NCBI GenBank assembly: GCA_019694335.1
Contig: JAIBCD010000021.1
Coordinates: 1-49,754, forward strand
DNA from: Rhodospirillaceae bacterium
GTDB lineage: Bacteria > Pseudomonadota > Alphaproteobacteria > Rhodospirillales > Rhodospirillaceae
DNA: 49,754 nt
Direction: 5' to 3'
Of the stretch, positions 1 to 49,754 are shown piece after piece. The notes beneath the pieces were generated by a model. The model was not told the origin of the DNA and ran no database searches. It was given only the letters and a program-made list of their open reading frames with translations. A program made the translations under genes and the position numbers. Position 1 is the first letter of the stretch, and the number at the start of each line of letters is the position of its first letter.

Positions 1-152
1 CTTCGCCCTTCTTTCCGATATTGAACGACGTAGCTCTTCTTGCCCGAAGCGAAGACACGCAGACCGAAGCCCGGCATCTCGTCGTCCCATACGCTGAAAT
101 AATCACCGCGCGGCTCTAGAGCATCGATAAATCGCTTCGTGAGATGTGCCAT
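1..152 (-). CDS. Tyrosine recombinase (integrase), N-terminal part, runs off left edge
   Basis: The minus strand is open from an ATG at 152 to the window edge and encodes about 50 residues starting [18 protein letters not shown], followed by [20 protein letters not shown]. This is the arm-binding N-terminal domain (DUF4102-like) of P4/CP4-57-type phage and island integrases, where a 'D..PGFGLRV...GKKS(Y/F)' strand pattern is usual. The catalytic domain lies outside the window. The gene is divergent from nothing visible and its 5' end is only 160 bases from the tRNA-Ala fragment at 312, so it most likely belongs to a second element integrated at the same site. The family call is good; completeness cannot be judged. 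Confidence 0.8.
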
Positions 153-311
153 CCGTGACCTCTACAATCGATCCCGCGTAAGCGCTGCGTAAGCACGCGG
201 GAGGAAATCGCCGGAATCTTGATGACACTCGCGGAATCGTGGGTCAACAGAAACCCTTTATCTATGGGCCTTAATGACACCTGCGGAACGCTACGGAATC
301 TTCTTCGGGCA

Positions 312-360
312 CGATGGCATTGTAGAGGTCAGGGGTTCGATTCCCCTCAGCTCCACCATC
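312..360 (+). repeat. Left att repeat: 3' fragment of tRNA-Ala(GGC)
   Basis: The sequence reads as the anticodon loop ATGGCAT (anticodon GGC), half of the anticodon stem, the variable region, a complete T arm (AGGGG-TTCGATT-CCCCT), the acceptor strand and CCA. No matching 5' tRNA half is present upstream, so this is a displaced 3' fragment and not a working tRNA gene. It matches 8006-8054 except for two positions that pair with each other in the T stem. The intact tRNA gene is probably left of the window. Confidence 0.85.
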
Positions 361-394
361 GACTAATCTGCGGATTATCGAAGCTTATGACACT

Positions 395-415
395 AGCCGC
401 CGAAAGGCGGCTTTT
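395..415 (+). terminator. Hairpin with T-rich tail after the left tRNA fragment
   Basis: AGCCGCC-GAAA-GGCGGCT is followed by TTTTG on the plus strand. This is a compact GNRA-loop Rho-independent terminator, placed where a tRNA-Ala transcript would end. On the minus strand it lies just past the integrase stop codon, so it could also mark the end of that gene, although the U-run favours plus-strand use. Confidence 0.6.
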
Positions 416-416
416 G

Positions 417-1562
417 TCATTTTGGGGCTGTTGCCACTTCCGCCACTTGAGAGATGACAGGGAGAGGCATAACGCATTGGTGAAGCAGATCGCGTGACCT
501 GCCCACGTAGTGCTTGAGGTTCATCTTCGAGCCGGGAGCGTGCCCGAGCTGATCTTGTAATTGGCGATGGGGCATTCTGACCTCCATCGCACCCCAAGTC
601 GCATAGCACTTACGAAGGGTGTGAAGCGTGACATGAAGCGGCTTTCTGTCCCGCGAGATGTTGGCCGCCTTGACCGCCGTCTTCAACGACTTGCGGATAT
701 TGTCGCGGGTCTTTTCGGGGTCTTTGGGGCTAGGGAAGACAAGACCCTCCCTGTTTTTGATTTTCAGAAGCTCCGATCGCGTGACTTCGCTAAATGCTAC
801 TGACCGTTCGGAATGACGTGTCTTCGGCGTCCAATCCGCACGACGCCGGTAGTGAGCGATCCTGTTCTCAAGATCGACATTTTTCCAATCGAGATTGAAT
901 ACCTCGCCGCTTCGACTTCCTGTCTCGGCGATGAACCTCACAACGAGGCGGTTACTTTCGGGTAGTGCCTCGATGATGCGGGCCACTTCGTCCAACGTGG
1001 GCACAATTAGGTTTCGCCCAGCGTCACTTGGCAAGAGATCAATTTCCGGGACCTGAGACAGTAGCTGACGACGGCAGGCCCACCGCAGAAGTTTTAGAAG
1101 CATCTGCGTATCGGCATTGATCGTATCCGGCGCTCGACCTTTCCTGAACCGCCACGCCTGGAACTTCTCTAGTCCCTGTTCGTCAATCTGGCTCAGTTTT
1201 ACGTCCCCGAAGAAAGCTTTGACGTTCTTGAGGTTGTACTTGTCGCGCTCCAGTGACGAAGCCTGCTTCTTCTTCGTGAAGACCCGGCGTTCTTGTTCGG
1301 CTAGCCACCGTTCCTCCGCTTCGAAGAGGGTCACCGACGGCGTGCGGGATTTAGGATGCAGGCTTCCGACCAAACTCTCTTGGGCAAAGCCGCGTATCAA
1401 GTCCTTGGCTGCCTGTATGGCTTCTTCACGATTTGCAAAGAGCTTCCGCAGTCGCCTACCGGCAATGCTTCTTGGAATATCCAAGAACCATCTGCCGGTC
1501 AGCCTTCCTGCGCGCACATGCGGGGCGATCCTGTAAGGACCAACTTTTGTAGTTTTACTCAT
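417..1562 (-). CDS. Tyrosine recombinase / site-specific integrase
   Basis: This 381-residue protein is a complete phage-type integrase. An N-terminal SAM-like core-binding region spans roughly residues 75-175. The catalytic domain shows Arg217 in TGSRSGE, the HTLR box with His314 and Arg317, His341 in LGHAPGS and the nucleophile Tyr352 in NLKHYVG. It would catalyse integration and excision of the island at the tRNA-Ala(GGC) 3' end, whose repeat copy lies 57 bases beyond its stop. Its start overlaps the stop of the upstream HTH gene (1559-1969) by four bases (ATGA), so the two are translationally coupled, as int/xis-like pairs often are. All catalytic residues are present and it is probably active. 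Confidence 0.93.
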   Translation of the reverse strand: MSKTTKVGPYRIAPHVRAGRLTGRWFLDIPRSIAGRRLRKLFANREEAIQAAKDLIRGFAQESLVGSLHPKSRTPSVTLFEAEERWLAEQERRVFTKKKQASSLERDKYNLKNVKAFFGDVKLSQIDEQGLEKFQAWRFRKGRAPDTINADTQMLLKLLRWACRRQLLSQVPEIDLLPSDAGRNLIVPTLDEVARIIEALPESNRLVVRFIAETGSRSGEVFNLDWKNVDLENRIAHYRRRADWTPKTRHSERSVAFSEVTRSELLKIKNREGLVFPSPKDPEKTRDNIRKSLKTAVKAANISRDRKPLHVTLHTLRKCYATWGAMEVRMPHRQLQDQLGHAPGSKMNLKHYVGRSRDLLHQCVMPLPVISQVAEVATAPK

Positions 1563-1969
1563 GACATTCCTCGTGGTTGTGAGGAACGCCCCCGCGCACT
1601 TCCAAGGATTTCACCTATCAGCTCGTGCTGATCCTTGAAATCCAATTCCCCGCTCTGTGTCCGCGCACTTTTGCAGACATATGCGAGAACATCGGAGAGG
1701 GCATATAGCGCCCATTTTCCGGCCCCGCCGTGCATGTAAGGAAGCAAGGCGCGGTCGATACGCCGAACGCTATCGACGTTCATCCGCAACAGCCGGGCGA
1801 CCTCGTAGACGGTAAGCACGGGCGGAAATACAGCTTCGGAACCGAGTAGTTCTGCTCCAGATGCTCGGCCGTTCGTCCGTGGGCTGCCTTCGGCTTCTGG
1901 GGCGAAGGGCTGCTCTTGGGGGGTTCGCGCATCTAGCGCGCGAAAGCTCGTGCTTCTGGTACGGAGCAT
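1559..1969 (-). CDS. HTH protein, excisionase / MerR-like
   Basis: This 136-residue protein has a disordered, Pro/Ala-rich first 45 residues. A winged-helix segment then starts at VLTVYEVARLLRMNVDSVRR, followed by YALSDVLAYV, the layout of excisionase and MerR-type DNA-binding domains (helix-turn-helix plus wing). It overlaps the integrase start by ATGA, so it is made with the integrase and is best read as a recombination directionality factor or a regulator of int. The N-terminal start is uncertain, since the conserved part begins only near residue 50. No metal or drug-binding C-terminal domain is visible, which argues against a true MerR regulator. Confidence 0.6.
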   Translation of the reverse strand: MLRTRSTSFRALDARTPQEQPFAPEAEGSPRTNGRASGAELLGSEAVFPPVLTVYEVARLLRMNVDSVRRIDRALLPYMHGGAGKWALYALSDVLAYVCKSARTQSGELDFKDQHELIGEILGSARGRSSQPRGMS

Positions 1970-2026
1970 AGCGCCCGTCTTTCTTTGAAATTTCGGAGGA
2001 GATTGGGGGGCTTAGACCGGACTAGC

Positions 2027-3202
2027 TTAAGTCGTGAGAGCTGCCGCGCTATCGACGGAACGGTCGAAAAAACCCGGAGCGTCCGTGAGAAGGCGGGCAG
2101 CACGAATGAAGTCACGCGATAGCGGGTGTACAGCCCAATCACCACGGTCAATCACCCCGTAGCTCCGGAGTTGCCGGAGCGTATGTTGACCGATTGCTGG
2201 AGAGGCTCGGCCCTCGGTTACTAGCTGGTCAATGATCCATCGAGCGCGTGGCTCGTCTCGAACGCATCCCCTGACCAAGGAAATCAATTCGTAGGCGGTC
2301 CTATCCGCCACTGCTCGTCCCCGCCGCCACTGGCGAATAAGCGAATTTGCAATTCGGGTAAAATTCGGCGCGGCAGTCCCGAACCAGAGAGAAAATGGCG
2401 TCTCCTCGGTAATGTGAAGCGGCTCACGATTTCGCGTTAGGCCTGGACATAGCCGACGAAGGCGAGAGCTATCGACCTGAATTTCAAATCTGACCCGGCA
2501 ATTCGTCTTCGAGTAGACCTTTAGACGTTCGCCGCTGTGAAGCTTGACAGTCGCCATAAGGCCGGACGGTCTAGAGGTGGTTCGCAGAGGGGGATGGTAT
2601 TCAAACCGGTCCACCTCCCGTCCTAGCCTCCTAATTTCTTCGATTATCTCCGCTACGAAGCTAATGGGCTGAGCGACCAGCGCGTCATACGCAAACTCGA
2701 CGCCTAGCAGGATCGTCCGCGATTGCCGATCTAGTACATTCGGGGTTTGGCCTGAGCTTGAATGCTCCAGAACGTGCTGAAAGGTGGTGCCGCAATAGGT
2801 CTGTAGCTCAGCTATTGCTGCGTCGGCGGCCCGCCACACATTGCGATTGTCTCGCCTGATATCGGGCGACTTGATCCAATTGGTGTTGTTCGATGAGCAT
2901 AGCTCCGTGGTCTCCGCTCGGCTATTTGCGTGCAGCCCCTTGAGAATATTTAGCGTGAGCGTAAAGCGCAAAAATGCGCCTGCGACCGAATGCACCTTTA
3001 TCGAAACAGGTAGGCCGGCGGATGTCACTAGCTCTTGCCACAATCCACTGCGCCGATGCCGCAGGCCAAAGCCCAAACCATCCCGAAGCACATCACGGTA
3101 GTTGTCCGGCACACCCACAGGCGCCGTGTCATGCTGAAAGATAACCACGTCCGGATACGTAGCCTGTGCATGAATGGGTATATTTAGTGATCGTAATACC
3201 AC
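2027..3202 (-). CDS. Unknown island protein, possibly a replication-initiator-like protein
   Basis: This is a 391-residue protein with a GTG start and a clear AGGAGG ribosome site at 3208-3213. I do not recognise it with certainty. The middle part has the string GERLKVYSKTNCRVRFEIQV, which resembles the 'lKvYdKt..lRiE' strand pair of phage CRI / gene II-type rolling-circle initiators. The N-terminal part (VVIFQHDTAPVGVPDNYRDV) and the C-terminal helical part (residues 280-391) give no family hint. It sits between the int/xis pair and two strong hairpins at 3227-3295, a position compatible with a Rep protein and its origin. A structural comparison would be needed to decide; the role is inference. 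Confidence 0.4.
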   Translation of the reverse strand: MVLRSLNIPIHAQATYPDVVIFQHDTAPVGVPDNYRDVLRDGLGFGLRHRRSGLWQELVTSAGLPVSIKVHSVAGAFLRFTLTLNILKGLHANSRAETTELCSSNNTNWIKSPDIRRDNRNVWRAADAAIAELQTYCGTTFQHVLEHSSSGQTPNVLDRQSRTILLGVEFAYDALVAQPISFVAEIIEEIRRLGREVDRFEYHPPLRTTSRPSGLMATVKLHSGERLKVYSKTNCRVRFEIQVDSSRLRRLCPGLTRNREPLHITEETPFSLWFGTAAPNFTRIANSLIRQWRRGRAVADRTAYELISLVRGCVRDEPRARWIIDQLVTEGRASPAIGQHTLRQLRSYGVIDRGDWAVHPLSRDFIRAARLLTDAPGFFDRSVDSAAALTT

Positions 3203-3714
3203 TCTGACCTCCTATTGTATTAGGGCTCGCCCGCAAAATTCGCGGGCGACGGAGGCTGGAGGCTAAGTAGGAAGCCCGTGGCCAAATAGGCCACGCAACT
3301 TTGAAAATTATACGGAACTTTGTAGCGAGCTTCGGGGCGGCCTATCGATGCTCATGCGCCTCTCTTTCATTCGCGCGCAGATGCGTCTCCAACATTCTCC
3401 CGCCTCTCGCTCCAGGATTATCCGCCCATGAGCATCTCTCGCGCGCCGGATACGAGCGGCGATGTCGCGAAACACATCGATTGCGGCGATATCGCCTTCG
3501 ATATCATATTTCGACGAGTTTGATGATGAGCTATTTCTAACGCCTGCTACCGCGCCCCCGTGGTGCGAGGTTTTCGAAGCCGTGATAACGACTTACCCGG
3601 TGCCTGCATGTACGGTTTCTTACGCCCAAGGGGCCGCGCAGCTACGATAGACCTCGACTAGTACAAATCTGATAGAGGCCATGCCTCTCCAGTACGCTGA
3701 GGGATCGCCCAAAC
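3203..3714. other. Non-coding island segment with two strong hairpins
   Basis: About 510 bases with no convincing gene. Next to the Rep-like start are two inverted repeats: TCGCCCGC/GCGGGCGA with a 7-base loop (3227-3249), and CGTGGCC/GGCCACG with a 5-base loop (3277-3295). They could form a leader structure for the Rep-like gene, a replication or recombination site, or resolvase targets. The rest (3300-3714) has short open frames without ribosome sites or recognisable products, and nothing else is seen. Confidence 0.45.
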
Positions 3715-4392
3715 CTAGCCAAGTGAGAGCCGGTGCAATGCTCTGGCGACCGTGGAGGCGTGCCACTGCCCACCGCGTGGGGTGGTTATGCCCCTTGCGT
3801 TTAGCGCAACCGCAATCCCGGAGTAGGAGCTGATACCGGCCTTCTGTAGCTCGCGAATTGCGGGTGCTAACTTCTGAGCGCGTTCCGTGGCCTCGGCGCG
3901 CTGAGCCTCACTACCGCGTTTTTGAGCCGTGGCTAGATTGGTTCTATTACCTAGCTGTTCCCCGCGCGAACGCTTTGCACGCAGCGCGGAGCGAGTGCGC
4001 TCCGCGATCAAGTTGCGTTCTTTTTCCGCGAGGGCAGCATAAAGGTGAAGCATGAAAGCATCCACATCGGGACCGAGTTCCGCGACGATGAAGGGCACCT
4101 TTCGGGCCATTAGACCGGATATGAAGGCCACATCTCGGGATAGTCGATCAAGTTTGGCGACGACAATAGCGCACCGCCGCCGCTTGGCCTCGGTAAGTGC
4201 ATCCCGGAGCTTAGGCCGGGCATCAATTGCGTCGCTTCCCGCGCCTGTTTCGATCTCGTTGTAGGTCTCGCATAGCTCGTAACCGAATTGCTCGCAGAAG
4301 GACTTTATACGCTCTTGCTGGGCTTCAATTCCGAGGCCGGATTGGCCCTGCCGGCGCGTAGATACGCGGACATATCCGATGATGGGTTTCAT
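3715..4392 (-). CDS. Serine recombinase (resolvase/invertase family)
   Basis: The N-terminal catalytic domain begins [11 protein letters not shown] with nucleophile Ser11, continues with [11 protein letters not shown] and carries AKLDRLSRD with the conserved Arg83 and Arg86. A long alpha-E helix follows ([17 protein letters not shown]), and a C-terminal HTH near residues 180-215 ends [15 protein letters not shown]. At about 225 residues it is the size of small resolvase/invertases, not the large phage integrases. The ATG at 4392 is preferred over an upstream TTG at 4401 because the conserved strand begins immediately after it. It may resolve dimers of the element or be cargo from an older transposon; no flanking inverted repeats were seen. 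Confidence 0.9.
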
Positions 4393-4572
4393 GCTTACCA
4401 ACCGAAAACGTTCGTTTACGGTTGCAAACCCTGTTCAAGCTGATCCGCCCAGACAAGCCAAACCCCGCAGCAGGGGCACATGGCTGCTATACAGCGGGTA
4501 CATGCGTCAACGCGGAAGGGCTAGTAGCGCCCGGAAGCACGCGATGGCTTAGGTGGCGTGGAGGGCGGGCCG

Positions 4573-4659
4573 CTAATGCAGTGCCACCCGGACCAATAGA
4601 ACTAGGAAGATCAGCAGCCACACAAACCCGAGGAACCCAGACTTCGAAGAGCGGCCCAT
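4573..4659 (-). CDS. Possible 28-residue membrane micropeptide
   Basis: A short frame begins nine bases after the stop of the lipoprotein gene at 4669. It encodes a basic N-terminus (MGRSSKSG), one hydrophobic helix (FVWLLIFLVLLV) and a short tail ending RVALH. The composition is that of a single-pass membrane peptide. There is no obvious separate ribosome site, so it would depend on coupling to the upstream gene. It is short enough to be chance. The remainder of the gap to 4392 holds nothing recognisable. Confidence 0.25.
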   Translation of the reverse strand: MGRSSKSGFLGFVWLLIFLVLLVRVALH

Positions 4660-4668
4660 ATACTGTTC

Positions 4669-5202
4669 TTATTTACTTTTGGTCTTCGTCAATTCGAGCA
4701 GTGCGGTCACATCAGGCGTCGTTTTCACGGTGCATGCATCTGTCCACGACGAGTAGCTAATGACCCGCTCAAAGCCTCGGGGCAGACAAAATTCGGCTGG
4801 GCTAACCGAAACGCCAGCCTCGGTTCTTGTAACGGCGTCATACACAGCAGGTGCATATCCAAGAATGGACCGCTCAACCACGTCTCCCCCGGCAATCCGC
4901 CCTGAGCAAATAGGTTGCGAGATAATCCCCACAGGGATTTTACCGTCCTGGCCGCCCTTGTCTTCGTAGAGGCTAGGATCGTTCGGGTTCCAGTTACGCC
5001 CTATCGCTGAATAGACGCAGATGCTTCCCGAGCCGGTACCGCGATTTTGGAAGATGCACTTTCCCTGACCGAAGCCGTTCGAAGAGCACTGCGCGACAAT
5101 ATCCGGCTCCCCATTCTCCCTCGTTTCCATGTAAGCCGTGATTGCGCCGCCACATGCCGCGATCAGACCAAAGCTCAATCCCACAAGTATTCGCTTTTGC
5201 AT
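4669..5202 (-). CDS. Small secreted lipoprotein of unknown function
   Basis: Started at the ATG at 5202 (ribosome site GAAGGGG just upstream), the protein has a signal sequence MQKRILVGLSFGLIAAC whose LIAAC fits a lipobox with the lipidated Cys at position 17. The mature part of about 160 residues contains six further cysteines and Gly/Ser-rich stretches, consistent with a disulfide-bonded envelope protein. I do not recognise the family. It is transcribed divergently from the small XRE regulator at 5295 and may share its control region. An in-frame start at 5247 exists, but it would place charged residues ahead of the signal. Confidence 0.6.
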   Translation of the reverse strand: MQKRILVGLSFGLIAACGGAITAYMETRENGEPDIVAQCSSNGFGQGKCIFQNRGTGSGSICVYSAIGRNWNPNDPSLYEDKGGQDGKIPVGIISQPICSGRIAGGDVVERSILGYAPAVYDAVTRTEAGVSVSPAEFCLPRGFERVISYSSWTDACTVKTTPDVTALLELTKTKSK

Positions 5203-5263
5203 TGCCGCCCCTTCGCGCTTGTTTGCAGACATGAGCAAACGGCTCACTTTGTCGGATATATCG

Positions 5264-5294
5264 AGGTGAAAAAACTAAACATGTCCCCTCACCT
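5264..5294. promoter_or_regulatory. Candidate operator between lipoprotein and XRE regulator genes
   Basis: The inverted repeat AGGTGA-N19-TCACCT lies directly before the regulator start, within the 92-base divergent intergenic region. A second short repeat, TGAGC-AAACG-GCTCA, is nearby at 5232-5246. Small XRE/C-type regulators usually bind such symmetric sites in their own promoter. The assignment is by position and symmetry only. Confidence 0.3.
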
Positions 5295-5531
5295 GTGGCA
5301 ATGGATTTGCGACAGGTGTTCGCGACGAATTTGCGGCGTTGCAGGAATGCCAAGGGGCTTTCCCAAGACGATCTCGCTTATGAAGCCGACGTCAGCCGGA
5401 GCTATTTAAGCCAGCTTGAGAAGGGCGTTTTTCACGCCAGCTTAAAGGTAGTTGGCAAGCTCGCCACGGCACTCAGCATTGAACCTTCGGAGCTCTTGAA
5501 ATCACCGCCGAAGAAAGCGCGCCGCGACTGA
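5295..5531 (+). CDS. Small XRE-family regulator, candidate controller (C) protein of the R-M system
   Basis: This 78-residue protein is almost entirely one HTH_3 domain. Residues about 9-65 include the core LSQDDLAYEADVSRSYLSQLE and the trailing helix VVGKLATALSIEPSELL. Size and architecture match the controller proteins of type II restriction systems. It sits in the same orientation just upstream of the nuclease gene (147-base gap), so delayed or autoregulated nuclease expression is a reasonable inference. The start is either GTG at 5295 or ATG at 5301; neither has a strong ribosome site, and a leaderless transcript is possible, as in several C genes. It could instead regulate the divergent lipoprotein gene. 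Confidence 0.7.
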   Translation: MAMDLRQVFATNLRRCRNAKGLSQDDLAYEADVSRSYLSQLEKGVFHASLKVVGKLATALSIEPSELLKSPPKKARRD

Positions 5532-5678
5532 AATTACAGCGTTCACTTCTATGTTGAAGCCCTGATTGGGACATACGTCGGCAGCTTAAATTATCTGGCT
5601 AGAAACAGAAAACGCACTTCCGTAGGATCGACGGCTAGCAGCAATAAGGCTGCTCTCAAATAGCTGTCGCGGTGCTGA

Positions 5679-6371
5679 ATGCCTCCCGATCATATTTTAA
5701 AGCGCACAGTATGCCGCACAGGGTTTGCTAACGAAGCGGCGCTCCGTGAAATAAAACTCTCGCATGACCAATTGGCGACAAGCATTGTCGGAACTTATCG
5801 TCTTCTTGATCGTATTGACGCAACTCTAGTTGGCGATGGCGTCGACCCGCTTTGCCAAGTGGTCGAGCTTGCTAATCTTTCATCTATGATCGGCAATATT
5901 CTTGGGGCTGAACTCGCGAAGTGCAGTAACGGTCTCTACGTCAGAAATGGGCCGCATAAGTTTCCAGATCTCCTGTCGACCGGTCGAAATCCGGTAGGCG
6001 ATGGAATCGAAATTAAGATGGCGCTCAATCGCAATAATCCAAAGGGACACCTCGCGAAGGAGGGCCACTACATCACTTGTCGATACCTTTTGGTCGACAG
6101 CGCCGGGGTGCCTTGCATAGAGAAGGCTGATCGGCCCAAGGCCCAGAAAGCGGTCGTGTGGGAGCTTCGGACGGGGTACCTAAAAGATCAGCACTTCAAT
6201 ATTAGCAACACCGACGGCGATAGCGGAAAGACCGCCGTTATTAACGCCGAAGGGATGGAAGTGCTGAAAGTAGTTTATGTGGACCTGGATATTGTGCCGG
6301 GCGCCAAGCGCGGCGCTCGCTATAAGGCCTACCAAGCGCTATTTGGATCAGCTAATCCGACTCTAGTATAG
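5679..6371 (+). CDS. Type II restriction endonuclease, PD-(D/E)XK fold (putative)
   Basis: This 230-residue protein contains KFPDLLSTG followed by GDGIEIKMAL. Asp97, Glu111 and Lys113 form a PD-X13-EXK catalytic motif on adjacent strands. The preceding helical region carries conserved-looking LANLSSMIGNILGAELAK. It lies tail to tail with a cytosine-5 methyltransferase (6352-7737), with a 20-base overlap of the 3' ends, and behind a small C-like regulator, so it is best read as the cognate nuclease. The recognition sequence cannot be inferred. I do not place it in a named REase subfamily. Its codon use is AT-richer than that of chromosomal genes, in line with horizontal acquisition. Confidence 0.75.
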   Translation: MPPDHILKRTVCRTGFANEAALREIKLSHDQLATSIVGTYRLLDRIDATLVGDGVDPLCQVVELANLSSMIGNILGAELAKCSNGLYVRNGPHKFPDLLSTGRNPVGDGIEIKMALNRNNPKGHLAKEGHYITCRYLLVDSAGVPCIEKADRPKAQKAVVWELRTGYLKDQHFNISNTDGDSGKTAVINAEGMEVLKVVYVDLDIVPGAKRGARYKAYQALFGSANPTLV

Positions 6372-7737
6372 CCTCAGCTATCAACTTTCCCAAAAGCGGC
6401 GGAACTGCGTTACCTATCTGCTTTACGATCTGCGAACGGCTGCCTCGAAACTCAAATGTGTCGGGAAAGCTTTGCAGACGCGCTCCTTCACGAGGCGTGA
6501 GAGCGCGATCTTGGAATGGGTGGATGCATCGATTGGAGGCTGGATGCACGAAATTTACGGTAATCGTATTTGCGGGCTCATGAGCGGCTAGACGGCTATA
6601 GCAAGTGGAAAAGCCGCTCGTCACCATGCCTGGCGGTAACGCATAAATATTATCTCCAGCATGGCGAATTATATTCAGCATCTGGGGTGAGTGCGCAGTT
6701 GCTTCGTGCAAAGTCAGCGTCTCAGCGCCAAAGCGCAGTATTTCTTGGAACCTATTTTCTGGCGAACGATCATAGATTGTGGCGCTACCGCCGGAGGGAA
6801 CGGATGGAAGGTCGCTAATGGCATCCATTAACGTAAGCGCCGGAAGAGTATCGTCAAACATCCCCTGGTTCGGCGCGATAAGCAGTTTGGATTGCCCAGC
6901 CATACTTTTGTGGCCGTGATTATGCGTGGCACGCGGCCATTCAAACGCCTTGCCCTTTTTAGACCCAACAATAATTAGGCGTTCACGGCGTTGAGGTAGA
7001 CCATGGAACGCCGCGTTCAAGATGCGGGCGGAGGTTCGGTAGCCAAGCGCTTCGAACGCGTCCGTCAGAGCCGTCAGAGCCCGCCCGCCGCCATGAGTTA
7101 CTAGTCCTACGACGTTCTCAAACACAATCCATTCAGGATTGGTCGCGGCGACTACCCGACAAAATTCTTCCCCAAGGTTATTCCGGGGATCGTTCCATTC
7201 CACATTGCGAAATGGGCGAATACTCGAAAAGCCTTGGCAAGGTGGCCCACCAATAACGACGAATGGCTTAGGAGACGATTCTATCAGCGCTTCCATGGAT
7301 AGAGATCGAATGTCGCCGCCGTGTCCGTTAGCGGTCGGATGGTTACGGCAAAAGGTATCTAGCCGGTCGCCCAAGAGGTCGATGCCTGCAACCACTTCGA
7401 ACTCTTCTGTTTGTTCAAAGCCGGTGGAAAACCCGCCCACGCCGCAGAAGAGATCAATAACAGGGCGCAATGAGAGATTAGGTGCTCGGGTTCGTGCGAC
7501 GACCCCATCCCCCACGAACTTTGTGGCCGTGACATATCCTTCGCCCGCGATGGCTTCGCCTGAGCTTAAATCCTCGGCATCGACTCCAAGGGCTGTAGCC
7601 AATCGCTCGGCATCGCTTCTTTGGAGAGGCGCTAAGCCGCGCTCGACAAGGGCCAGTTGGGTAAGGGGGAGGCCAGATTGTTCGGCTAACTCTCTCTGCG
7701 AAATCTTCGCGGCCGAACGGGCCTTGCGGACACTTAT
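6352..7737 (-). CDS. DNA (cytosine-5-)-methyltransferase with N-terminal HTH domain
   Basis: From the first canonical start (TTG at 7602) the protein has 416 residues with all main m5C-methyltransferase motifs: I (DLFCGVGGFSTGF), IV with catalytic Cys (GGPPCQGFS), VI (ENVVGLV), VIII (QRRERLI) and X (QIGNAVPPLLGKL). The same frame stays open for 45 more codons upstream and encodes an HTH_3 helix pair (ISQRELAEQSGLPLTQLAL) that would be cut off at TTG. An ATA codon at 7737 lies six bases after an AGGAG ribosome site, and a stop codon is two codons further up. I therefore place the start at ATA, giving about 461 residues. N-terminal HTH domains let such methyltransferases repress their own promoter (M.EcoRII, M.SsoII type). 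Function sure, start uncertain. Confidence 0.9.
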   Translation of the reverse strand: MSVRKARSAAKISQRELAEQSGLPLTQLALVERGLAPLQRSDAERLATALGVDAEDLSSGEAIAGEGYVTATKFVGDGVVARTRAPNLSLRPVIDLFCGVGGFSTGFEQTEEFEVVAGIDLLGDRLDTFCRNHPTANGHGGDIRSLSMEALIESSPKPFVVIGGPPCQGFSSIRPFRNVEWNDPRNNLGEEFCRVVAATNPEWIVFENVVGLVTHGGGRALTALTDAFEALGYRTSARILNAAFHGLPQRRERLIIVGSKKGKAFEWPRATHNHGHKSMAGQSKLLIAPNQGMFDDTLPALTLMDAISDLPSVPSGGSATIYDRSPENRFQEILRFGAETLTLHEATAHSPQMLNIIRHAGDNIYALPPGMVTSGFSTCYSRLAAHEPANTITVNFVHPASNRCIHPFQDRALTPREGARLQSFPDTFEFRGSRSQIVKQIGNAVPPLLGKLIAEAILESD

Positions 7738-8005
7738 GGCTCACTCCTGGACTGCTGTCATAGGCGCGTGGGAATATTAACCAAGGCTGACACCAAAGCG
7801 CAGCAATTTGTTCCGAGCGAAATAACCGCCATTTTAAACCAGGAGATCGCAGACGTTAGCAATCAGTCCGGTGTTGCCACACGTTGCCACATTGAGGCCC
7901 AATTGAGACCCATTCGGCCAACAATTCGTCGGAAGCATGGGAGCGCGCGGGGACGTTCGTTGTTGGTTTAGATAACTTTCCGGCAAATCCTTGAAATCCA
8001 AGATT

Positions 8006-8054
8006 CGATGGCATTGTAGAGGTCAGCGGTTCGATTCCGCTCAGCTCCACCATC
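8006..8054 (+). repeat. Right att repeat: displaced 3' end of tRNA-Ala(GGC)
   Basis: This copy carries the anticodon loop ATGGCAT, the T arm AGCGG-TTCGATT-CCGCT, the acceptor strand and CCA, with no 5' half upstream. It is followed seven bases later by a strong terminator hairpin, so it is likely the original chromosomal 3' end of the tRNA gene, pushed away when the island inserted. Relative to 312-360 it differs only by a G-C to C-G swap within the T stem. Confidence 0.85.
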
Positions 8055-8060
8055 AAAACA

Positions 8061-8093
8061 AGGGCTTAGCGATTTATCGCTGAGCCCTTTTTT
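8061..8093 (+). terminator. Rho-independent terminator of the original tRNA-Ala gene
   Basis: A 12-bp stem (AGGGCTTAGCGA with TCGCTGAGCCCT, one G-T pair) is followed by TTTTTT. It begins just after the CCA of the right tRNA fragment, as expected for the terminator of the displaced tRNA gene. Confidence 0.8.
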
Positions 8094-8268
8094 CATGCGC
8101 GGAAGCACGGCATGGCGGCCTCACGTCATTCGCCCGGCAAGGTCGCCAGCAGGTGCTTCGCACGGATAACTGCGCGCTCAAAATTGAAGCTCAGATCAAC
8201 GCTACGTCGCCGCGTGATACGCGCGGCAGAAGGATCGCGGCTGACCTGAAGCGCGCCCAACTCCTTCC

Positions 8269-8481
8269 TTAAGGCATCGGATCACGGACCACTGCCGTGG
8301 CGGCCACCATCGCCGTATCAAGCGACAGGCGATGCTCCGCCACCACTCGCGTTGTCATCGCCGCAGTCATCGTCTTCGCGATCGATGCAACGGGAAAACG
8401 TGTCGTGAACATCACGGGCGTATGCTGCGCGATGTCCGCTTCGCCCATGACTGTGGACCAGACAATGCGCTCATCGGGCAG
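8269..8481 (-). pseudogene. Remnant of a beta-lactamase-like serine hydrolase
   Basis: About 70 codons resemble the start of class C beta-lactamase / esterase-family proteins: GEADIAQHTPVMFTTRF, then VASIAKTMTAAM containing the SxxK nucleophile motif (Ser-Ile-Ala-Lys), then EHRLSLDT. The usual 350-400 residue domain with the YxN and HxG motifs is missing. The frame ends at 8269 shortly after RLSLDT, and upstream sequence gives no signal peptide. It lies directly beside the island's right end and is probably a decayed fragment. Confidence 0.6.
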
Positions 8482-9019
8482 CGATCCCAGGGATGTGCGA
8501 CAAGGACCGCCCAACGAATCCGTCTTTGGGGTGTGACAAATCGACGGAAAACCCCGGCAGGAGAATCTGTCACGCCGGACAATAAGTCGTTGAGATATGC
8601 GCCATCCAGATGCCAGGCCCGGGTCGCCACTTCCCCTAAAGCGGCAAGGTAGGGCGCGCATCATTGGCGGCGAGGAGGCCCAGTGGGATGCCAGCGGGAT
8701 GCCAGCGGAATGGATGTGCAGGGCTTATCGGCACGGTTGTAATCGCCCGAAGGCACCCTATCTCTCTTGAGGTGACCCGGCTGCCTCACGATTCGGCCTG
8801 CTGTTCGGACCGCGTTCTCTTGAAGCCTGCTGTTTCAATGGATTGGCCGCGCCATCGCCGACTATTTCGAGACTGACAAAATCCAAGTTCCAACACGGCA
8901 GTTAGATTTGAACCGCAACGATAACGAGAAATTCGCATTTCTAAATGCGATTTTAACGGACAGGAAAGGAGGTCGCCGTTAAGAGTAACAGAACAGTCGC
9001 CGGTTTTTTTGAGGGTTCT
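8482..9019. other. Gene-free scar between island and exopolysaccharide locus
   Basis: About 540 bases with no complete gene. Short frames on both strands lack ribosome sites or family signatures. A short tandem duplication (GGATGCCAGC twice) occurs near 8685-8705. The last 130 bases are AT-richer and hold a palindrome (8933-8950), a purine-rich stretch and a T-run, and probably contain the promoter and leader of the sugar transferase gene at 9020. Confidence 0.4.
8933..8950. promoter_or_regulatory. Perfect 8-bp-arm palindrome upstream of the priming transferase
   Basis: TCGCATTT-CT-AAATGCGA lies in an AT-rich stretch about 70 bases before the start at 9020. It could be the operator of a dimeric regulator of exopolysaccharide synthesis or a small RNA hairpin in the leader. 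There is no matching copy in the divergent wza/wzc region, so a locus-wide regulator is not supported. Confidence 0.35.
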
Positions 9020-10519
9020 ATGACTGGGTCGGCGGATGATTTCTCGGCGGAGCGTGTTTCTCACGACCTGACCGCGGGGATGACGACCGAGGGGCGCAAG
9101 CTGCGCCGGCAGGGTTGGGTCGCGGCCTTGCTGTTGGTGATGCGTATCGTCGACCTCATGGTGATCTGGCTGGGCGGCCTCGTCGCCCATTGGGTCCGCT
9201 TCGGCCTGGTCCCGGTGCCGGGCCTTGTCATGCTGGCCTTGACCTTCGCCGTCATGATGTCGACCGTCGTGTTCAATCTCGGCAAGGTCTATTCACCCGG
9301 CGAGGCGGATAATTTCTGGGCCGCGGCCAGCCGGGTGCTCGCACATTGGGCGCTGGTGTGCCTTTTGCTGATCGCCACGGTCTTCCTGGCGCGTGTCGGC
9401 GCCAGCTATTCGCGCGGCTGGGCCACGCTATGGATGACAATCTCCGCACTTGGCCTGGTCGGCGTGCGCGCCGTCGGCGCGACGTTCATGCGCCGCGCGC
9501 GCGCCGGGGGCAATCTGGTCACACGCGTCGCCATCATCGGCGGCGACGAGAGCGGGTTGCAGCTCTATCACTATCTAAAACAGCAGGGGCACATCGAACT
9601 GGTCGGGGTCTATGACGACCGTTTCGCCCGCCTGCAGCAGCGCGCGCTCGAACAGGGCGTCACGCTTCTGGGCACCGCGCAGGACTTCCTCAAGCGGGCC
9701 AGATATGAAAGCGTCGATTGTGTCGTTATCAATCTGCCCTGGTCCAGCGAACACCGCGTGCGCGAGATGGTCGAGGTATTGCAGGAACTGGCCATCGAAG
9801 TCCAGATTTGCCCCGAAGGCCTGAATTTCGTGGTGCAGAGTTTTCCGCTGCTGAAGAATTCCATCGCCACCACGCTCGGCGGGCTGCCGATGTTCAGCGT
9901 GTCGCGCCGGCCTCTCGACGGTTGGGGTTGGCTCATCAAGGGTATCGAGGACGGCATCCTGATCACGCTGCTGACTCCGGTGGTGCTCCCGGTTTGCCTG
10001 CTGATCGCGCTGGCGATCAAGCTCGACAGTCCCGGCCCGGTCTTGTTCCGTCAGCGGCGCAAGGGCTTCAATGGCCGCGAGTTCATGGTATATAAATTCC
10101 GCACGATGCGTGCCGCCGACAGCGTGCCGACCGGCGTAACCAAGGCGACCCTGCGCGACGATCCGCGCATCACTTTCGTCGGGAACATCCTGCGCCGCAC
10201 CAGTCTCGACGAACTGCCACAGCTGTTCAACGTCCTGCGCGGCGAGATGTCGATCATCGGTCCGCGTCCGCACGCGGTCGATCACGACGAGCAGTTCGCC
10301 CGCATCATCCGCCAGTATTATTCCCGTCACCGCGTGCGCCCCGGCATCACCGGCTGGGCTCAGGTCAATGGCCTGCGCGGCACCATCGAGGAAGATGCTC
10401 AGATTCGCCGCCGCGTCGCCCATGATCTCTGGTACATCGAGAACTGGTCGATTTTCTTCGATCTGCGTATTCTGCTGATGACTCCTTTCGTGGGATTGAT
10501 CAACCGCAACGCATATTGA
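9020..10519 (+). CDS. Undecaprenyl-phosphate sugar phosphotransferase (priming transferase)
   Basis: This protein transfers a sugar-1-phosphate from a nucleotide sugar to undecaprenyl phosphate, the first step of repeat-unit assembly at the inner membrane. The 499-residue protein has the full WcaJ/PssY layout. There are four N-terminal transmembrane helices (about 30-155), a Rossmann-like domain from VAIIGGDESG (about 172) and a fifth membrane helix near 312-335. The C-terminal bacterial sugar transferase domain shows FMVYKFRTM, SLDELPQLFNVLRGEMS with the catalytic Asp-Glu pair near 396-397, and IIGPRPHAVDHD. It heads the locus, with only nine bases to the GMC gene. Whether the first sugar is glucose or galactose cannot be told. 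Confidence 0.92.
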   Translation: MTGSADDFSAERVSHDLTAGMTTEGRKLRRQGWVAALLLVMRIVDLMVIWLGGLVAHWVRFGLVPVPGLVMLALTFAVMMSTVVFNLGKVYSPGEADNFWAAASRVLAHWALVCLLLIATVFLARVGASYSRGWATLWMTISALGLVGVRAVGATFMRRARAGGNLVTRVAIIGGDESGLQLYHYLKQQGHIELVGVYDDRFARLQQRALEQGVTLLGTAQDFLKRARYESVDCVVINLPWSSEHRVREMVEVLQELAIEVQICPEGLNFVVQSFPLLKNSIATTLGGLPMFSVSRRPLDGWGWLIKGIEDGILITLLTPVVLPVCLLIALAIKLDSPGPVLFRQRRKGFNGREFMVYKFRTMRAADSVPTGVTKATLRDDPRITFVGNILRRTSLDELPQLFNVLRGEMSIIGPRPHAVDHDEQFARIIRQYYSRHRVRPGITGWAQVNGLRGTIEEDAQIRRRVAHDLWYIENWSIFFDLRILLMTPFVGLINRNAY

Positions 10520-10528
10520 TGGGCTGGT

Positions 10529-12166
10529 GTGATTTTCGATATCCAGGCGCTGCCTGACAATTTCACTCTCGAAGCGGATATCTGCATTGTCGGCGCCGGT
10601 CCGGTCGGCATCACCCTGGCCCTGAAACTGGCGGGAAACGGACGGCGGATTGTGGTGCTGGAGGGCGGCGGTCCCGGTACGGAGCGGGACAGCCAAGCCC
10701 TGTATCGGGGGCAGGTCGACGACGCCGGTCTGCATCCGCCGCCGGATCATTACCGCGAACGGCGCTATGGCGGTTCCAGCACCACCTGGGGCGGCCGCTT
10801 GATGCCGTTTGACGCCATCGATTTCGAGGCGCGTCCCTACATCCCGCATAGCGGCTGGCCGATAGATCTCGCCGCGGTGGCGCCTTACTACGGCGAGGCG
10901 ACGCAGCTGTGCGAGGCCGGCCGCGCCGCTTTCACTATTGAAGCCGCCTTCGACGGCCCCCGCCGGGACATGATCGCCGGCTTCACGGGCGAGAATTTCA
11001 CCACCAATACATTGGAACGCTTCAGCCGTCCGACCGATTTTGGCCGTCGCTACCGCCGCGCGTTGGAGACCGCTGAAGGATTGAAGGTGGTGCTGCACGC
11101 CAATGTCACATCGATCGCGCGGTCGGAGGCCGGCGGGCATGTCATCGGGTTGGACGTGCGGTCGCTGCGCGGACGTCGCGGCCGCGTTGCGGCCGGACGG
11201 ATCATACTGGCGATGGGTGGGCTGGAGACGGCGCGGCTGCTGCTGGCCAGCGGGCTGGGCCGGGAACGCGACGCGGTCGGGCGCTATTACATGTGCCACA
11301 TCGCCGGCACCATCGGCACGCTGAAATTCTCCGGCCCGCCCGACGCCGTGTGGAACGGCTATGACATCGCCGGCGATGGCGTTTATTGCCGACGCCGCTT
11401 CGCTCTCCGCCCCGAAACACAGCGCCGGCGGGGCCTCGGCAATTTCGTCGCCCGTCTGCACCATCCGCGCATCCCCGACCCGCGCCACCGTAGCGGCATC
11501 CTGTCTGCGCTCTATCTCGCCAGGCGGTTGGTCCCCCATGACTACCGCACGCGCCTGCAGGACGGCGAGCCGGGCGGCGTAAGCCGCTGGCTGGCCCATG
11601 CCGGCAACGTCATCTCCGATTTGCCGGCGACGTTCGGTTTCATGGTCCATCTTTTGCGCGACCGGCTGCTGGCGGAACGCAAATATCCTTCGGTCGTGGT
11701 TCGCCCGAAGGCCAATGAATTCAGCCTCGATTTTCATGCCGAGCACGCACCCGATCCCGATAGCCGGGTTGTGCTGACCGATGACACCGACGCGCTGGGT
11801 ATGCCGCGTCTCAAAACCGATTGGCGATACGGCGCCGTGGATATAAAGACCGTCGAAGGCGCGCTGGCGCTCCTAGAGGGCGATATCGCGCGGTCCGGAA
11901 CTGGCCGCTTCGACTATGATCCCTCTGCGGTCGAACAAGAAATGACCCGCTACCGCGCCTATGGCGGGCATCACATCGGCACCGCGCGCATGGGCGGCAA
12001 TCCAGCCGTCAGCGTGGTCGATAAAGACTGCCGGGTGCATGGCCTCGACAATCTCTATGTCGCCGGGGCCGCGGTGTTTCCCACATCAAGTCAGGCCAAT
12101 CCCACCTTGACCGCCGTCGCTCTTGCCTTACGTCTCGCCGAACATCTGAAAGGAGAGCCGCGGTGA
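10529..12166 (+). CDS. GMC-family FAD-dependent oxidoreductase
   Basis: The 545-residue protein has the dinucleotide-binding motif IVGAGPVGITLALKLA near 19-34, the GMC signature region YGGSSTTWGGRLMPFDAIDF near 88, ETARLLLASG, and the C-terminal GMC domain with GGHHIGTARMGG near 479 and SQANPTLTAVALALRLAEHL at the end. These enzymes oxidise alcohols, sugars or polyols using FAD; the conserved histidine of HHIGTARMG is at the active site. No signal peptide is visible, so it would act in the cytoplasm on a nucleotide sugar or lipid-linked sugar. The GTG start lies nine bases after the priming transferase, so the two are cotranscribed. The substrate is unknown; a role in making an oxidised sugar of the repeat unit is inference. 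Confidence 0.88.
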   Translation: MIFDIQALPDNFTLEADICIVGAGPVGITLALKLAGNGRRIVVLEGGGPGTERDSQALYRGQVDDAGLHPPPDHYRERRYGGSSTTWGGRLMPFDAIDFEARPYIPHSGWPIDLAAVAPYYGEATQLCEAGRAAFTIEAAFDGPRRDMIAGFTGENFTTNTLERFSRPTDFGRRYRRALETAEGLKVVLHANVTSIARSEAGGHVIGLDVRSLRGRRGRVAAGRIILAMGGLETARLLLASGLGRERDAVGRYYMCHIAGTIGTLKFSGPPDAVWNGYDIAGDGVYCRRRFALRPETQRRRGLGNFVARLHHPRIPDPRHRSGILSALYLARRLVPHDYRTRLQDGEPGGVSRWLAHAGNVISDLPATFGFMVHLLRDRLLAERKYPSVVVRPKANEFSLDFHAEHAPDPDSRVVLTDDTDALGMPRLKTDWRYGAVDIKTVEGALALLEGDIARSGTGRFDYDPSAVEQEMTRYRAYGGHHIGTARMGGNPAVSVVDKDCRVHGLDNLYVAGAAVFPTSSQANPTLTAVALALRLAEHLKGEPR

Positions 12167-12209
12167 CCAAACCAATCCTGATGCGGATTTATCCGGACGG
12201 CGGCCTCAG

Positions 12210-12608
12210 TTACTTCGGTGTATCGCCCGGTTTGGCCTTCGCCTTCGGGCGGGGCAATCCGCCCCCATTGTCTTCCCGCAAGCGGTTCTGGGCGCGGATG
12301 CAAGCCTGGAGAATCAGGTAGTCTCCGTCGCGGTCGACTCTTGCCTGAATATCGCAATTGTCCTGGATATAGCCGGGTGTACTGGGCCAAGCGCGCCGGG
12401 CAGCATCCAGCGCGTCACTCTGTGCCGCTATGCACGCCGCCTTGGACTCGGGCGAGACGCCGTCCGGCGTGATGGCCAGACGGTTGCAAAGCCCATCAAT
12501 ATCGTAGCGCGGCGGCCGCTCGTCGGCGAAGACGGGCCCGGTGCAAGTGACGGCGCAGGCGAATGCGGCCGCCTGCGCCGCCCCAACCGTCAGGGTGCGG
12601 ATGCGGAT
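12210..12608 (-). CDS. Small secreted cysteine-pair protein with probable ATC start
   Basis: The frame encodes about 132 residues: an Arg-containing start (RIRTLTVGAAQAAAFACAV), an export signal ending near PVFADE, then YDIDGLCNRLA, SPESKAACIAAQSDALDAA, IQDNCDIQAR and DYLILQACIRAQ. This Cys-spaced pattern (LC...AC...W...NC...ACI) is common in small periplasmic proteins of alphaproteobacteria whose function is unknown. It has no ATG, GTG or TTG in a useful place. An ATC at 12608 lies five bases after a GGAGG ribosome site, inside the 3' end of wzx (19-base overlap). A CTG at 12593 overlaps the wzx stop but would remove the basic n-region. It closes the wza-wzy-GH44-wzx operon. Protein likely real, start uncertain. 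Confidence 0.65.
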   Translation of the reverse strand: MRIRTLTVGAAQAAAFACAVTCTGPVFADERPPRYDIDGLCNRLAITPDGVSPESKAACIAAQSDALDAARRAWPSTPGYIQDNCDIQARVDRDGDYLILQACIRAQNRLREDNGGGLPRPKAKAKPGDTPK

Positions 12609-13936
12609 GACACCCTCCAGGGGGCAATGCCCAATGTGCGGCGCGCGGCGACGGCGGCGCCGGCGCCGTTGACCAGGATGGCCAGAGTGGTCGCCAGGGC
12701 GGCGCCGTCATTGAGCCAGAAAGGCGACAGCAGGGCGCAACCCATCAGCAGCACGGTCATCGCCATCATGTTGACCCGGCGCAGATCGGCGAGATGGCCG
12801 GTCATGCCAAGTAATTCCGGCAGGGCCGTGAAGCAGGCGGCGCCGAACTGCCCAAGCGCGAGGATGCGCAATGTCGTGGCGCCGTCCGAAAAGCCCTGCC
12901 CCAGGAATCCCAGCAGCAGCCCTGGGGCCGCCAGCATGACCAGCACCGGCGCCGCGGTCAGAGCCAGTCCCAGCAGGACCGCATGGCGGGCGGCCTGCGC
13001 GAGGCCCGGCCGGTCGCCGGCGGCATGCAGTCCGGCGAAGGTTGGCGCGGCCATGCCGGCCACGCCGGAGATCAGCACATTGGTCAGAAGCGCGACGCGC
13101 CACGCCACGGCGAACAGCCCGACACGGTCGCTGTCGGCTGTCATGCCAAGTATCAGCGCCGGCAACGATGAGATCGCAAGCTGCGTCAGCTCCAGAGTGA
13201 ATAGCGACAGGCCAGGCCGCACCAAGGGCGCGGGTGACGCGCCGGGTTTTGCGGATTCGCCGGGTGGGGCGAAACGCAGCACCAACAGCGTACCGATTAT
13301 GGCGGCGGCGGCGAAGCAGGCCGCGATCAGCAGCACGGTATTGACCACGCCCCCCGGGATCAGCCAGGTCAGGCCGCAGAACAGCGCCGGCCAGAGCCAG
13401 GAATAGATCATCTGGCTGAACCCGATCCGCTTCAGTCCGGCCAGGGCGCCGCCCGCCGCTGTCGAGAGGTTCTGCGGCACGATCGCCAGCGCACCGAGCA
13501 GGATCGGGGTGGCGAGTTCCGGCTTCTCGAGAATCCGCGCGGCCAGTGGACCGGCGACAAGCATCAAAATGGTCGCAACGAAGGCCGATGCGCACAAAAT
13601 CCACAGATAACCGCGCGCCACAACGCGCCGCACGTCCCCGGGGCGATTTTCGGCGCAGGCCACCGCCACCTCGCGCGTCATCGCCTTATCGATGCCGATA
13701 CGGCCGAGACCGGCCAGCAGGGTCATCAGGCTGAAGACGATATAGAAGTCGCCGGTCTGCGCCACGCCGAGCCGCGCCGCCACCAGCAGATGGAAGCCGT
13801 AGCGGCTCGGCAGGTCGATCAGGCGAACGGCGACGCTGACCGCCGACCCGCGCAGCAATCCGCGGCCGACGCCGCTGTTTGTTTCAGCCGTGGGACGTTC
13901 GGCCGCGGGTCTTTCAGCCATGGGACTTTCAGCCAC
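12590..13936 (-). CDS. Wzx-like polysaccharide repeat-unit flippase
   Basis: About 448 residues with 12-14 hydrophobic segments and the polysaccharide-export / MOP-superfamily start: GLLRGSAVSVAVRLIDLPSRY, then a helix ending in FYIVFSLMTLLAGLGRIGID. The family moves undecaprenyl-linked repeat units across the inner membrane. The first 20 residues are a degenerate repeat (MAERPAAERPTAE) and may not be essential; starts are GTG 13936 or ATG 13921. It overlaps the GH44 gene upstream by eight bases and the small secreted gene downstream by 19, so translation is coupled through the operon. Wzx sequences diverge widely, so the substrate cannot be inferred. Confidence 0.85.
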   Translation of the reverse strand: MAESPMAERPAAERPTAETNSGVGRGLLRGSAVSVAVRLIDLPSRYGFHLLVAARLGVAQTGDFYIVFSLMTLLAGLGRIGIDKAMTREVAVACAENRPGDVRRVVARGYLWILCASAFVATILMLVAGPLAARILEKPELATPILLGALAIVPQNLSTAAGGALAGLKRIGFSQMIYSWLWPALFCGLTWLIPGGVVNTVLLIAACFAAAAIIGTLLVLRFAPPGESAKPGASPAPLVRPGLSLFTLELTQLAISSLPALILGMTADSDRVGLFAVAWRVALLTNVLISGVAGMAAPTFAGLHAAGDRPGLAQAARHAVLLGLALTAAPVLVMLAAPGLLLGFLGQGFSDGATTLRILALGQFGAACFTALPELLGMTGHLADLRRVNMMAMTVLLMGCALLSPFWLNDGAALATTLAILVNGAGAAVAARRTLGIAPWRVSSASAP

Positions 13937-15590
13937 GGCCGCCGTGCAGCACGAACAAGGTCACGCTCTGCGGCGGCAGGGTTATGGTGCCGTTATCGGG
14001 GCGGACCGCGGGCTTGGCCGTCAAACGGCCGGCAGCCAGTTGCCAGACTTCGGCATCGGCCTGGGTGGAGAAATGGCTCACATCAAGCTTGACCGGCACG
14101 GGCGCATCGAGCTGCTTGTTGATGACCATCAGGGTCAAGGCGCCATCCTTGCGCAAGGCGGCGAACGCGGAAACTTTATCGGGATCCGGGGTTTTCGCCC
14201 GCACGCTGGTATCGCCGAAAGTCGCGTTCTTGCCGTCGTAGTTGCGGTAGAGCTTGAAGGCCAGATAAGTGGGGCTGCCGGTCGGAGGCGTGGCCCAGCG
14301 CGTCGCCATATCCAGCCCCTCGCGTCCGAAGATGCCCAGGATGTCGGCCTGAGTGGTTCCGCCGTTCATGGTGTCCTCGGCGCCCCAGTTATATTCGGTG
14401 ATGGCGATCGGCGTGCCGGGATAATAATAAGTGTCGACCCATTTGCGCAGGGTCGGGATCAACGCAACGACGGAATTGATCCAGGTCGTGTTCTTATAGG
14501 TGGTGTCCCACAGATCGCGCGTCGAGCGATTGCGCATCAGCTGCATGCCCGGTGAGGTGCTGTCCTTGCCGTCGTATTCGCCGCCCTGCGGATAATAATG
14601 CACGCTGACGACGTCGACCGGCCGCCCGGCCTTCTTCCACTGCGTCAGCAGCCACGGCAGATAGTCCATGCCTTGCGTTTGAGTGGTGCGGTCGGGCGCG
14701 CGGTCGTAGCCGTGCTCCGCGGAATACTGCTGATCGAAACCGCTATAGTGATAGCCGGTCCAACCCCATTCCTCCGGGGCGACAACGAGCGCCGCCGGAT
14801 CGACGGATTTCACCATGGCGGCGTAATCCTTGACCAGATCCGCTATTTCCTTCGCGTGCGCGCCGGTGGGCCGGACATGGTTGTGGATGCTGTGCCAGGC
14901 GCTCGGCTCATTGTCCATGATGTAATAGCGGACTCCGCCCTTGTCGGCGGTGCCCCATCGCGCCACCAGGCTGCGGATCCATTCCTGCTGATTGTCCAGG
15001 CTGTCGGGTTGGGCCGCGTCGTTGGGATCGTTTCCGGTAATGGGGACGCCGTCCAGCGTCCGTCCGTTGCCGGCCTCGGCGAAGCCGTTCTCGTCGAAAT
15101 CCTGTTGCAGGCCGTATTTGCCGATCGAGAAGGCCGCCAGCGGCTTGCGGCCGCGGTCGAGTTTGGCCACCCAACCGATCATCGGCACCGTCATCATCGG
15201 CTGCGCGCCGGCCTCCTTGGTCAAGGCGACGAAGCTCTCGCCATGCTGATCGAAGATGTCGTCGCCGCCGGCCAGGCTTTCGTAGAAATAGTCCTTGCCG
15301 GCGTTGCGGGCATTGATGCGCCAGTTATAGAGACTGGCGCTGTTGCCGCCGGAGCGGTTGAGCGGAACGTTCAACGCGGCGAGCTGCGCGGTGGTGGCGT
15401 AGTTGAGGCCGTAGATCAGCGGATTGATCGGCTTCTTATCGGCTTCGGCATCGACCGTGACCGTGACCACGATGTTCGGCTCGGCGGCCCGGGCCCCTGC
15501 CGTCAAAAGAAGTGCCGCCAATGGAAGTGCGGTCAAAGTCGGCAGCAGAAGCGGGACCGGCGCGAGCGGCAATGGTAAGCGTGGGGTCAT
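13929..15590 (-). CDS. Secreted glycoside hydrolase family 44 (endo-beta-1,4-glucanase / xyloglucanase type)
   Basis: Counting from the ATG at 15590 (ribosome site GGGAGG, TAATG overlap with wzy), a signal peptide of about 36 residues ends GARAAE. The mature enzyme contains INPLIYGLNY, LNRSGGNSASLYNW, the acid/base motif MDNEPSAWHS (Glu228), VHYYPQGGEYDG and the nucleophile motif ITEYNWG (Glu399), followed by a small beta domain to the C-terminus. This is the GH44 pattern, and at 553 residues it is a complete single-domain enzyme without carbohydrate-binding module. Known members cut beta-1,4-glucans. Its position between wzy and wzx suggests it trims or releases the polymer made by this locus, by analogy to endoglucanases in other export loci. 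Confidence 0.87.
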   Translation of the reverse strand: MTPRLPLPLAPVPLLLPTLTALPLAALLLTAGARAAEPNIVVTVTVDAEADKKPINPLIYGLNYATTAQLAALNVPLNRSGGNSASLYNWRINARNAGKDYFYESLAGGDDIFDQHGESFVALTKEAGAQPMMTVPMIGWVAKLDRGRKPLAAFSIGKYGLQQDFDENGFAEAGNGRTLDGVPITGNDPNDAAQPDSLDNQQEWIRSLVARWGTADKGGVRYYIMDNEPSAWHSIHNHVRPTGAHAKEIADLVKDYAAMVKSVDPAALVVAPEEWGWTGYHYSGFDQQYSAEHGYDRAPDRTTQTQGMDYLPWLLTQWKKAGRPVDVVSVHYYPQGGEYDGKDSTSPGMQLMRNRSTRDLWDTTYKNTTWINSVVALIPTLRKWVDTYYYPGTPIAITEYNWGAEDTMNGGTTQADILGIFGREGLDMATRWATPPTGSPTYLAFKLYRNYDGKNATFGDTSVRAKTPDPDKVSAFAALRKDGALTLMVINKQLDAPVPVKLDVSHFSTQADAEVWQLAAGRLTAKPAVRPDNGTITLPPQSVTLFVLHGGRG

Positions 15591-16909
15591 TAGGTTGCCT
15601 CCCGCCATTCAGCCCCACTTTGCTGTAACCACAGCCAGACGTAGGCGAATATGGCGAGGATCACGGCGGTCTCGCCCGGCGTCAGTGTTGGGGGGTAGAG
15701 GTTGGAAATCACCAGCACGTAGAGCAGGTAATCCTTCAAGCTGCCGAGAAAATCGCTCTCGATGCGCGGCCGCAGGGCGCGCTGATAGAACAGCAGGCCG
15801 CGCAGCTCATAGAACACGAACAGCAGCGCGCCGATCAGGCCGAACTCGAAAACAACGCCCAGCCAGGTGATGTCTGCCAAGAAGAAGAAGTGGTCGAAGT
15901 AAGCCGACAGGCTGTCGGTGCTGGTCGGGCTGATGGTGCCGACGCCGAACAACCAGCGCGTCGGGGAAATGCCCAGGAAGCTTGACGCCTTCACGACGGT
16001 TTCCCAGCGCAGATCGAAGCCCGTGCCCGCGCCGGTGTCGAACATGCTGCCGAGATAGCCGAACGAGAACAGTCCCACCGCCGCCGCCACGGCTCCTCCC
16101 GAGATGACGTAGCGCAAGGCACCGCGGGTAGCGAAGAAGCTGGTGAAGACCACCACGGCGATGACGCCAAACATCTGCGACCGGGCCTTGACCAGCACCA
16201 TGGTCAGGGTGATGCCGACCACTACGGCCAAGAGTGAACCGAGATGGGGGGCGCGCAGAAAGCGACGATAGTAATAGAAAATTCCGATGGTGCCGAAAAA
16301 CATCGGCATGCGGATGCGGTTGCCGCGATTGTCGGCCGAGAACAACGGCCCTCCTCCGGCGGGATAATGCTCGACGTACCAGCTTTGCGGTATCACCGCC
16401 CAGAAGATCACCAGGCTGGCGAAGGTAAGCAGGGCGCAGAGCAGAAATCCTGTCGTCAGTTCCCGCAATGTCGGCCGCAGCAGCAGCAGCAGCCCCAGGA
16501 ATGAGAAGAAATAGAGCATCGGCAACAGCTTCACTTCGGCCGCCAGGCCGGTGAAGAAATTTTGTTCGAAGGAGAAGATGCCGGCGAAGCTCGGCACGAT
16601 CATCAGCCACAGAAAGGACAGCATGACCTGACGCGCCATCGGCGGCATCGGATGGCGGAACACCACCAGCGCCAACGGCAGCGACAGGATCGGAAACGCC
16701 TTGGACAAGGTCCAGAGCGGCATCAGATCCTTCATGTAATGGAAGATCTGGCCGAACATCGGCAACGCCGTCAGCAGGATGAGGATCACCCCGGGCCGCG
16801 ACGGCGTCATGTCGGCGTCCGCCGGGATCGCTCCCCGTTCTTGCGTTCGGAGCTCGCCGGCCTCGTCCCATGATTGGGGAGGAAGGGGTTCCGCGGCGAT
16901 CTGGCTCAC
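15590..16909 (-). CDS. Wzy-like polysaccharide polymerase (O-antigen ligase/polymerase family)
   Basis: A 439-residue protein with about 10-12 membrane helices and one large periplasmic loop around residues 185-215 (YVEHYPAGGGPLFSADNRGN), followed by helices with RAPHLGSLLAVVVGITLTMV and KARSQMFGVIAVVVF. The repeated 'R..A.SRSQ/ARSQMFG' type stretch after the loop is typical of the Wzy_C domain of O-antigen polymerases and ligases. The GTG start overlaps the wza stop (GTGA) and the stop overlaps the GH44 start (TAATG). It would join lipid-linked repeat units in the periplasm. A ligase function is less likely, because wzx, wzc and wza are adjacent. Confidence 0.82.
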   Translation of the reverse strand: MSQIAAEPLPPQSWDEAGELRTQERGAIPADADMTPSRPGVILILLTALPMFGQIFHYMKDLMPLWTLSKAFPILSLPLALVVFRHPMPPMARQVMLSFLWLMIVPSFAGIFSFEQNFFTGLAAEVKLLPMLYFFSFLGLLLLLRPTLRELTTGFLLCALLTFASLVIFWAVIPQSWYVEHYPAGGGPLFSADNRGNRIRMPMFFGTIGIFYYYRRFLRAPHLGSLLAVVVGITLTMVLVKARSQMFGVIAVVVFTSFFATRGALRYVISGGAVAAAVGLFSFGYLGSMFDTGAGTGFDLRWETVVKASSFLGISPTRWLFGVGTISPTSTDSLSAYFDHFFFLADITWLGVVFEFGLIGALLFVFYELRGLLFYQRALRPRIESDFLGSLKDYLLYVLVISNLYPPTLTPGETAVILAIFAYVWLWLQQSGAEWREAT

Positions 16910-17637
16910 TGTGGCGGCGTGACTAGGGCGTTGGGATTCTGAGAGTTGATCGTGTAGCTGAAGCCGCGTTGGAAGGGGACGAGCTTGTTGATGTACTGAT
17001 CAATCCACAGGTCGGCTTCGGCGATGGAGGTCTTGGGAATGAAAATGCTGTCCGAAGGCCGCAGCGCGATCGCCTGGGCCTTGTCGCCGGTGTGAATCAG
17101 CTTGTTGAGATCGACCACCCGCAGCAGGGGCTTGCCGTCCGCGCCCCGCCGAATGATGACCGCCGAGCTGGTGCGCGCCGTGTCGAGCGCGCCACCCGCC
17201 GCGATCACGGCCTGCAGCGGGTCCATCTTGTTCTGGAGCGGAATGGCGCCCGGCAACTTAACCTCGCCGCCGACGTAGACCACCTGGGCATAGCGCCGGA
17301 TGCTGATGGATACCGGGGGGTTCTGCGCGATCTTGCGAGCGGTCAGGGCCTGGGAGATGGCTTCTTCGACCTGGGTGGAGGTCTTGCCGGCGGTGGAGAC
17401 GGTGCCGGCGACCGGCAGAGTAAAGGTGCTGTCGGGCCCAACCGGCCCCTCGTAATTCAACTCGGCGTTGAACGGAAACACCACCGACAACTCATCGCCT
17501 GGACCGATGATGTAGGACGGCGGCAATTCGGCGATCGAATCGAAGGCGTCGGGGTGCTGGTAGCGAGGCGCCACTTCAGCGCAGGCGGCAAGGAAAAATG
17601 CCGACATCATCGCCGTGGCGCGAAGAAAGTTCGTCAT
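16906..17637 (-). CDS. Polysaccharide export outer-membrane lipoprotein (Wza/GumB type)
   Basis: The 243-residue protein has a lipoprotein signal ending FFLAAC (Cys19). A Poly_export domain begins YIIGPGDELSVVFPFNAELN and runs through the PVGPDSTFTLPVAGTV strand pair. An SLBB-type repeat carries VVYVGGEVKLPGAIPL and MDPLQAVIAAGGAL, and the end reads LRPSDSIFIPKTSIAEADLWIDQYI, which can form the short outer-membrane helix. It is shorter than E. coli Wza (about 380) and close to the GumB/HfsD class. It is the first gene of the minus-strand operon and is transcribed away from wzc at 17836 across a 198-base control region. Confidence 0.92.
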   Translation of the reverse strand: MTNFLRATAMMSAFFLAACAEVAPRYQHPDAFDSIAELPPSYIIGPGDELSVVFPFNAELNYEGPVGPDSTFTLPVAGTVSTAGKTSTQVEEAISQALTARKIAQNPPVSISIRRYAQVVYVGGEVKLPGAIPLQNKMDPLQAVIAAGGALDTARTSSAVIIRRGADGKPLLRVVDLNKLIHTGDKAQAIALRPSDSIFIPKTSIAEADLWIDQYINKLVPFQRGFSYTINSQNPNALVTPPQ

Positions 17638-17674
17638 AGCGAAACCCTAGCGAACGATGCCTTATTTTCAATAA

Positions 17675-17702
17675 AGATCGATCAAAGACCGATTTTCGAT
17701 CT
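17675..17702. promoter_or_regulatory. Candidate operator in the divergent wza-wzc control region
   Basis: The inverted repeat AGATCGA-N14-TCGATCT lies in the AT-rich part of the 198-base gap between the two divergent export operons. A related GATCGATC core is inside it. The symmetric position about 40 bases before the wza start suggests an operator or overlapping promoters shared by both operons. No promoter boxes are assigned. Confidence 0.35.
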
Positions 17703-17835
17703 ATAGTAATACACGCATTACGAATACACGGCTTTTCAATAACTCAGGCCTTAGGGCTAACGCAACGAACTGTCTGTTGTGTTTTGCTAAAAGACGACAG
17801 CTTTTCAGTGGGTTCTGAGCGAAGATCAAGCCGCT

Positions 17836-20103
17836 ATGATTGTTTCTCTTCAGACGAAGTCGACCAGCGGCAATAACTTGTCCCCGCTGCGTTTTTCCAT
17901 GCGCGATTTCCTCAATACCGCTTTTTATTACCGCTGGACGGCCGCGGCCGCGCTCGCCGTGACGGTCGTGCTGGGATGTCTCCTCGCCATCCTGATACCT
18001 CCCTCCTACCGCGCCGAAGCGCGCCTGCTGACGCTCTATGCCGGCTACTACAACATGCAGGTCGGCCAGACGGGAGCCGGCCTCGGTGGCGGATTGCCGG
18101 GCCTGGAGACGGGCGGGATCGTCAGCGTCGAATCGCAGATCCTGGCCAGCCCGGAACTTCACCGCGCCGTCGTGCAGGAAGAACTGGGGCCGACGGCGAG
18201 CAAAGAGGCGCTTGACCGCGCCGTGCGCCGTCTCGAAAGCCGTTTGTCGATCGAAAAGGTTGAAACCGCCAATGTCATCCAGCTGTTCTATAGCGACAGC
18301 GACCCGGTCAAGGCGGCGAAAATCCTCGACCGTCTCATAGACCACTATTTCCGCCAGCGCGCAGGCGTCTTTACCGAAGGCCGGGTCAGCTTTCTGGTCC
18401 AGCAGCGGGATCGCGTGCGGGCCCAGCTCGACAAGGCCAACGCTCAGCTGATGGCCTTCCAGCGCAGCCGTGATGTGGTCGATGTCGACGCGCAGATCGC
18501 CAGCGCCGTGGCGTTGAACGCCCTCCTGAAACAGCGTGGGATGGAAAACGAGGCATCGCTGGCGCAGGATAAAAGTGCGCTGGAAAAGCTGAAGGCAGAA
18601 GCCAAGTCGGTTCCCGCCACGATCGATCTATACGAAGACAACACCGAAGCGGCGCATGCCATCGGCACCATGCAGCTAACCCTGCTGCAGCTTCAGTCGC
18701 GGCGAGCCGATCTGGCGGCGCGCTATTTGCCGGAATCGCCTTTCGTGAAGCAGATCGACGATCAGATCGCCGATGTGGAAAAGGAAATCGCGAAGCAGAA
18801 ATCCGAGGTGGTCAGCGCCGTTCGGCGCGGCCGCAACAGCTATTACGATACCGTGCAGGACCGCATCACGCGCCTGAGCGCCGACGTCGCCGGCCAGGAG
18901 GAGCGCAAGCAGACCCTCGACGATCAGATCAAGGAAGCCGACGATCATTTCCAGTCCCTGATCACCACCGCCAACCAGCTGCACCGCCTGGAAATCGACC
19001 GCGACCTGCTGGCCGACAGCTTCAAGGGTTTCTCGCGTGAAGTCGAACAGGCCCGCATCCAGCAGAACCAGGCCGATACCTCGAGCAGCACCAACGTGCG
19101 CATCATCCAGGCGCCGGTGCCGCCCACCCAGCGCAGCAATCCGCCGATCCTGTTCCTGGCCGCCGCATTGGTGGCCGGTATCATGGTCGCCGGGATTTCA
19201 ATGCTGGTGCGCTCCTCTTTGCGCGAAACCTTCTTGAGTCCGGAAGAGGTCGAGCGCCTGCTGGCCCTGCCGGTGCTCTTTGCCCCGCTCCATTCAGCCG
19301 AGGCGCCGCAGGTGGTGCGGGAAATTGGGCAGACGCTGCGCCAGATGCAGGCGCAGCTTCTGGCGCCGTCGGAAGCTGCGCCGGCGGAAGCTGCGCCGGC
19401 GGAAGCAGCGCCACCAGAACCGCCGCCGCAGCCGCCGCAGCGCCGCATGCCGCGTACAGAAATGGGCCGTATGGTCGCCGCCATCAACGGCGCCGCCGGG
19501 GCCGATAAATCCTCGCGCGTCGTGATGCTGCTCTCCTCGCGCGACGACGACGGGCTCGACACCGTGGCCAAGGCTCTGGTCGAGGAACTGGAACGCCGTT
19601 CGACCCGCCCGGTACTTATTCTCGATCTTACGGAGAAGGGCGACCTCTACGGACAGCCGGACCATGATCGCCTGCTGACGTGGCCGGGTGAGGCGGGGCC
19701 CGCGCCGTCCTGGCGCGGCGCCGCCGTGCGTCCCGCCAGCAGTGCCGAGGCGGAAACGATGTTCACTTTTCACCCGGTCGAGAACCGCTACATCGTGGTT
19801 GGCAGCCTCAAACCCGGGGCGATATTGCCCAGCGGGCGCCAGAGCGCCGGCCTGTTCGACCTTCTGCGCAGCAAGCATGAGTACATCGTCATGCGCGTTC
19901 CGCCGGTCGGCCGGTCCTTCGCCGGCATCGAAGCCGCGATCCTGGCGGACGCGACCGTGCTGGGCGTGCGGGCCGAAGCCACCCGCAAGCCGGTCGCACT
20001 GCAGATGAAAGCCCAAGTCAACGACACTGGCGGGCGCATCGTCGGCGTGGCGATGACCTACCGGCGCAGCTACATCCCCGCCTACGTCTACCGCTTCCTC
20101 TAG
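17836..20103 (+). CDS. Polysaccharide co-polymerase (Wzc/GumC type) with degenerate kinase domain
   Basis: The 755-residue protein has a Wzz domain with TM1 near 36-58 (AALAVTVVLGCLLAILIPPSY) cut here as a helix, a long coiled coil near 165-420 (EARIQ-type heptads), and TM2 near 436-458. An Ala/Glu/Pro linker near 510-535 is built from a short repeated AEAAP unit. The C-terminal 210-residue domain has the BY-kinase fold order (RVVMLLSS, then PVLILDLTE) but lacks a Walker A GxxxxGK(S/T) and the Walker B aspartates. It ends in a Tyr-rich tail, YRRSYIPAYVYRFL. It controls chain length and links Wzy to Wza. ATP-dependent autophosphorylation looks unlikely. Confidence 0.88.
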   Translation: MIVSLQTKSTSGNNLSPLRFSMRDFLNTAFYYRWTAAAALAVTVVLGCLLAILIPPSYRAEARLLTLYAGYYNMQVGQTGAGLGGGLPGLETGGIVSVESQILASPELHRAVVQEELGPTASKEALDRAVRRLESRLSIEKVETANVIQLFYSDSDPVKAAKILDRLIDHYFRQRAGVFTEGRVSFLVQQRDRVRAQLDKANAQLMAFQRSRDVVDVDAQIASAVALNALLKQRGMENEASLAQDKSALEKLKAEAKSVPATIDLYEDNTEAAHAIGTMQLTLLQLQSRRADLAARYLPESPFVKQIDDQIADVEKEIAKQKSEVVSAVRRGRNSYYDTVQDRITRLSADVAGQEERKQTLDDQIKEADDHFQSLITTANQLHRLEIDRDLLADSFKGFSREVEQARIQQNQADTSSSTNVRIIQAPVPPTQRSNPPILFLAAALVAGIMVAGISMLVRSSLRETFLSPEEVERLLALPVLFAPLHSAEAPQVVREIGQTLRQMQAQLLAPSEAAPAEAAPAEAAPPEPPPQPPQRRMPRTEMGRMVAAINGAAGADKSSRVVMLLSSRDDDGLDTVAKALVEELERRSTRPVLILDLTEKGDLYGQPDHDRLLTWPGEAGPAPSWRGAAVRPASSAEAETMFTFHPVENRYIVVGSLKPGAILPSGRQSAGLFDLLRSKHEYIVMRVPPVGRSFAGIEAAILADATVLGVRAEATRKPVALQMKAQVNDTGGRIVGVAMTYRRSYIPAYVYRFL

Positions 20104-20123
20104 CGGCCGGATTTCGATCAGCC

Positions 20124-21104
20124 ATGACCAAACTCAGCGCCATCCTGCCCGTCAAGACGAAAGGCCGGCACTATGCCGACAATATCGCGCGGTGCGATAT
20201 TCTCTTTTCGTCGCTGCGGCATTTCACCTCGCCCTCGACCTTCGACAAGATCGTCATCGTGGTTCCCCATGACGAGTTCGAGGACGCCAAGGGCTATGCC
20301 AGGGCCTGGTCGGACTTTCCGGTCGAGGTCGTCGACGAATCACTGCACATGACCGCTTTCCGCGACTTTGCGCTGCCGCATCAGATCCGGCCCTGGCATC
20401 GTCAGCAGATCATCAAGCTGTATGCCCCGGCGCTGATCAATACCGAATACTTCATTGTGTTCGACCCGGACGTCTTCGCCACCCATAGGTTCGATGCCGA
20501 CACGTTGCTCCCCGGCGGACGCGCCTTGACCCATATGCAGCCGCGCATGCGCGAGCCGGATTTCTGGCGCTCCTCCGTGAAGCTCCTGCAGCAGGATCCT
20601 CATCTCGACCGCGACGGTATCTGGTGGACTCCGGCGATTCTGTCTTCGAGCCTGTGCCGCAGCCTGCATAAGCGCCTGGAGGAGCTGCATCATCAGGATT
20701 GGATACGGATCCTGCTGTCGAACTATACGATCGATTGGACCGAATATACGCTGTACTGGCTCAACGCCGAGCGTGAAGGCCTGATCGACCGCTATCATGC
20801 GGTGGCGGCGCCGGGGCAGCGTTCGGTGCATGCATCGGACAGCGTGTGGTTTGCCGGCAAGGGCGGGCGGAATCTCGACGAATGGCGCGCGGAACATCAT
20901 TTCTCCGAAGAGGCCGACGGCCTGTTCGCGGTGGTGCAGAGCAACACATTCATCTCGCCGGCGCGGGTGGTCGAGAAGCTGCAGCCGTTCTTCCCCATCA
21001 CGCTCCAGCGCTATGAACGGCATCACAGCTGGTCGCTGAAGGCGCGCGAGCTATATTCCGCCGTCGCCCGGCGGGGCCTCAAGAAGTTGCGAGGAGGCCT
21101 GTGA
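20124..21104 (+). CDS. DUF6492-type putative glycosyltransferase
   Basis: A 326-residue soluble protein that starts LSAILPVKTKGRHYADN, then carries KIVIVVPHDEFEDAKGY, RPWHRQQIIKLYAPALI and FIVFDPDVFATH. The last has a DxD-like Asp-Pro-Asp at the end of a hydrophobic strand, as in nucleotide-sugar-binding GT-A folds, and W..QQ..KL before it is typical of DUF6492 proteins found in polysaccharide loci. WTEYTLYWL near 210 is another conserved block. No membrane segment is seen, so it acts on the cytoplasmic face. It lies 20 bases after wzc and overlaps the next gene. Donor and acceptor are unknown; the glycosyltransferase role is inferred from fold motifs and context. Confidence 0.72.
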   Translation: MTKLSAILPVKTKGRHYADNIARCDILFSSLRHFTSPSTFDKIVIVVPHDEFEDAKGYARAWSDFPVEVVDESLHMTAFRDFALPHQIRPWHRQQIIKLYAPALINTEYFIVFDPDVFATHRFDADTLLPGGRALTHMQPRMREPDFWRSSVKLLQQDPHLDRDGIWWTPAILSSSLCRSLHKRLEELHHQDWIRILLSNYTIDWTEYTLYWLNAEREGLIDRYHAVAAPGQRSVHASDSVWFAGKGGRNLDEWRAEHHFSEEADGLFAVVQSNTFISPARVVEKLQPFFPITLQRYERHHSWSLKARELYSAVARRGLKKLRGGL

Positions 21105-21526
21105 TGCGGCGGCTTCTGCCGGTGCTGGTCGTCCTGCTGATGGCGCCGCCGGTCGAGTCATGGGGGCAGGGCACTACTATCGGCCGGGCGATGCATATCT
21201 GGGCGGGACCGTTGCACCGGGAGTACCTCGGCTGCCTCAATTGCGACAGGCTGGATGTTTCGTCGGTGTTCAATACCTATGGTGGGATGGGGTGGGACAA
21301 TGATTACGGCTCTCACAGCCACTTCGCCCGCTACCGTGCGGCGCATGACCGCTACTCTGCGTGCGACCCGCATGCCGCCGATCCGCCGATCCTGAAGGAT
21401 ACGTCTTTGACCATCTACGGGGTGCTGAATGTGTCCGAGACCCGGGCCGACGGCATCTGCGGTCCGAAAGGCGCGCCGGATATCTGCCAGGCCCTCAAAG
21501 CCACCTGCGCCAAGGACAATCCGTGA
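21104..21526 (+). CDS. Small periplasmic protein of unknown function (conserved cysteine pattern)
   Basis: A signal peptide (MRRLLPVLVVLLMAPPVESWGQ) is followed by about 118 residues with the conserved-looking string EYLGCLNCDRLDVSSVFNTY, GGMGWDNDYGSHSHF, RYSACDPHAADPP and NVSETRADGICGPKGA. Similar 'YLGCLNC...S.....YG..G' proteins occur singly in many Proteobacteria as secreted proteins without assigned role. The ATG at 21104 overlaps the glycosyltransferase stop (TGATG) and follows GGAGG at good spacing, so it is preferred over GTG 21101. Its stop overlaps the GTG of wecG/tagA. Coupling with export genes suggests a periplasmic accessory of exopolysaccharide assembly. Confidence 0.75.
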   Translation: MRRLLPVLVVLLMAPPVESWGQGTTIGRAMHIWAGPLHREYLGCLNCDRLDVSSVFNTYGGMGWDNDYGSHSHFARYRAAHDRYSACDPHAADPPILKDTSLTIYGVLNVSETRADGICGPKGAPDICQALKATCAKDNP

Positions 21527-22296
21527 GCAAGCAGGAGGCCGTGAGCAAGCAGGGGGCCGTGAGCGGCCGGCGGATTTTCGGCCTCGGCATCAGTCCCCTG
21601 ACAGCGGGACAGATCGCCGACAAGGTCGTTGACGAGCCGCCGCCGGCCGGCCGGCTGGGTTTGATCGTGACGCCGAATATCCAGCATGTCGCCCTGTTGC
21701 ACGGCAATCCCGCCTTTCGGCGGGCCTATCACAACGCCGCGGAGATCGTTTGCGACGGTTTTCCGGTTCATTATTACGCCAAGCTGCGCGGCGCCCCCTC
21801 ACCGGGCCGGGTGACCGGATGCGACATCGCCATGGACATCATGGGCCGCCGCTCTTTTCCCGCGCGGCATCGCTTTTTCTTTGTGGTCGACAACCAAGCC
21901 GCCGCCGCCGCGATCCGCACCTGGGCGGAAGAACGCGGCGTCGCCAGCCAGACGGCGGTGCCGGCTTTCGGCTTCGACACGGACGCCGCGCGCAGCGACG
22001 CGCTGGTCGAGGCGATCCGCGCGCATGGCACGACCATCCTGTTCATGGGGCTCGGTGCGCCAAAGAGTGAAATGTTCGTCGACACACACCGCGACCGCCT
22101 GCCGGCGTGCTGGGCGCTGTGTGTCGGCCAGGCGGTCAAGATGGCCCTGGGCCTGACCCCTACGCCTCCCGGCCTGGTCAAGGCGCTGAATCTCGAATGG
22201 GCGTGGCGCATGATCCTGGAGCCGCGCCGCATGATCGGGCGTTACGCCTATTCGGTGGGCGGATTCCTCGCCGCCGTGGCGCGAGATTTGCGGTAA
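21523..22296 (+). CDS. WecG/TagA/CpsF-family glycosyltransferase
   Basis: The GT26 core is clear: FGLGISPLTAGQIADKVV, VTPNIQHVALLHGN, AEIVCDGFPVHYYAKLRG with the Asp-Gly catalytic region, VTGCDIAMDIM, ILFMGLGAPKSEMFVD and CVGQAVKMALGLTPTPPG, with EWAWRMILEPRR near the C-terminus. Such enzymes add an N-acetyl-hexosaminuronate or similar sugar to the lipid-linked first sugar. Three in-frame GTG codons (21523, 21541, 21559) lie in an 18-base tandem repeat, each of the last two behind an AGG(A/G)GGCC stretch. The GTG at 21523 overlaps the previous stop and 21559 is closest to the conserved fold. Holdfast gene hfsJ belongs to the same family, but the locus differs. Confidence 0.88.
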   Translation: MSKQEAVSKQGAVSGRRIFGLGISPLTAGQIADKVVDEPPPAGRLGLIVTPNIQHVALLHGNPAFRRAYHNAAEIVCDGFPVHYYAKLRGAPSPGRVTGCDIAMDIMGRRSFPARHRFFFVVDNQAAAAAIRTWAEERGVASQTAVPAFGFDTDAARSDALVEAIRAHGTTILFMGLGAPKSEMFVDTHRDRLPACWALCVGQAVKMALGLTPTPPGLVKALNLEWAWRMILEPRRMIGRYAYSVGGFLAAVARDLR

Positions 22297-22322
22297 GCGG
22301 TGACGCTTAAGCGGTGACGCTT
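22295..22322. repeat. Tandem 14-bp hairpin repeat after wecG/tagA
   Basis: AAGCG-GTGA-CGCTT occurs twice without spacing, starting on the stop codon of the glycosyltransferase gene. Each unit is a small perfect hairpin, and the two together can also form a longer cruciform. No T-run follows, so it may be a weak transcription end or an RNA-stabilising 3' structure. Confidence 0.6.
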
Positions 22323-22350
22323 ATGTCGGCCTGTGGAAACCGAAGGCGCA

Positions 22351-22366
22351 TGTTTCACGTGAAACA
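22351..22366. promoter_or_regulatory. parS centromere site (ParB binding)
   Basis: TGTTTCACGTGAAACA is a perfect 16-bp palindrome identical to the chromosomal parS consensus used by ParB proteins in most bacteria, including Caulobacter. It lies in the non-coding gap between the exopolysaccharide operon and a small membrane protein gene. ParB loads here as a CTP-dependent clamp and spreads over several kilobases. Chromosomal parS sites cluster near the replication origin, so this window is probably origin-proximal. parA and parB are not in the window. Confidence 0.92.
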
Positions 22367-22393
22367 AATTAACCTTGCACTCCAGCCAACGCT

Positions 22394-22585
22394 TCACGCC
22401 GGGCTGTCCTGCCCGCGCAGCACGATATGGATGTAGCCGCCCAGCATGAGCGGAATCAGGGCTTCGAAAAACATTGAGCCCCAGTCCCCCCAAGATTCCG
22501 TGAACCACACTATCCCGCCCCAAATGGCGAGCCAGACGAGAGCATTGACGAGGCGGCGATTACGGACGGTGCGGGGGTCGGTCAT
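22394..22585 (-). CDS. Small two-helix inner-membrane protein
   Basis: The 63-residue protein has a basic N-terminus (MTDPRTVRNRRL), a first hydrophobic segment LVNALVWLAIWGGIVWF and a second, SMFFEALIPLMLGGYIHIVL, ending in a short polar tail. The architecture is that of a small integral membrane protein. I do not recognise a named family. It is isolated, with its end 28 bases from parS and convergent with the exopolysaccharide operon. Codon use fits the chromosome. Confidence 0.6.
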   Translation of the reverse strand: MTDPRTVRNRRLVNALVWLAIWGGIVWFTESWGDWGSMFFEALIPLMLGGYIHIVLRGQDSPA

Positions 22586-22668
22586 GGGCGTACTCTACGA
22601 CAGCCGCGACCACTTCCCAACTGCGTCGTCGCGGCCACAACCCGCCGCCGGATACCGTTCTCGCGCGG

Positions 22669-23448
22669 CTATCGGCGGGACTTTTTCCCAGCCTTCCTGG
22701 GAGACGCAAGGGCGTTAATTCTTTTGGGCAGCGTATAAAGTGTGGATCTCTGAATGGTGTCCGCCTCTATGCCAAACGAATTGACGAAATGGCGTTTCAG
22801 CGATTCGAAAACATCGACGGGCATTCGTGGATCCAAGCGTACGGCCTGGACGAGCGTTCCAGGATCGATTGGCACTTCAACGCGATCGTCCTTGTGTCCC
22901 GTGCTGGAAAACACGGATATCAGCCGCACTTCGGCTTCGTGCCGAAACGCCGTCCTCTTTGACAACCAGGCTTTTGCGATTTTCTCGGATGCCAATTCCG
23001 TCGTCTTGCTGGCGCTTTCGTGCAGAGCCTTCGCCCTCTTGAGCAAAGTTTTTCCGTCGCAATAGTCCACGTCCCCGATCAGCGTGTAGGCCTCCTTCAG
23101 CGCTTTCGCTTTTCGAAGGACCGCCTTGAGAAGCTTTCTGGTCGTCCGTATCCGAATACTCAGCTCGTTCGGCGAATAGATCCTCCACAATGCGTCCGAC
23201 ATTGACTCCTTCGTCCAGCAAAGCCCGAAGACCCTGCGCCGTGCTTCCATGTCCTTGGCTGGAGAGGCACAGCCCAGCTCAAACCAAAGTTTCTCAAAGG
23301 GATCGTCCCATTTTGCCGGGCTCAACAGATAGAGGCGCTTGCGCTCGTACATCTGGATAAACCGCTCAATCGGTATGATCCGATAGAGCATTTCATCCGA
23401 TTCCACACCATCGCCGAACCGCTCAACGACCTTCCCGGTCATGTCCAC
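22669..23448 (-). CDS. DUF2971-family protein
   Basis: This 259-residue soluble protein begins (after about 18 residues) with LYRIIPIERFIQMYERKRLYLLSPAKWDDPFE split over two strands. It continues with GLCWTKESMSDALWRIYSPN and SIRIRTTRKLL, and later has the RTAFRHEAEVRLI block. These 'sp..w.DPFE', 'CWT....d.mW..Y' and 'F..E.EvR' motifs define DUF2971, a widespread family of unknown biochemical role, often in defence or accessory regions. No export signal. Its codons are less GC-biased than those of the flanking operons and it sits next to a gene remnant, so it may have been acquired. Confidence 0.8.
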   Translation of the reverse strand: MDMTGKVVERFGDGVESDEMLYRIIPIERFIQMYERKRLYLLSPAKWDDPFEKLWFELGCASPAKDMEARRRVFGLCWTKESMSDALWRIYSPNELSIRIRTTRKLLKAVLRKAKALKEAYTLIGDVDYCDGKTLLKRAKALHESASKTTELASEKIAKAWLSKRTAFRHEAEVRLISVFSSTGHKDDRVEVPIDPGTLVQAVRLDPRMPVDVFESLKRHFVNSFGIEADTIQRSTLYTLPKRINALASPRKAGKKSRR

Positions 23449-23476
23449 CCCGCGCCCCGAATGCGGGCTGCCTTAT

Positions 23477-23590
23477 TCGCACCGCCAGCACAATCTTCCC
23501 AAACTGCGCGTTGGCCGACACCGTGGCCTGGGCCTCGGCGGCCCGCTCCAGCTTGAACACGCGGTCGATGGGCAGGCGCAGGCGCTTCAT
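23477..23590 (-). pseudogene. C-terminal remnant of a zinc-type alcohol dehydrogenase / quinone oxidoreductase
   Basis: About 38 codons read MKRLRLPIDRVFKLERAAEA followed by QATVSANAQFGKIVLAVR. The 'FPLe.aaeAh..m..n..fGKivL.v' ending is characteristic of medium-chain dehydrogenase/reductases. The catalytic and NADP-binding parts are absent, and the sequence upstream in this frame is not dehydrogenase-like, so this is a fragment. The rest of the gap between 23449 and 23766 holds only this remnant and the presumed promoter of the dioxygenase pair. Confidence 0.6.
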
Positions 23591-23766
23591 GGAGCGCGAC
23601 GCCGCTTTCGGTCGCGATCCTGGCGCGCATCGTGGGTGTTGCCATGCCCCCCTCCCAGGGTTGTAGATCTCAAGAATAGGCCCGCGATTACGGGCAAATC
23701 CATCCTGGAAAGACCTATCGGAACGGCCCACTGGAACGATCCAAGCGCCGCACGCTATAACGCCCC

Positions 23767-24615
23767 ATGATCGAAAATCCCGCATACCTTGTCGAAGTCA
23801 CGCCCGAGGAGCGGGCGCTCGGCCAGCTCAACCAGGCCAACGCCAACCGGGCTTACAGCGCCATGAACCTGCAGGGGTTCGCGATCCTGCGCGGCTGTTT
23901 CTCGCCGGCCCATGTGGCGGACATGCACCGGGAATACCAGGCGCAGTACGGCGCCATGACCGAGGCCGACATGCGGGTGCTGGCCGGCAAGGCCAGTCCG
24001 GTGCTCGAGGTCGATAAAGGCCGCTTCGAGATCGTCCTGAAGCTGGTGGGCGCGTTCGATATCCGCGCCTATGCCAGCGACCTGCTGTTGCGGTTCCTGA
24101 TCCCACTCATGGGCAGCGACCTGCGCCTGTCCAGCGTCACGGCCGTCACCTCCTACCCCGGCGCGGTCCAGCAGCGCATGCACCGTGACGCGGGACATCT
24201 GTTCCCGGAGTTTCAAATGGGCCCCACCCTGCCCACCTACGCGGTCAATGTCACGGTGCCGCTGATCGATGTGGACGCGACCATGGGGCCGACCGGCGTG
24301 TGGCCCGGCAGCCATCGCCTCGCCGAGGGCAAGAAGCCGCCCGAGGAGGGCCTGCTTACCGTGCCGTTCCTGAAGGGCGACGCCATCCTGATCGACTACC
24401 GCACGCTGCACGCCGGCCTGCCCAACCTGAGTCAGAACGTGCGGCCGATCCTGTACATGGTCTACGCCCGCAGCTGGTTCGTCGACGACACCAATCACCG
24501 CCTGCGGTCGCCGCTCAACATGCCGCTGGAAACTTTCCGGGCGCTGCCGGACAACCTGAAACCGCTCCTGATGCGCGCCTATTCCCAGATCGTGCGCGCC
24601 AAGGGCCTGTCATGA
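23767..24615 (+). CDS. Phytanoyl-CoA dioxygenase (PhyH) family protein, copy 1
   Basis: The 282-residue protein has a PhyH double-stranded beta-helix: GFAILRGCFSPAHVADMH at the start, the Fe(II) motif RMHRDAG with His139 and Asp141, the distal ligand His215 in RTLHAGLPN, and Arg226 in VRPILYMVYAR for 2-oxoglutarate binding. It would hydroxylate a small molecule or lipid in the cytoplasm. The substrate is unknown, since family members range from phytanoyl-CoA to ectoine and antibiotics. It is followed by a close paralogue whose ATG overlaps its stop (ATGA), so both are made from one message. All iron ligands are intact. Confidence 0.88.
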   Translation: MIENPAYLVEVTPEERALGQLNQANANRAYSAMNLQGFAILRGCFSPAHVADMHREYQAQYGAMTEADMRVLAGKASPVLEVDKGRFEIVLKLVGAFDIRAYASDLLLRFLIPLMGSDLRLSSVTAVTSYPGAVQQRMHRDAGHLFPEFQMGPTLPTYAVNVTVPLIDVDATMGPTGVWPGSHRLAEGKKPPEEGLLTVPFLKGDAILIDYRTLHAGLPNLSQNVRPILYMVYARSWFVDDTNHRLRSPLNMPLETFRALPDNLKPLLMRAYSQIVRAKGLS

Positions 24616-25472
24616 ACGCCGGCGCGAAATACATCGTCGAAGTCACGCCCGAGGAGCGGGCCGCGGGGCAGCTCGCCCAGGACAGCGCGAAACGGGCCTA
24701 CAGCGCCATGAACACGCTCGGGTTCGTGATCCTGCGCGGCTGCTTCGCGCCCGACCTCGTGACCGAGATGCATGCTGAGTACCTGGCGCAATACGGACAC
24801 CTGGACGTGGCCGGGATGGAGGAGCTTTCGCGCAATCCCAGCCCGGTGATCGAGGTGGGCAAGGGCCGGTTCGAGATCGTCATGAAACTGGTGGGCGCCT
24901 TCGACATGCGCGCCTACGCCAACGGCCTGTTGCTGCGATTCCTGATTCCCCTGATGGGCCAGGACTTGCGCCTGTCCGGCGTCAGCGCCGTGGCGGCGTA
25001 TCCCGGCGCCGACCGGCAGCGCATGCACCGCGACGCCGCGCAGCTGTTCCCCGATTATCAGGTCGGCCCGAACCTTCCCACGTATGCCGTCAACGTCTCG
25101 GTGCCGCTGATCGACGTCGACGCGGCCATCGGTCCAACTGGGATCTGGCCCGCCAGCCACCGCCTGAACGACGACAAGCTGCCGCCGGAACAGGATCTGC
25201 TGACCGTGCCGTTCCTGAAGGGCGACGCCATCCTGATCGACTACCGCACCCTGCACGCCGGCCTGCCGAACCGCAGCCAGACCGTGCGGCCGATCCTTTA
25301 CATGGTTTATGCCCGCAACTGGTTCTTCGATGACGGCAATCACCCCCAACGTTCGCCGCTCAACATGCCGCTGGAAACTTTCCGGGCGCTGCCGGACACC
25401 CTGAAGCCCCTTCTGATGCGCGCCTATTCACAGATCGTGCGCGCCAAGGAACTCAATGCCACCCAGGGTTAG
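24612..25472 (+). CDS. Phytanoyl-CoA dioxygenase (PhyH) family protein, copy 2
   Basis: A 286-residue paralogue of the preceding gene, colinear with it without large gaps. The first shared block is IVEVTPEERAAGQLAQ; the Fe(II) ligands His139, Asp141 and His215 and the Arg in VRPILYMVYAR are conserved. At the nucleotide level, runs of more than 40 identical bases occur near the catalytic His and near the C-terminus, while other parts have drifted. A fairly recent tandem duplication or ongoing gene conversion would explain this. The start is the ATG at 24612 inside the ATGA overlap. Longer upstream frames read through the first copy out of phase and are not coding. The two may act on related substrates or as a heterodimer. 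Confidence 0.88.
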   Translation: MNAGAKYIVEVTPEERAAGQLAQDSAKRAYSAMNTLGFVILRGCFAPDLVTEMHAEYLAQYGHLDVAGMEELSRNPSPVIEVGKGRFEIVMKLVGAFDMRAYANGLLLRFLIPLMGQDLRLSGVSAVAAYPGADRQRMHRDAAQLFPDYQVGPNLPTYAVNVSVPLIDVDAAIGPTGIWPASHRLNDDKLPPEQDLLTVPFLKGDAILIDYRTLHAGLPNRSQTVRPILYMVYARNWFFDDGNHPQRSPLNMPLETFRALPDTLKPLLMRAYSQIVRAKELNATQG

Positions 25473-25490
25473 CACCACCCCGGCTATTTT

Positions 25491-25928
25491 TTGATCCTTA
25501 TCATTGTGTTAGCGCACCCGCGCAGGCGCTATTTGCGCCCGCAATCGGGCGTAGGCAAAGGCGTTCTCGTCCGCGCCGTCCGCCAGCGCCGAGGCGCCGT
25601 GCGCGCGGAATCCGGCGAAGCCGCCACCACCGTCATCGCCGCCGACACTCCTGCGGTCCTGGCCTCGGCCATCGACAGGCCGGTGCGGCCCGAATACCGG
25701 GGACGCGCCACGGGCGATTTCATGATGTGGCAGGACACGCAGGACTCCATCTCGACGCTCCGTCTCAGCCCGCGCTTCTCCATCGGCGACGGTCACGACA
25801 AGGTGTTGAACCCGCGCTCGTATATCTCCCAGCGCCCGTGGTGGTGGCTGGGCGGCGCGGCCGCCGCCCCGGTGCCGCTGTCGGCCCCGAGCGTGTGGAT
25901 TCTGGCCCGACGCAAGGAGAGGCGCTAA
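25491..25928 (+). CDS. Doubtful hypothetical protein upstream of the GH8 gene
   Basis: An open frame of 145 codons ends nine bases before the GH8 start. From about codon 45 the third positions are strongly GC-biased, and the text (TGDFMMWQDTQDSISTLRLS, then a Trp-rich weak membrane segment and an RRKERR tail) looks translated. The first 40 codons are Arg-rich and unconvincing, and no ribosome site is obvious. It may be a degraded or frameshifted gene of a former cellulose-type operon. No family is recognised. The whole 465-base gap between 25472 and 25938 holds nothing else. Confidence 0.3.
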   Translation: MILIIVLAHPRRRYLRPQSGVGKGVLVRAVRQRRGAVRAESGEAATTVIAADTPAVLASAIDRPVRPEYRGRATGDFMMWQDTQDSISTLRLSPRFSIGDGHDKVLNPRSYISQRPWWWLGGAAAAPVPLSAPSVWILARRKERR

Positions 25929-25937
25929 GACTTCTTC

Positions 25938-26975
25938 ATGGCTACCTTGTCTCGCCGCGCAGTGATGACGGCAACGGGTGCAGCGATCGCTGCGCTCGCG
26001 GCCGCTTGCGCGCGCAAGGCGCCGCCCGATCCGCGCTGGCTGGCCTATAAGACCCGCTTCCTCCTGCCTGAAGGCCGCATCGCCGACACCGGCAACGGCG
26101 GCATCAGCCACTCGGAAGGCCAGGGCTACGGCATGCTGTTCGCCGCGGCCCACGACGACCGCGCCGCGTTCGATGCCCTGTGGGCCTGGACCCAGGCCAA
26201 TCTCGCCCGCGCCGACGGCTTGCACGCCTGGCGCTATGTGCCGGGTGCGAACCCGCCGGTCGCGGATCACAACAACGCCAGCGACGGCGACCTGCTCATG
26301 GCTTGGGCGTTGCTGCGCGCAGGGAAACGCTGGGGCGGCGATTACACCAAAGCCGGACAGGCCTTGGCGGCGGCTCTCAAGGCCGCGGTCGTGAACGCCG
26401 ATGCCCGCGCCTATCTGCTGCCGGGGTTGAGCGGCTTCACCGCCGAGAACAGCCGCGTGGTCAATCTGTCCTACTGGATCTTCCCGGCCCTGAACGAGAT
26501 CGGACGCATCACCGGCGACGAGACCTGGCATCGTGTCGCCGAGACCGGCGTCATCCTCATCGACCAGGCGCGTTTCGGCGCGCAAGCCCTGCCGCCGGAC
26601 TGGCTGGAAACCGCGACCGGACTGGCGCCCGCCGGGAAATTCCCGCCGCGTTTCGGCTACGACGCCGTGCGCGTGCCCTTGAATCTGATCTGGGGCGGCT
26701 TCGCGACGCCCGCGCGTCTCGCCGGCATCAATGGCGCCTGGAGCGCCACGCCAGGCAGCGCGCCCGCCTGGATCGATGTGGTCACAGGCGAGACCTCACC
26801 CGAGAAACAGTCCCTCGGCATGCAGTCCGTCGCCCGCCTCACCGCCGACGCCGTGCAGGGACAACTGCCGGCGGCCGACACGCTGCCCGCCCTGGATGCG
26901 GCCGCCGATCATTATTCCGCCAGTCTGCTGATGCAGGTGGCGCTTTGCCTGAGCGATCTTTCCCGTGCTTATTAA
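25938..26975 (+). CDS. Glycoside hydrolase family 8 (endo-beta-1,4-glucanase, BcsZ-like)
   Basis: The 345-residue enzyme starts with a twin-arginine-like signal (LSRRAVMTATGAAIAALAAA) followed by Cys24, so it may be a lipoprotein. The GH8 core is complete: ISHSEGQGYGMLFAA with acid Glu60, HAWRY, HNNASDGDLLMAWAL with the catalytic Asp116, VVNLSYWIFPAL and RFGYDAVRVPLNLIWGG. In cellulose-producing bacteria this enzyme (BcsZ) edits cellulose during export. Here no bcsA or bcsB is present in the window and the neighbours look decayed, so it is either an orphan from a lost cellulose operon or a partner of the nearby GH44-containing exopolysaccharide locus. Confidence 0.9.
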   Translation: MATLSRRAVMTATGAAIAALAAACARKAPPDPRWLAYKTRFLLPEGRIADTGNGGISHSEGQGYGMLFAAAHDDRAAFDALWAWTQANLARADGLHAWRYVPGANPPVADHNNASDGDLLMAWALLRAGKRWGGDYTKAGQALAAALKAAVVNADARAYLLPGLSGFTAENSRVVNLSYWIFPALNEIGRITGDETWHRVAETGVILIDQARFGAQALPPDWLETATGLAPAGKFPPRFGYDAVRVPLNLIWGGFATPARLAGINGAWSATPGSAPAWIDVVTGETSPEKQSLGMQSVARLTADAVQGQLPAADTLPALDAAADHYSASLLMQVALCLSDLSRAY

Positions 26976-27310
26976 TTTTAAGCGCCGTCAGCCCTTGGGA
27001 TCCCTTCTCCCGATTGGCGCCTGCGTTGCCGCCGCGCCGGTGGCCGCGCAGATCCAGTCCATCGAACGCTAGGGCGACAACATCCAGCGCCTTACGCCCA
27101 CGGCGCCGCAAGCACCCGATGTTGTCGCGCATCGAACAGAACGGGACGGCCTGTCAGGGCCATGTACGCGCGATGATGGCGCAAGGGCGCTTCGCGGACG
27201 CCGAGAAGCTGGCGGGCACGGCCCCTGCCTCGCGGACCATCATCGCGGACGAAGAGCCGCGGCAGGACGAGCTGGCTGCCGCCTCTTTGCCAAATCCAGA
27301 ACTGAACTAG
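26965..27310 (+). pseudogene. Disrupted secreted-protein gene after GH8
   Basis: A GTG at 26965 overlaps the GH8 stop. The frame encodes FKRRQPLGSLLPIGACVAAA then PVAAQIQSIER, a good signal peptide with the start of a mature protein, and hits TAG at 27070. In another frame after this point comes LSRIEQNGTACQGHVRAMM followed by AQGRFADAEKLAGTAP, a helical, TPR-like piece ending at 27310. Two pieces in different frames plus an internal stop indicate a frameshifted, truncated gene. In cellulose operons the gene after bcsZ is often the TPR protein BcsC; that identity is only a guess. It ends overlapping the convergent gene at 27307. Confidence 0.5.
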
Positions 27311-28536
27311 AACCGGCGGACTTCGCCTTCCGCCGGCACGGTGCAGACGACGCTGGAACCGAGCTGGGCGAGCGTCATCTGGGCGCTTTCCAGTTTGCGG
27401 TCGATGTCGTCGTCGCTCTGGTCGGGATCGTGGTGGAACAGCTGCAGTTCCTTGACGCCGGCATCATGGGCCAGCACCGCCACCTGGCCGACCGCCGAAT
27501 GGCCCCAGTTCACGCGCTTGGGGTATTCCGTGTCGCTGTAGGTGGCGTCGGTGAGCAGGATATCCGTGCCTTTGATGAAGCGCACGAGATGATCGCGGAA
27601 TTCCCGATTGAACTGCGGCGAGTCCGGCAGGTGCAGCTCGTTGTCGGTGATGTAGCAGAACGACTTGCCGCGGATGTCGAAGCGGTAACCGAGGCTTAAG
27701 CCCGGATGCGTCAGGTACATGGTCGAGACCTGCACGTCGCCGACCGTCAACTTTTCCTCCGACAGATTGCGGAAGAACACGCGCGCCCCGAAATTGCGCA
27801 ATGCGATGGGAGAGTGCACGCCGTCCAGCTGCGAGGCCATCAGTTCGCGCATGGTCATGGCGCCCTGGGGCGCGCCGAACACCTCGAACTCGTTGCCCGG
27901 AAAGAACAGCGGCGTGAAGAACGGCAGCGCGTTGATGTGGTCCCAGTGGGGATGCGAGATGAAGATCTTGGCCGAGATCGGGCCATGGCGCGTGGCCATC
28001 AGGTAGTTGGCCAACTCTCGGATGCCGGTACCGGCGTCGAGGATGAAGAACTGGTCCTTGGGCATCTCGAGCGTAAAGCACGAAGTATTGCCGCCGTAGC
28101 GCAAGGAACGTTTTCCCGGGATCGGCAGGGTGCCGCGCACGCCCCAATACCGGACAACGACCGCGTCGGAAATCAGTTCGCGGATGGTGGCTTCGAGCGT
28201 GCGCGCGTCAAACGGCTTGTTGATCATGCCGTCGGCACCCATGGCCATGGCCTGGGCGCGGTCAGCCTCGTAACCCTTGGCCGAGAGCACCACGATCTTG
28301 GTGTCCTTGAGTTCCGGCACCGAGCGCAGACGGCGGCAGACCTCGAGGCCGTCCATGCCCGGCATCATGATGTCCGTTATCACCACATCGGGCCGCACCT
28401 TGAGCACGGTCTCGAGCGCGGCGGTGGAATCCAACACCACCTCGACCTTGTGGCCCGCGCTTTCCAGAATCTTGCGCACGACCGCGGCGGTCGTAGCGTC
28501 ATCTTCAACGACAACAAAGCTCAGTTCGGGTTTCAT
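27307..28536 (-). CDS. Response regulator receiver fused to a metallo-beta-lactamase-fold hydrolase
   Basis: Residues 1-122 are a receiver domain: acidic pair Glu11-Asp12, phospho-acceptor Asp55 in VVITDIMMPGMDG, Ser in VVLSAKG and Lys107 in MINKPFD. Residues about 128-409 are a metallo-beta-lactamase domain of the RNase Z / PqqB-like class with VRYWGVRGTLPIPG, the metal motif SHPHWDHI (His195, His197, Asp199, His200), and LFHHDPDQSDDD near the end. Phosphorylation would switch a phosphodiesterase-like activity. No kinase gene is adjacent; the histidine kinase at 37111 is 9 kb away. Complete and well conserved; the substrate is unknown. Confidence 0.88.
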   Translation of the reverse strand: MKPELSFVVVEDDATTAAVVRKILESAGHKVEVVLDSTAALETVLKVRPDVVITDIMMPGMDGLEVCRRLRSVPELKDTKIVVLSAKGYEADRAQAMAMGADGMINKPFDARTLEATIRELISDAVVVRYWGVRGTLPIPGKRSLRYGGNTSCFTLEMPKDQFFILDAGTGIRELANYLMATRHGPISAKIFISHPHWDHINALPFFTPLFFPGNEFEVFGAPQGAMTMRELMASQLDGVHSPIALRNFGARVFFRNLSEEKLTVGDVQVSTMYLTHPGLSLGYRFDIRGKSFCYITDNELHLPDSPQFNREFRDHLVRFIKGTDILLTDATYSDTEYPKRVNWGHSAVGQVAVLAHDAGVKELQLFHHDPDQSDDDIDRKLESAQMTLAQLGSSVVCTVPAEGEVRRF

Positions 28537-28719
28537 GGGTCTCGGCTGCGATTCAAAAAACGGATGCTAACATAGATGGGAATTTGCTTTACGGCGCGCT
28601 GCCAAATTCCTCATTCCGGCCGCAAACAAACGCAGGCGTAACCCGCGTCGTTGCGCGGCCATCCCAGAGCGGCAACCGGGCCGCGGAACGTTCCATCACA
28701 AGTGGGACATTGGCCAGGA

Positions 28720-29316
28720 TCAATGCTTGCGCGCGGCGGCCAGAGCTGCCTCGGCCTTGTCGCTGTCGCGTTCGAACGCGGCCCGCGATTGCTTGAGGGC
28801 CTCGCCCATCATCATCCAGGACAGGCGCCCCACGCCCTTGAGATCCTCGAATTTCTCGCCATAACGCGCGGCGTCGCGCTCCAGCCTGGCGATGGCGGCT
28901 TCGATCTGGTCGCGCTGGCGGCCCACGACGGTCAGCGCCTGGGCTTTGTAGCTGGCAGCCGTGGAATGCCAAACCCCGAGCAGCGCCTTGGCGCGCGCGT
29001 CGAAGGCAGAGCTTTTCTGTTCGGCGGCGGCGGCCCAATTTTCCATGGCGGCTTCGAATTGCGCCCAGGCTTCCTGCAGGGCGGCGGCGATGCCGCGGAA
29101 CCGCGCGCTCTCCGGGTCATGACCGACCAGTTGCACGCAGTCGGCGAAGCGGTTGCGCCAAATTTCCGCCTGTTCCATGGACACGCGGCTGGCGGGAATC
29201 ACCGCGGCCCGCACCGTGGCGACTTCAGCTTCCATGGCGGCTAGCCCGGCGTCCATTTCCGCGAGGCGGTGGCGCGCCCAGGCATCAAAATCGGTTCGCG
29301 TCGCAAAGGCGTTCAA
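28720..29316 (-). CDS. Helical protein of unknown function
   Basis: A 198-residue, almost wholly alpha-helical and Ala/Glu/Arg-rich protein with coiled-coil-like stretches (RLAEMDAGLAAMEAEVATVR, then QRDQIEAAIARLERDAARY). No signal peptide or membrane segment. The TTG start at 29316 follows a GGGAAGGGG ribosome site. Size and helicity recall phasin-like or adhesion-regulatory proteins, but no diagnostic motif was found, so no function is assigned. It is a single-gene unit between the receiver/hydrolase gene and the acyl-CoA synthetase gene. Confidence 0.6.
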   Translation of the reverse strand: MNAFATRTDFDAWARHRLAEMDAGLAAMEAEVATVRAAVIPASRVSMEQAEIWRNRFADCVQLVGHDPESARFRGIAAALQEAWAQFEAAMENWAAAAEQKSSAFDARAKALLGVWHSTAASYKAQALTVVGRQRDQIEAAIARLERDAARYGEKFEDLKGVGRLSWMMMGEALKQSRAAFERDSDKAEAALAAARKH

Positions 29317-29453
29317 GGGGCCCTTCCCGGTATTGCGACCGCGACCCTAGGGAAAGCCTGGGCAGCCTGCCTTGATATGGGTCAATCGCCCACAGGAGGT
29401 GGGGGTGGCACGCAAAAGCCCAGGGCTTACGGCGATTCCCGAGGCGGCGGGCC

Positions 29454-31340
29454 TCAGGCCCGGCCGATTCGGGCCTGGCGCAGGGCGGCGGCGATTTCAT
29501 CCAGGGCCGCCGCATCCTCAATGGTGGCGGGCGCCATATAGGCCGCGCCGTTGGCGATTTTCGCGATGGTTCCGCGCAACACCTTGCCGGACCGGGTCTT
29601 GGGCAGGCGCACCACCACAACCGCGGTCTTGAACGCCACCACCGCGCCCATGATCTCACGCACGCGCTGCACCACTTCGGCGATCACGTTCTGGTTGGTG
29701 GCGCCCGCTTTCAGGACCAGCAAGCCGAGCGGCACCTGACCCTTCAGTTCGTCATCAAGACCCACCACGGCGCACTCGGCGATATCGGGATGCGCGGCGA
29801 CCACTTCCTCGATAGCGCCGGTGGAGAGCCTGTGACCCGCCACGTTGATGACATCGTCGGTACGGGTCATGACGCTGAGATACCCGTCGGCATCGATGAA
29901 CCCGGCGTCACCGGTATTGTAGAAACCCGGATAGCGATCGAGGTATGCCGCGCGGTAACGCGCGGGCGCGTTCCACAAAGTAGTGGCCGCGCCCGGCGGC
30001 AACGGCAGCCGGGCGACGATGGCGCCCGTTTCACCCGCGGCCACGTCCCGGCCTTCGGCATCGACCGCGCGGATATCCCATCCCGGCACTGGCTTGGTGA
30101 CCGTGCCGTGTTTGGTCGGGAAGCGCTCAATACCCAGCGGGTTGGCCGCCATCGGCCAGCCGGATTCCGTCTGCCACCAGTGATCGACGATCGGGCAGGG
30201 AAATTTTTCCGCGAGCCACGCCGCCGTCGGCGGATCGCAGCGCTCGCCCGCCACGAAGAACGCCTTCAGGCGCGAGAGATCGTGGGGCTTCATCAAGGCG
30301 CCGTCCGGATCCTCGCGCTTGATCGCGCGCACCGCCGTGGGCGCCACGAAAAAAGTGCGCACGTCGTATTCGGCGATCACCCGCCAGAACGCGCCGGCGT
30401 CGGGCGTACCCACCGGCTTGCCTTCGTAGAACACCGTCGCGTTGCCGTTGAGCAGCGGGCCGTAGACCGCGAAGGAATGGCCCACCGCCCAACCGATGTC
30501 GGAGCAGGCCCAGAAAACTTCGCCGGGCGACGCGTTGTAGATATGCTGCATCGCCCACAGCAGCGCGACCATATGCCCGCCCGAAGGCCGGACGATGCCC
30601 TTGGGAGCGCCGGTGGTGCCCGAGGTGTAGAGGATATAAAGCGGATCGTTGGCGTCCACCGCCACGCACGGCACGGGCTGCGCGGCGGCCATCGCATCGT
30701 TCCAATCGTGGTCCCGGCCCGGCGTGAGCGCGGCGACGGCCTGCGGTCGCTGAAACACGACGCAAGCCTCGACAATGCTGGGCGCGCGTTCCAGCGCCTG
30801 ATCCACCGCCGGCTTGTAGGGCACGATGCGCGCGGGCTCGATGCCGCAGGAGGCCGTCAGCAGCACTTTGGGGCCCGCGTCCTGGATGCGCGAGGCGAGT
30901 TCATGGGCGGCGAAGCCGCCGAACACAACGGAGTGCACCGCGCCGATGCGCGCGCAGGCCAGCATGGCCGCAACCGCCTCGGGGATCACCGGCATGTAGA
31001 TCAGGACACGGTCGCCCTTCCCGACGCCGAACGCGGTCAGCATGCCCGCGACGCGCGCCACGAGATCGGTGAGTTCGGAATAGGTATAGCGGCGCTTGGT
31101 GCCGGTGACCGGGCTGTCGAAGATCAGCGCCGTCTGCAAACCGCGCCCGGCAGCGACATGGCGGTCGAGGGCGTTCCAGCAGGTGTTGGCGGCAGCACCT
31201 TCGAACCACAGCGGCATGCCCGCCGCATCCGCGCCCAAGACCTTGCGCCAGGGCGTTATCCAATCGAGCGCGCGCGCGGCGTCGGCCCAGAATGTCTCCG
31301 GGTCTTGCAGCGACCGGCGGTGATGATCGGCGTGGCTCAC
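29454..31340 (-). CDS. prpE: Propionyl-CoA synthetase-like acyl-CoA synthetase (AMP-forming)
   Basis: The 628-residue enzyme is a full-length acetyl/propionyl-CoA synthetase. It starts FWADAARALDWITPWRKVLG and has SVVFGGFAAHELASRIQDA, the PrpE-type string TASCGIEPARIVPYKP, the P-loop YTSGTTGAPKGIVRPSGGH, WWQTESGWPM, the hinge TGDAGFIDADGYLSVMTRTDD and the catalytic lysine in KTRSGKVLRG near 597. It activates short-chain acids, most likely propionate, to the CoA thioester in the cytoplasm. Propionyl-CoA synthetases are distinguished from Acs by the GIEP....YKP motif. Not obviously in an operon, although the downstream cytochrome is in the same orientation. Confidence 0.9.
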   Translation of the reverse strand: MSHADHHRRSLQDPETFWADAARALDWITPWRKVLGADAAGMPLWFEGAAANTCWNALDRHVAAGRGLQTALIFDSPVTGTKRRYTYSELTDLVARVAGMLTAFGVGKGDRVLIYMPVIPEAVAAMLACARIGAVHSVVFGGFAAHELASRIQDAGPKVLLTASCGIEPARIVPYKPAVDQALERAPSIVEACVVFQRPQAVAALTPGRDHDWNDAMAAAQPVPCVAVDANDPLYILYTSGTTGAPKGIVRPSGGHMVALLWAMQHIYNASPGEVFWACSDIGWAVGHSFAVYGPLLNGNATVFYEGKPVGTPDAGAFWRVIAEYDVRTFFVAPTAVRAIKREDPDGALMKPHDLSRLKAFFVAGERCDPPTAAWLAEKFPCPIVDHWWQTESGWPMAANPLGIERFPTKHGTVTKPVPGWDIRAVDAEGRDVAAGETGAIVARLPLPPGAATTLWNAPARYRAAYLDRYPGFYNTGDAGFIDADGYLSVMTRTDDVINVAGHRLSTGAIEEVVAAHPDIAECAVVGLDDELKGQVPLGLLVLKAGATNQNVIAEVVQRVREIMGAVVAFKTAVVVVRLPKTRSGKVLRGTIAKIANGAAYMAPATIEDAAALDEIAAALRQARIGRA

Positions 31341-31402
31341 CCTGCCCTCACCCTTTTCTCCCCAACCCGAGTTTGGACCGGGCGGCGGGCCGGGGGGAAC
31401 GC

Positions 31403-31765
31403 CTATTTGGTGGCGTCCTTGAGATAGGCGATGATGTTGTCGCGCACATCGTCTTTGATTACGCCGGCGAAGGACATCTTATTGCCGGGCACCAGGCCCT
31501 GCGGCTTGGTGATATAGGCCGCGACCTTGGCCTCGTCCCAGACGAAGCCGGCCTTCTTCATGGCGTTGGAATAGGCATAACCCGGCTTGGTGCCAGCGGT
31601 GCGGCCGAACACACCGTGCAGGTTGGGACCGATCTTGTCGGGCCCGCCCGCCTCGACCGTGTGGCAGGCCGAGCACGGCGCGAACTGGCGTTTACCTTGA
31701 ACCGGATCGGCGGCGAAAGCCGGCGCCGCGACGATGACGATAAGAATCAGACTAAGTGCGCGCAC
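31403..31765 (-). CDS. Periplasmic class I cytochrome c (c2/cytochrome c-552 type)
   Basis: A signal peptide ([18 protein letters not shown]) is followed by an about 100-residue monoheme cytochrome with [18 protein letters not shown] (haem Cys31, Cys34, His35), [28 protein letters not shown] and the axial Met97 in GNKMSFAGV, ending [10 protein letters not shown]. This is the standard alphaproteobacterial cytochrome c2 pattern. It would shuttle electrons between the bc1 complex and terminal oxidases in the periplasm. The start overlaps the end of the GtrA gene by 14 bases, so it may be cotranscribed with the glycosylation genes, a functionally unexplained pairing. Confidence 0.93.
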
Positions 31766-32183
31766 GGAAGACCCAGAACTTGTTTACGGTGAAATTCAGC
31801 GACATGGCGGCGATGGAGCCCGCCGCCACGCCGAGCACGGGATGGGCTTTGGCGACGGCGACATAGGTGATCAGGGCGGCGTAGGTGGAATAGTTGACCG
31901 CGAAGCCGACGGCGTTGGCGCCCAGGTATTTCAACCATTGCTTCATCGGCGCGTGATCGCCCGCCTGCCGGAAGGTGAAACGCCGGTTGAGCATCCAGTT
32001 ACCGGTGGCCGCCGTCAGGAAAGACACCACGCGCCCGCTGTAGAGGTCCATGTTCAGAAGCGCCACCAGCAACTTGAGCGTGGAGGCATCGACGATGAAG
32101 CCGATGGTGCCGATGATCGCGAAGCGGGCGATTTCGCCCACCGCCTGGTGCGCGGCGCTTTGCACGGGTGCGGGTTCGCTCAC
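31752..32183 (-). CDS. GtrA-family membrane protein
   Basis: A 143-residue protein with four membrane helices. The first helix starts [20 protein letters not shown], followed by [20 protein letters not shown], the third has [20 protein letters not shown] and the end reads [13 protein letters not shown]. This is the GtrA (PF04138) pattern, including the two 'N..F.F' repeats. Such proteins are proposed to flip or deliver polyprenyl-phosphate-linked sugars. The ATG overlaps the glycosyltransferase stop upstream by four bases (32180-32183), giving a GtrB-GtrA-like pair that would make and move a polyprenyl-phosphate hexose for envelope glycosylation. Confidence 0.9.
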
Positions 32184-33121
32184 GAGGAAACCTTGGCCTT
32201 CCGCGGCGCGGGGTATGAGAGATAGGTCATGCGCTTCAGTTCGCGCCGGCCTTGGGTAACGGTTTGCAGGATCAGGCCGCAGGTGACGGACAGGAACGCG
32301 AGGATCATGATCGCGGCCGCCAGCACCGCCGTCGGCAGGCGCGGCACCAGCCCGGTTTGGTAGTAGGTGATCAGCACGGGCGCCGCGATGATCAGCGAGA
32401 GCAACGCGAGCAACGCGCCGGTGATCGTGAACGACGCCAGCGGACGTTCCTCTTTCACCAGCTTGCCGATCATGAACAGGATGCGGAAGCCGTCCTTGAA
32501 GGTGGACAGCTTACTGGTTGAGCCGGGCGGGCGCTCCTTGTAGGGCGTGCCGACTTCGCCGAACGGCATGCGCATCTCGAGCGCATGCACCGTGAGCTCG
32601 GTCTCGATTTCGAACCCGCCCGCCAGCGCCGGGAACGACTTGACGAACCGGCGCGAAAACACGCGGTATCCGGAGAGCATGTCGGTGGTGCGCTTGCCGA
32701 ACACCGAGGCCACGAGCGTGGTGAGTAGCCAGTTGCCGAAGACGTGGCCGCGGCGGTAGGCGGCCTCGACCTGCGAGATGCGCGCGGCGTTGAGCATGTC
32801 GAGCTGCTCGTCGAGCAGTTTGTCGATCAGCACCGGCGCGCTGGCGGCGTGATAGGTGTCGTCGCCGTCCACCAGCACGTAGACGTCGGCCTCGATGTCC
32901 GCGAACATGCGGCGCACCACGTTGCCTTTACCCTGGAGCGGCTCGGCGCGCACCACCGCGCCGGCGGCGGCGGCCACCTGCACCGTCAGATCGCGCGAAT
33001 TGTTGTCGTAGACATAAACCGTGGCCGCCGGCAACGCGGCGCGGAAATCCGCCACCACCCGGCCGATGGCGGCTTCTTCGTTGTAGCACGGGATAAGGAC
33101 GGCAATACGCGGGGCGGTCAT
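32180..33121 (-). CDS. Polyprenyl-phosphate glycosyltransferase (GT2, GtrB/DPM-like)
   Basis: The 313-residue protein begins IAVLIPCYNEEAAIGRVVAD, has VYVYDNNSRDLTVQVA, the DxD region VLVDGDDTYHA near 91-98, MLSGYRVFSRRFVKSFPAL and KERPPGSTSKLSTFKDG. Two C-terminal membrane helices lie near 228-250 and 262-285. This is the dolichyl/undecaprenyl-phosphate hexosyltransferase group. It would make a polyprenyl-phosphate sugar that the overlapping GtrA protein moves and the next gene (33152-34786), a GT-C-like membrane protein, could use in the periplasm. Donor sugar not determinable. Confidence 0.92.
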   Translation of the reverse strand: MTAPRIAVLIPCYNEEAAIGRVVADFRAALPAATVYVYDNNSRDLTVQVAAAAGAVVRAEPLQGKGNVVRRMFADIEADVYVLVDGDDTYHAASAPVLIDKLLDEQLDMLNAARISQVEAAYRRGHVFGNWLLTTLVASVFGKRTTDMLSGYRVFSRRFVKSFPALAGGFEIETELTVHALEMRMPFGEVGTPYKERPPGSTSKLSTFKDGFRILFMIGKLVKEERPLASFTITGALLALLSLIIAAPVLITYYQTGLVPRLPTAVLAAAIMILAFLSVTCGLILQTVTQGRRELKRMTYLSYPAPRKAKVSS

Positions 33122-33151
33122 GGATCAGTTGCTCGAGAACCGGGGTTCTTA

Positions 33152-34786
33152 TCACGGATGTTCCGGCGCGGGTCCAGTGCGTGTTACGGGGCAGAGCGTG
33201 ATTCTCATGGCCTCGTCCGGCGGCGGCTGAAGGTTGGTGACAACCCTTTCACAGGCCGAAAAGTCGGCGCTCAGCCCGAATTGCGGCAGCACCGCCACCG
33301 CCACGTCGTGATCCCAGGCGGCGGACAGCAGGTAGAACGACCCCTGGTGGGCCGCGAGCCGTTCGCGGATCAGGCGGTTCATGCCGGTGTCGTCCTTGGG
33401 GTCGGTGAAATAGCCCTGCAGGCGCACCACCGGCATTTCCGGCGGCAGCGACGGGATCACGTAGGACAACGGCTCCAGCCCGACCATCAGGATCATGGTA
33501 TGCGCGGGGTCCGGCAGCGGCGGCGCGCTCACCTCGACCATTTTCTCCGTCCAGGCCGGCAGCCTGATCCAGTCGCCGGGCCGCGCGGTGACGGTCACGA
33601 CCAGCAGGATCGCGCCGGCCGCCAGCGCGCGGGTCTGGACGGCGACGGGCCACAGGCCGATAACTGCCACCACCGTGAGAGGCGCGAGCATCTCCAGGGG
33701 AATGATGTAGCGGTAGATGCCGAACAGCGGCACCCAGACCGCGAACGACAGCGCACAGGCCGCGATCACATAGCGCGCGGCCAGGCGGCCGACCACCGGC
33801 GCGGTTTCGCGCGCACGACGGAGCCACAGGATTACCGGCGTCGCGAGCAGCACGAGGTAGGCCGCGAGGATGCGGAAGTCGCGGAAATCCGCTTCGCCCA
33901 CCTTGTGGCTGTCGAAGCTGAAACTTAGCGGGAACGTGATGGCGGCAAGGAAAGTCTTCGGCACATAAGCCACGTCACGATTGCCGGACTGCAAGCCCAG
34001 CGGCGATTTGAAAACATTATTGAAGTAGGGAAAAATCGGGTTTTGGTATTCCTGCCACAAGTGCAGCATCCAGAAACCGCAAGACGCGGCCATGCCGGCG
34101 ATGATGCCGATCCCGAACCAGAAGGCGAGAAACATGCGCCGCCAGAAGGTGCCGGCCACCAGCAGGAAGGCGAAGCACAGGCCGACGGCGAAGGTGATGG
34201 TCGGCAGTTTCAGCCCGACGCCCAACCCCAGCAGCGTCCCCGCCGCGCCCACGCGCGCATAGCCGGACCAGGATTTGCCCGCGAACACATCCTCGGGCGC
34301 CCGCACCACCAGGATCATCGCGCCGATGATCGCGAGGCTCACCACATTGTCGTGGAAGCTGGTGCCCACCAGGCCGATATGGCCGCCGCCGATGACGCCA
34401 CAGAGTGCAATCGCCACGGCGGCCCAGGTGCGGCGCGGCTCCACGACCGGCGTCAGCACCGCGCGCGCCAGCAGATAGAGCAGGACATAGTTGAGCCCGT
34501 GGATACAGCCGAGCAGGAACGAGAACACTTTCGCCGGCAGCAGCGTCCCGCCGAGATAAAGCGGCACGTCGAGCAGCGGGTTATAGGGCGTGGAGGCGCC
34601 GAGGTCGGTGGCAAGCCGCCCGGTCAGGAAGCGGTAGGGGTTGTACCAATGGTAATTCCGCAGATCCCAATTGGCGTCCTGGCCCAAAATCAGGGCAAGG
34701 GCGCCAAATCCGAGCGGGATGACCAGGCATAACAACCAGGCCGCCCGCGCTGGTGTGCGGAGGGCCGGAAACGGGGTCGCGAACAT
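33152..34786 (-). CDS. Polytopic membrane protein, putative GT-C-type glycosyltransferase
   Basis: With the ATG at 34786 (MFATPFPALRTPARAAW) the protein has about 544 residues and 10-12 membrane helices. After the first helix comes a periplasmic loop GQDANWDLRNYHWYNPYRFL with an acidic-aromatic motif in the place where GT-C enzymes hold their catalytic Asp, then TPYNPLLDVPLYLGG. The C-terminal 100 residues are soluble. The upstream in-frame extension to 35074 is antisense to the threonine dehydratase gene and not coding. It follows a GtrA/GT2 pair in the same direction (30-base gap), which supports a polyprenyl-sugar-dependent transferase, but I cannot name the family. Confidence 0.65.
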   Translation of the reverse strand: MFATPFPALRTPARAAWLLCLVIPLGFGALALILGQDANWDLRNYHWYNPYRFLTGRLATDLGASTPYNPLLDVPLYLGGTLLPAKVFSFLLGCIHGLNYVLLYLLARAVLTPVVEPRRTWAAVAIALCGVIGGGHIGLVGTSFHDNVVSLAIIGAMILVVRAPEDVFAGKSWSGYARVGAAGTLLGLGVGLKLPTITFAVGLCFAFLLVAGTFWRRMFLAFWFGIGIIAGMAASCGFWMLHLWQEYQNPIFPYFNNVFKSPLGLQSGNRDVAYVPKTFLAAITFPLSFSFDSHKVGEADFRDFRILAAYLVLLATPVILWLRRARETAPVVGRLAARYVIAACALSFAVWVPLFGIYRYIIPLEMLAPLTVVAVIGLWPVAVQTRALAAGAILLVVTVTARPGDWIRLPAWTEKMVEVSAPPLPDPAHTMILMVGLEPLSYVIPSLPPEMPVVRLQGYFTDPKDDTGMNRLIRERLAAHQGSFYLLSAAWDHDVAVAVLPQFGLSADFSACERVVTNLQPPPDEAMRITLCPVTRTGPAPEHP

Positions 34787-34892
34787 GGCGGCACCATATA
34801 TCACTCGCGGTTCAAGTTCCCAATTATGGTAAAACCCTGGGATAACTTGCCTTTCACGTACATTATGGCGCGCGCATTCAGGAGGATCTCTG

Positions 34893-35867
34893 TTGACCGC
34901 CCACCTTCCGACATATGACGACATTGAAGCCGCGGCCAAGCGAATCGCCAGCCACACTATTGTTACACCGCTATTGCGGTCCCCCGACCTGGACGCCCTG
35001 ACCGGCGGCACGGTGCTGCTGAAGGCCGAAACCCTGCAGCGGACCGGTTCGTTCAAGTTCCGGGGCGCTTTCAACCGGCTGTCTCAGCTCACCCCCGAAC
35101 AGAAAGCCGCGGGCGTGGTGGCGTTCTCGTCCGGCAATCATGCGCAGGGCGTGGCGGCGGCGGCGAAGATCCTGGGTCTGAAAGCCACCATCATCATGCC
35201 GGCCGACGCGCCGGCCATCAAACTCGCCAACACCAAAGCCTACGGCGCGGAAGTGGTGACCTATGACCGCGTCAAGGAAGACCGCGAGGAAATCGCGCGG
35301 CGCGTCGCGAACGGCCGCATCATCGTTCCGGCCTACGATGACCCTTACATCCTCACCGGCCAGGGCACCCTGGGCTTCGAGGCGATGAACCAGGCGAAAG
35401 CCCTGGGCCTGACCGTCGACGCCGCGCTGGCGCCGGCCAGCGGCGGCGGCCTGATCGCCGGCGTCGGCCTCGCGGTGCATCACGCCAATCCGAACGCCAA
35501 GGTCTACACCGTCGAGCCCGTGGGCTACGACGACCACAAACGCTCGGTCGAATCCGGCAAGCGCGAGCGCAACAGCTCGCTGGACGCGGCCTTGTGCGAC
35601 GCGCTGCTGGCGGCGACGCCCGGCGAGATCACCTGGGCCATCAATGGCAAGGCGCTCGCGGGTGGCTATGCCGTCACCGACGCCCAGGTGCGCCACGCCA
35701 TTGGATATGCCTTCCGCACCTTGAAGCTGGTGGTCGAGCCCGGCGGCGCGGTGGGCCTGGCGGCGGTGCTGGCCGGCCTGCACGACACCAAGGACCGCTG
35801 CACACTCGTGGTTCTCTCCGGCGGCAACGTCGATCCCGCCGTGTTCGCGGAATGCCTGACTTTGTAA
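34893..35867 (+). CDS. Threonine/serine dehydratase (PLP-dependent, catabolic type)
   Basis: The 324-residue enzyme has the PLP lysine Lys55 in RTGSFKFRGAFNRL, the substrate loop FSSGNHAQGVAAAAKILG, the phosphate-binding ASGGGLIAGVGLAV and the C-terminal VVLSGGNVDP. It deaminates threonine or serine to the 2-oxo acid. It lacks the C-terminal ACT-like regulatory domains of IlvA (about 510 residues), so it is of the TdcB / serine racemase size class. The TTG start follows AGGAGG at good spacing. It is divergent from the membrane protein gene, with a 106-base promoter region between them. Confidence 0.92.
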   Translation: MTAHLPTYDDIEAAAKRIASHTIVTPLLRSPDLDALTGGTVLLKAETLQRTGSFKFRGAFNRLSQLTPEQKAAGVVAFSSGNHAQGVAAAAKILGLKATIIMPADAPAIKLANTKAYGAEVVTYDRVKEDREEIARRVANGRIIVPAYDDPYILTGQGTLGFEAMNQAKALGLTVDAALAPASGGGLIAGVGLAVHHANPNAKVYTVEPVGYDDHKRSVESGKRERNSSLDAALCDALLAATPGEITWAINGKALAGGYAVTDAQVRHAIGYAFRTLKLVVEPGGAVGLAAVLAGLHDTKDRCTLVVLSGGNVDPAVFAECLTL

Positions 35868-36013
35868 TCGGACCCACGTAACCGATGGTTGTATTCAGCC
35901 CGTTGGTTTTTGGGTAACTTGGACTTGAGCCCCCCCGACCGCTCAGGTAATTCTCAACTTTTCCAAGAGTTTCCGGGCAGCCGCCCGGAACCGGCTGGAT
36001 GCTCTCGGGCTAG

Positions 36014-37099
36014 ATGCTGAACAAAGACAAAGAAGATATCGGTCAGGACCGTATCTCGATCATGGTGGTCGAGGACAACGAGTACATGCTCGACATCCTG
36101 GTCAACAGCCTCAAGCGGCTGGGTTTCACCCGTGTCCAGAAGGCCAAGAACGGCAAGGAAGCGGTCGAGTACCTGAAACTCACCTCCAAGGGTTTCTCCG
36201 CGGCGGTCGAGCCCATCGACATCGTCATCTCGGACTTCATCATGTCGCCGGTGAGCGGCGTGCACCTGTTGCAGTGGCTGCGGGACGACAAGCAGTCGCC
36301 GTCCCGTTTCATGCCGTTCATCATGCTGTCCGGCGCCGCCGACCGTGTGAACGTGGAGGCCTCGCGCGACCATGGTGTCAACGACTTCATGGCCAAACCG
36401 TTCTCGGTCGAGAATATCTATAAGGTGCTGCAGCGGATCATCGACGCGCCGCGCCAGTTCGTGACCACCCAGACCTACTTCGGGCCGGATCGCCGCCGCT
36501 CCAAGGCCGGACCGCCCAAGGGGCAGGAGCGGCGCAAGGAAGGCGAAGCCCACGCCACCATCGTCTATGCCAAGGACAAGGTGGAAAAGCCGGCGTCGCC
36601 CTCGGACGTGTGGCTGTTCAAGCTGCCCAACTACCTCAAACAAAAGATGGGCTCGAACGCCCAGCGCCAGCCGTTCATGCTGCCCGACGCCATGCTGGCC
36701 TCGGCCGAACAGCAATTGAAGCGCGAGGCCGACGGCTTCCTGGACTGGGCCAAGGGATACCTGGAACGCCTCTCGCGCCAGGTGGCGGAGGCCAAGCAGA
36801 TCAGCGGCGAGCGCACCGCCAATTTCGAGGAAATCAACCTGATCGCCCACGAACTGCGCGGTCAGGGCGGCACCTTCGGCTATCCGCTGATCACGGTGTT
36901 CGGCAAGTCGCTGTACGAAGTGACCAAGCCGCCGTGCCGCCAGGACGACTCCAACCTGGAGATCGTCAAGGCGCATATCGACACCATGCGCGCGGTGTCG
37001 CGCGACGAGATCGAGGGCGACGGCGGCGATGTCGGCCAGATGCTGTTCAAGGCCCTCAAGATGGCGATCGCGAAATACGCGCCGCCGGCGGCCGAATAG
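36014..37099 (+). CDS. Two-component protein with receiver (REC) and C-terminal HPt-like domain
   Basis: Residues about 16-140 are a receiver: MVVEDNEYML acidic pair, phospho-acceptor Asp in DIVISDFIMSPVSG near 75, Ser in IMLSGAADR and Lys in DFMAKPFS. A basic linker (TYFGPDRRRSKAGPPKGQER) follows. Residues about 225-345 are helical and contain NLIAHELRGQGGTFGYPLI, a good match to the HPt phospho-histidine motif (H-x-L-(K/R)-G-x3-x2-FG). A protein that can both accept phosphate on Asp and hold it on His is unusual. The kinase at 37111 follows after 11 bases, so the pair probably forms one phosphorelay. The output is not evident: there is no DNA-binding domain. Confidence 0.85.
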   Translation: MLNKDKEDIGQDRISIMVVEDNEYMLDILVNSLKRLGFTRVQKAKNGKEAVEYLKLTSKGFSAAVEPIDIVISDFIMSPVSGVHLLQWLRDDKQSPSRFMPFIMLSGAADRVNVEASRDHGVNDFMAKPFSVENIYKVLQRIIDAPRQFVTTQTYFGPDRRRSKAGPPKGQERRKEGEAHATIVYAKDKVEKPASPSDVWLFKLPNYLKQKMGSNAQRQPFMLPDAMLASAEQQLKREADGFLDWAKGYLERLSRQVAEAKQISGERTANFEEINLIAHELRGQGGTFGYPLITVFGKSLYEVTKPPCRQDDSNLEIVKAHIDTMRAVSRDEIEGDGGDVGQMLFKALKMAIAKYAPPAAE

Positions 37100-37110
37100 C
37101 CGGCGCCGCT

Positions 37111-38916
37111 TTGGCTCGGGCGCCCAACCAGTCCTCAAAAAACGGCGCCTCGTCGCTGCGCCGGCTCCGTGCGGCGACCCTGCTTCTGTTCACCAGTTTC
37201 GTGCTTCTGGTGATCAGCGCGGGCGCCTACTACCTCGAACAGCAACGCCAGGCGGCGATCGATACCGCGCGGCGCACCGCACGCGCCGCGCTCGACACCG
37301 TGCAATATCAAGCCGCGCAGACCTTCGGCGACACCTTGCGCATGTCTGAGGGCGTGGCCGACGTCTACCGCGAGCAACTCGCCCACAATCAGGTCAACGA
37401 AGCCACGCTGCACCAGCTGATGAGCGCCAAGCTGCCGCGCATGCAGGGCCTGGTCACCTTCACGCTGTTCGATACCGAGCACCACGGCATCGCCGGTTCG
37501 CGCTCCTATCCGGTCGATGTGTCCATGATCATCACCAGCGGGATGTCCTTCGAAACCTTCGCGGACATCGGCGACGACATGTTCTTCGGCCAGCTCTACA
37601 GGAACATCCGCCCCGGCCTCCTCGTCGACCAATGGTTCCTGCCGTTTGGCAAGATCGTCCGCGACGCCGGGGGCATCGTGCGCGGCTATGTGGTGGCCTT
37701 GTTCAACGCCAATTTCTTCGCCCAATACTACGCCACCCTGGACCCCGGCGCGCACGGCCAGATTTCGATCTGGTCGGCGGATGGCCTCATGCTCGCCGCC
37801 AGCCGCAACGAAAGCCGCGGCGCGGCCAATGCCGCCATGGCGGAAGAAATGCGTAAATTGCGCGACGCGTCCGACGGCCGGACCCTCACCTATGTCCAGG
37901 GACGCGGGGACAACGAAAGCAAAGTCACCGCCCTCGGGCTGGTCGGCGCGCTGCCGGTGTTCGTGGCGGTCGAGATGGACGGCCGCGATTTCATGGCGCC
38001 CTGGCGCGCGACGCGCAACCAGATCTTCCTGGCGATGGCGGTCGTGATTCTGGGCGCCGCGGCATTCGCCGTGATCATCCTGCGCCAGATTCATCATACC
38101 GAGCAGAACGAACTGGCCTTGCGCCACGCAAAAGCCTTGGCGGAGGACGCCAGCGACGCCAAGAGCCGCTTCCTCGCCCATATGAGCCACGAGTTCCGCA
38201 CGCCCCTCAACGCCATCATGGGGTTCTCCGAGATCATCAAGAACCAAGTGCTGGGCGGGACCGTTTCGCCGGACTATGTCGGCTACGCCGCCCACATCCA
38301 CCGCTCGGGCGAGCATCTCCTGCATATCGTCAACGAGATCCTGGATACCGCCAAGATCGAGCTGGGGGGCGAACCCTTGCAGCAAAAACCCACCGACATC
38401 CGCACCCTCGTCCTGGGCGCGATCGGCTTCGTCGAGGGACTCGCCGCCGGGAAAAACCTCAAGCTGAGCGTCGCCCTGCCGAACGAACTGCCGATGATCG
38501 CGAGCGACGAACGCTTCGTGCGCCAGGTTCTGATCAACCTCATGTCCAACGCGATCAAGTTCTCGCCATCGGGCGCCGAGATCGTGATCGGCGCGTGCAA
38601 TCATCCCGAATCCGGCGTCACCATATCGGTCTCGGATCATGGACCCGGCATCGAACCCAGCCTGCTCAAGCGGCTGGGCGAACCCTTCCTGCAGGGTAAC
38701 CCGGCCCTCTCGCACTCCGGCCAGGGCACCGGGCTCGGGCTGTCCATCTGCAAACGCTACATGGACCTCCTGGACGGCGAACTGAAGGTGGAAAGCACCC
38801 TCGGCAGCGGCACGACCGCCACCATCCGTTTCCCGCGCCATCTGATCGCGGCGGCGGCGGAAGTCCTGAAAAGCCCGTTGCCGCAACCCGTGACGCAAGC
38901 ATCGGCAGCGGTTTGA
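37111..38916 (+). CDS. Membrane sensor histidine kinase
   Basis: About 601 residues from the TTG at 37111 (the only usable start before the first helix). TM1 is near 20-41. A periplasmic sensor domain of about 260 residues follows (DTARRTARAALDTVQYQAAQ, then YRNIRPGLLVDQWF; dCache-like), then TM2 near 304-326. HisKA has FLAHMSHEFRTPLNAIMGF with the phospho-His near 359. HATPase_c has LMSNAIKFSPSG, DHGPGIEPSLL and GTGLGLSICKRYMDLLDGEL. There is no attached receiver or DNA-binding domain. Its partner is the REC-HPt protein just upstream. The frame stays open upstream over the partner gene, but that part is out of phase with it and not coding. Confidence 0.9.
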   Translation: MARAPNQSSKNGASSLRRLRAATLLLFTSFVLLVISAGAYYLEQQRQAAIDTARRTARAALDTVQYQAAQTFGDTLRMSEGVADVYREQLAHNQVNEATLHQLMSAKLPRMQGLVTFTLFDTEHHGIAGSRSYPVDVSMIITSGMSFETFADIGDDMFFGQLYRNIRPGLLVDQWFLPFGKIVRDAGGIVRGYVVALFNANFFAQYYATLDPGAHGQISIWSADGLMLAASRNESRGAANAAMAEEMRKLRDASDGRTLTYVQGRGDNESKVTALGLVGALPVFVAVEMDGRDFMAPWRATRNQIFLAMAVVILGAAAFAVIILRQIHHTEQNELALRHAKALAEDASDAKSRFLAHMSHEFRTPLNAIMGFSEIIKNQVLGGTVSPDYVGYAAHIHRSGEHLLHIVNEILDTAKIELGGEPLQQKPTDIRTLVLGAIGFVEGLAAGKNLKLSVALPNELPMIASDERFVRQVLINLMSNAIKFSPSGAEIVIGACNHPESGVTISVSDHGPGIEPSLLKRLGEPFLQGNPALSHSGQGTGLGLSICKRYMDLLDGELKVESTLGSGTTATIRFPRHLIAAAAEVLKSPLPQPVTQASAAV

Positions 38917-39033
38917 CCGCCGGCGTTTTTTTTTGAAACAGCGGGCGCTGCGGGAGGAGCCCAGCCCCGGGGCCAGGCCGCGCGCGCAAACAGCCTTTAG
39001 GACGATACGCGCTTACCGCGCCAGTTGCTTTGG

Positions 39034-39165
39034 GATGACGCGCGTTGACCGTGCGCCCGGATCCCTGAAGATGACGCGCGTTGACCGCGCGCCCGGATCC
39101 CTGAAGATGACGCGCGTTGACCGCGCCCGGATTCTTGAAGATGACGCGCGTTGACCGCGCGTCAA
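39034..39165. repeat. 36-bp tandem repeat array, about 3.6 copies
   Basis: Units start at 39034, 39070, 39106 and 39140 (spacing 36, 36, 34). Each begins GATGACGCGCGTTGACCG and ends GGATCCCTGAA or a variant. The third unit lacks two bases and the last is cut by the downstream stop codon. A poor upstream copy lies near 39001-39033. Each unit contains a GC-rich imperfect inverted repeat. The array sits between two convergent genes. The 250-base gap from 38917 otherwise contains only a run of nine T near 38928 and GC-rich filler. Confidence 0.88.
39143..39163 (-). terminator. GC-rich hairpin overlapping the methyltransferase stop
   Basis: GACGCGCG-TTGAC-CGCGCGTC is an 8-bp perfect stem in the last unit of the tandem array, overlapping the stop codon of the minus-strand gene. 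There is no T-run, so it may stop transcription weakly from both sides, or act as an mRNA 3' barrier, rather than be a canonical terminator. Confidence 0.4.
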
Positions 39166-39884
39166 GGCTTAGTGAAAAACATCAGGTGCTGCCAGGGCAG
39201 GCTGTCGTCCGTGCGCAGCCAGGTCAGACCCACCGCCGCCATTTCCTTCTTGGCCTGCGCCTGGGTCATGCGGTGGGTGTCGCGGATCGGCACCTTGGGA
39301 TCTTCGCCGCGATATTCGACCAATGCGATGCGCCCGCCCGGTTTCAGTGCGCGCGCCATGGCCAGGCCCATCTCGCGCGGGTAGGAAAATTCGTGATAGG
39401 CGTCGACCAGCAGGATCAGGTCGATGGTGTTCGGCTTCAGGCGTGGATCGGCGACGCCCCCCAGCACGGTCACGATATTGGCGCCCTCTGCCTTGCCCTG
39501 AGCGGTCCTGGCTTGGCGCTCCTTGATCATGTCCAGCATCTCTTTCTGGATATCCACGGCGTAGACGTACCCCTGGGGCACCGCCGCCGCGAGCCGGAAA
39601 CTGAAATAGCCTGAACCCGCGCCGATGTCGGCGACCGCGTCGTTGGGTTTCAGGCCAAGCAGCGACACCAGGCGCTCGGAGCCCTCCTCTTTGTTGCGCT
39701 CGGGCCGGTCCAGCCACTGGGCGGCTTCATGACCCATCACATAGGCGATCTCGCGCCCCATGTAGGATTTGCCGATGCCGTCGAGGGTCGGCCCGATATT
39801 GGTGTAGCCGTCCTTGTCGGGCGCCGCGGCAAAGGCCGGCGCTGCCAGGATTAGGGCCGCTGCGAGAGTCCAACGCAAGATCAT
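39162..39884 (-). CDS. Class I SAM-dependent methyltransferase with export signal
   Basis: The 240-residue protein begins with a clear signal peptide (MILRWTLAAALILAAPAFAA), followed by DKDGYTNIGPTLDGIGKSYM, EIAYVMGHEAAQWLDRPERN, the SAM-binding motif AVADIGAGSGYFSFRLA near 83-99, VYAVDIQKEML, LILLVDAYHEF and a motif III-like LKPGGRIALVEYRG. Homologous exported 'MGREIA.VMGH..A.WL.R' methyltransferases are widespread in Proteobacteria but have no agreed substrate, and SAM is not known to be available in the periplasm. Its ATG overlaps the small membrane gene (ATGA), placing it last in the lptF-lptG-hydroxylase-GNAT run and suggesting a lipid or envelope substrate. Confidence 0.85.
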   Translation of the reverse strand: MILRWTLAAALILAAPAFAAAPDKDGYTNIGPTLDGIGKSYMGREIAYVMGHEAAQWLDRPERNKEEGSERLVSLLGLKPNDAVADIGAGSGYFSFRLAAAVPQGYVYAVDIQKEMLDMIKERQARTAQGKAEGANIVTVLGGVADPRLKPNTIDLILLVDAYHEFSYPREMGLAMARALKPGGRIALVEYRGEDPKVPIRDTHRMTQAQAKKEMAAVGLTWLRTDDSLPWQHLMFFTKP

Positions 39885-40156
39885 CGCCTGTCCCCATCGT
39901 CATTTCTGAGCGGCAGATCGTTCGGGTCGTGATCGATCACCGGCGGCGTGTGCCGCTGATCGCCGGGAGATTCGCCAGGCCTGATCGGCGCGCCGCCGAC
40001 CACCCAGACATTCCCATATTTCTTGCCGAACAGAAAGAACAGCAGCGCCAGAACCGGCACCACGATCAACGCCGCCAGAAAGGCGTAGGCGAACAGCACC
40101 AGCACCACCGCGGCGATTGCCAGCGCAAAGGCCACGCGGAGGATGCGCGCGATCAT
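39881..40156 (-). CDS. Small membrane protein in the ceramide-related operon
   Basis: Started at the ATG at 40156 (ATGA overlap with the GNAT gene stop), the 91-residue protein has one long or hairpin membrane region (ILRVAFALAIAAVVLVLFAY followed by AFLAALIVVPVLALLFFLFG) and a polar C-terminal tail with GNVWVVGGAPIRPGE and a Pro/Asp-rich end. No family is recognised. The stop overlaps the exported methyltransferase start, so it is cotranslated between a putative ceramide synthase and an exported enzyme. Longer upstream reading is antisense-like and rejected. Confidence 0.7.
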   Translation of the reverse strand: MIARILRVAFALAIAAVVLVLFAYAFLAALIVVPVLALLFFLFGKKYGNVWVVGGAPIRPGESPGDQRHTPPVIDHDPNDLPLRNDDGDRR

Positions 40157-41352
40157 GTCGCGTTTTCCGCGCGCGGGGAAGCGCGCCCATCCAGCGGGCG
40201 CTCGAACATGCGGTAGGTTTTGTAGACCCGGCCGCCGATATCCTCGATGGAGTGGCAGGTCTGGGTGTTGGTCTCCAGCACCCAGCTCATCTCGCACACC
40301 GGCATCCGCAGTTTCAGCGAAGCCTCGCGCACGGCGCCGACGGTGAGCAGCGCCAGCTGCGACCCCATCGGCTTGTTCTTGAACTCGGGCAAGACTCCCA
40401 TGAGGATCACGCGCGTGCCCGAGATGTAGGACTTCAGGGTCAACAGGCGCCACAGCAGCTTGAGGGCGTTGACCAGGGACAGCTTGCCCTTAAGGTCGTG
40501 GATCATCTCGTTGCGGTCCGGCAACGCCAGGCACATCGCCACGGGCCGGTCGTCGATGGTCGCGATCGAGACCAGCTCCGGCACCAGGATGAGCTTCACC
40601 TCCTCGGCCAGGTGTTTGGCCTCGGCGTCGGTCATGGGGATCGAACCCCAGTTCTCGGTCCAGCCGGCGCGGAAGATATCGATGATCGCGGCGAAATCCT
40701 CGTCGTAGCGCTTCGGGTCGAGGGCGCGCACCTTCAGCTTCGGATTGCGCTGGAGACTGCGTTTCAACCACTTGAGCTGCTTGTAGGGCAGCGCCGTGTC
40801 CATGGGCGTGAGATAGGCGCGCATATCGACGGCTTTGGCAAATCCGGCCGTCTCGACCAGCTTTTGATAATAGGGCTGCGCGTGGCCCATGGCGAGGCGC
40901 GGCGGGCAGTTGAACCCGTCGATGAGAAGGCCGGACTCGTCGTTGATGTTGAAGCTGAACGGCCCGACACAGCGCCGCATGCCTTTTTCGCGCAACCAGA
41001 CGAATGCCGCGTCGAACAGCGCATCCGCGACGCCTTGGTCGTCGATGCATTCGAAGAAGCCGAAAAAGCCGGTGGCGTCGTTATAGAGCTTGAGATGGTT
41101 GTGATCGATCTGGGCGGAGATGCGGCCCGCGAGCTTGCCGTCCCGCTCCGCCACCCACAGGACCGCCTCGCCGTGCTGGAACCAGGGATTCCGCTTCGGA
41201 TTGAGGCGAGGCGCCTCGCCGTCGGCCAGCGGCCCGCATTCAAATGAAAGGGATGCGACCCAGTAGGGATCGTGCCCCTGGGTGATATGCGGCACGCGCA
41301 GAAAGTCCGCGACCTTCGCGCTCTCGCCGACACGCTTGATCGTGATGGCCAA
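40153..41352 (-). CDS. GNAT-fold acyltransferase, candidate bacterial ceramide synthase (bCerS)
   Basis: The 399-residue protein starts ITIKRVGESAKVADFLRVPH and has the YghO-like blocks LNPKRNPWFQHGEAVLWVA, AQIDHNHLKLYND, GFFGFFECIDD and RRCVGPFSFNINDESGLLID. The second GNAT half contains PVAMCLALPDRNEM and a C-terminal CEMSWVLETNTQ, the last strand where acyl-CoA GNATs bind substrate. In Caulobacter the ceramide synthase encoded near spt is a GNAT-fold protein of this size (Stankeviciute et al.). Here it is 11 bases downstream of a lipid hydroxylase gene and about 6 kb from spt, so N-acylation of the sphingoid base is the best inference. Soluble, cytoplasmic, no signal peptide. Confidence 0.75.
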   Translation of the reverse strand: MAITIKRVGESAKVADFLRVPHITQGHDPYWVASLSFECGPLADGEAPRLNPKRNPWFQHGEAVLWVAERDGKLAGRISAQIDHNHLKLYNDATGFFGFFECIDDQGVADALFDAAFVWLREKGMRRCVGPFSFNINDESGLLIDGFNCPPRLAMGHAQPYYQKLVETAGFAKAVDMRAYLTPMDTALPYKQLKWLKRSLQRNPKLKVRALDPKRYDEDFAAIIDIFRAGWTENWGSIPMTDAEAKHLAEEVKLILVPELVSIATIDDRPVAMCLALPDRNEMIHDLKGKLSLVNALKLLWRLLTLKSYISGTRVILMGVLPEFKNKPMGSQLALLTVGAVREASLKLRMPVCEMSWVLETNTQTCHSIEDIGGRVYKTYRMFERPLDGRASPRAENAT

Positions 41353-41363
41353 GGGCTGGTCTC

Positions 41364-42152
41364 TCAGGTGGCGGCTTCGCGTTTGCGCTGCGCCGGATTG
41401 GTGTTGTAGGGCCAGGTCGGCGTCAGGCGCGCGACGTAAGGGTAGCGCTTGGCCACTTCCTCGTCATAGCCGAGGTTGAACACGGTGGCGGACCGCGGGC
41501 GATCCTTCGGGCCCTGATAGAACGTGCCCAGCACCTTGTCCCACCACAGATTGGTGATGCCGTAGTTGCCGTTCTCGTTGTGGAAGTGGTGCGCCATGTG
41601 GAATTTCTTGATCTCGCGCACCCAGCCCCATTTCGGCACGTAGCCGAGGTGCTGGATACAGTGGAAGTATTCATAGACGCAGGTCTGGATCACGCCGGTG
41701 GCGAGCGCCGCCAGCGCGCCGGTCCAGCCCGCCAGCGCGTAGCCGACCGGCATGGTCGCCAAGGCCACGGTCGGCAGCGTGGTGTAGAGCGCGCCGAACA
41801 GCACCTTGAGATTGTTGGGGTCGCTATGATGGTCGTAATGGATGCGCTTCCATGTGCCGGCGGTGAGCGGCGATTTCCACATCCAGCGGCTGTGCAGGAT
41901 GAACCGGTGCAGCAGGTACCACGCCACCGGATAGAGGAAGAACGCAGCCGCGACGGCGGCGAACACCGGCAGGACGTCCGCGCGGCCCGCCAGCAGGCCT
42001 TGCACGGCAAAGGCGCCCGCGACCAGCGCGACCGCGATATAAGCCGCGATGGCGTAGTACTGGAAATAGGCCTGGGTCAGCTCCCGCAGGTTCATGCGGT
42101 CGAGGTGATAGGCCCGGTCGGACCAGAATCCGAACTTGAAAGACTGCGCCAA
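41364..42152 (-). CDS. Sterol desaturase / fatty acid hydroxylase superfamily protein
   Basis: A 262-residue membrane protein with helices near 28-50, 60-82 and 125-160. The eight-histidine di-iron motifs are complete: HRFILH (82-87), HYDHH (105-109), HCIQH (164-168) and HMAHHFH (185-191), followed by NENGNYGITNLWWDKVLGTF. Enzymes of this superfamily hydroxylate or desaturate lipid chains, including sphingoid bases and ceramides in eukaryotes (Sur2/Scs7). Between lptG and the GNAT gene it is most likely a ceramide or sphingoid hydroxylase. Starts at the ATG at 42152, 47 bases after lptG. Confidence 0.88.
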   Translation of the reverse strand: MAQSFKFGFWSDRAYHLDRMNLRELTQAYFQYYAIAAYIAVALVAGAFAVQGLLAGRADVLPVFAAVAAAFFLYPVAWYLLHRFILHSRWMWKSPLTAGTWKRIHYDHHSDPNNLKVLFGALYTTLPTVALATMPVGYALAGWTGALAALATGVIQTCVYEYFHCIQHLGYVPKWGWVREIKKFHMAHHFHNENGNYGITNLWWDKVLGTFYQGPKDRPRSATVFNLGYDEEVAKRYPYVARLTPTWPYNTNPAQRKREAAT

Positions 42153-42199
42153 GATGGCCCTGCGAAACCGCCGAATACGTGGCGTTTATATAAACCCGC

Positions 42200-43264
42200 T
42201 CAGGTGCGGGCGCCAGTGTGCTCGAGGTTGAACACCAGCCAGACGCCGCCGGTGGCGAATATCGCCAATGGCAGCCAGGCCGCGAAGGACGGCGGCAAGG
42301 ATCCGAACTGGCCCATGGCCAAGAGGATGTTGTCGATGACAATGAACCCAAAGCCGAAAGTGATGCCCCAGACAAGGGTTAGCGCCGGCGACCCCTGGCG
42401 GTGGTGGCTGAAGGCCGCGATCGCGGCGAGCAGCGGCATCAGGGCGAGCACGATCGGGCCCGCTATCTTCTGCTGTAACCATGTTTCATAAAAATACGTC
42501 GGCCGTGAGCCCATGGTGACCTTGCCGACATATTCCTGCAGGGCGTTCAGCGATAGCTGGTTGGGGTGCGCCTGCTCGTGGATGAAATGTTCGGGCTTGA
42601 GATGGGTCTCCCAGGTGGGCGGATCGGCACCGGTGCCGCCGACGCGCTCCACGTCGAACATGGTCCAGTGGTCGTCTTCCCACACGGCCAGGCGCACCGT
42701 CAGGATTTCGGTGATGTCGGCGTGAGTGCCCTGGCGGAACAGGTGGATGTCGTTGAGCACCTGGCCTTCGCGCGCCACATGACCGACGCGGATGATGGTG
42801 TTGCCTTCGATCAGCCAGTTGTTGTCGCCGGTGTCGACCTGGCCATCGGCCTTGAAACCGGCGTTGCGCCATTCCTGCAAGCTGGCGCTGGCGGGCACGA
42901 CGACGAATTCGCCGAACAGGAACAGCATCGCCGACAGGCCGATGCCGATCGCCACCAGGCCGCCGATCAGGCTGAATACCGAGCGGCCGGCCGCGCGCAT
43001 GGCGATGATCTCGCTGTTGCGCGCCATGCCGAGCAGCGCCATCAGCGCGCCGAGCAGCCCCGCGAGCGGCGCCAAGGTCTCGATCAGCGACGGCGCGCGC
43101 AGGGAGACATAGCGCAGGAGCGATGCGATCGGCGGTCCGCCGCCATTGAGAATCTCGTTCGCGGTGGCCAGCAGATCGAGGGTCTGGAGGAACAACACCA
43201 GGCCCGCGAGCAAGGCCACGAAATGCCCCACGAAGGAGCGCATCAGGTAACGCGACATGATCAT
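42200..43264 (-). CDS. lptG: LptG-like permease subunit (YjgP/YjgQ family)
   Basis: The 354-residue protein has three N-terminal helices, starting RYLMRSFVGHFVALLAGLVL and going on to LIETLAPLAGLLGALMALLG. A periplasmic beta-jellyroll of about 170 residues (FGEFVVVPASASLQEWRN near the start) and three C-terminal helices (IAGPIVLALMPLLAAIAAF) follow. This is the complete LptF/LptG fold that, with the LptB ATPase, extracts lipid from the inner membrane. It follows lptF by 10 bases. In most alphaproteobacteria lptD and surA come next; here a lipid hydroxylase and the ceramide-synthase-like gene follow instead. Confidence 0.9.
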   Translation of the reverse strand: MIMSRYLMRSFVGHFVALLAGLVLFLQTLDLLATANEILNGGGPPIASLLRYVSLRAPSLIETLAPLAGLLGALMALLGMARNSEIIAMRAAGRSVFSLIGGLVAIGIGLSAMLFLFGEFVVVPASASLQEWRNAGFKADGQVDTGDNNWLIEGNTIIRVGHVAREGQVLNDIHLFRQGTHADITEILTVRLAVWEDDHWTMFDVERVGGTGADPPTWETHLKPEHFIHEQAHPNQLSLNALQEYVGKVTMGSRPTYFYETWLQQKIAGPIVLALMPLLAAIAAFSHHRQGSPALTLVWGITFGFGFIVIDNILLAMGQFGSLPPSFAAWLPLAIFATGGVWLVFNLEHTGART

Positions 43265-43274
43265 GTGCGGGCCG

Positions 43275-44525
43275 TCATGCGCTCACGGGCGGCTTGCGGC
43301 GGAACACCGAAGCGACGCGGCCCTGGAACGACAACCAGGCGGCCTCGAGCTGCTGCACCGGCGGCGTGCCCGCCTTGAGGTCGGTACGGAAGAACAGATA
43401 GGTGCTGCCGGTGGCGTAGAGCGCGAACAGCGTCCACAGAATCAAGCCGGCGGGGGCGCCGGTGGCGCTGGCGTAGGCGGCGGTGAAATCCAGGCACTTG
43501 TGGTAACTGACGATGATCGAGAGGCCCAGCACCAGGCCAAAGGACCGCGACGAACGGCGCGTCATGATGCCCATGGGCGCCGCCAGCAGCGGCAGGAACA
43601 GCATCGAAATGCCGAACACCAGACGATTGTGGAACGCCGCCGCCACCGCCGACGGCGCCACGATCTGCTCGGGCGGTTCTTCCGGTTCGGGATTCGCATC
43701 CGCCTGGGAGCCGAAGCGGCCAGCAAGAAGATTGTAGCGGTAGCCGCGCAAGAGTTCGGCGATGGTCAGCTCGCGCTCGTCGCCGCCACGTCCGCGAAAG
43801 CGCATCAGCTCGGCGAGATTGAGCGGCCAGTCCATGGCGTCGAACTGCAGGGTCGAGTTGGCGTGGGTCTTGGGATCCCATTCCGAACGGTTGCCGTTGT
43901 AGAGGCGCAAGGAGACGTTGCCGTCGAGCCCGCCCGCGATCACTTCGCCCTGTTTGGCGGTGAGCGTGGTGATGGTGCCGTCCGGCTCCTGCTTATGGGC
44001 GAACACGCCGTAAAGCTCGCGCCCGCCGGAGCGCGATTGATCGACGCGCAGGGTGTAGCCGTTGGGCAGGCTCATGAAGATGCCTTCGCCAATTCCCTGC
44101 TCGATCACGCCGGAGGTCACCTTGAACAGGATCAGGCGGTAGGCGTAGTAGGCATAAGGCTGCACGTAGCCCGAAAGGACGAAGTTGAACGCCATCATGA
44201 TGAAGGCCAGCCCGACCGCCGGACGGATGAAGCGCACGATGCCGACGCCGCTGGACTGGATGGCGTCCAGTTCCGCCTGCGCGGAAAGCTTTCGGAAAGC
44301 GAGCAGCACGCCCAGGAACAGTCCAACCGGCAGGGCCAGCGCGATATAGCCCGGCACCAGATTGAACAGCATCTGGAACACCACCAAGGTCGAGACCCCG
44401 TTGCCGACCGCGAGATCGAGCAGGCGCATCAACCGGTCCATGCTGAGGATCAGCGCCGCGACCAGCAGCGTGATCAGCAGGGTCGGTATGATCTGGCGCA
44501 AGAGGTACCAGTCGATGGCCTTCAT
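43275..44525 (-). CDS. lptF: LptF-like permease subunit (YjgP/YjgQ family)
   Basis: From the ATG at 44525 (MKAIDWYLLRQIIPTLLITL) the protein has about 416 residues. It has an N-terminal helix set with DRLMRLLDLAVGNGVSTLVV and YIALALPVGLFLGVLLAFRK, a coupling-helix ELDAIQSSGVG, a periplasmic jellyroll (residues about 130-290) and C-terminal helices with LVFGISMLFLPLLAAPMGIM. LptF and LptG form the transmembrane dimer of the lipopolysaccharide exporter. It is the first gene of a minus-strand run of six genes ending at 39162 and is divergent from the lipid kinase at 44681. A GTG at 44552 in frame is less likely. Confidence 0.9.
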   Translation of the reverse strand: MKAIDWYLLRQIIPTLLITLLVAALILSMDRLMRLLDLAVGNGVSTLVVFQMLFNLVPGYIALALPVGLFLGVLLAFRKLSAQAELDAIQSSGVGIVRFIRPAVGLAFIMMAFNFVLSGYVQPYAYYAYRLILFKVTSGVIEQGIGEGIFMSLPNGYTLRVDQSRSGGRELYGVFAHKQEPDGTITTLTAKQGEVIAGGLDGNVSLRLYNGNRSEWDPKTHANSTLQFDAMDWPLNLAELMRFRGRGGDERELTIAELLRGYRYNLLAGRFGSQADANPEPEEPPEQIVAPSAVAAAFHNRLVFGISMLFLPLLAAPMGIMTRRSSRSFGLVLGLSIIVSYHKCLDFTAAYASATGAPAGLILWTLFALYATGSTYLFFRTDLKAGTPPVQQLEAAWLSFQGRVASVFRRKPPVSA

Positions 44526-44680
44526 CGTCTCAGCCCTGCCGTGAACGCGCACGGTCGCGATTTTTTATTGTTACAGAACGCAGGAAATCGTTCCGCTGCC
44601 GCCGCGCGCTTATGTCACACTTTGGATGCAACCTGAAGATTTTAGGGGCCCGGCAGGCTTGAGGCTAGGCCACCTTTTTT

Positions 44681-45697
44681 ATGGCCGGGCCGCATGCCCT
44701 TCCGTTCGCCCACGTCCAGAGGATGCTGATTCGCTTCGACTCCATGGTTAAGGCCGTGCCAGAACCCCTCGCCGTCATCACCAACCGCCGCGCGGCGCGG
44801 AACCGCGGCAACGACAACTGGGTCGACCCGCTCATGGCGCACGAGGCCAGGGTCGCCCACTTCCAGTTCGATCGCGCACAAGACGCCGCGGCATGTGTCG
44901 GGCGCTGCGCCGCCCTGGGTGCGCGCACGATCGTGGTGAACGGCGGCGACGGCACCGCTGGCCTGGTGTTCCAGGCCCTGCTCAATGACAACGGCTACGG
45001 CGAACGGCCGTCCATCGCGCTGCTGCCCGGCGGCAAGACCAACATGACCGCCGCCGGCTGGAGCCGGGGCGGCAATGCCCCCGCGTCACTCAGATCCATT
45101 CTCGAACTTCGGCGCGAGCGCGGCTTCGCGCGGCACCTGGTCGAACGGCCGATCCTGCGCCTGTCGCGCCCCAAGGAGCCCACGCTGTACGGCGCGTTCT
45201 TCGGCGCGGCCGAAGTGGCGGACGGCATCAAGCTGTGCCGCAAGCGCCTCTACCCCCTCAATCTGCCCGACACGTTCAGCCATGCGGTGGCAGCGACGCT
45301 TACGTTTGTGCGCAGCGTGGTCAAGCGCGGCAAGCAAGTGAGTGTCGCCGACGAACGCGGCGGCCTGGAGGACGGGCGCTTCTTCCTGATCGGGATCACG
45401 GTGCTGGACGAGTTGCTGTTCGGCCTCAAGCCCGCCACCGCGGCGCGCGAGGATGCACCGGGACTCCGTTATCTTTCCGTCCGCAACGGCGTCAAGCCGA
45501 TGCTCGATGCCGTGCCGGACCTGCTGCACGGCCGGATCGCGCCCGGCCCGGGACGTACCGTGCGGCGCGCCGGTAGCCTCACCTTGCGCTTCGATGGCGC
45601 ATATACCCTGGACGGCGAGCTGTACGAGGCCCACGCCGACCGGCCGGTGACCGTGGACAGCCAGCCGCGCCTGCGTTTCCTGCAAGTGCCGTCATGA
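44681..45697 (+). CDS. Diacylglycerol-kinase-family lipid kinase, candidate ceramide kinase
   Basis: The DAGK catalytic domain is present: PLAVITNRRAARNRG (start near residue 29), the nucleotide loop TIVVNGGDGTAGLVFQAL with GGDGT at 88-92, and the second motif ALLPGGKTNMTAAGW in place of the usual 'PlGTgNd'. A C-terminal beta-sandwich ends YTLDGELYEAHADRPVTVDS. It phosphorylates a lipid hydroxyl using ATP. Next to spt and a Tam41-like gene it resembles the Caulobacter locus whose lipid kinase phosphorylates ceramide (CpgB, by my recollection). Several starts are possible (44681, 44723, 44744), none with a strong ribosome site; the conserved part needs only the last. Confidence 0.82.
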   Translation: MAGPHALPFAHVQRMLIRFDSMVKAVPEPLAVITNRRAARNRGNDNWVDPLMAHEARVAHFQFDRAQDAAACVGRCAALGARTIVVNGGDGTAGLVFQALLNDNGYGERPSIALLPGGKTNMTAAGWSRGGNAPASLRSILELRRERGFARHLVERPILRLSRPKEPTLYGAFFGAAEVADGIKLCRKRLYPLNLPDTFSHAVAATLTFVRSVVKRGKQVSVADERGGLEDGRFFLIGITVLDELLFGLKPATAAREDAPGLRYLSVRNGVKPMLDAVPDLLHGRIAPGPGRTVRRAGSLTLRFDGAYTLDGELYEAHADRPVTVDSQPRLRFLQVPS

Positions 45698-46536
45698 ATC
45701 CTTGGGAATTGTGCGCGGAAGACCTGCGCCGGCATTACCGCGCCGCCGCGGTCATCTTCTATGGCTCGTGCTTGCGCGACCGCACGGCCGACGGCCTGCT
45801 CGATTTCTATGTGCTGGTGGACCGGTATAGCGACGCGATGGGAAACGCCGCGGCGCTGGGCGCGTGGCTGTTGCCGCCCAATGTCTACTCTCATGTGCTG
45901 GGAACCGCGCGCGCCAAGGTCGCGGTCATGCGCGTGGATGAGTTTCTGTCCGACCTCGGCGCGAACCGGTTCACAACCACCCTGTCGGCGCGATTCGCGC
46001 AGCCGTGCGCCATCGTTCATGCCCGCGACAACGCCTTGCGGGCGCGGCTGGAGGCGGGTTTCGTCACCGCCGCGAACACCTGCATCCAGCGGACCCTGCC
46101 GTTGATGCCGCCGCAATTCACCGCCCTGGACCTGTGGCGGCGCGTGTTGAGCGAAAGCTTTGCCGCCGAGCTGCGCCCGGAGCGGCCGGAGCGCATCCGG
46201 TCGCTGGTGGATGGCACTGCCGCGTTTTACGCCGCCGCGACCGAGCGCGTCCTGGGCGCCCCCAGCGACGGCGTATACCGCATCGTCCCGCGGCGCGGCG
46301 CGCGGGCAGGCGCCACGCTGGCCTGGTGCCTGCGGCGCATCCTGGGCAAGACCCTCAATGCCCTGCGCTTGATAAAGGCCGCGTTCACGTTTCAGGGCGG
46401 CATCGACTACGCGGCCTGGAAGATCGGGCGGCATACGGGGATCATGCTTCCCGTCACCGACGATGACCGCAAAAAGCCACTGCGCGCGGGCCTCAGGCTG
46501 TTCGCCCGAAGCCTGCGCCTAAACGCGATACGTTAA
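45694..46536 (+). CDS. Tam41-like nucleotidyltransferase (candidate lipid cytidylyltransferase)
   Basis: A 280-residue protein with AAAVIFYGSCLRDRTADGLL (Tyr23-Gly-Ser) followed by LLDFYVLVDRYSDAMGN and PPNVYSHVLG, then AKVAVMRVDEFLSDLGA and ARFAQPCAIVHARDN. The order GS, hydrophobic-D-hydrophobic strand, 'N.YS', 'K..v....fl.Dl' and 'gR...P..i' parallels the mitochondrial CDP-diacylglycerol synthase Tam41, a pol-beta-type nucleotidyltransferase. The ATG overlaps the lipid kinase stop (ATGA). Together they suggest phosphorylation of a lipid, then CMP activation of it, a step needed for phosphoglycerate-type ceramide headgroups. It ends five bases before the convergent spt stop. Family link by motif only. 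Confidence 0.6.
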   Translation: MNPWELCAEDLRRHYRAAAVIFYGSCLRDRTADGLLDFYVLVDRYSDAMGNAAALGAWLLPPNVYSHVLGTARAKVAVMRVDEFLSDLGANRFTTTLSARFAQPCAIVHARDNALRARLEAGFVTAANTCIQRTLPLMPPQFTALDLWRRVLSESFAAELRPERPERIRSLVDGTAAFYAAATERVLGAPSDGVYRIVPRRGARAGATLAWCLRRILGKTLNALRLIKAAFTFQGGIDYAAWKIGRHTGIMLPVTDDDRKKPLRAGLRLFARSLRLNAIR

Positions 46537-46541
46537 GGGAA

Positions 46542-47774
46542 TCAGCCGGCGGCGATGCGCCGGGAAGCGGGGCGCTCGATCATGCCCAGGCGCAACGCGA
46601 CATCGGCGAAGATGTCGATGATCTGGTCGATCTGCGCTTCGGTATGCGCGGCGCACAGGCTGGCCCGCAGCAGCGAGTAGCCGAACGGCGTCGCCGGCGG
46701 CAGGGCCAGGTTCACATAGACGCCCGCCTCGATCAGGCCGCGCCAAAAGGCGATCGCAGTCTGCGGATCCGGCGCCACCACGGCGATCACCGAACTCACG
46801 TCGCTGCCCAGCTTGAGGCCGAGGCCGGAAAGGCCCTGGTGCAGCTGTTCGGCGTTGCGCATCAGGCGGGCGCGCAAGGCGCCGCCCTGCTTGATGAGCT
46901 TGAGGTTGGCCGTGGCCGACACCACCACCGACGGCGGCAGCGAGGCCGTGAACACATAAGCGCGGCACACCAGGCGCAGCACGTCGAATTGCGGATGATT
47001 GGAGACGCAGAAACCGCCGACCGTGCCAACCGATTTGGAGAAGGTGCCAACAATGAAATCCACATCGTCTTCCACACCGGCCTCTTCCGGCAGGCCGCGG
47101 CCATACCGGCCGAGCACGCCGAGCGAGTGCGCTTCGTCGGAGAGCAGGTAGACGTTGGAGAACTTCTTTTTGACCGCAACGATCTCGGCGATCGGCGCCT
47201 TGTCGCCCAGCATCGAGTAGATGCCCTCGATCACGATCAGCTTGTTGCCGGGCTTGCCTTCGAGGCGCGCCAGGCGCTTCTCGAGGTCGGCCGCGTCGTT
47301 GTGGCGGAAACGGATGATCTGCGCCGCGCTGCCGCGCACGCCGTCGTAGATCGACGCGTGGCAGTCGGCGTCCATGAGGATGTAATCCTCGGGGCCCATC
47401 AGCGTGGAGAGAATGCCGAGATTGGCGAGGAACCCGGTGGAGAACACCATCGCGTGGTCCTTGCCGAAGAACTCGGCCAGGGCGTTTTCCAGATCCTTGT
47501 GGCTGCCGTAGGTGCCGTTGGCGACGCGGCTGCCGGTGGTGCCGGTGCCACAGGCCTCGAGCGCATCATGCGCGGCCTTCAGGGCTTCCGGCGAGAAGGT
47601 CAGGCCGAGGTAGTTATTGGTACCGGCGAGGATGGTGCGGCGGCCTTCGATCATCGCCTCGGTCGGCGAGAGCAGTTCGTCCATCTTCACTTGGAAAGGA
47701 TTGATGCCGCCGTCGCCCAGGAGGGCGTCACGTTGCGCCATCAGGGGCGCGAAGCGGTCGAATAGGTCAGCCAT
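46542..47774 (-). CDS. spt: Serine palmitoyltransferase (alpha-oxoamine synthase family)
   Basis: The 410-residue PLP enzyme has NNYLGLTFSPEALKAAHDAL, GTGTTGSRVANGTYGSHKDL, His139 in MDADCHASIYDG stacking on PLP, DEAHSLGVLGRYGRG with Asp213 and His216, and the Schiff-base Lys247 in VGTFSKSVGTVGGF. It condenses L-serine with an acyl thioester to 3-oxosphinganine, the first step of sphingolipid synthesis. AOS relatives KBL, BioF and ALAS are excluded mainly by context: the dedicated acyl carrier protein gene lies 39 bases upstream in the same direction, with a ceramide-reductase-like epimerase and an acyl-ligase before it, as in Caulobacter. Confidence 0.9.
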   Translation of the reverse strand: MADLFDRFAPLMAQRDALLGDGGINPFQVKMDELLSPTEAMIEGRRTILAGTNNYLGLTFSPEALKAAHDALEACGTGTTGSRVANGTYGSHKDLENALAEFFGKDHAMVFSTGFLANLGILSTLMGPEDYILMDADCHASIYDGVRGSAAQIIRFRHNDAADLEKRLARLEGKPGNKLIVIEGIYSMLGDKAPIAEIVAVKKKFSNVYLLSDEAHSLGVLGRYGRGLPEEAGVEDDVDFIVGTFSKSVGTVGGFCVSNHPQFDVLRLVCRAYVFTASLPPSVVVSATANLKLIKQGGALRARLMRNAEQLHQGLSGLGLKLGSDVSSVIAVVAPDPQTAIAFWRGLIEAGVYVNLALPPATPFGYSLLRASLCAAHTEAQIDQIIDIFADVALRLGMIERPASRRIAAG

Positions 47775-47813
47775 GGGTAGTCTCCGCAGAACAAAATGCA
47801 GACGGGACGCGAC

Positions 47814-48068
47814 TCAAGACTTTCCCTCACCCAAAATCTTGTCGATCGCGCTCGCCAGCTCTCCCACGGTCGCCACATCCGGCAGGATGTTGAGCGGCAC
47901 CGAGATGTCGAACGCGTCTTCAACCGCGGCAACGAACTCCATGACGATCAGCGAGTCGAAATTGAGATCCTCGGTGAATCGCGTCGCCGCGGAAAGCGGG
48001 GCATTGGTTTTGTTGAACGGCCCCAGGATCGGGATCAGCCGTGCGACAATCTCGGCCGGGGCGCTCAT
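47814..48068 (-). CDS. Acyl carrier protein dedicated to sphingolipid synthesis
   Basis: From the ATG at 48068 (MSAPAEIVARLIPILGPFNK) the protein has 84 residues with the phosphopantetheine site Ser39 in DLNFDSLIVMEFVAAVEDAF and a fourth helix VGELASAIDKILGEG. It is a discrete carrier protein, not the housekeeping AcpP (which has DSLDTVE). Placement directly before spt suggests that acyl-ACP, not acyl-CoA, is the substrate of Spt. An upstream in-frame reading to 48128 lacks ACP character and a ribosome site. Confidence 0.9.
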   Translation of the reverse strand: MSAPAEIVARLIPILGPFNKTNAPLSAATRFTEDLNFDSLIVMEFVAAVEDAFDISVPLNILPDVATVGELASAIDKILGEGKS

Positions 48069-48119
48069 AGCGAAAACCAGTCCACACTTTTCACTCCTCG
48101 CGCGGCAAAAAGTGGGTAA

Positions 48120-48150
48120 CCCGCGCAAGTCATTGGAAAACTTGTGCGGG
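48120..48150 (-). terminator. Stem-loop between epimerase and ACP genes
   Basis: CCCGCGCAAGT and ACTTGTGCGGG form an 11-bp arm with one mismatch around a 9-base loop. Read on the minus strand it is followed after about 12 bases by TTTTT. It could be a terminator or attenuator separating the AMP-ligase/epimerase genes from acp-spt, or an intercistronic processing structure. Confidence 0.4.
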
Positions 48151-48175
48151 ATGCGCCCGTTAAGGACAAATCAAC

Positions 48176-49132
48176 TTAGGGGTTACTCTTTAACAGGCCT
48201 CGTGAGCGGTACCAGGCGACCGCATCCGCAAAGCCTTTTTCTATATCCCACAGTGGCTTAAAGCCTTGGGGCGGCGCGCCGGCCGCGACCCAGTCGGGAT
48301 GCGTAAATTCGCGCATTTTCTCGAACCCCAGCACGCTTGGGCGGCCGGTGAGCCGGCTGAACAGGCTGCCGGCGGCGCCGGCCATATAGAGTACCGGCGC
48401 CGGAATCCTGGCGATCTTGGGGATTTTCCCGAGGGCGCGGCCGGCCGCGGCGGCGATTTCGTCCCAGGCATACCCCCCCGCCTTGCCATCGTCGAACTCC
48501 ACCGGCTGCGTGGGCATCGGTTGCTCCGCCAGAGCGCCGGCCAGAACCCGGCCGACGTCGTCGGCATGCACCAGGGAGATTTTCCCCGCCCCGGACGGCG
48601 CGACCAGCCAGCCCCGTTCCGCCATCTGGAAAATCCGTAAAGTCTCCATGTCGCCGGCGCCGTAGACCGCGGGCGGGCGCAGAATGAGCGTCGGCAGGCG
48701 CGGGCTGAACGCCCGGAGCACCTGCTCGGCGGCCCGCTTGCTGGCCGCGTAGGAAGACAGGTGCGGTTCGCGCGCCGCGAGCGACGAGACCAATATGAAA
48801 CGCGGCCGCTTGGCCTGCGCGGCCGCGATCCCGGCGAGGCGGCGCGTGCCGCCGGCGTTGATGTCGAAGAATTCGTCCCGCGACCGCGCCTTGATGGCGC
48901 CGGCGCAGTGGATCACCGCATCCGCGCCTTCGAGCAGCGCGCCAAGCGCGGCTTCGTCCTCAAGCGCGCCCTGAATCCAGGTGACGTTGTCTTGAGCGCC
49001 TTGCGGCTTGCGCGCCAGCGCGCGCACCTGGAATCCGGCGGCGCTCAAATTGCGCAGCATGTAGCCGCCGACAAAGCCGGTGGCGCCCGTGACCGCGACG
49101 ATTTGTGGAAAGTCGGGTCGGGGCGCATTCAT
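48176..49132 (-). CDS. NAD(P)-dependent epimerase/dehydratase family, candidate ceramide reductase (CerR)
   Basis: Started at the ATG at 49132, the 318-residue protein has the extended-SDR Rossmann motif VTGATGFVGGYML (residues 14-26), HCAGAIKARSRDEFFDIN, SSLAAREPHLSSYAASKRAA with catalytic Tyr128 and Lys132, and LRPPAVYGAGD. It lies five bases after the AMP-ligase stop and in the same direction as acp-spt. In Caulobacter the homologous gene encodes the enzyme that reduces the 3-oxo group of the ceramide precursor. No signal peptide is evident. The fold is sure; the reaction is inferred from the conserved gene cluster. Confidence 0.85.
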   Translation of the reverse strand: MNAPRPDFPQIVAVTGATGFVGGYMLRNLSAAGFQVRALARKPQGAQDNVTWIQGALEDEAALGALLEGADAVIHCAGAIKARSRDEFFDINAGGTRRLAGIAAAQAKRPRFILVSSLAAREPHLSSYAASKRAAEQVLRAFSPRLPTLILRPPAVYGAGDMETLRIFQMAERGWLVAPSGAGKISLVHADDVGRVLAGALAEQPMPTQPVEFDDGKAGGYAWDEIAAAAGRALGKIPKIARIPAPVLYMAGAAGSLFSRLTGRPSVLGFEKMREFTHPDWVAAGAPPQGFKPLWDIEKGFADAVAWYRSRGLLKSNP

Positions 49133-49137
49133 GGCGA

Positions 49138-49754
49138 TTAGCCTTCGTCGGCGACGGCTGGGCCGTCGCTGTCCTGCGGCAGGGCGGCAATCTCGCCGCG
49201 CTCGTACATCGCCTTGGCGCGCGCGCGGGCGAGTTTGCCGGAACTGGTCTTCGGCAGGCTGCGGGGCGCGACCAGGATCACGTCGCAAACGACGCCCGCC
49301 GCTTCCTGCACCCGCGCCTTGACCTCGGCGGCCAGGCGCTGGCGGTCGGCCGCCTTGGCGGCGCGGCATTGCACCAGCACGGCGGGCTGTTCGTTTTCGC
49401 CCGACCCCAGCAACACGGCGGCGCTGTCGCCGGACCGCAGGCCCTCGACGTGTTCGACCGCCCATTCGATGTCCTGCGGCCAGACATTGCGGCCGTTGAT
49501 GATCATCATGTCCTTGGCGCGGCCGACGATCACCAGCTCGTCGTTCAGCCAATAGCCGAGGTCGCCGGTGTTCAACCAACCGTCCTGCAATGCGTCGGCG
49601 GTGGCTTCGTCGTCGTTGAGATAGCCGAGCATGACGCTCGGCCCCTTGAAGAAGATGCGCCCCACCGTGCGTTCGCCGACCACGGCGCCGTCGTCGGCGC
49701 GCACTTCGACCTTGTGGTCCGGCAACACCTTGCCGCAGGCGACGAAAGTGCGCA
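49138..49754 (-). CDS. AMP-dependent acyl-ligase (fatty acyl-AMP/ACP ligase), C-terminal part, runs off right edge
   Basis: The frame is open to the window end and gives about 205 residues of an ANL-superfamily enzyme: TFVACGKVLPDHKVEV at the edge, then FKGPSVMLGYLNDDEAT, WLNTGDLGYWLNDELVIVGR, MMIINGRNVWPQDIEWAVEH and the catalytic Lys in LPKTSSGKLARARAKAM. The string 'IINGRNVWPQDIE' is typical of fatty acyl-AMP ligases (FadD32-like). It would adenylate a fatty acid and load it on the nearby acyl carrier protein for serine palmitoyltransferase. It is the most upstream gene of this operon visible in the window. Confidence 0.88.
   Translation of the reverse strand, partial: RTFVACGKVLPDHKVEVRADDGAVVGERTVGRIFFKGPSVMLGYLNDDEATADALQDGWLNTGDLGYWLNDELVIVGRAKDMMIINGRNVWPQDIEWAVEHVEGLRSGDSAAVLLGSGENEQPAVLVQCRAAKAADRQRLAAEVKARVQEAAGVVCDVILVAPRSLPKTSSGKLARARAKAMYERGEIAALPQDSDGPAVADEG

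What the first reader, a model, noticed from the sequence alone, without database searches (positions are those of the whole stretch)
39162..49754. Compact ceramide-lipid locus that also carries LptFG, a hydroxylase, a lipid kinase, a Tam41-like enzyme and an exported methyltransferase
Seen: twelve adjacent genes. Spt, a dedicated ACP, a CerR-like epimerase and an acyl-AMP ligase form one operon. A ceramide-synthase-like GNAT, a di-iron lipid hydroxylase and LptF/LptG form another. A lipid kinase with a Tam41-like nucleotidyltransferase lies between them. Known: spt, ACP, CerR, the ligase and a GNAT-type ceramide synthase make ceramides in Caulobacter, where anionic ceramide lipids can stand in for lipid A. 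Inference: this is a near-complete module from acyl loading to headgroup activation and export, making a hydroxylated, phosphate-containing ceramide. The order with LptFG and the methyltransferase may be undescribed.
Basis: partly seen in the sequence, partly recalled or inferred. Interest (0 to 1): 0.78.

Follow-up and report, generated by a model that had tools for sequence, protein, structure and literature searches.

The report
Bacterial ceramide locus with built-in hydroxylase
This stretch carries a known kind of bacterial ceramide-making and ceramide-exporting gene cluster that also contains a relative of the enzyme eukaryotes use to hydroxylate ceramides, and that hydroxylase gene sits beside the ceramide synthase gene in many other alphaproteobacteria.

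Summary
The twelve genes are real, though the ligase is cut by the contig end. Most of the locus matches the published Caulobacter phosphosphingolipid region: aasR-cerR-acpR-spt, CpgB kinase, CpgC, second-copy LptF2/LptG2, CerS. The claim that the LptFG arrangement may be undescribed therefore fails: a tree puts the window's LptF and LptG with ceramide-locus LptF2/LptG2, apart from the genome's other LptF and LptG. CPG2 genes are not in the locus; CpgA has no match in the genome. The methyltransferase was found beside the locus only in this genus; 4 of 21 hydroxylase-bearing kin lack a Tam41-like match. What the Caulobacter locus does not have is the hydroxylase. Its only solved relative is yeast Scs7, the ceramide fatty-acid 2-hydroxylase; ten histidines are invariant in 36 of 36 rows. 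In 385 alphaproteobacterial genomes a relative occurs in 37 (own included); all 37 also hold the ceramide synthase, and in 33 it lies directly 5' of it, same strand. Most likely it 2-hydroxylates the ceramide N-acyl chain before headgroup addition and LptF2G2 export. Hydroxylation site and headgroup are untested. In the held papers only a one-sentence annotation (Rhodothalassium) was found. New variant of a known kind.

The parts
39162..39884 (-). methyltransferase with signal-like N-terminus; probably a neighbour, not part of the module
   Evidence: Methyltransf_11/25; in 8 of 23 Spt>=70% loci with 9.5 kb downstream; an opposite-strand ORF separates it from the small protein in 6 kin loci
39881..40156 (-). 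91-aa membrane-like protein, no family
   Evidence: no Pfam hit; in 10 of 23 close loci; overlaps the ceramide synthase stop by ATGA
40153..41352 (-). ceramide synthase-like GNAT (CerS/bCerS, CC_1154 type)
   Evidence: 38% identity to the gene at the CC_1154 place in Caulobacter vibrioides L097; the only match in this genome at E<=1e-25
41364..42152 (-). di-metal hydroxylase of the FA2H/Scs7 type (PF04116)
   Evidence: Scs7 4zr1/4zr0 the only PDB hits at E<=10, best 1.3e-11, profile 2.5e-15; ten invariant His in 36 of 36 rows
42200..43264 (-). LptG2
   Evidence: LptG TIGR04408 262 bits; groups with ceramide-locus LptG2, support 90/95, below the tree's star threshold
43275..44552 (-). LptF2 (start codon uncertain)
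   Evidence: LptF_LptG 227 bits; groups with ceramide-locus LptF2, 99/98
44681..45697 (+). CpgB-like ceramide kinase
   Evidence: DAGK_cat; 28-30% to Caulobacter kinases at the CpgB place; GGDG present, CxxxCxxC absent as published for CpgB
45694..46536 (+). CpgC-like, Tam41-like nucleotidyltransferase
   Evidence: 38% to Caulobacter L097 at the CpgC place; Tam41_Mmp37 its only Pfam hit at E<=5, 0.0055, below cut-off
46542..47774 (-). serine palmitoyltransferase Spt
   Evidence: NF047599 617 bits, cut-off 500
47814..48128 (-). AcpR-type acyl carrier protein (true start probably near 48068, by eye)
   Evidence: PP-binding 2e-8; DSL motif
48176..49132 (-). CerR-like reductase
   Evidence: Epimerase 2e-24; 39% to Caulobacter L097
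49138..49752 (-). AasR-like fatty acyl-AMP ligase, C-terminal part only
   Evidence: NF006624 259 bits over residues 1-189 (below its full-length cut-off of 600, as expected of a part); contig ends at 49754

Best explanation
A chromosomal ceramide synthesis and export locus of the Caulobacter kind, with a ceramide hydroxylase added. AasR loads a fatty acid on AcpR, Spt condenses it with serine, the GNAT-type CerS N-acylates and CerR reduces (known steps; homology only here). The FA2H/Scs7-type protein, encoded between LptG2 and CerS, most likely adds a 2-hydroxyl to the N-acyl chain of the new ceramide in the inner membrane, with an electron donor encoded elsewhere since it has no cytochrome b5 domain (inferred). 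The CpgB-like kinase makes ceramide-1-phosphate and the CpgC/Tam41-like enzyme probably activates it with CTP (inferred). LptF2/LptG2, second copies distinct from the genome's other LptF/LptG, probably carry the finished lipid toward the outer membrane with shared Lpt parts (inferred, as proposed for Caulobacter). The methyltransferase is probably a neighbour.
For: Gene identities. Gene order shared with Caulobacter and other named genomes and with the published locus (PMC11324152). LptF2/G2 tree, with a separate LptF and LptG elsewhere in the genome and LpxC present. Hydroxylase: Scs7 the only PDB hit; ten invariant His; 59.8 bits for Scs7 against 18-29 bits for nine PF04116-like proteins of related genomes. 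A relative in 37 of 385 alphaproteobacterial genomes, own included, with CerS in 37 of 37 and directly 5' of it in 33 of 37, median gap 75.5 bp between matched ends. Adjacent too in 6 of 6 strong hits among 19 searched genomes of fetched loci, one of them Rhodothalassium salexigens, reported to make dihydroceramides (PMC11762602).
Against: No lipid data exist here for this genome. The Rhodothalassium passage describes dihydroceramides without naming a hydroxyl on the acyl chain. 13 of 50 CerS-bearing genomes have no such hydroxylase at the cut-off used. A Methylococcaceae genome outside the pairing (L114/G437) holds a PF04116-like protein at 52.8 bits with the same alignment, near Scs7's 59.8, so closeness to Scs7 is not unique. 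The cloned Sphingomonas 2-hydroxylase is a P450, not this family (PMC10002949). Scs7 being the only solved relative does not exclude Sur2-like (base C4) activity. In four genomes, all of one family, the two genes are not adjacent. The counts come from related genomes; the hypergeometric value ignores this.
Confidence: 0.66

Rival explanations
1. The hydroxylase acts on the sphingoid base (Sur2-like C4 hydroxylation, giving phytoceramide), not on the N-acyl chain.
For: Recalled: yeast Sur2 is of the same broad superfamily. Only Scs7 shows among solved structures, so this comparison cannot separate the two. Other bacterial PF04116-like proteins can score near Scs7 (52.8 bits in G437). In two class loci the gene sits directly between spt and CerS (L194, L209).
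Against: The profile scores Scs7 at 59.8 bits, above nine PF04116-like proteins of related genomes at 18-29, and the His motifs align with Scs7. The usual neighbour is CerS, the N-acylating enzyme (33 of 37).
Confidence: 0.22
2. The hydroxylase works on another membrane lipid or on free fatty acid and is only housed with the ceramide genes.
For: [quoted passage not shown] PF04116 is a functionally broad family (recalled).
Against: 0 of 385 genomes hold the relative without CerS at E<=1e-25 (37 of 37 with it).
Confidence: 0.12
3. LptF/LptG here serve LPS or another lipid and their place in the locus is incidental.
For: The LptG scores above the LPS-export model cut-off; LpxC is present. Pairs in the same clades also lie beside a glycosyltransferase, not Spt, in kin, so the clades are not exclusive to ceramide loci. 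LptG support is 90/95, under the star threshold, and two LptG-like neighbours of beta/gamma Spt loci fall outside the clade.
Against: A separate LptF and LptG exist in the genome. The locus copies group with ceramide-locus copies from Caulobacter, Niveispirillum, SYSU D60014 and a Sphingomonadales genome.
Confidence: 0.12
4. The final lipid carries no phosphoglycerate: with CpgA missing, the headgroup is something else, for example inositol phosphate made by a separate locus.
For: CpgA (assigned by place in L077): no match in this genome. Four of 21 hydroxylase-bearing kin (G003, G004, G013, G018) have no Tam41-like match; three of these four, plus G000 and G015, carry a cassette of inositol-1-phosphate synthase fused to a nucleotidyltransferase, a CDP-alcohol phosphotransferase and a flippase-like protein.
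Against: Five related genomes only; G004 is 79% and G018 89% complete; such cassettes may make soluble di-inositol phosphates (recalled). In Caulobacter CpgB and CpgC, both with counterparts here, are needed for CPG, CpgA for CPG2 (PMC11324152).
Confidence: 0.25

Closest known systems
Caulobacter crescentus CC_1168-CC_1152 ceramide/phosphosphingolipid locus (PMC11324152)
   Same: aasR-cerR-acpR-spt order, CpgC and CpgB counterparts convergent with spt, LptF2-LptG2 followed by CerS
   Different: PF04116 hydroxylase between LptG2 and CerS; no CpgA, CC_1153 or CpgD in the locus or in 23 close loci; in Caulobacter hydroxylation is assigned to CC_0202, a DesA-type enzyme elsewhere
Niveispirillum lacus and SYSU D60014 loci (L092, L071)
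   Same: Caulobacter-type locus plus the same hydroxylase next to CerS (55% and 48% identity)
   Different: also carry a CDP-alcohol phosphotransferase and a metallophosphatase, with a HIT protein in L092; L071 has a second CDP-alcohol phosphotransferase
Yeast Scs7 / animal FA2H ceramide fatty acid 2-hydroxylase
   Same: PF04116 domain and the His-motif pattern
   Different: no fused cytochrome b5 domain; activity unknown; bacterial locus with CerS
Rhodothalassium salexigens (PMC11762602)
   Same: dihydroceramides reported, spt and an annotated 'sphingolipid/fatty acid hydroxylase' noted; here found adjacent to CerS
   Different: the passage does not mention a CerS pairing, and says the lipid is neither glycosylated nor phosphorylated
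Myxobacterial FA2H-like 2-hydroxylases (Ring et al. 2009, known only as cited in PMC10002949)
   Same: FA2H-like bacterial 2-hydroxylases tied to sphingolipid formation
   Different: myxobacteria, not alphaproteobacteria; sequence not compared here

Membership tests
[quoted passage not shown]
   ligase partial
Caulobacter-type ceramide locus | second-copy LptF2/LptG2 | tested here: met
   tree (LptF 99/98, LptG 90/95); other copies in the genome
Caulobacter-type ceramide locus | ceramide kinase CpgB: GGDG, no CxxxCxxC | tested here: met
   with criteria from PMC10331486 (passages); activity not tested
Caulobacter-type ceramide locus | CPG2 genes CpgA, CpgD, CC_1153 in the locus | tested here: not met
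   0 of 23 close loci show any of the three within the stretch held; CpgA 0 matches in G000; CC_1153 homologue elsewhere at C53, 37%; CpgD only as superfamily hits. Queries were assigned by place in Caulobacter sp. RHG1
FA2H/Scs7 fatty acid 2-hydroxylases | PF04116 domain and the histidine motifs | tested here: met
   ten His invariant in 36 of 36 rows; their role as Scs7 metal ligands is recalled
FA2H/Scs7 fatty acid 2-hydroxylases | fused cytochrome b5 domain | tested here: not met
   262 aa, only FA_hydroxylase found; plant enzymes also lack it (PMC10002949), so not defining of the whole family
FA2H/Scs7 fatty acid 2-hydroxylases | 2-hydroxylation of the ceramide acyl chain | not testable with these tools
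   needs lipidomics
FA2H/Scs7 fatty acid 2-hydroxylases | groups with Scs7/FA2H rather than Sur2 in a tree | not tested
   no Sur2 or FA2H sequences were fetched
Tam41 CDP-DAG synthases | match to PF09139 above its cut-off | tested here: not met
   16.5 bits, cut-off 24, yet the window protein's only hit at E<=5; 2 of 38 family members match it at E<=5, best 1.2e-4, and two unrelated families also match 2 members; structure prediction unavailable
bacterial ceramide synthase bCerS | homology and place of CC_1154 | tested here: met
   38% identity, 246 bits, after LptG2 in L097
bacterial ceramide synthase bCerS | N-acylation of the sphingoid base | not testable with these tools
   needs an enzyme assay

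The most novel reading that the evidence does not exclude
Across much of the Alphaproteobacteria an FA2H/Scs7-type ceramide 2-hydroxylase is a fixed partner of the GNAT-type ceramide synthase, so that these bacteria and eukaryotes make 2-hydroxyceramides with homologous hydroxylases but non-homologous ceramide synthases; in the window's family the hydroxylase, the synthase and a dedicated LptF2G2 form one core unit while the headgroup genes come and go.
Probability: 0.58. Interest if true: 0.6.

Novelty: new variant of a known kind. Interest (0 to 1): 0.47.

Why it matters
It names a candidate enzyme for 2-hydroxylated ceramides in many alphaproteobacteria, where the hydroxylases met in the papers seen are a DesA-type enzyme (Caulobacter) and a P450 (Sphingomonas). 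In Caulobacter loss of the ceramide hydroxyl is reported to change the response to colistin (PMC11324152), so ceramide hydroxylation bears on outer-membrane behaviour. The association with CerS and LptF2G2 also gives a compact target for testing how bacterial ceramide lipids reach the outer membrane, which two of the papers seen call unknown.

Tried and rejected
Ceramide replacing LPS in this genome: not supported, LpxC is present and a separate LptF and LptG exist. Phosphonate headgroup: considered from the 611-aa nucleotidyltransferase frame, dropped when Pfam showed an inositol-1-phosphate synthase fusion. LptC2/flippase upstream of the ligase: in the one kin locus annotated (L040) the four upstream frames tried are DUF2063, MbnB-type, DUF2282 and one without a family. 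2-hydroxy fatty acids as chemotaxonomic support: searches listed papers but I found no data for the hydroxylase-bearing genera; Iodidimonas has C18:1 2-OH and C14:0 2-OH (PMC10556733) but its genome was not tested, so this is not used. Promoter/terminator scan: near shuffle level. The hypergeometric value ignores relatedness and is not used as a probability. Prior art on the locus or hydroxylase was sought in searches only.
Full report
What is there. The twelve frames of 39162-49754 are open and carry the expected families, with the Tam41-like call weak. The window is contig C17 of a 4.02-Mb, 228-contig genome assembly, 97% complete; the acyl-AMP ligase is cut by the contig end. The nearest named relatives by Spt are metagenome assemblies titled Rhodospirillaceae, Alphaproteobacteria or, it seems wrongly, Candidatus Marinimicrobia.

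It is a Caulobacter-type ceramide locus. A scan with the window's Spt returned 80 loci, the best of 298. Mapped with window proteins, Caulobacter vibrioides L097 shows ligase, reductase, ACP, Spt, then Tam41-like and kinase on the other strand, then LptF, LptG and GNAT, the order published for CC_1165-CC_1154 with further genes between (PMC11324152; abstract, passages and section 9 seen). That paper already names second versions of LptC, LptF and LptG in the locus and says they probably take part in sphingolipid transport. In a 47-row tree the window's LptF lies in a 17-row clade (99/98) and its LptG in a 13-row clade (90/95, below the tree's star threshold) with ceramide-locus copies of Caulobacter, Niveispirillum, SYSU D60014 and a Sphingomonadales genome, apart from the other LptF and LptG of the same genome. 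The clades also hold LptFG-like pairs of three kin (L159-L161) that lie beside a gene called GT4 glycosyltransferase in the one tested, L160, and two LptG-like neighbours of beta/gamma Spt loci fall outside. LpxC is present in G000 and in 39 of 41 genomes searched.

How the group's locus is built. Among 32 loci with Spt at least 70% identical, 23 hold at least 9.5 kb downstream: LptG, hydroxylase and GNAT in 20 of 23, LptF in 17, Tam41-like and kinase in 18, the small membrane protein in 10, the methyltransferase in 8, and CpgA, CC_1153 or CpgD in 0 (similar loci not merged, L065 and L087 are of one assembly). The three without LptG, hydroxylase and GNAT in reach are L052, L053 and L056. Among 48 loci with Spt at 50-70%, 35 hold 9.5 kb downstream: hydroxylase 5, GNAT 23, LptG 21, CpgA 20 (in some of these GNAT lies at or beyond the end of the stretch held). 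In six close kin (L040, L042, L044, L045, L049, L050) an opposite-strand frame separates the small protein from the methyltransferase (in L040 a cation efflux protein), and four 19.9-kb stretches from other genera of the family show no methyltransferase match (L165-L168).

The headgroup. CpgA, CC_1153 and CpgD queries were taken by place from Caulobacter sp. RHG1. CpgA has no match in G000; 15 of 41 genomes have some match, 12 of them order-level ones, and only G003 exceeds 35 bits. A CC_1153 homologue is at G000 C53 (37% identity; 20 of 41 genomes), after a cytidylyltransferase-RraA fusion and before a gene that in a kin copy is a sub-threshold match to CDP-glycerol glycerophosphotransferase and in G000 has no family. 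CpgD gives superfamily hits in 41 of 41, best 34% in G000. In Caulobacter CpgB and CpgC are the genes for the first phosphoglycerate (PMC11324152 passages, PMC12275187 abstract and opening). So a ceramide phosphate derivative is likely, CPG2 by the Caulobacter route is not, and the headgroup is open.

The hydroxylase. Its only hits among solved structures, at E up to 10, are two yeast Scs7 chains, named ceramide very long chain fatty acid hydroxylase; the family profile gives 2.5e-15, 59.8 bits. Nine PF04116-like proteins of related genomes, those fetched, score 18-29 bits with the same alignment; but one protein of a Methylococcaceae genome reaches 52.8 bits, so nearness to Scs7 is not unique. 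Ten histidines (82, 87, 105, 108, 109, 164, 168, 185, 188, 189) are invariant in 36 of 36 rows and align with Scs7 histidines; that these are the Scs7 metal ligands is recalled. No cytochrome b5 domain is found.

Its tie to ceramide synthase. In 385 alphaproteobacterial genomes drawn evenly from a larger group, own genome included, the hydroxylase has a match at E<=1e-25 in 37 and the GNAT in 50; all 37 hydroxylase genomes are among the 50. In 33 of 37 genomes, in 21 of 22 families, it lies directly 5' of the GNAT on the same strand, gap between matched ends median 75.5 bp and at most 284 bp. The four exceptions are of one family, f45. One genome has two such pairs. Thirteen GNAT genomes lack it. 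Of the 29 hydroxylase loci L189-L217, read with at most 1.5-kb flanks, 21 show a further ceramide-locus gene besides GNAT. Among 19 genomes of fetched loci searched, six have a strong hit, all six adjacent to GNAT, one a weaker one (G437) and twelve none, Caulobacter (2) and Salinicola (2) among them. One of the six, Rhodothalassium salexigens, is reported to make dihydroceramides and to carry an annotated sphingolipid/fatty acid hydroxylase (PMC11762602, passages); the passage names no hydroxyl on the acyl chain, which is neutral or against.

Known background. FA2H-like 2-hydroxylases are known in myxobacteria and a P450 in Sphingomonas (PMC10002949, passages); Caulobacter hydroxylation is assigned to CC_0202. 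Word searches of PMC11087976, PMC9386255 and PMC11334938 find no 'hydroxylase' in the text. Eight library searches listed no paper on the hydroxylase-CerS pairing that I recognised; most subscription papers are not held, among them the 2022 Caulobacter ceramide synthase paper (recalled), of which I saw nothing.

Verdict. The cluster is a known kind; the hydroxylase-CerS pairing is the new element. Shown: identities, grouping of LptF2/LptG2, adjacency, conservation. Inferred: the hydroxylation site, order of steps, CTP activation, transport role, headgroup.

Noticed in passing
39034-39161: 36-bp tandem repeat, 3.6 copies, 92% matches, immediately after the methyltransferase stop.
   Followed up: no
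L159 (G024), L160 (G015), L161 (G008): A further LptF/LptG pair, in the LptF2/LptG2 clades, beside a 404-429-aa gene (GT4 glycosyltransferase in L160) and a ~310-aa gene without a family in L160; possibly export of a different lipid.
   Followed up: partly
L274 (G000 C94), L273, L275, L276, L277: Conserved three-gene cassette: inositol-1-phosphate synthase fused to a nucleotidyltransferase, a CDP-alcohol phosphotransferase and a flippase-like protein (families tested in L273, the fusion also in L274); three of its five carriers lack a Tam41-like match.
   Followed up: partly
L180 (G000 C53:3756-4505): CC_1153 homologue after a cytidylyltransferase-RraA fusion and before a gene that is a sub-threshold CDP-glycerol-phosphotransferase match in L181.
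   Followed up: partly
   Followed up: partly
   Followed up: no
G387 C25 and C7: One genome with two hydroxylase-GNAT pairs.
   Followed up: no
36014-38916: Response-regulator-like and histidine-kinase-like frames next to the locus on the other strand (frames, reading by eye).
   Followed up: no
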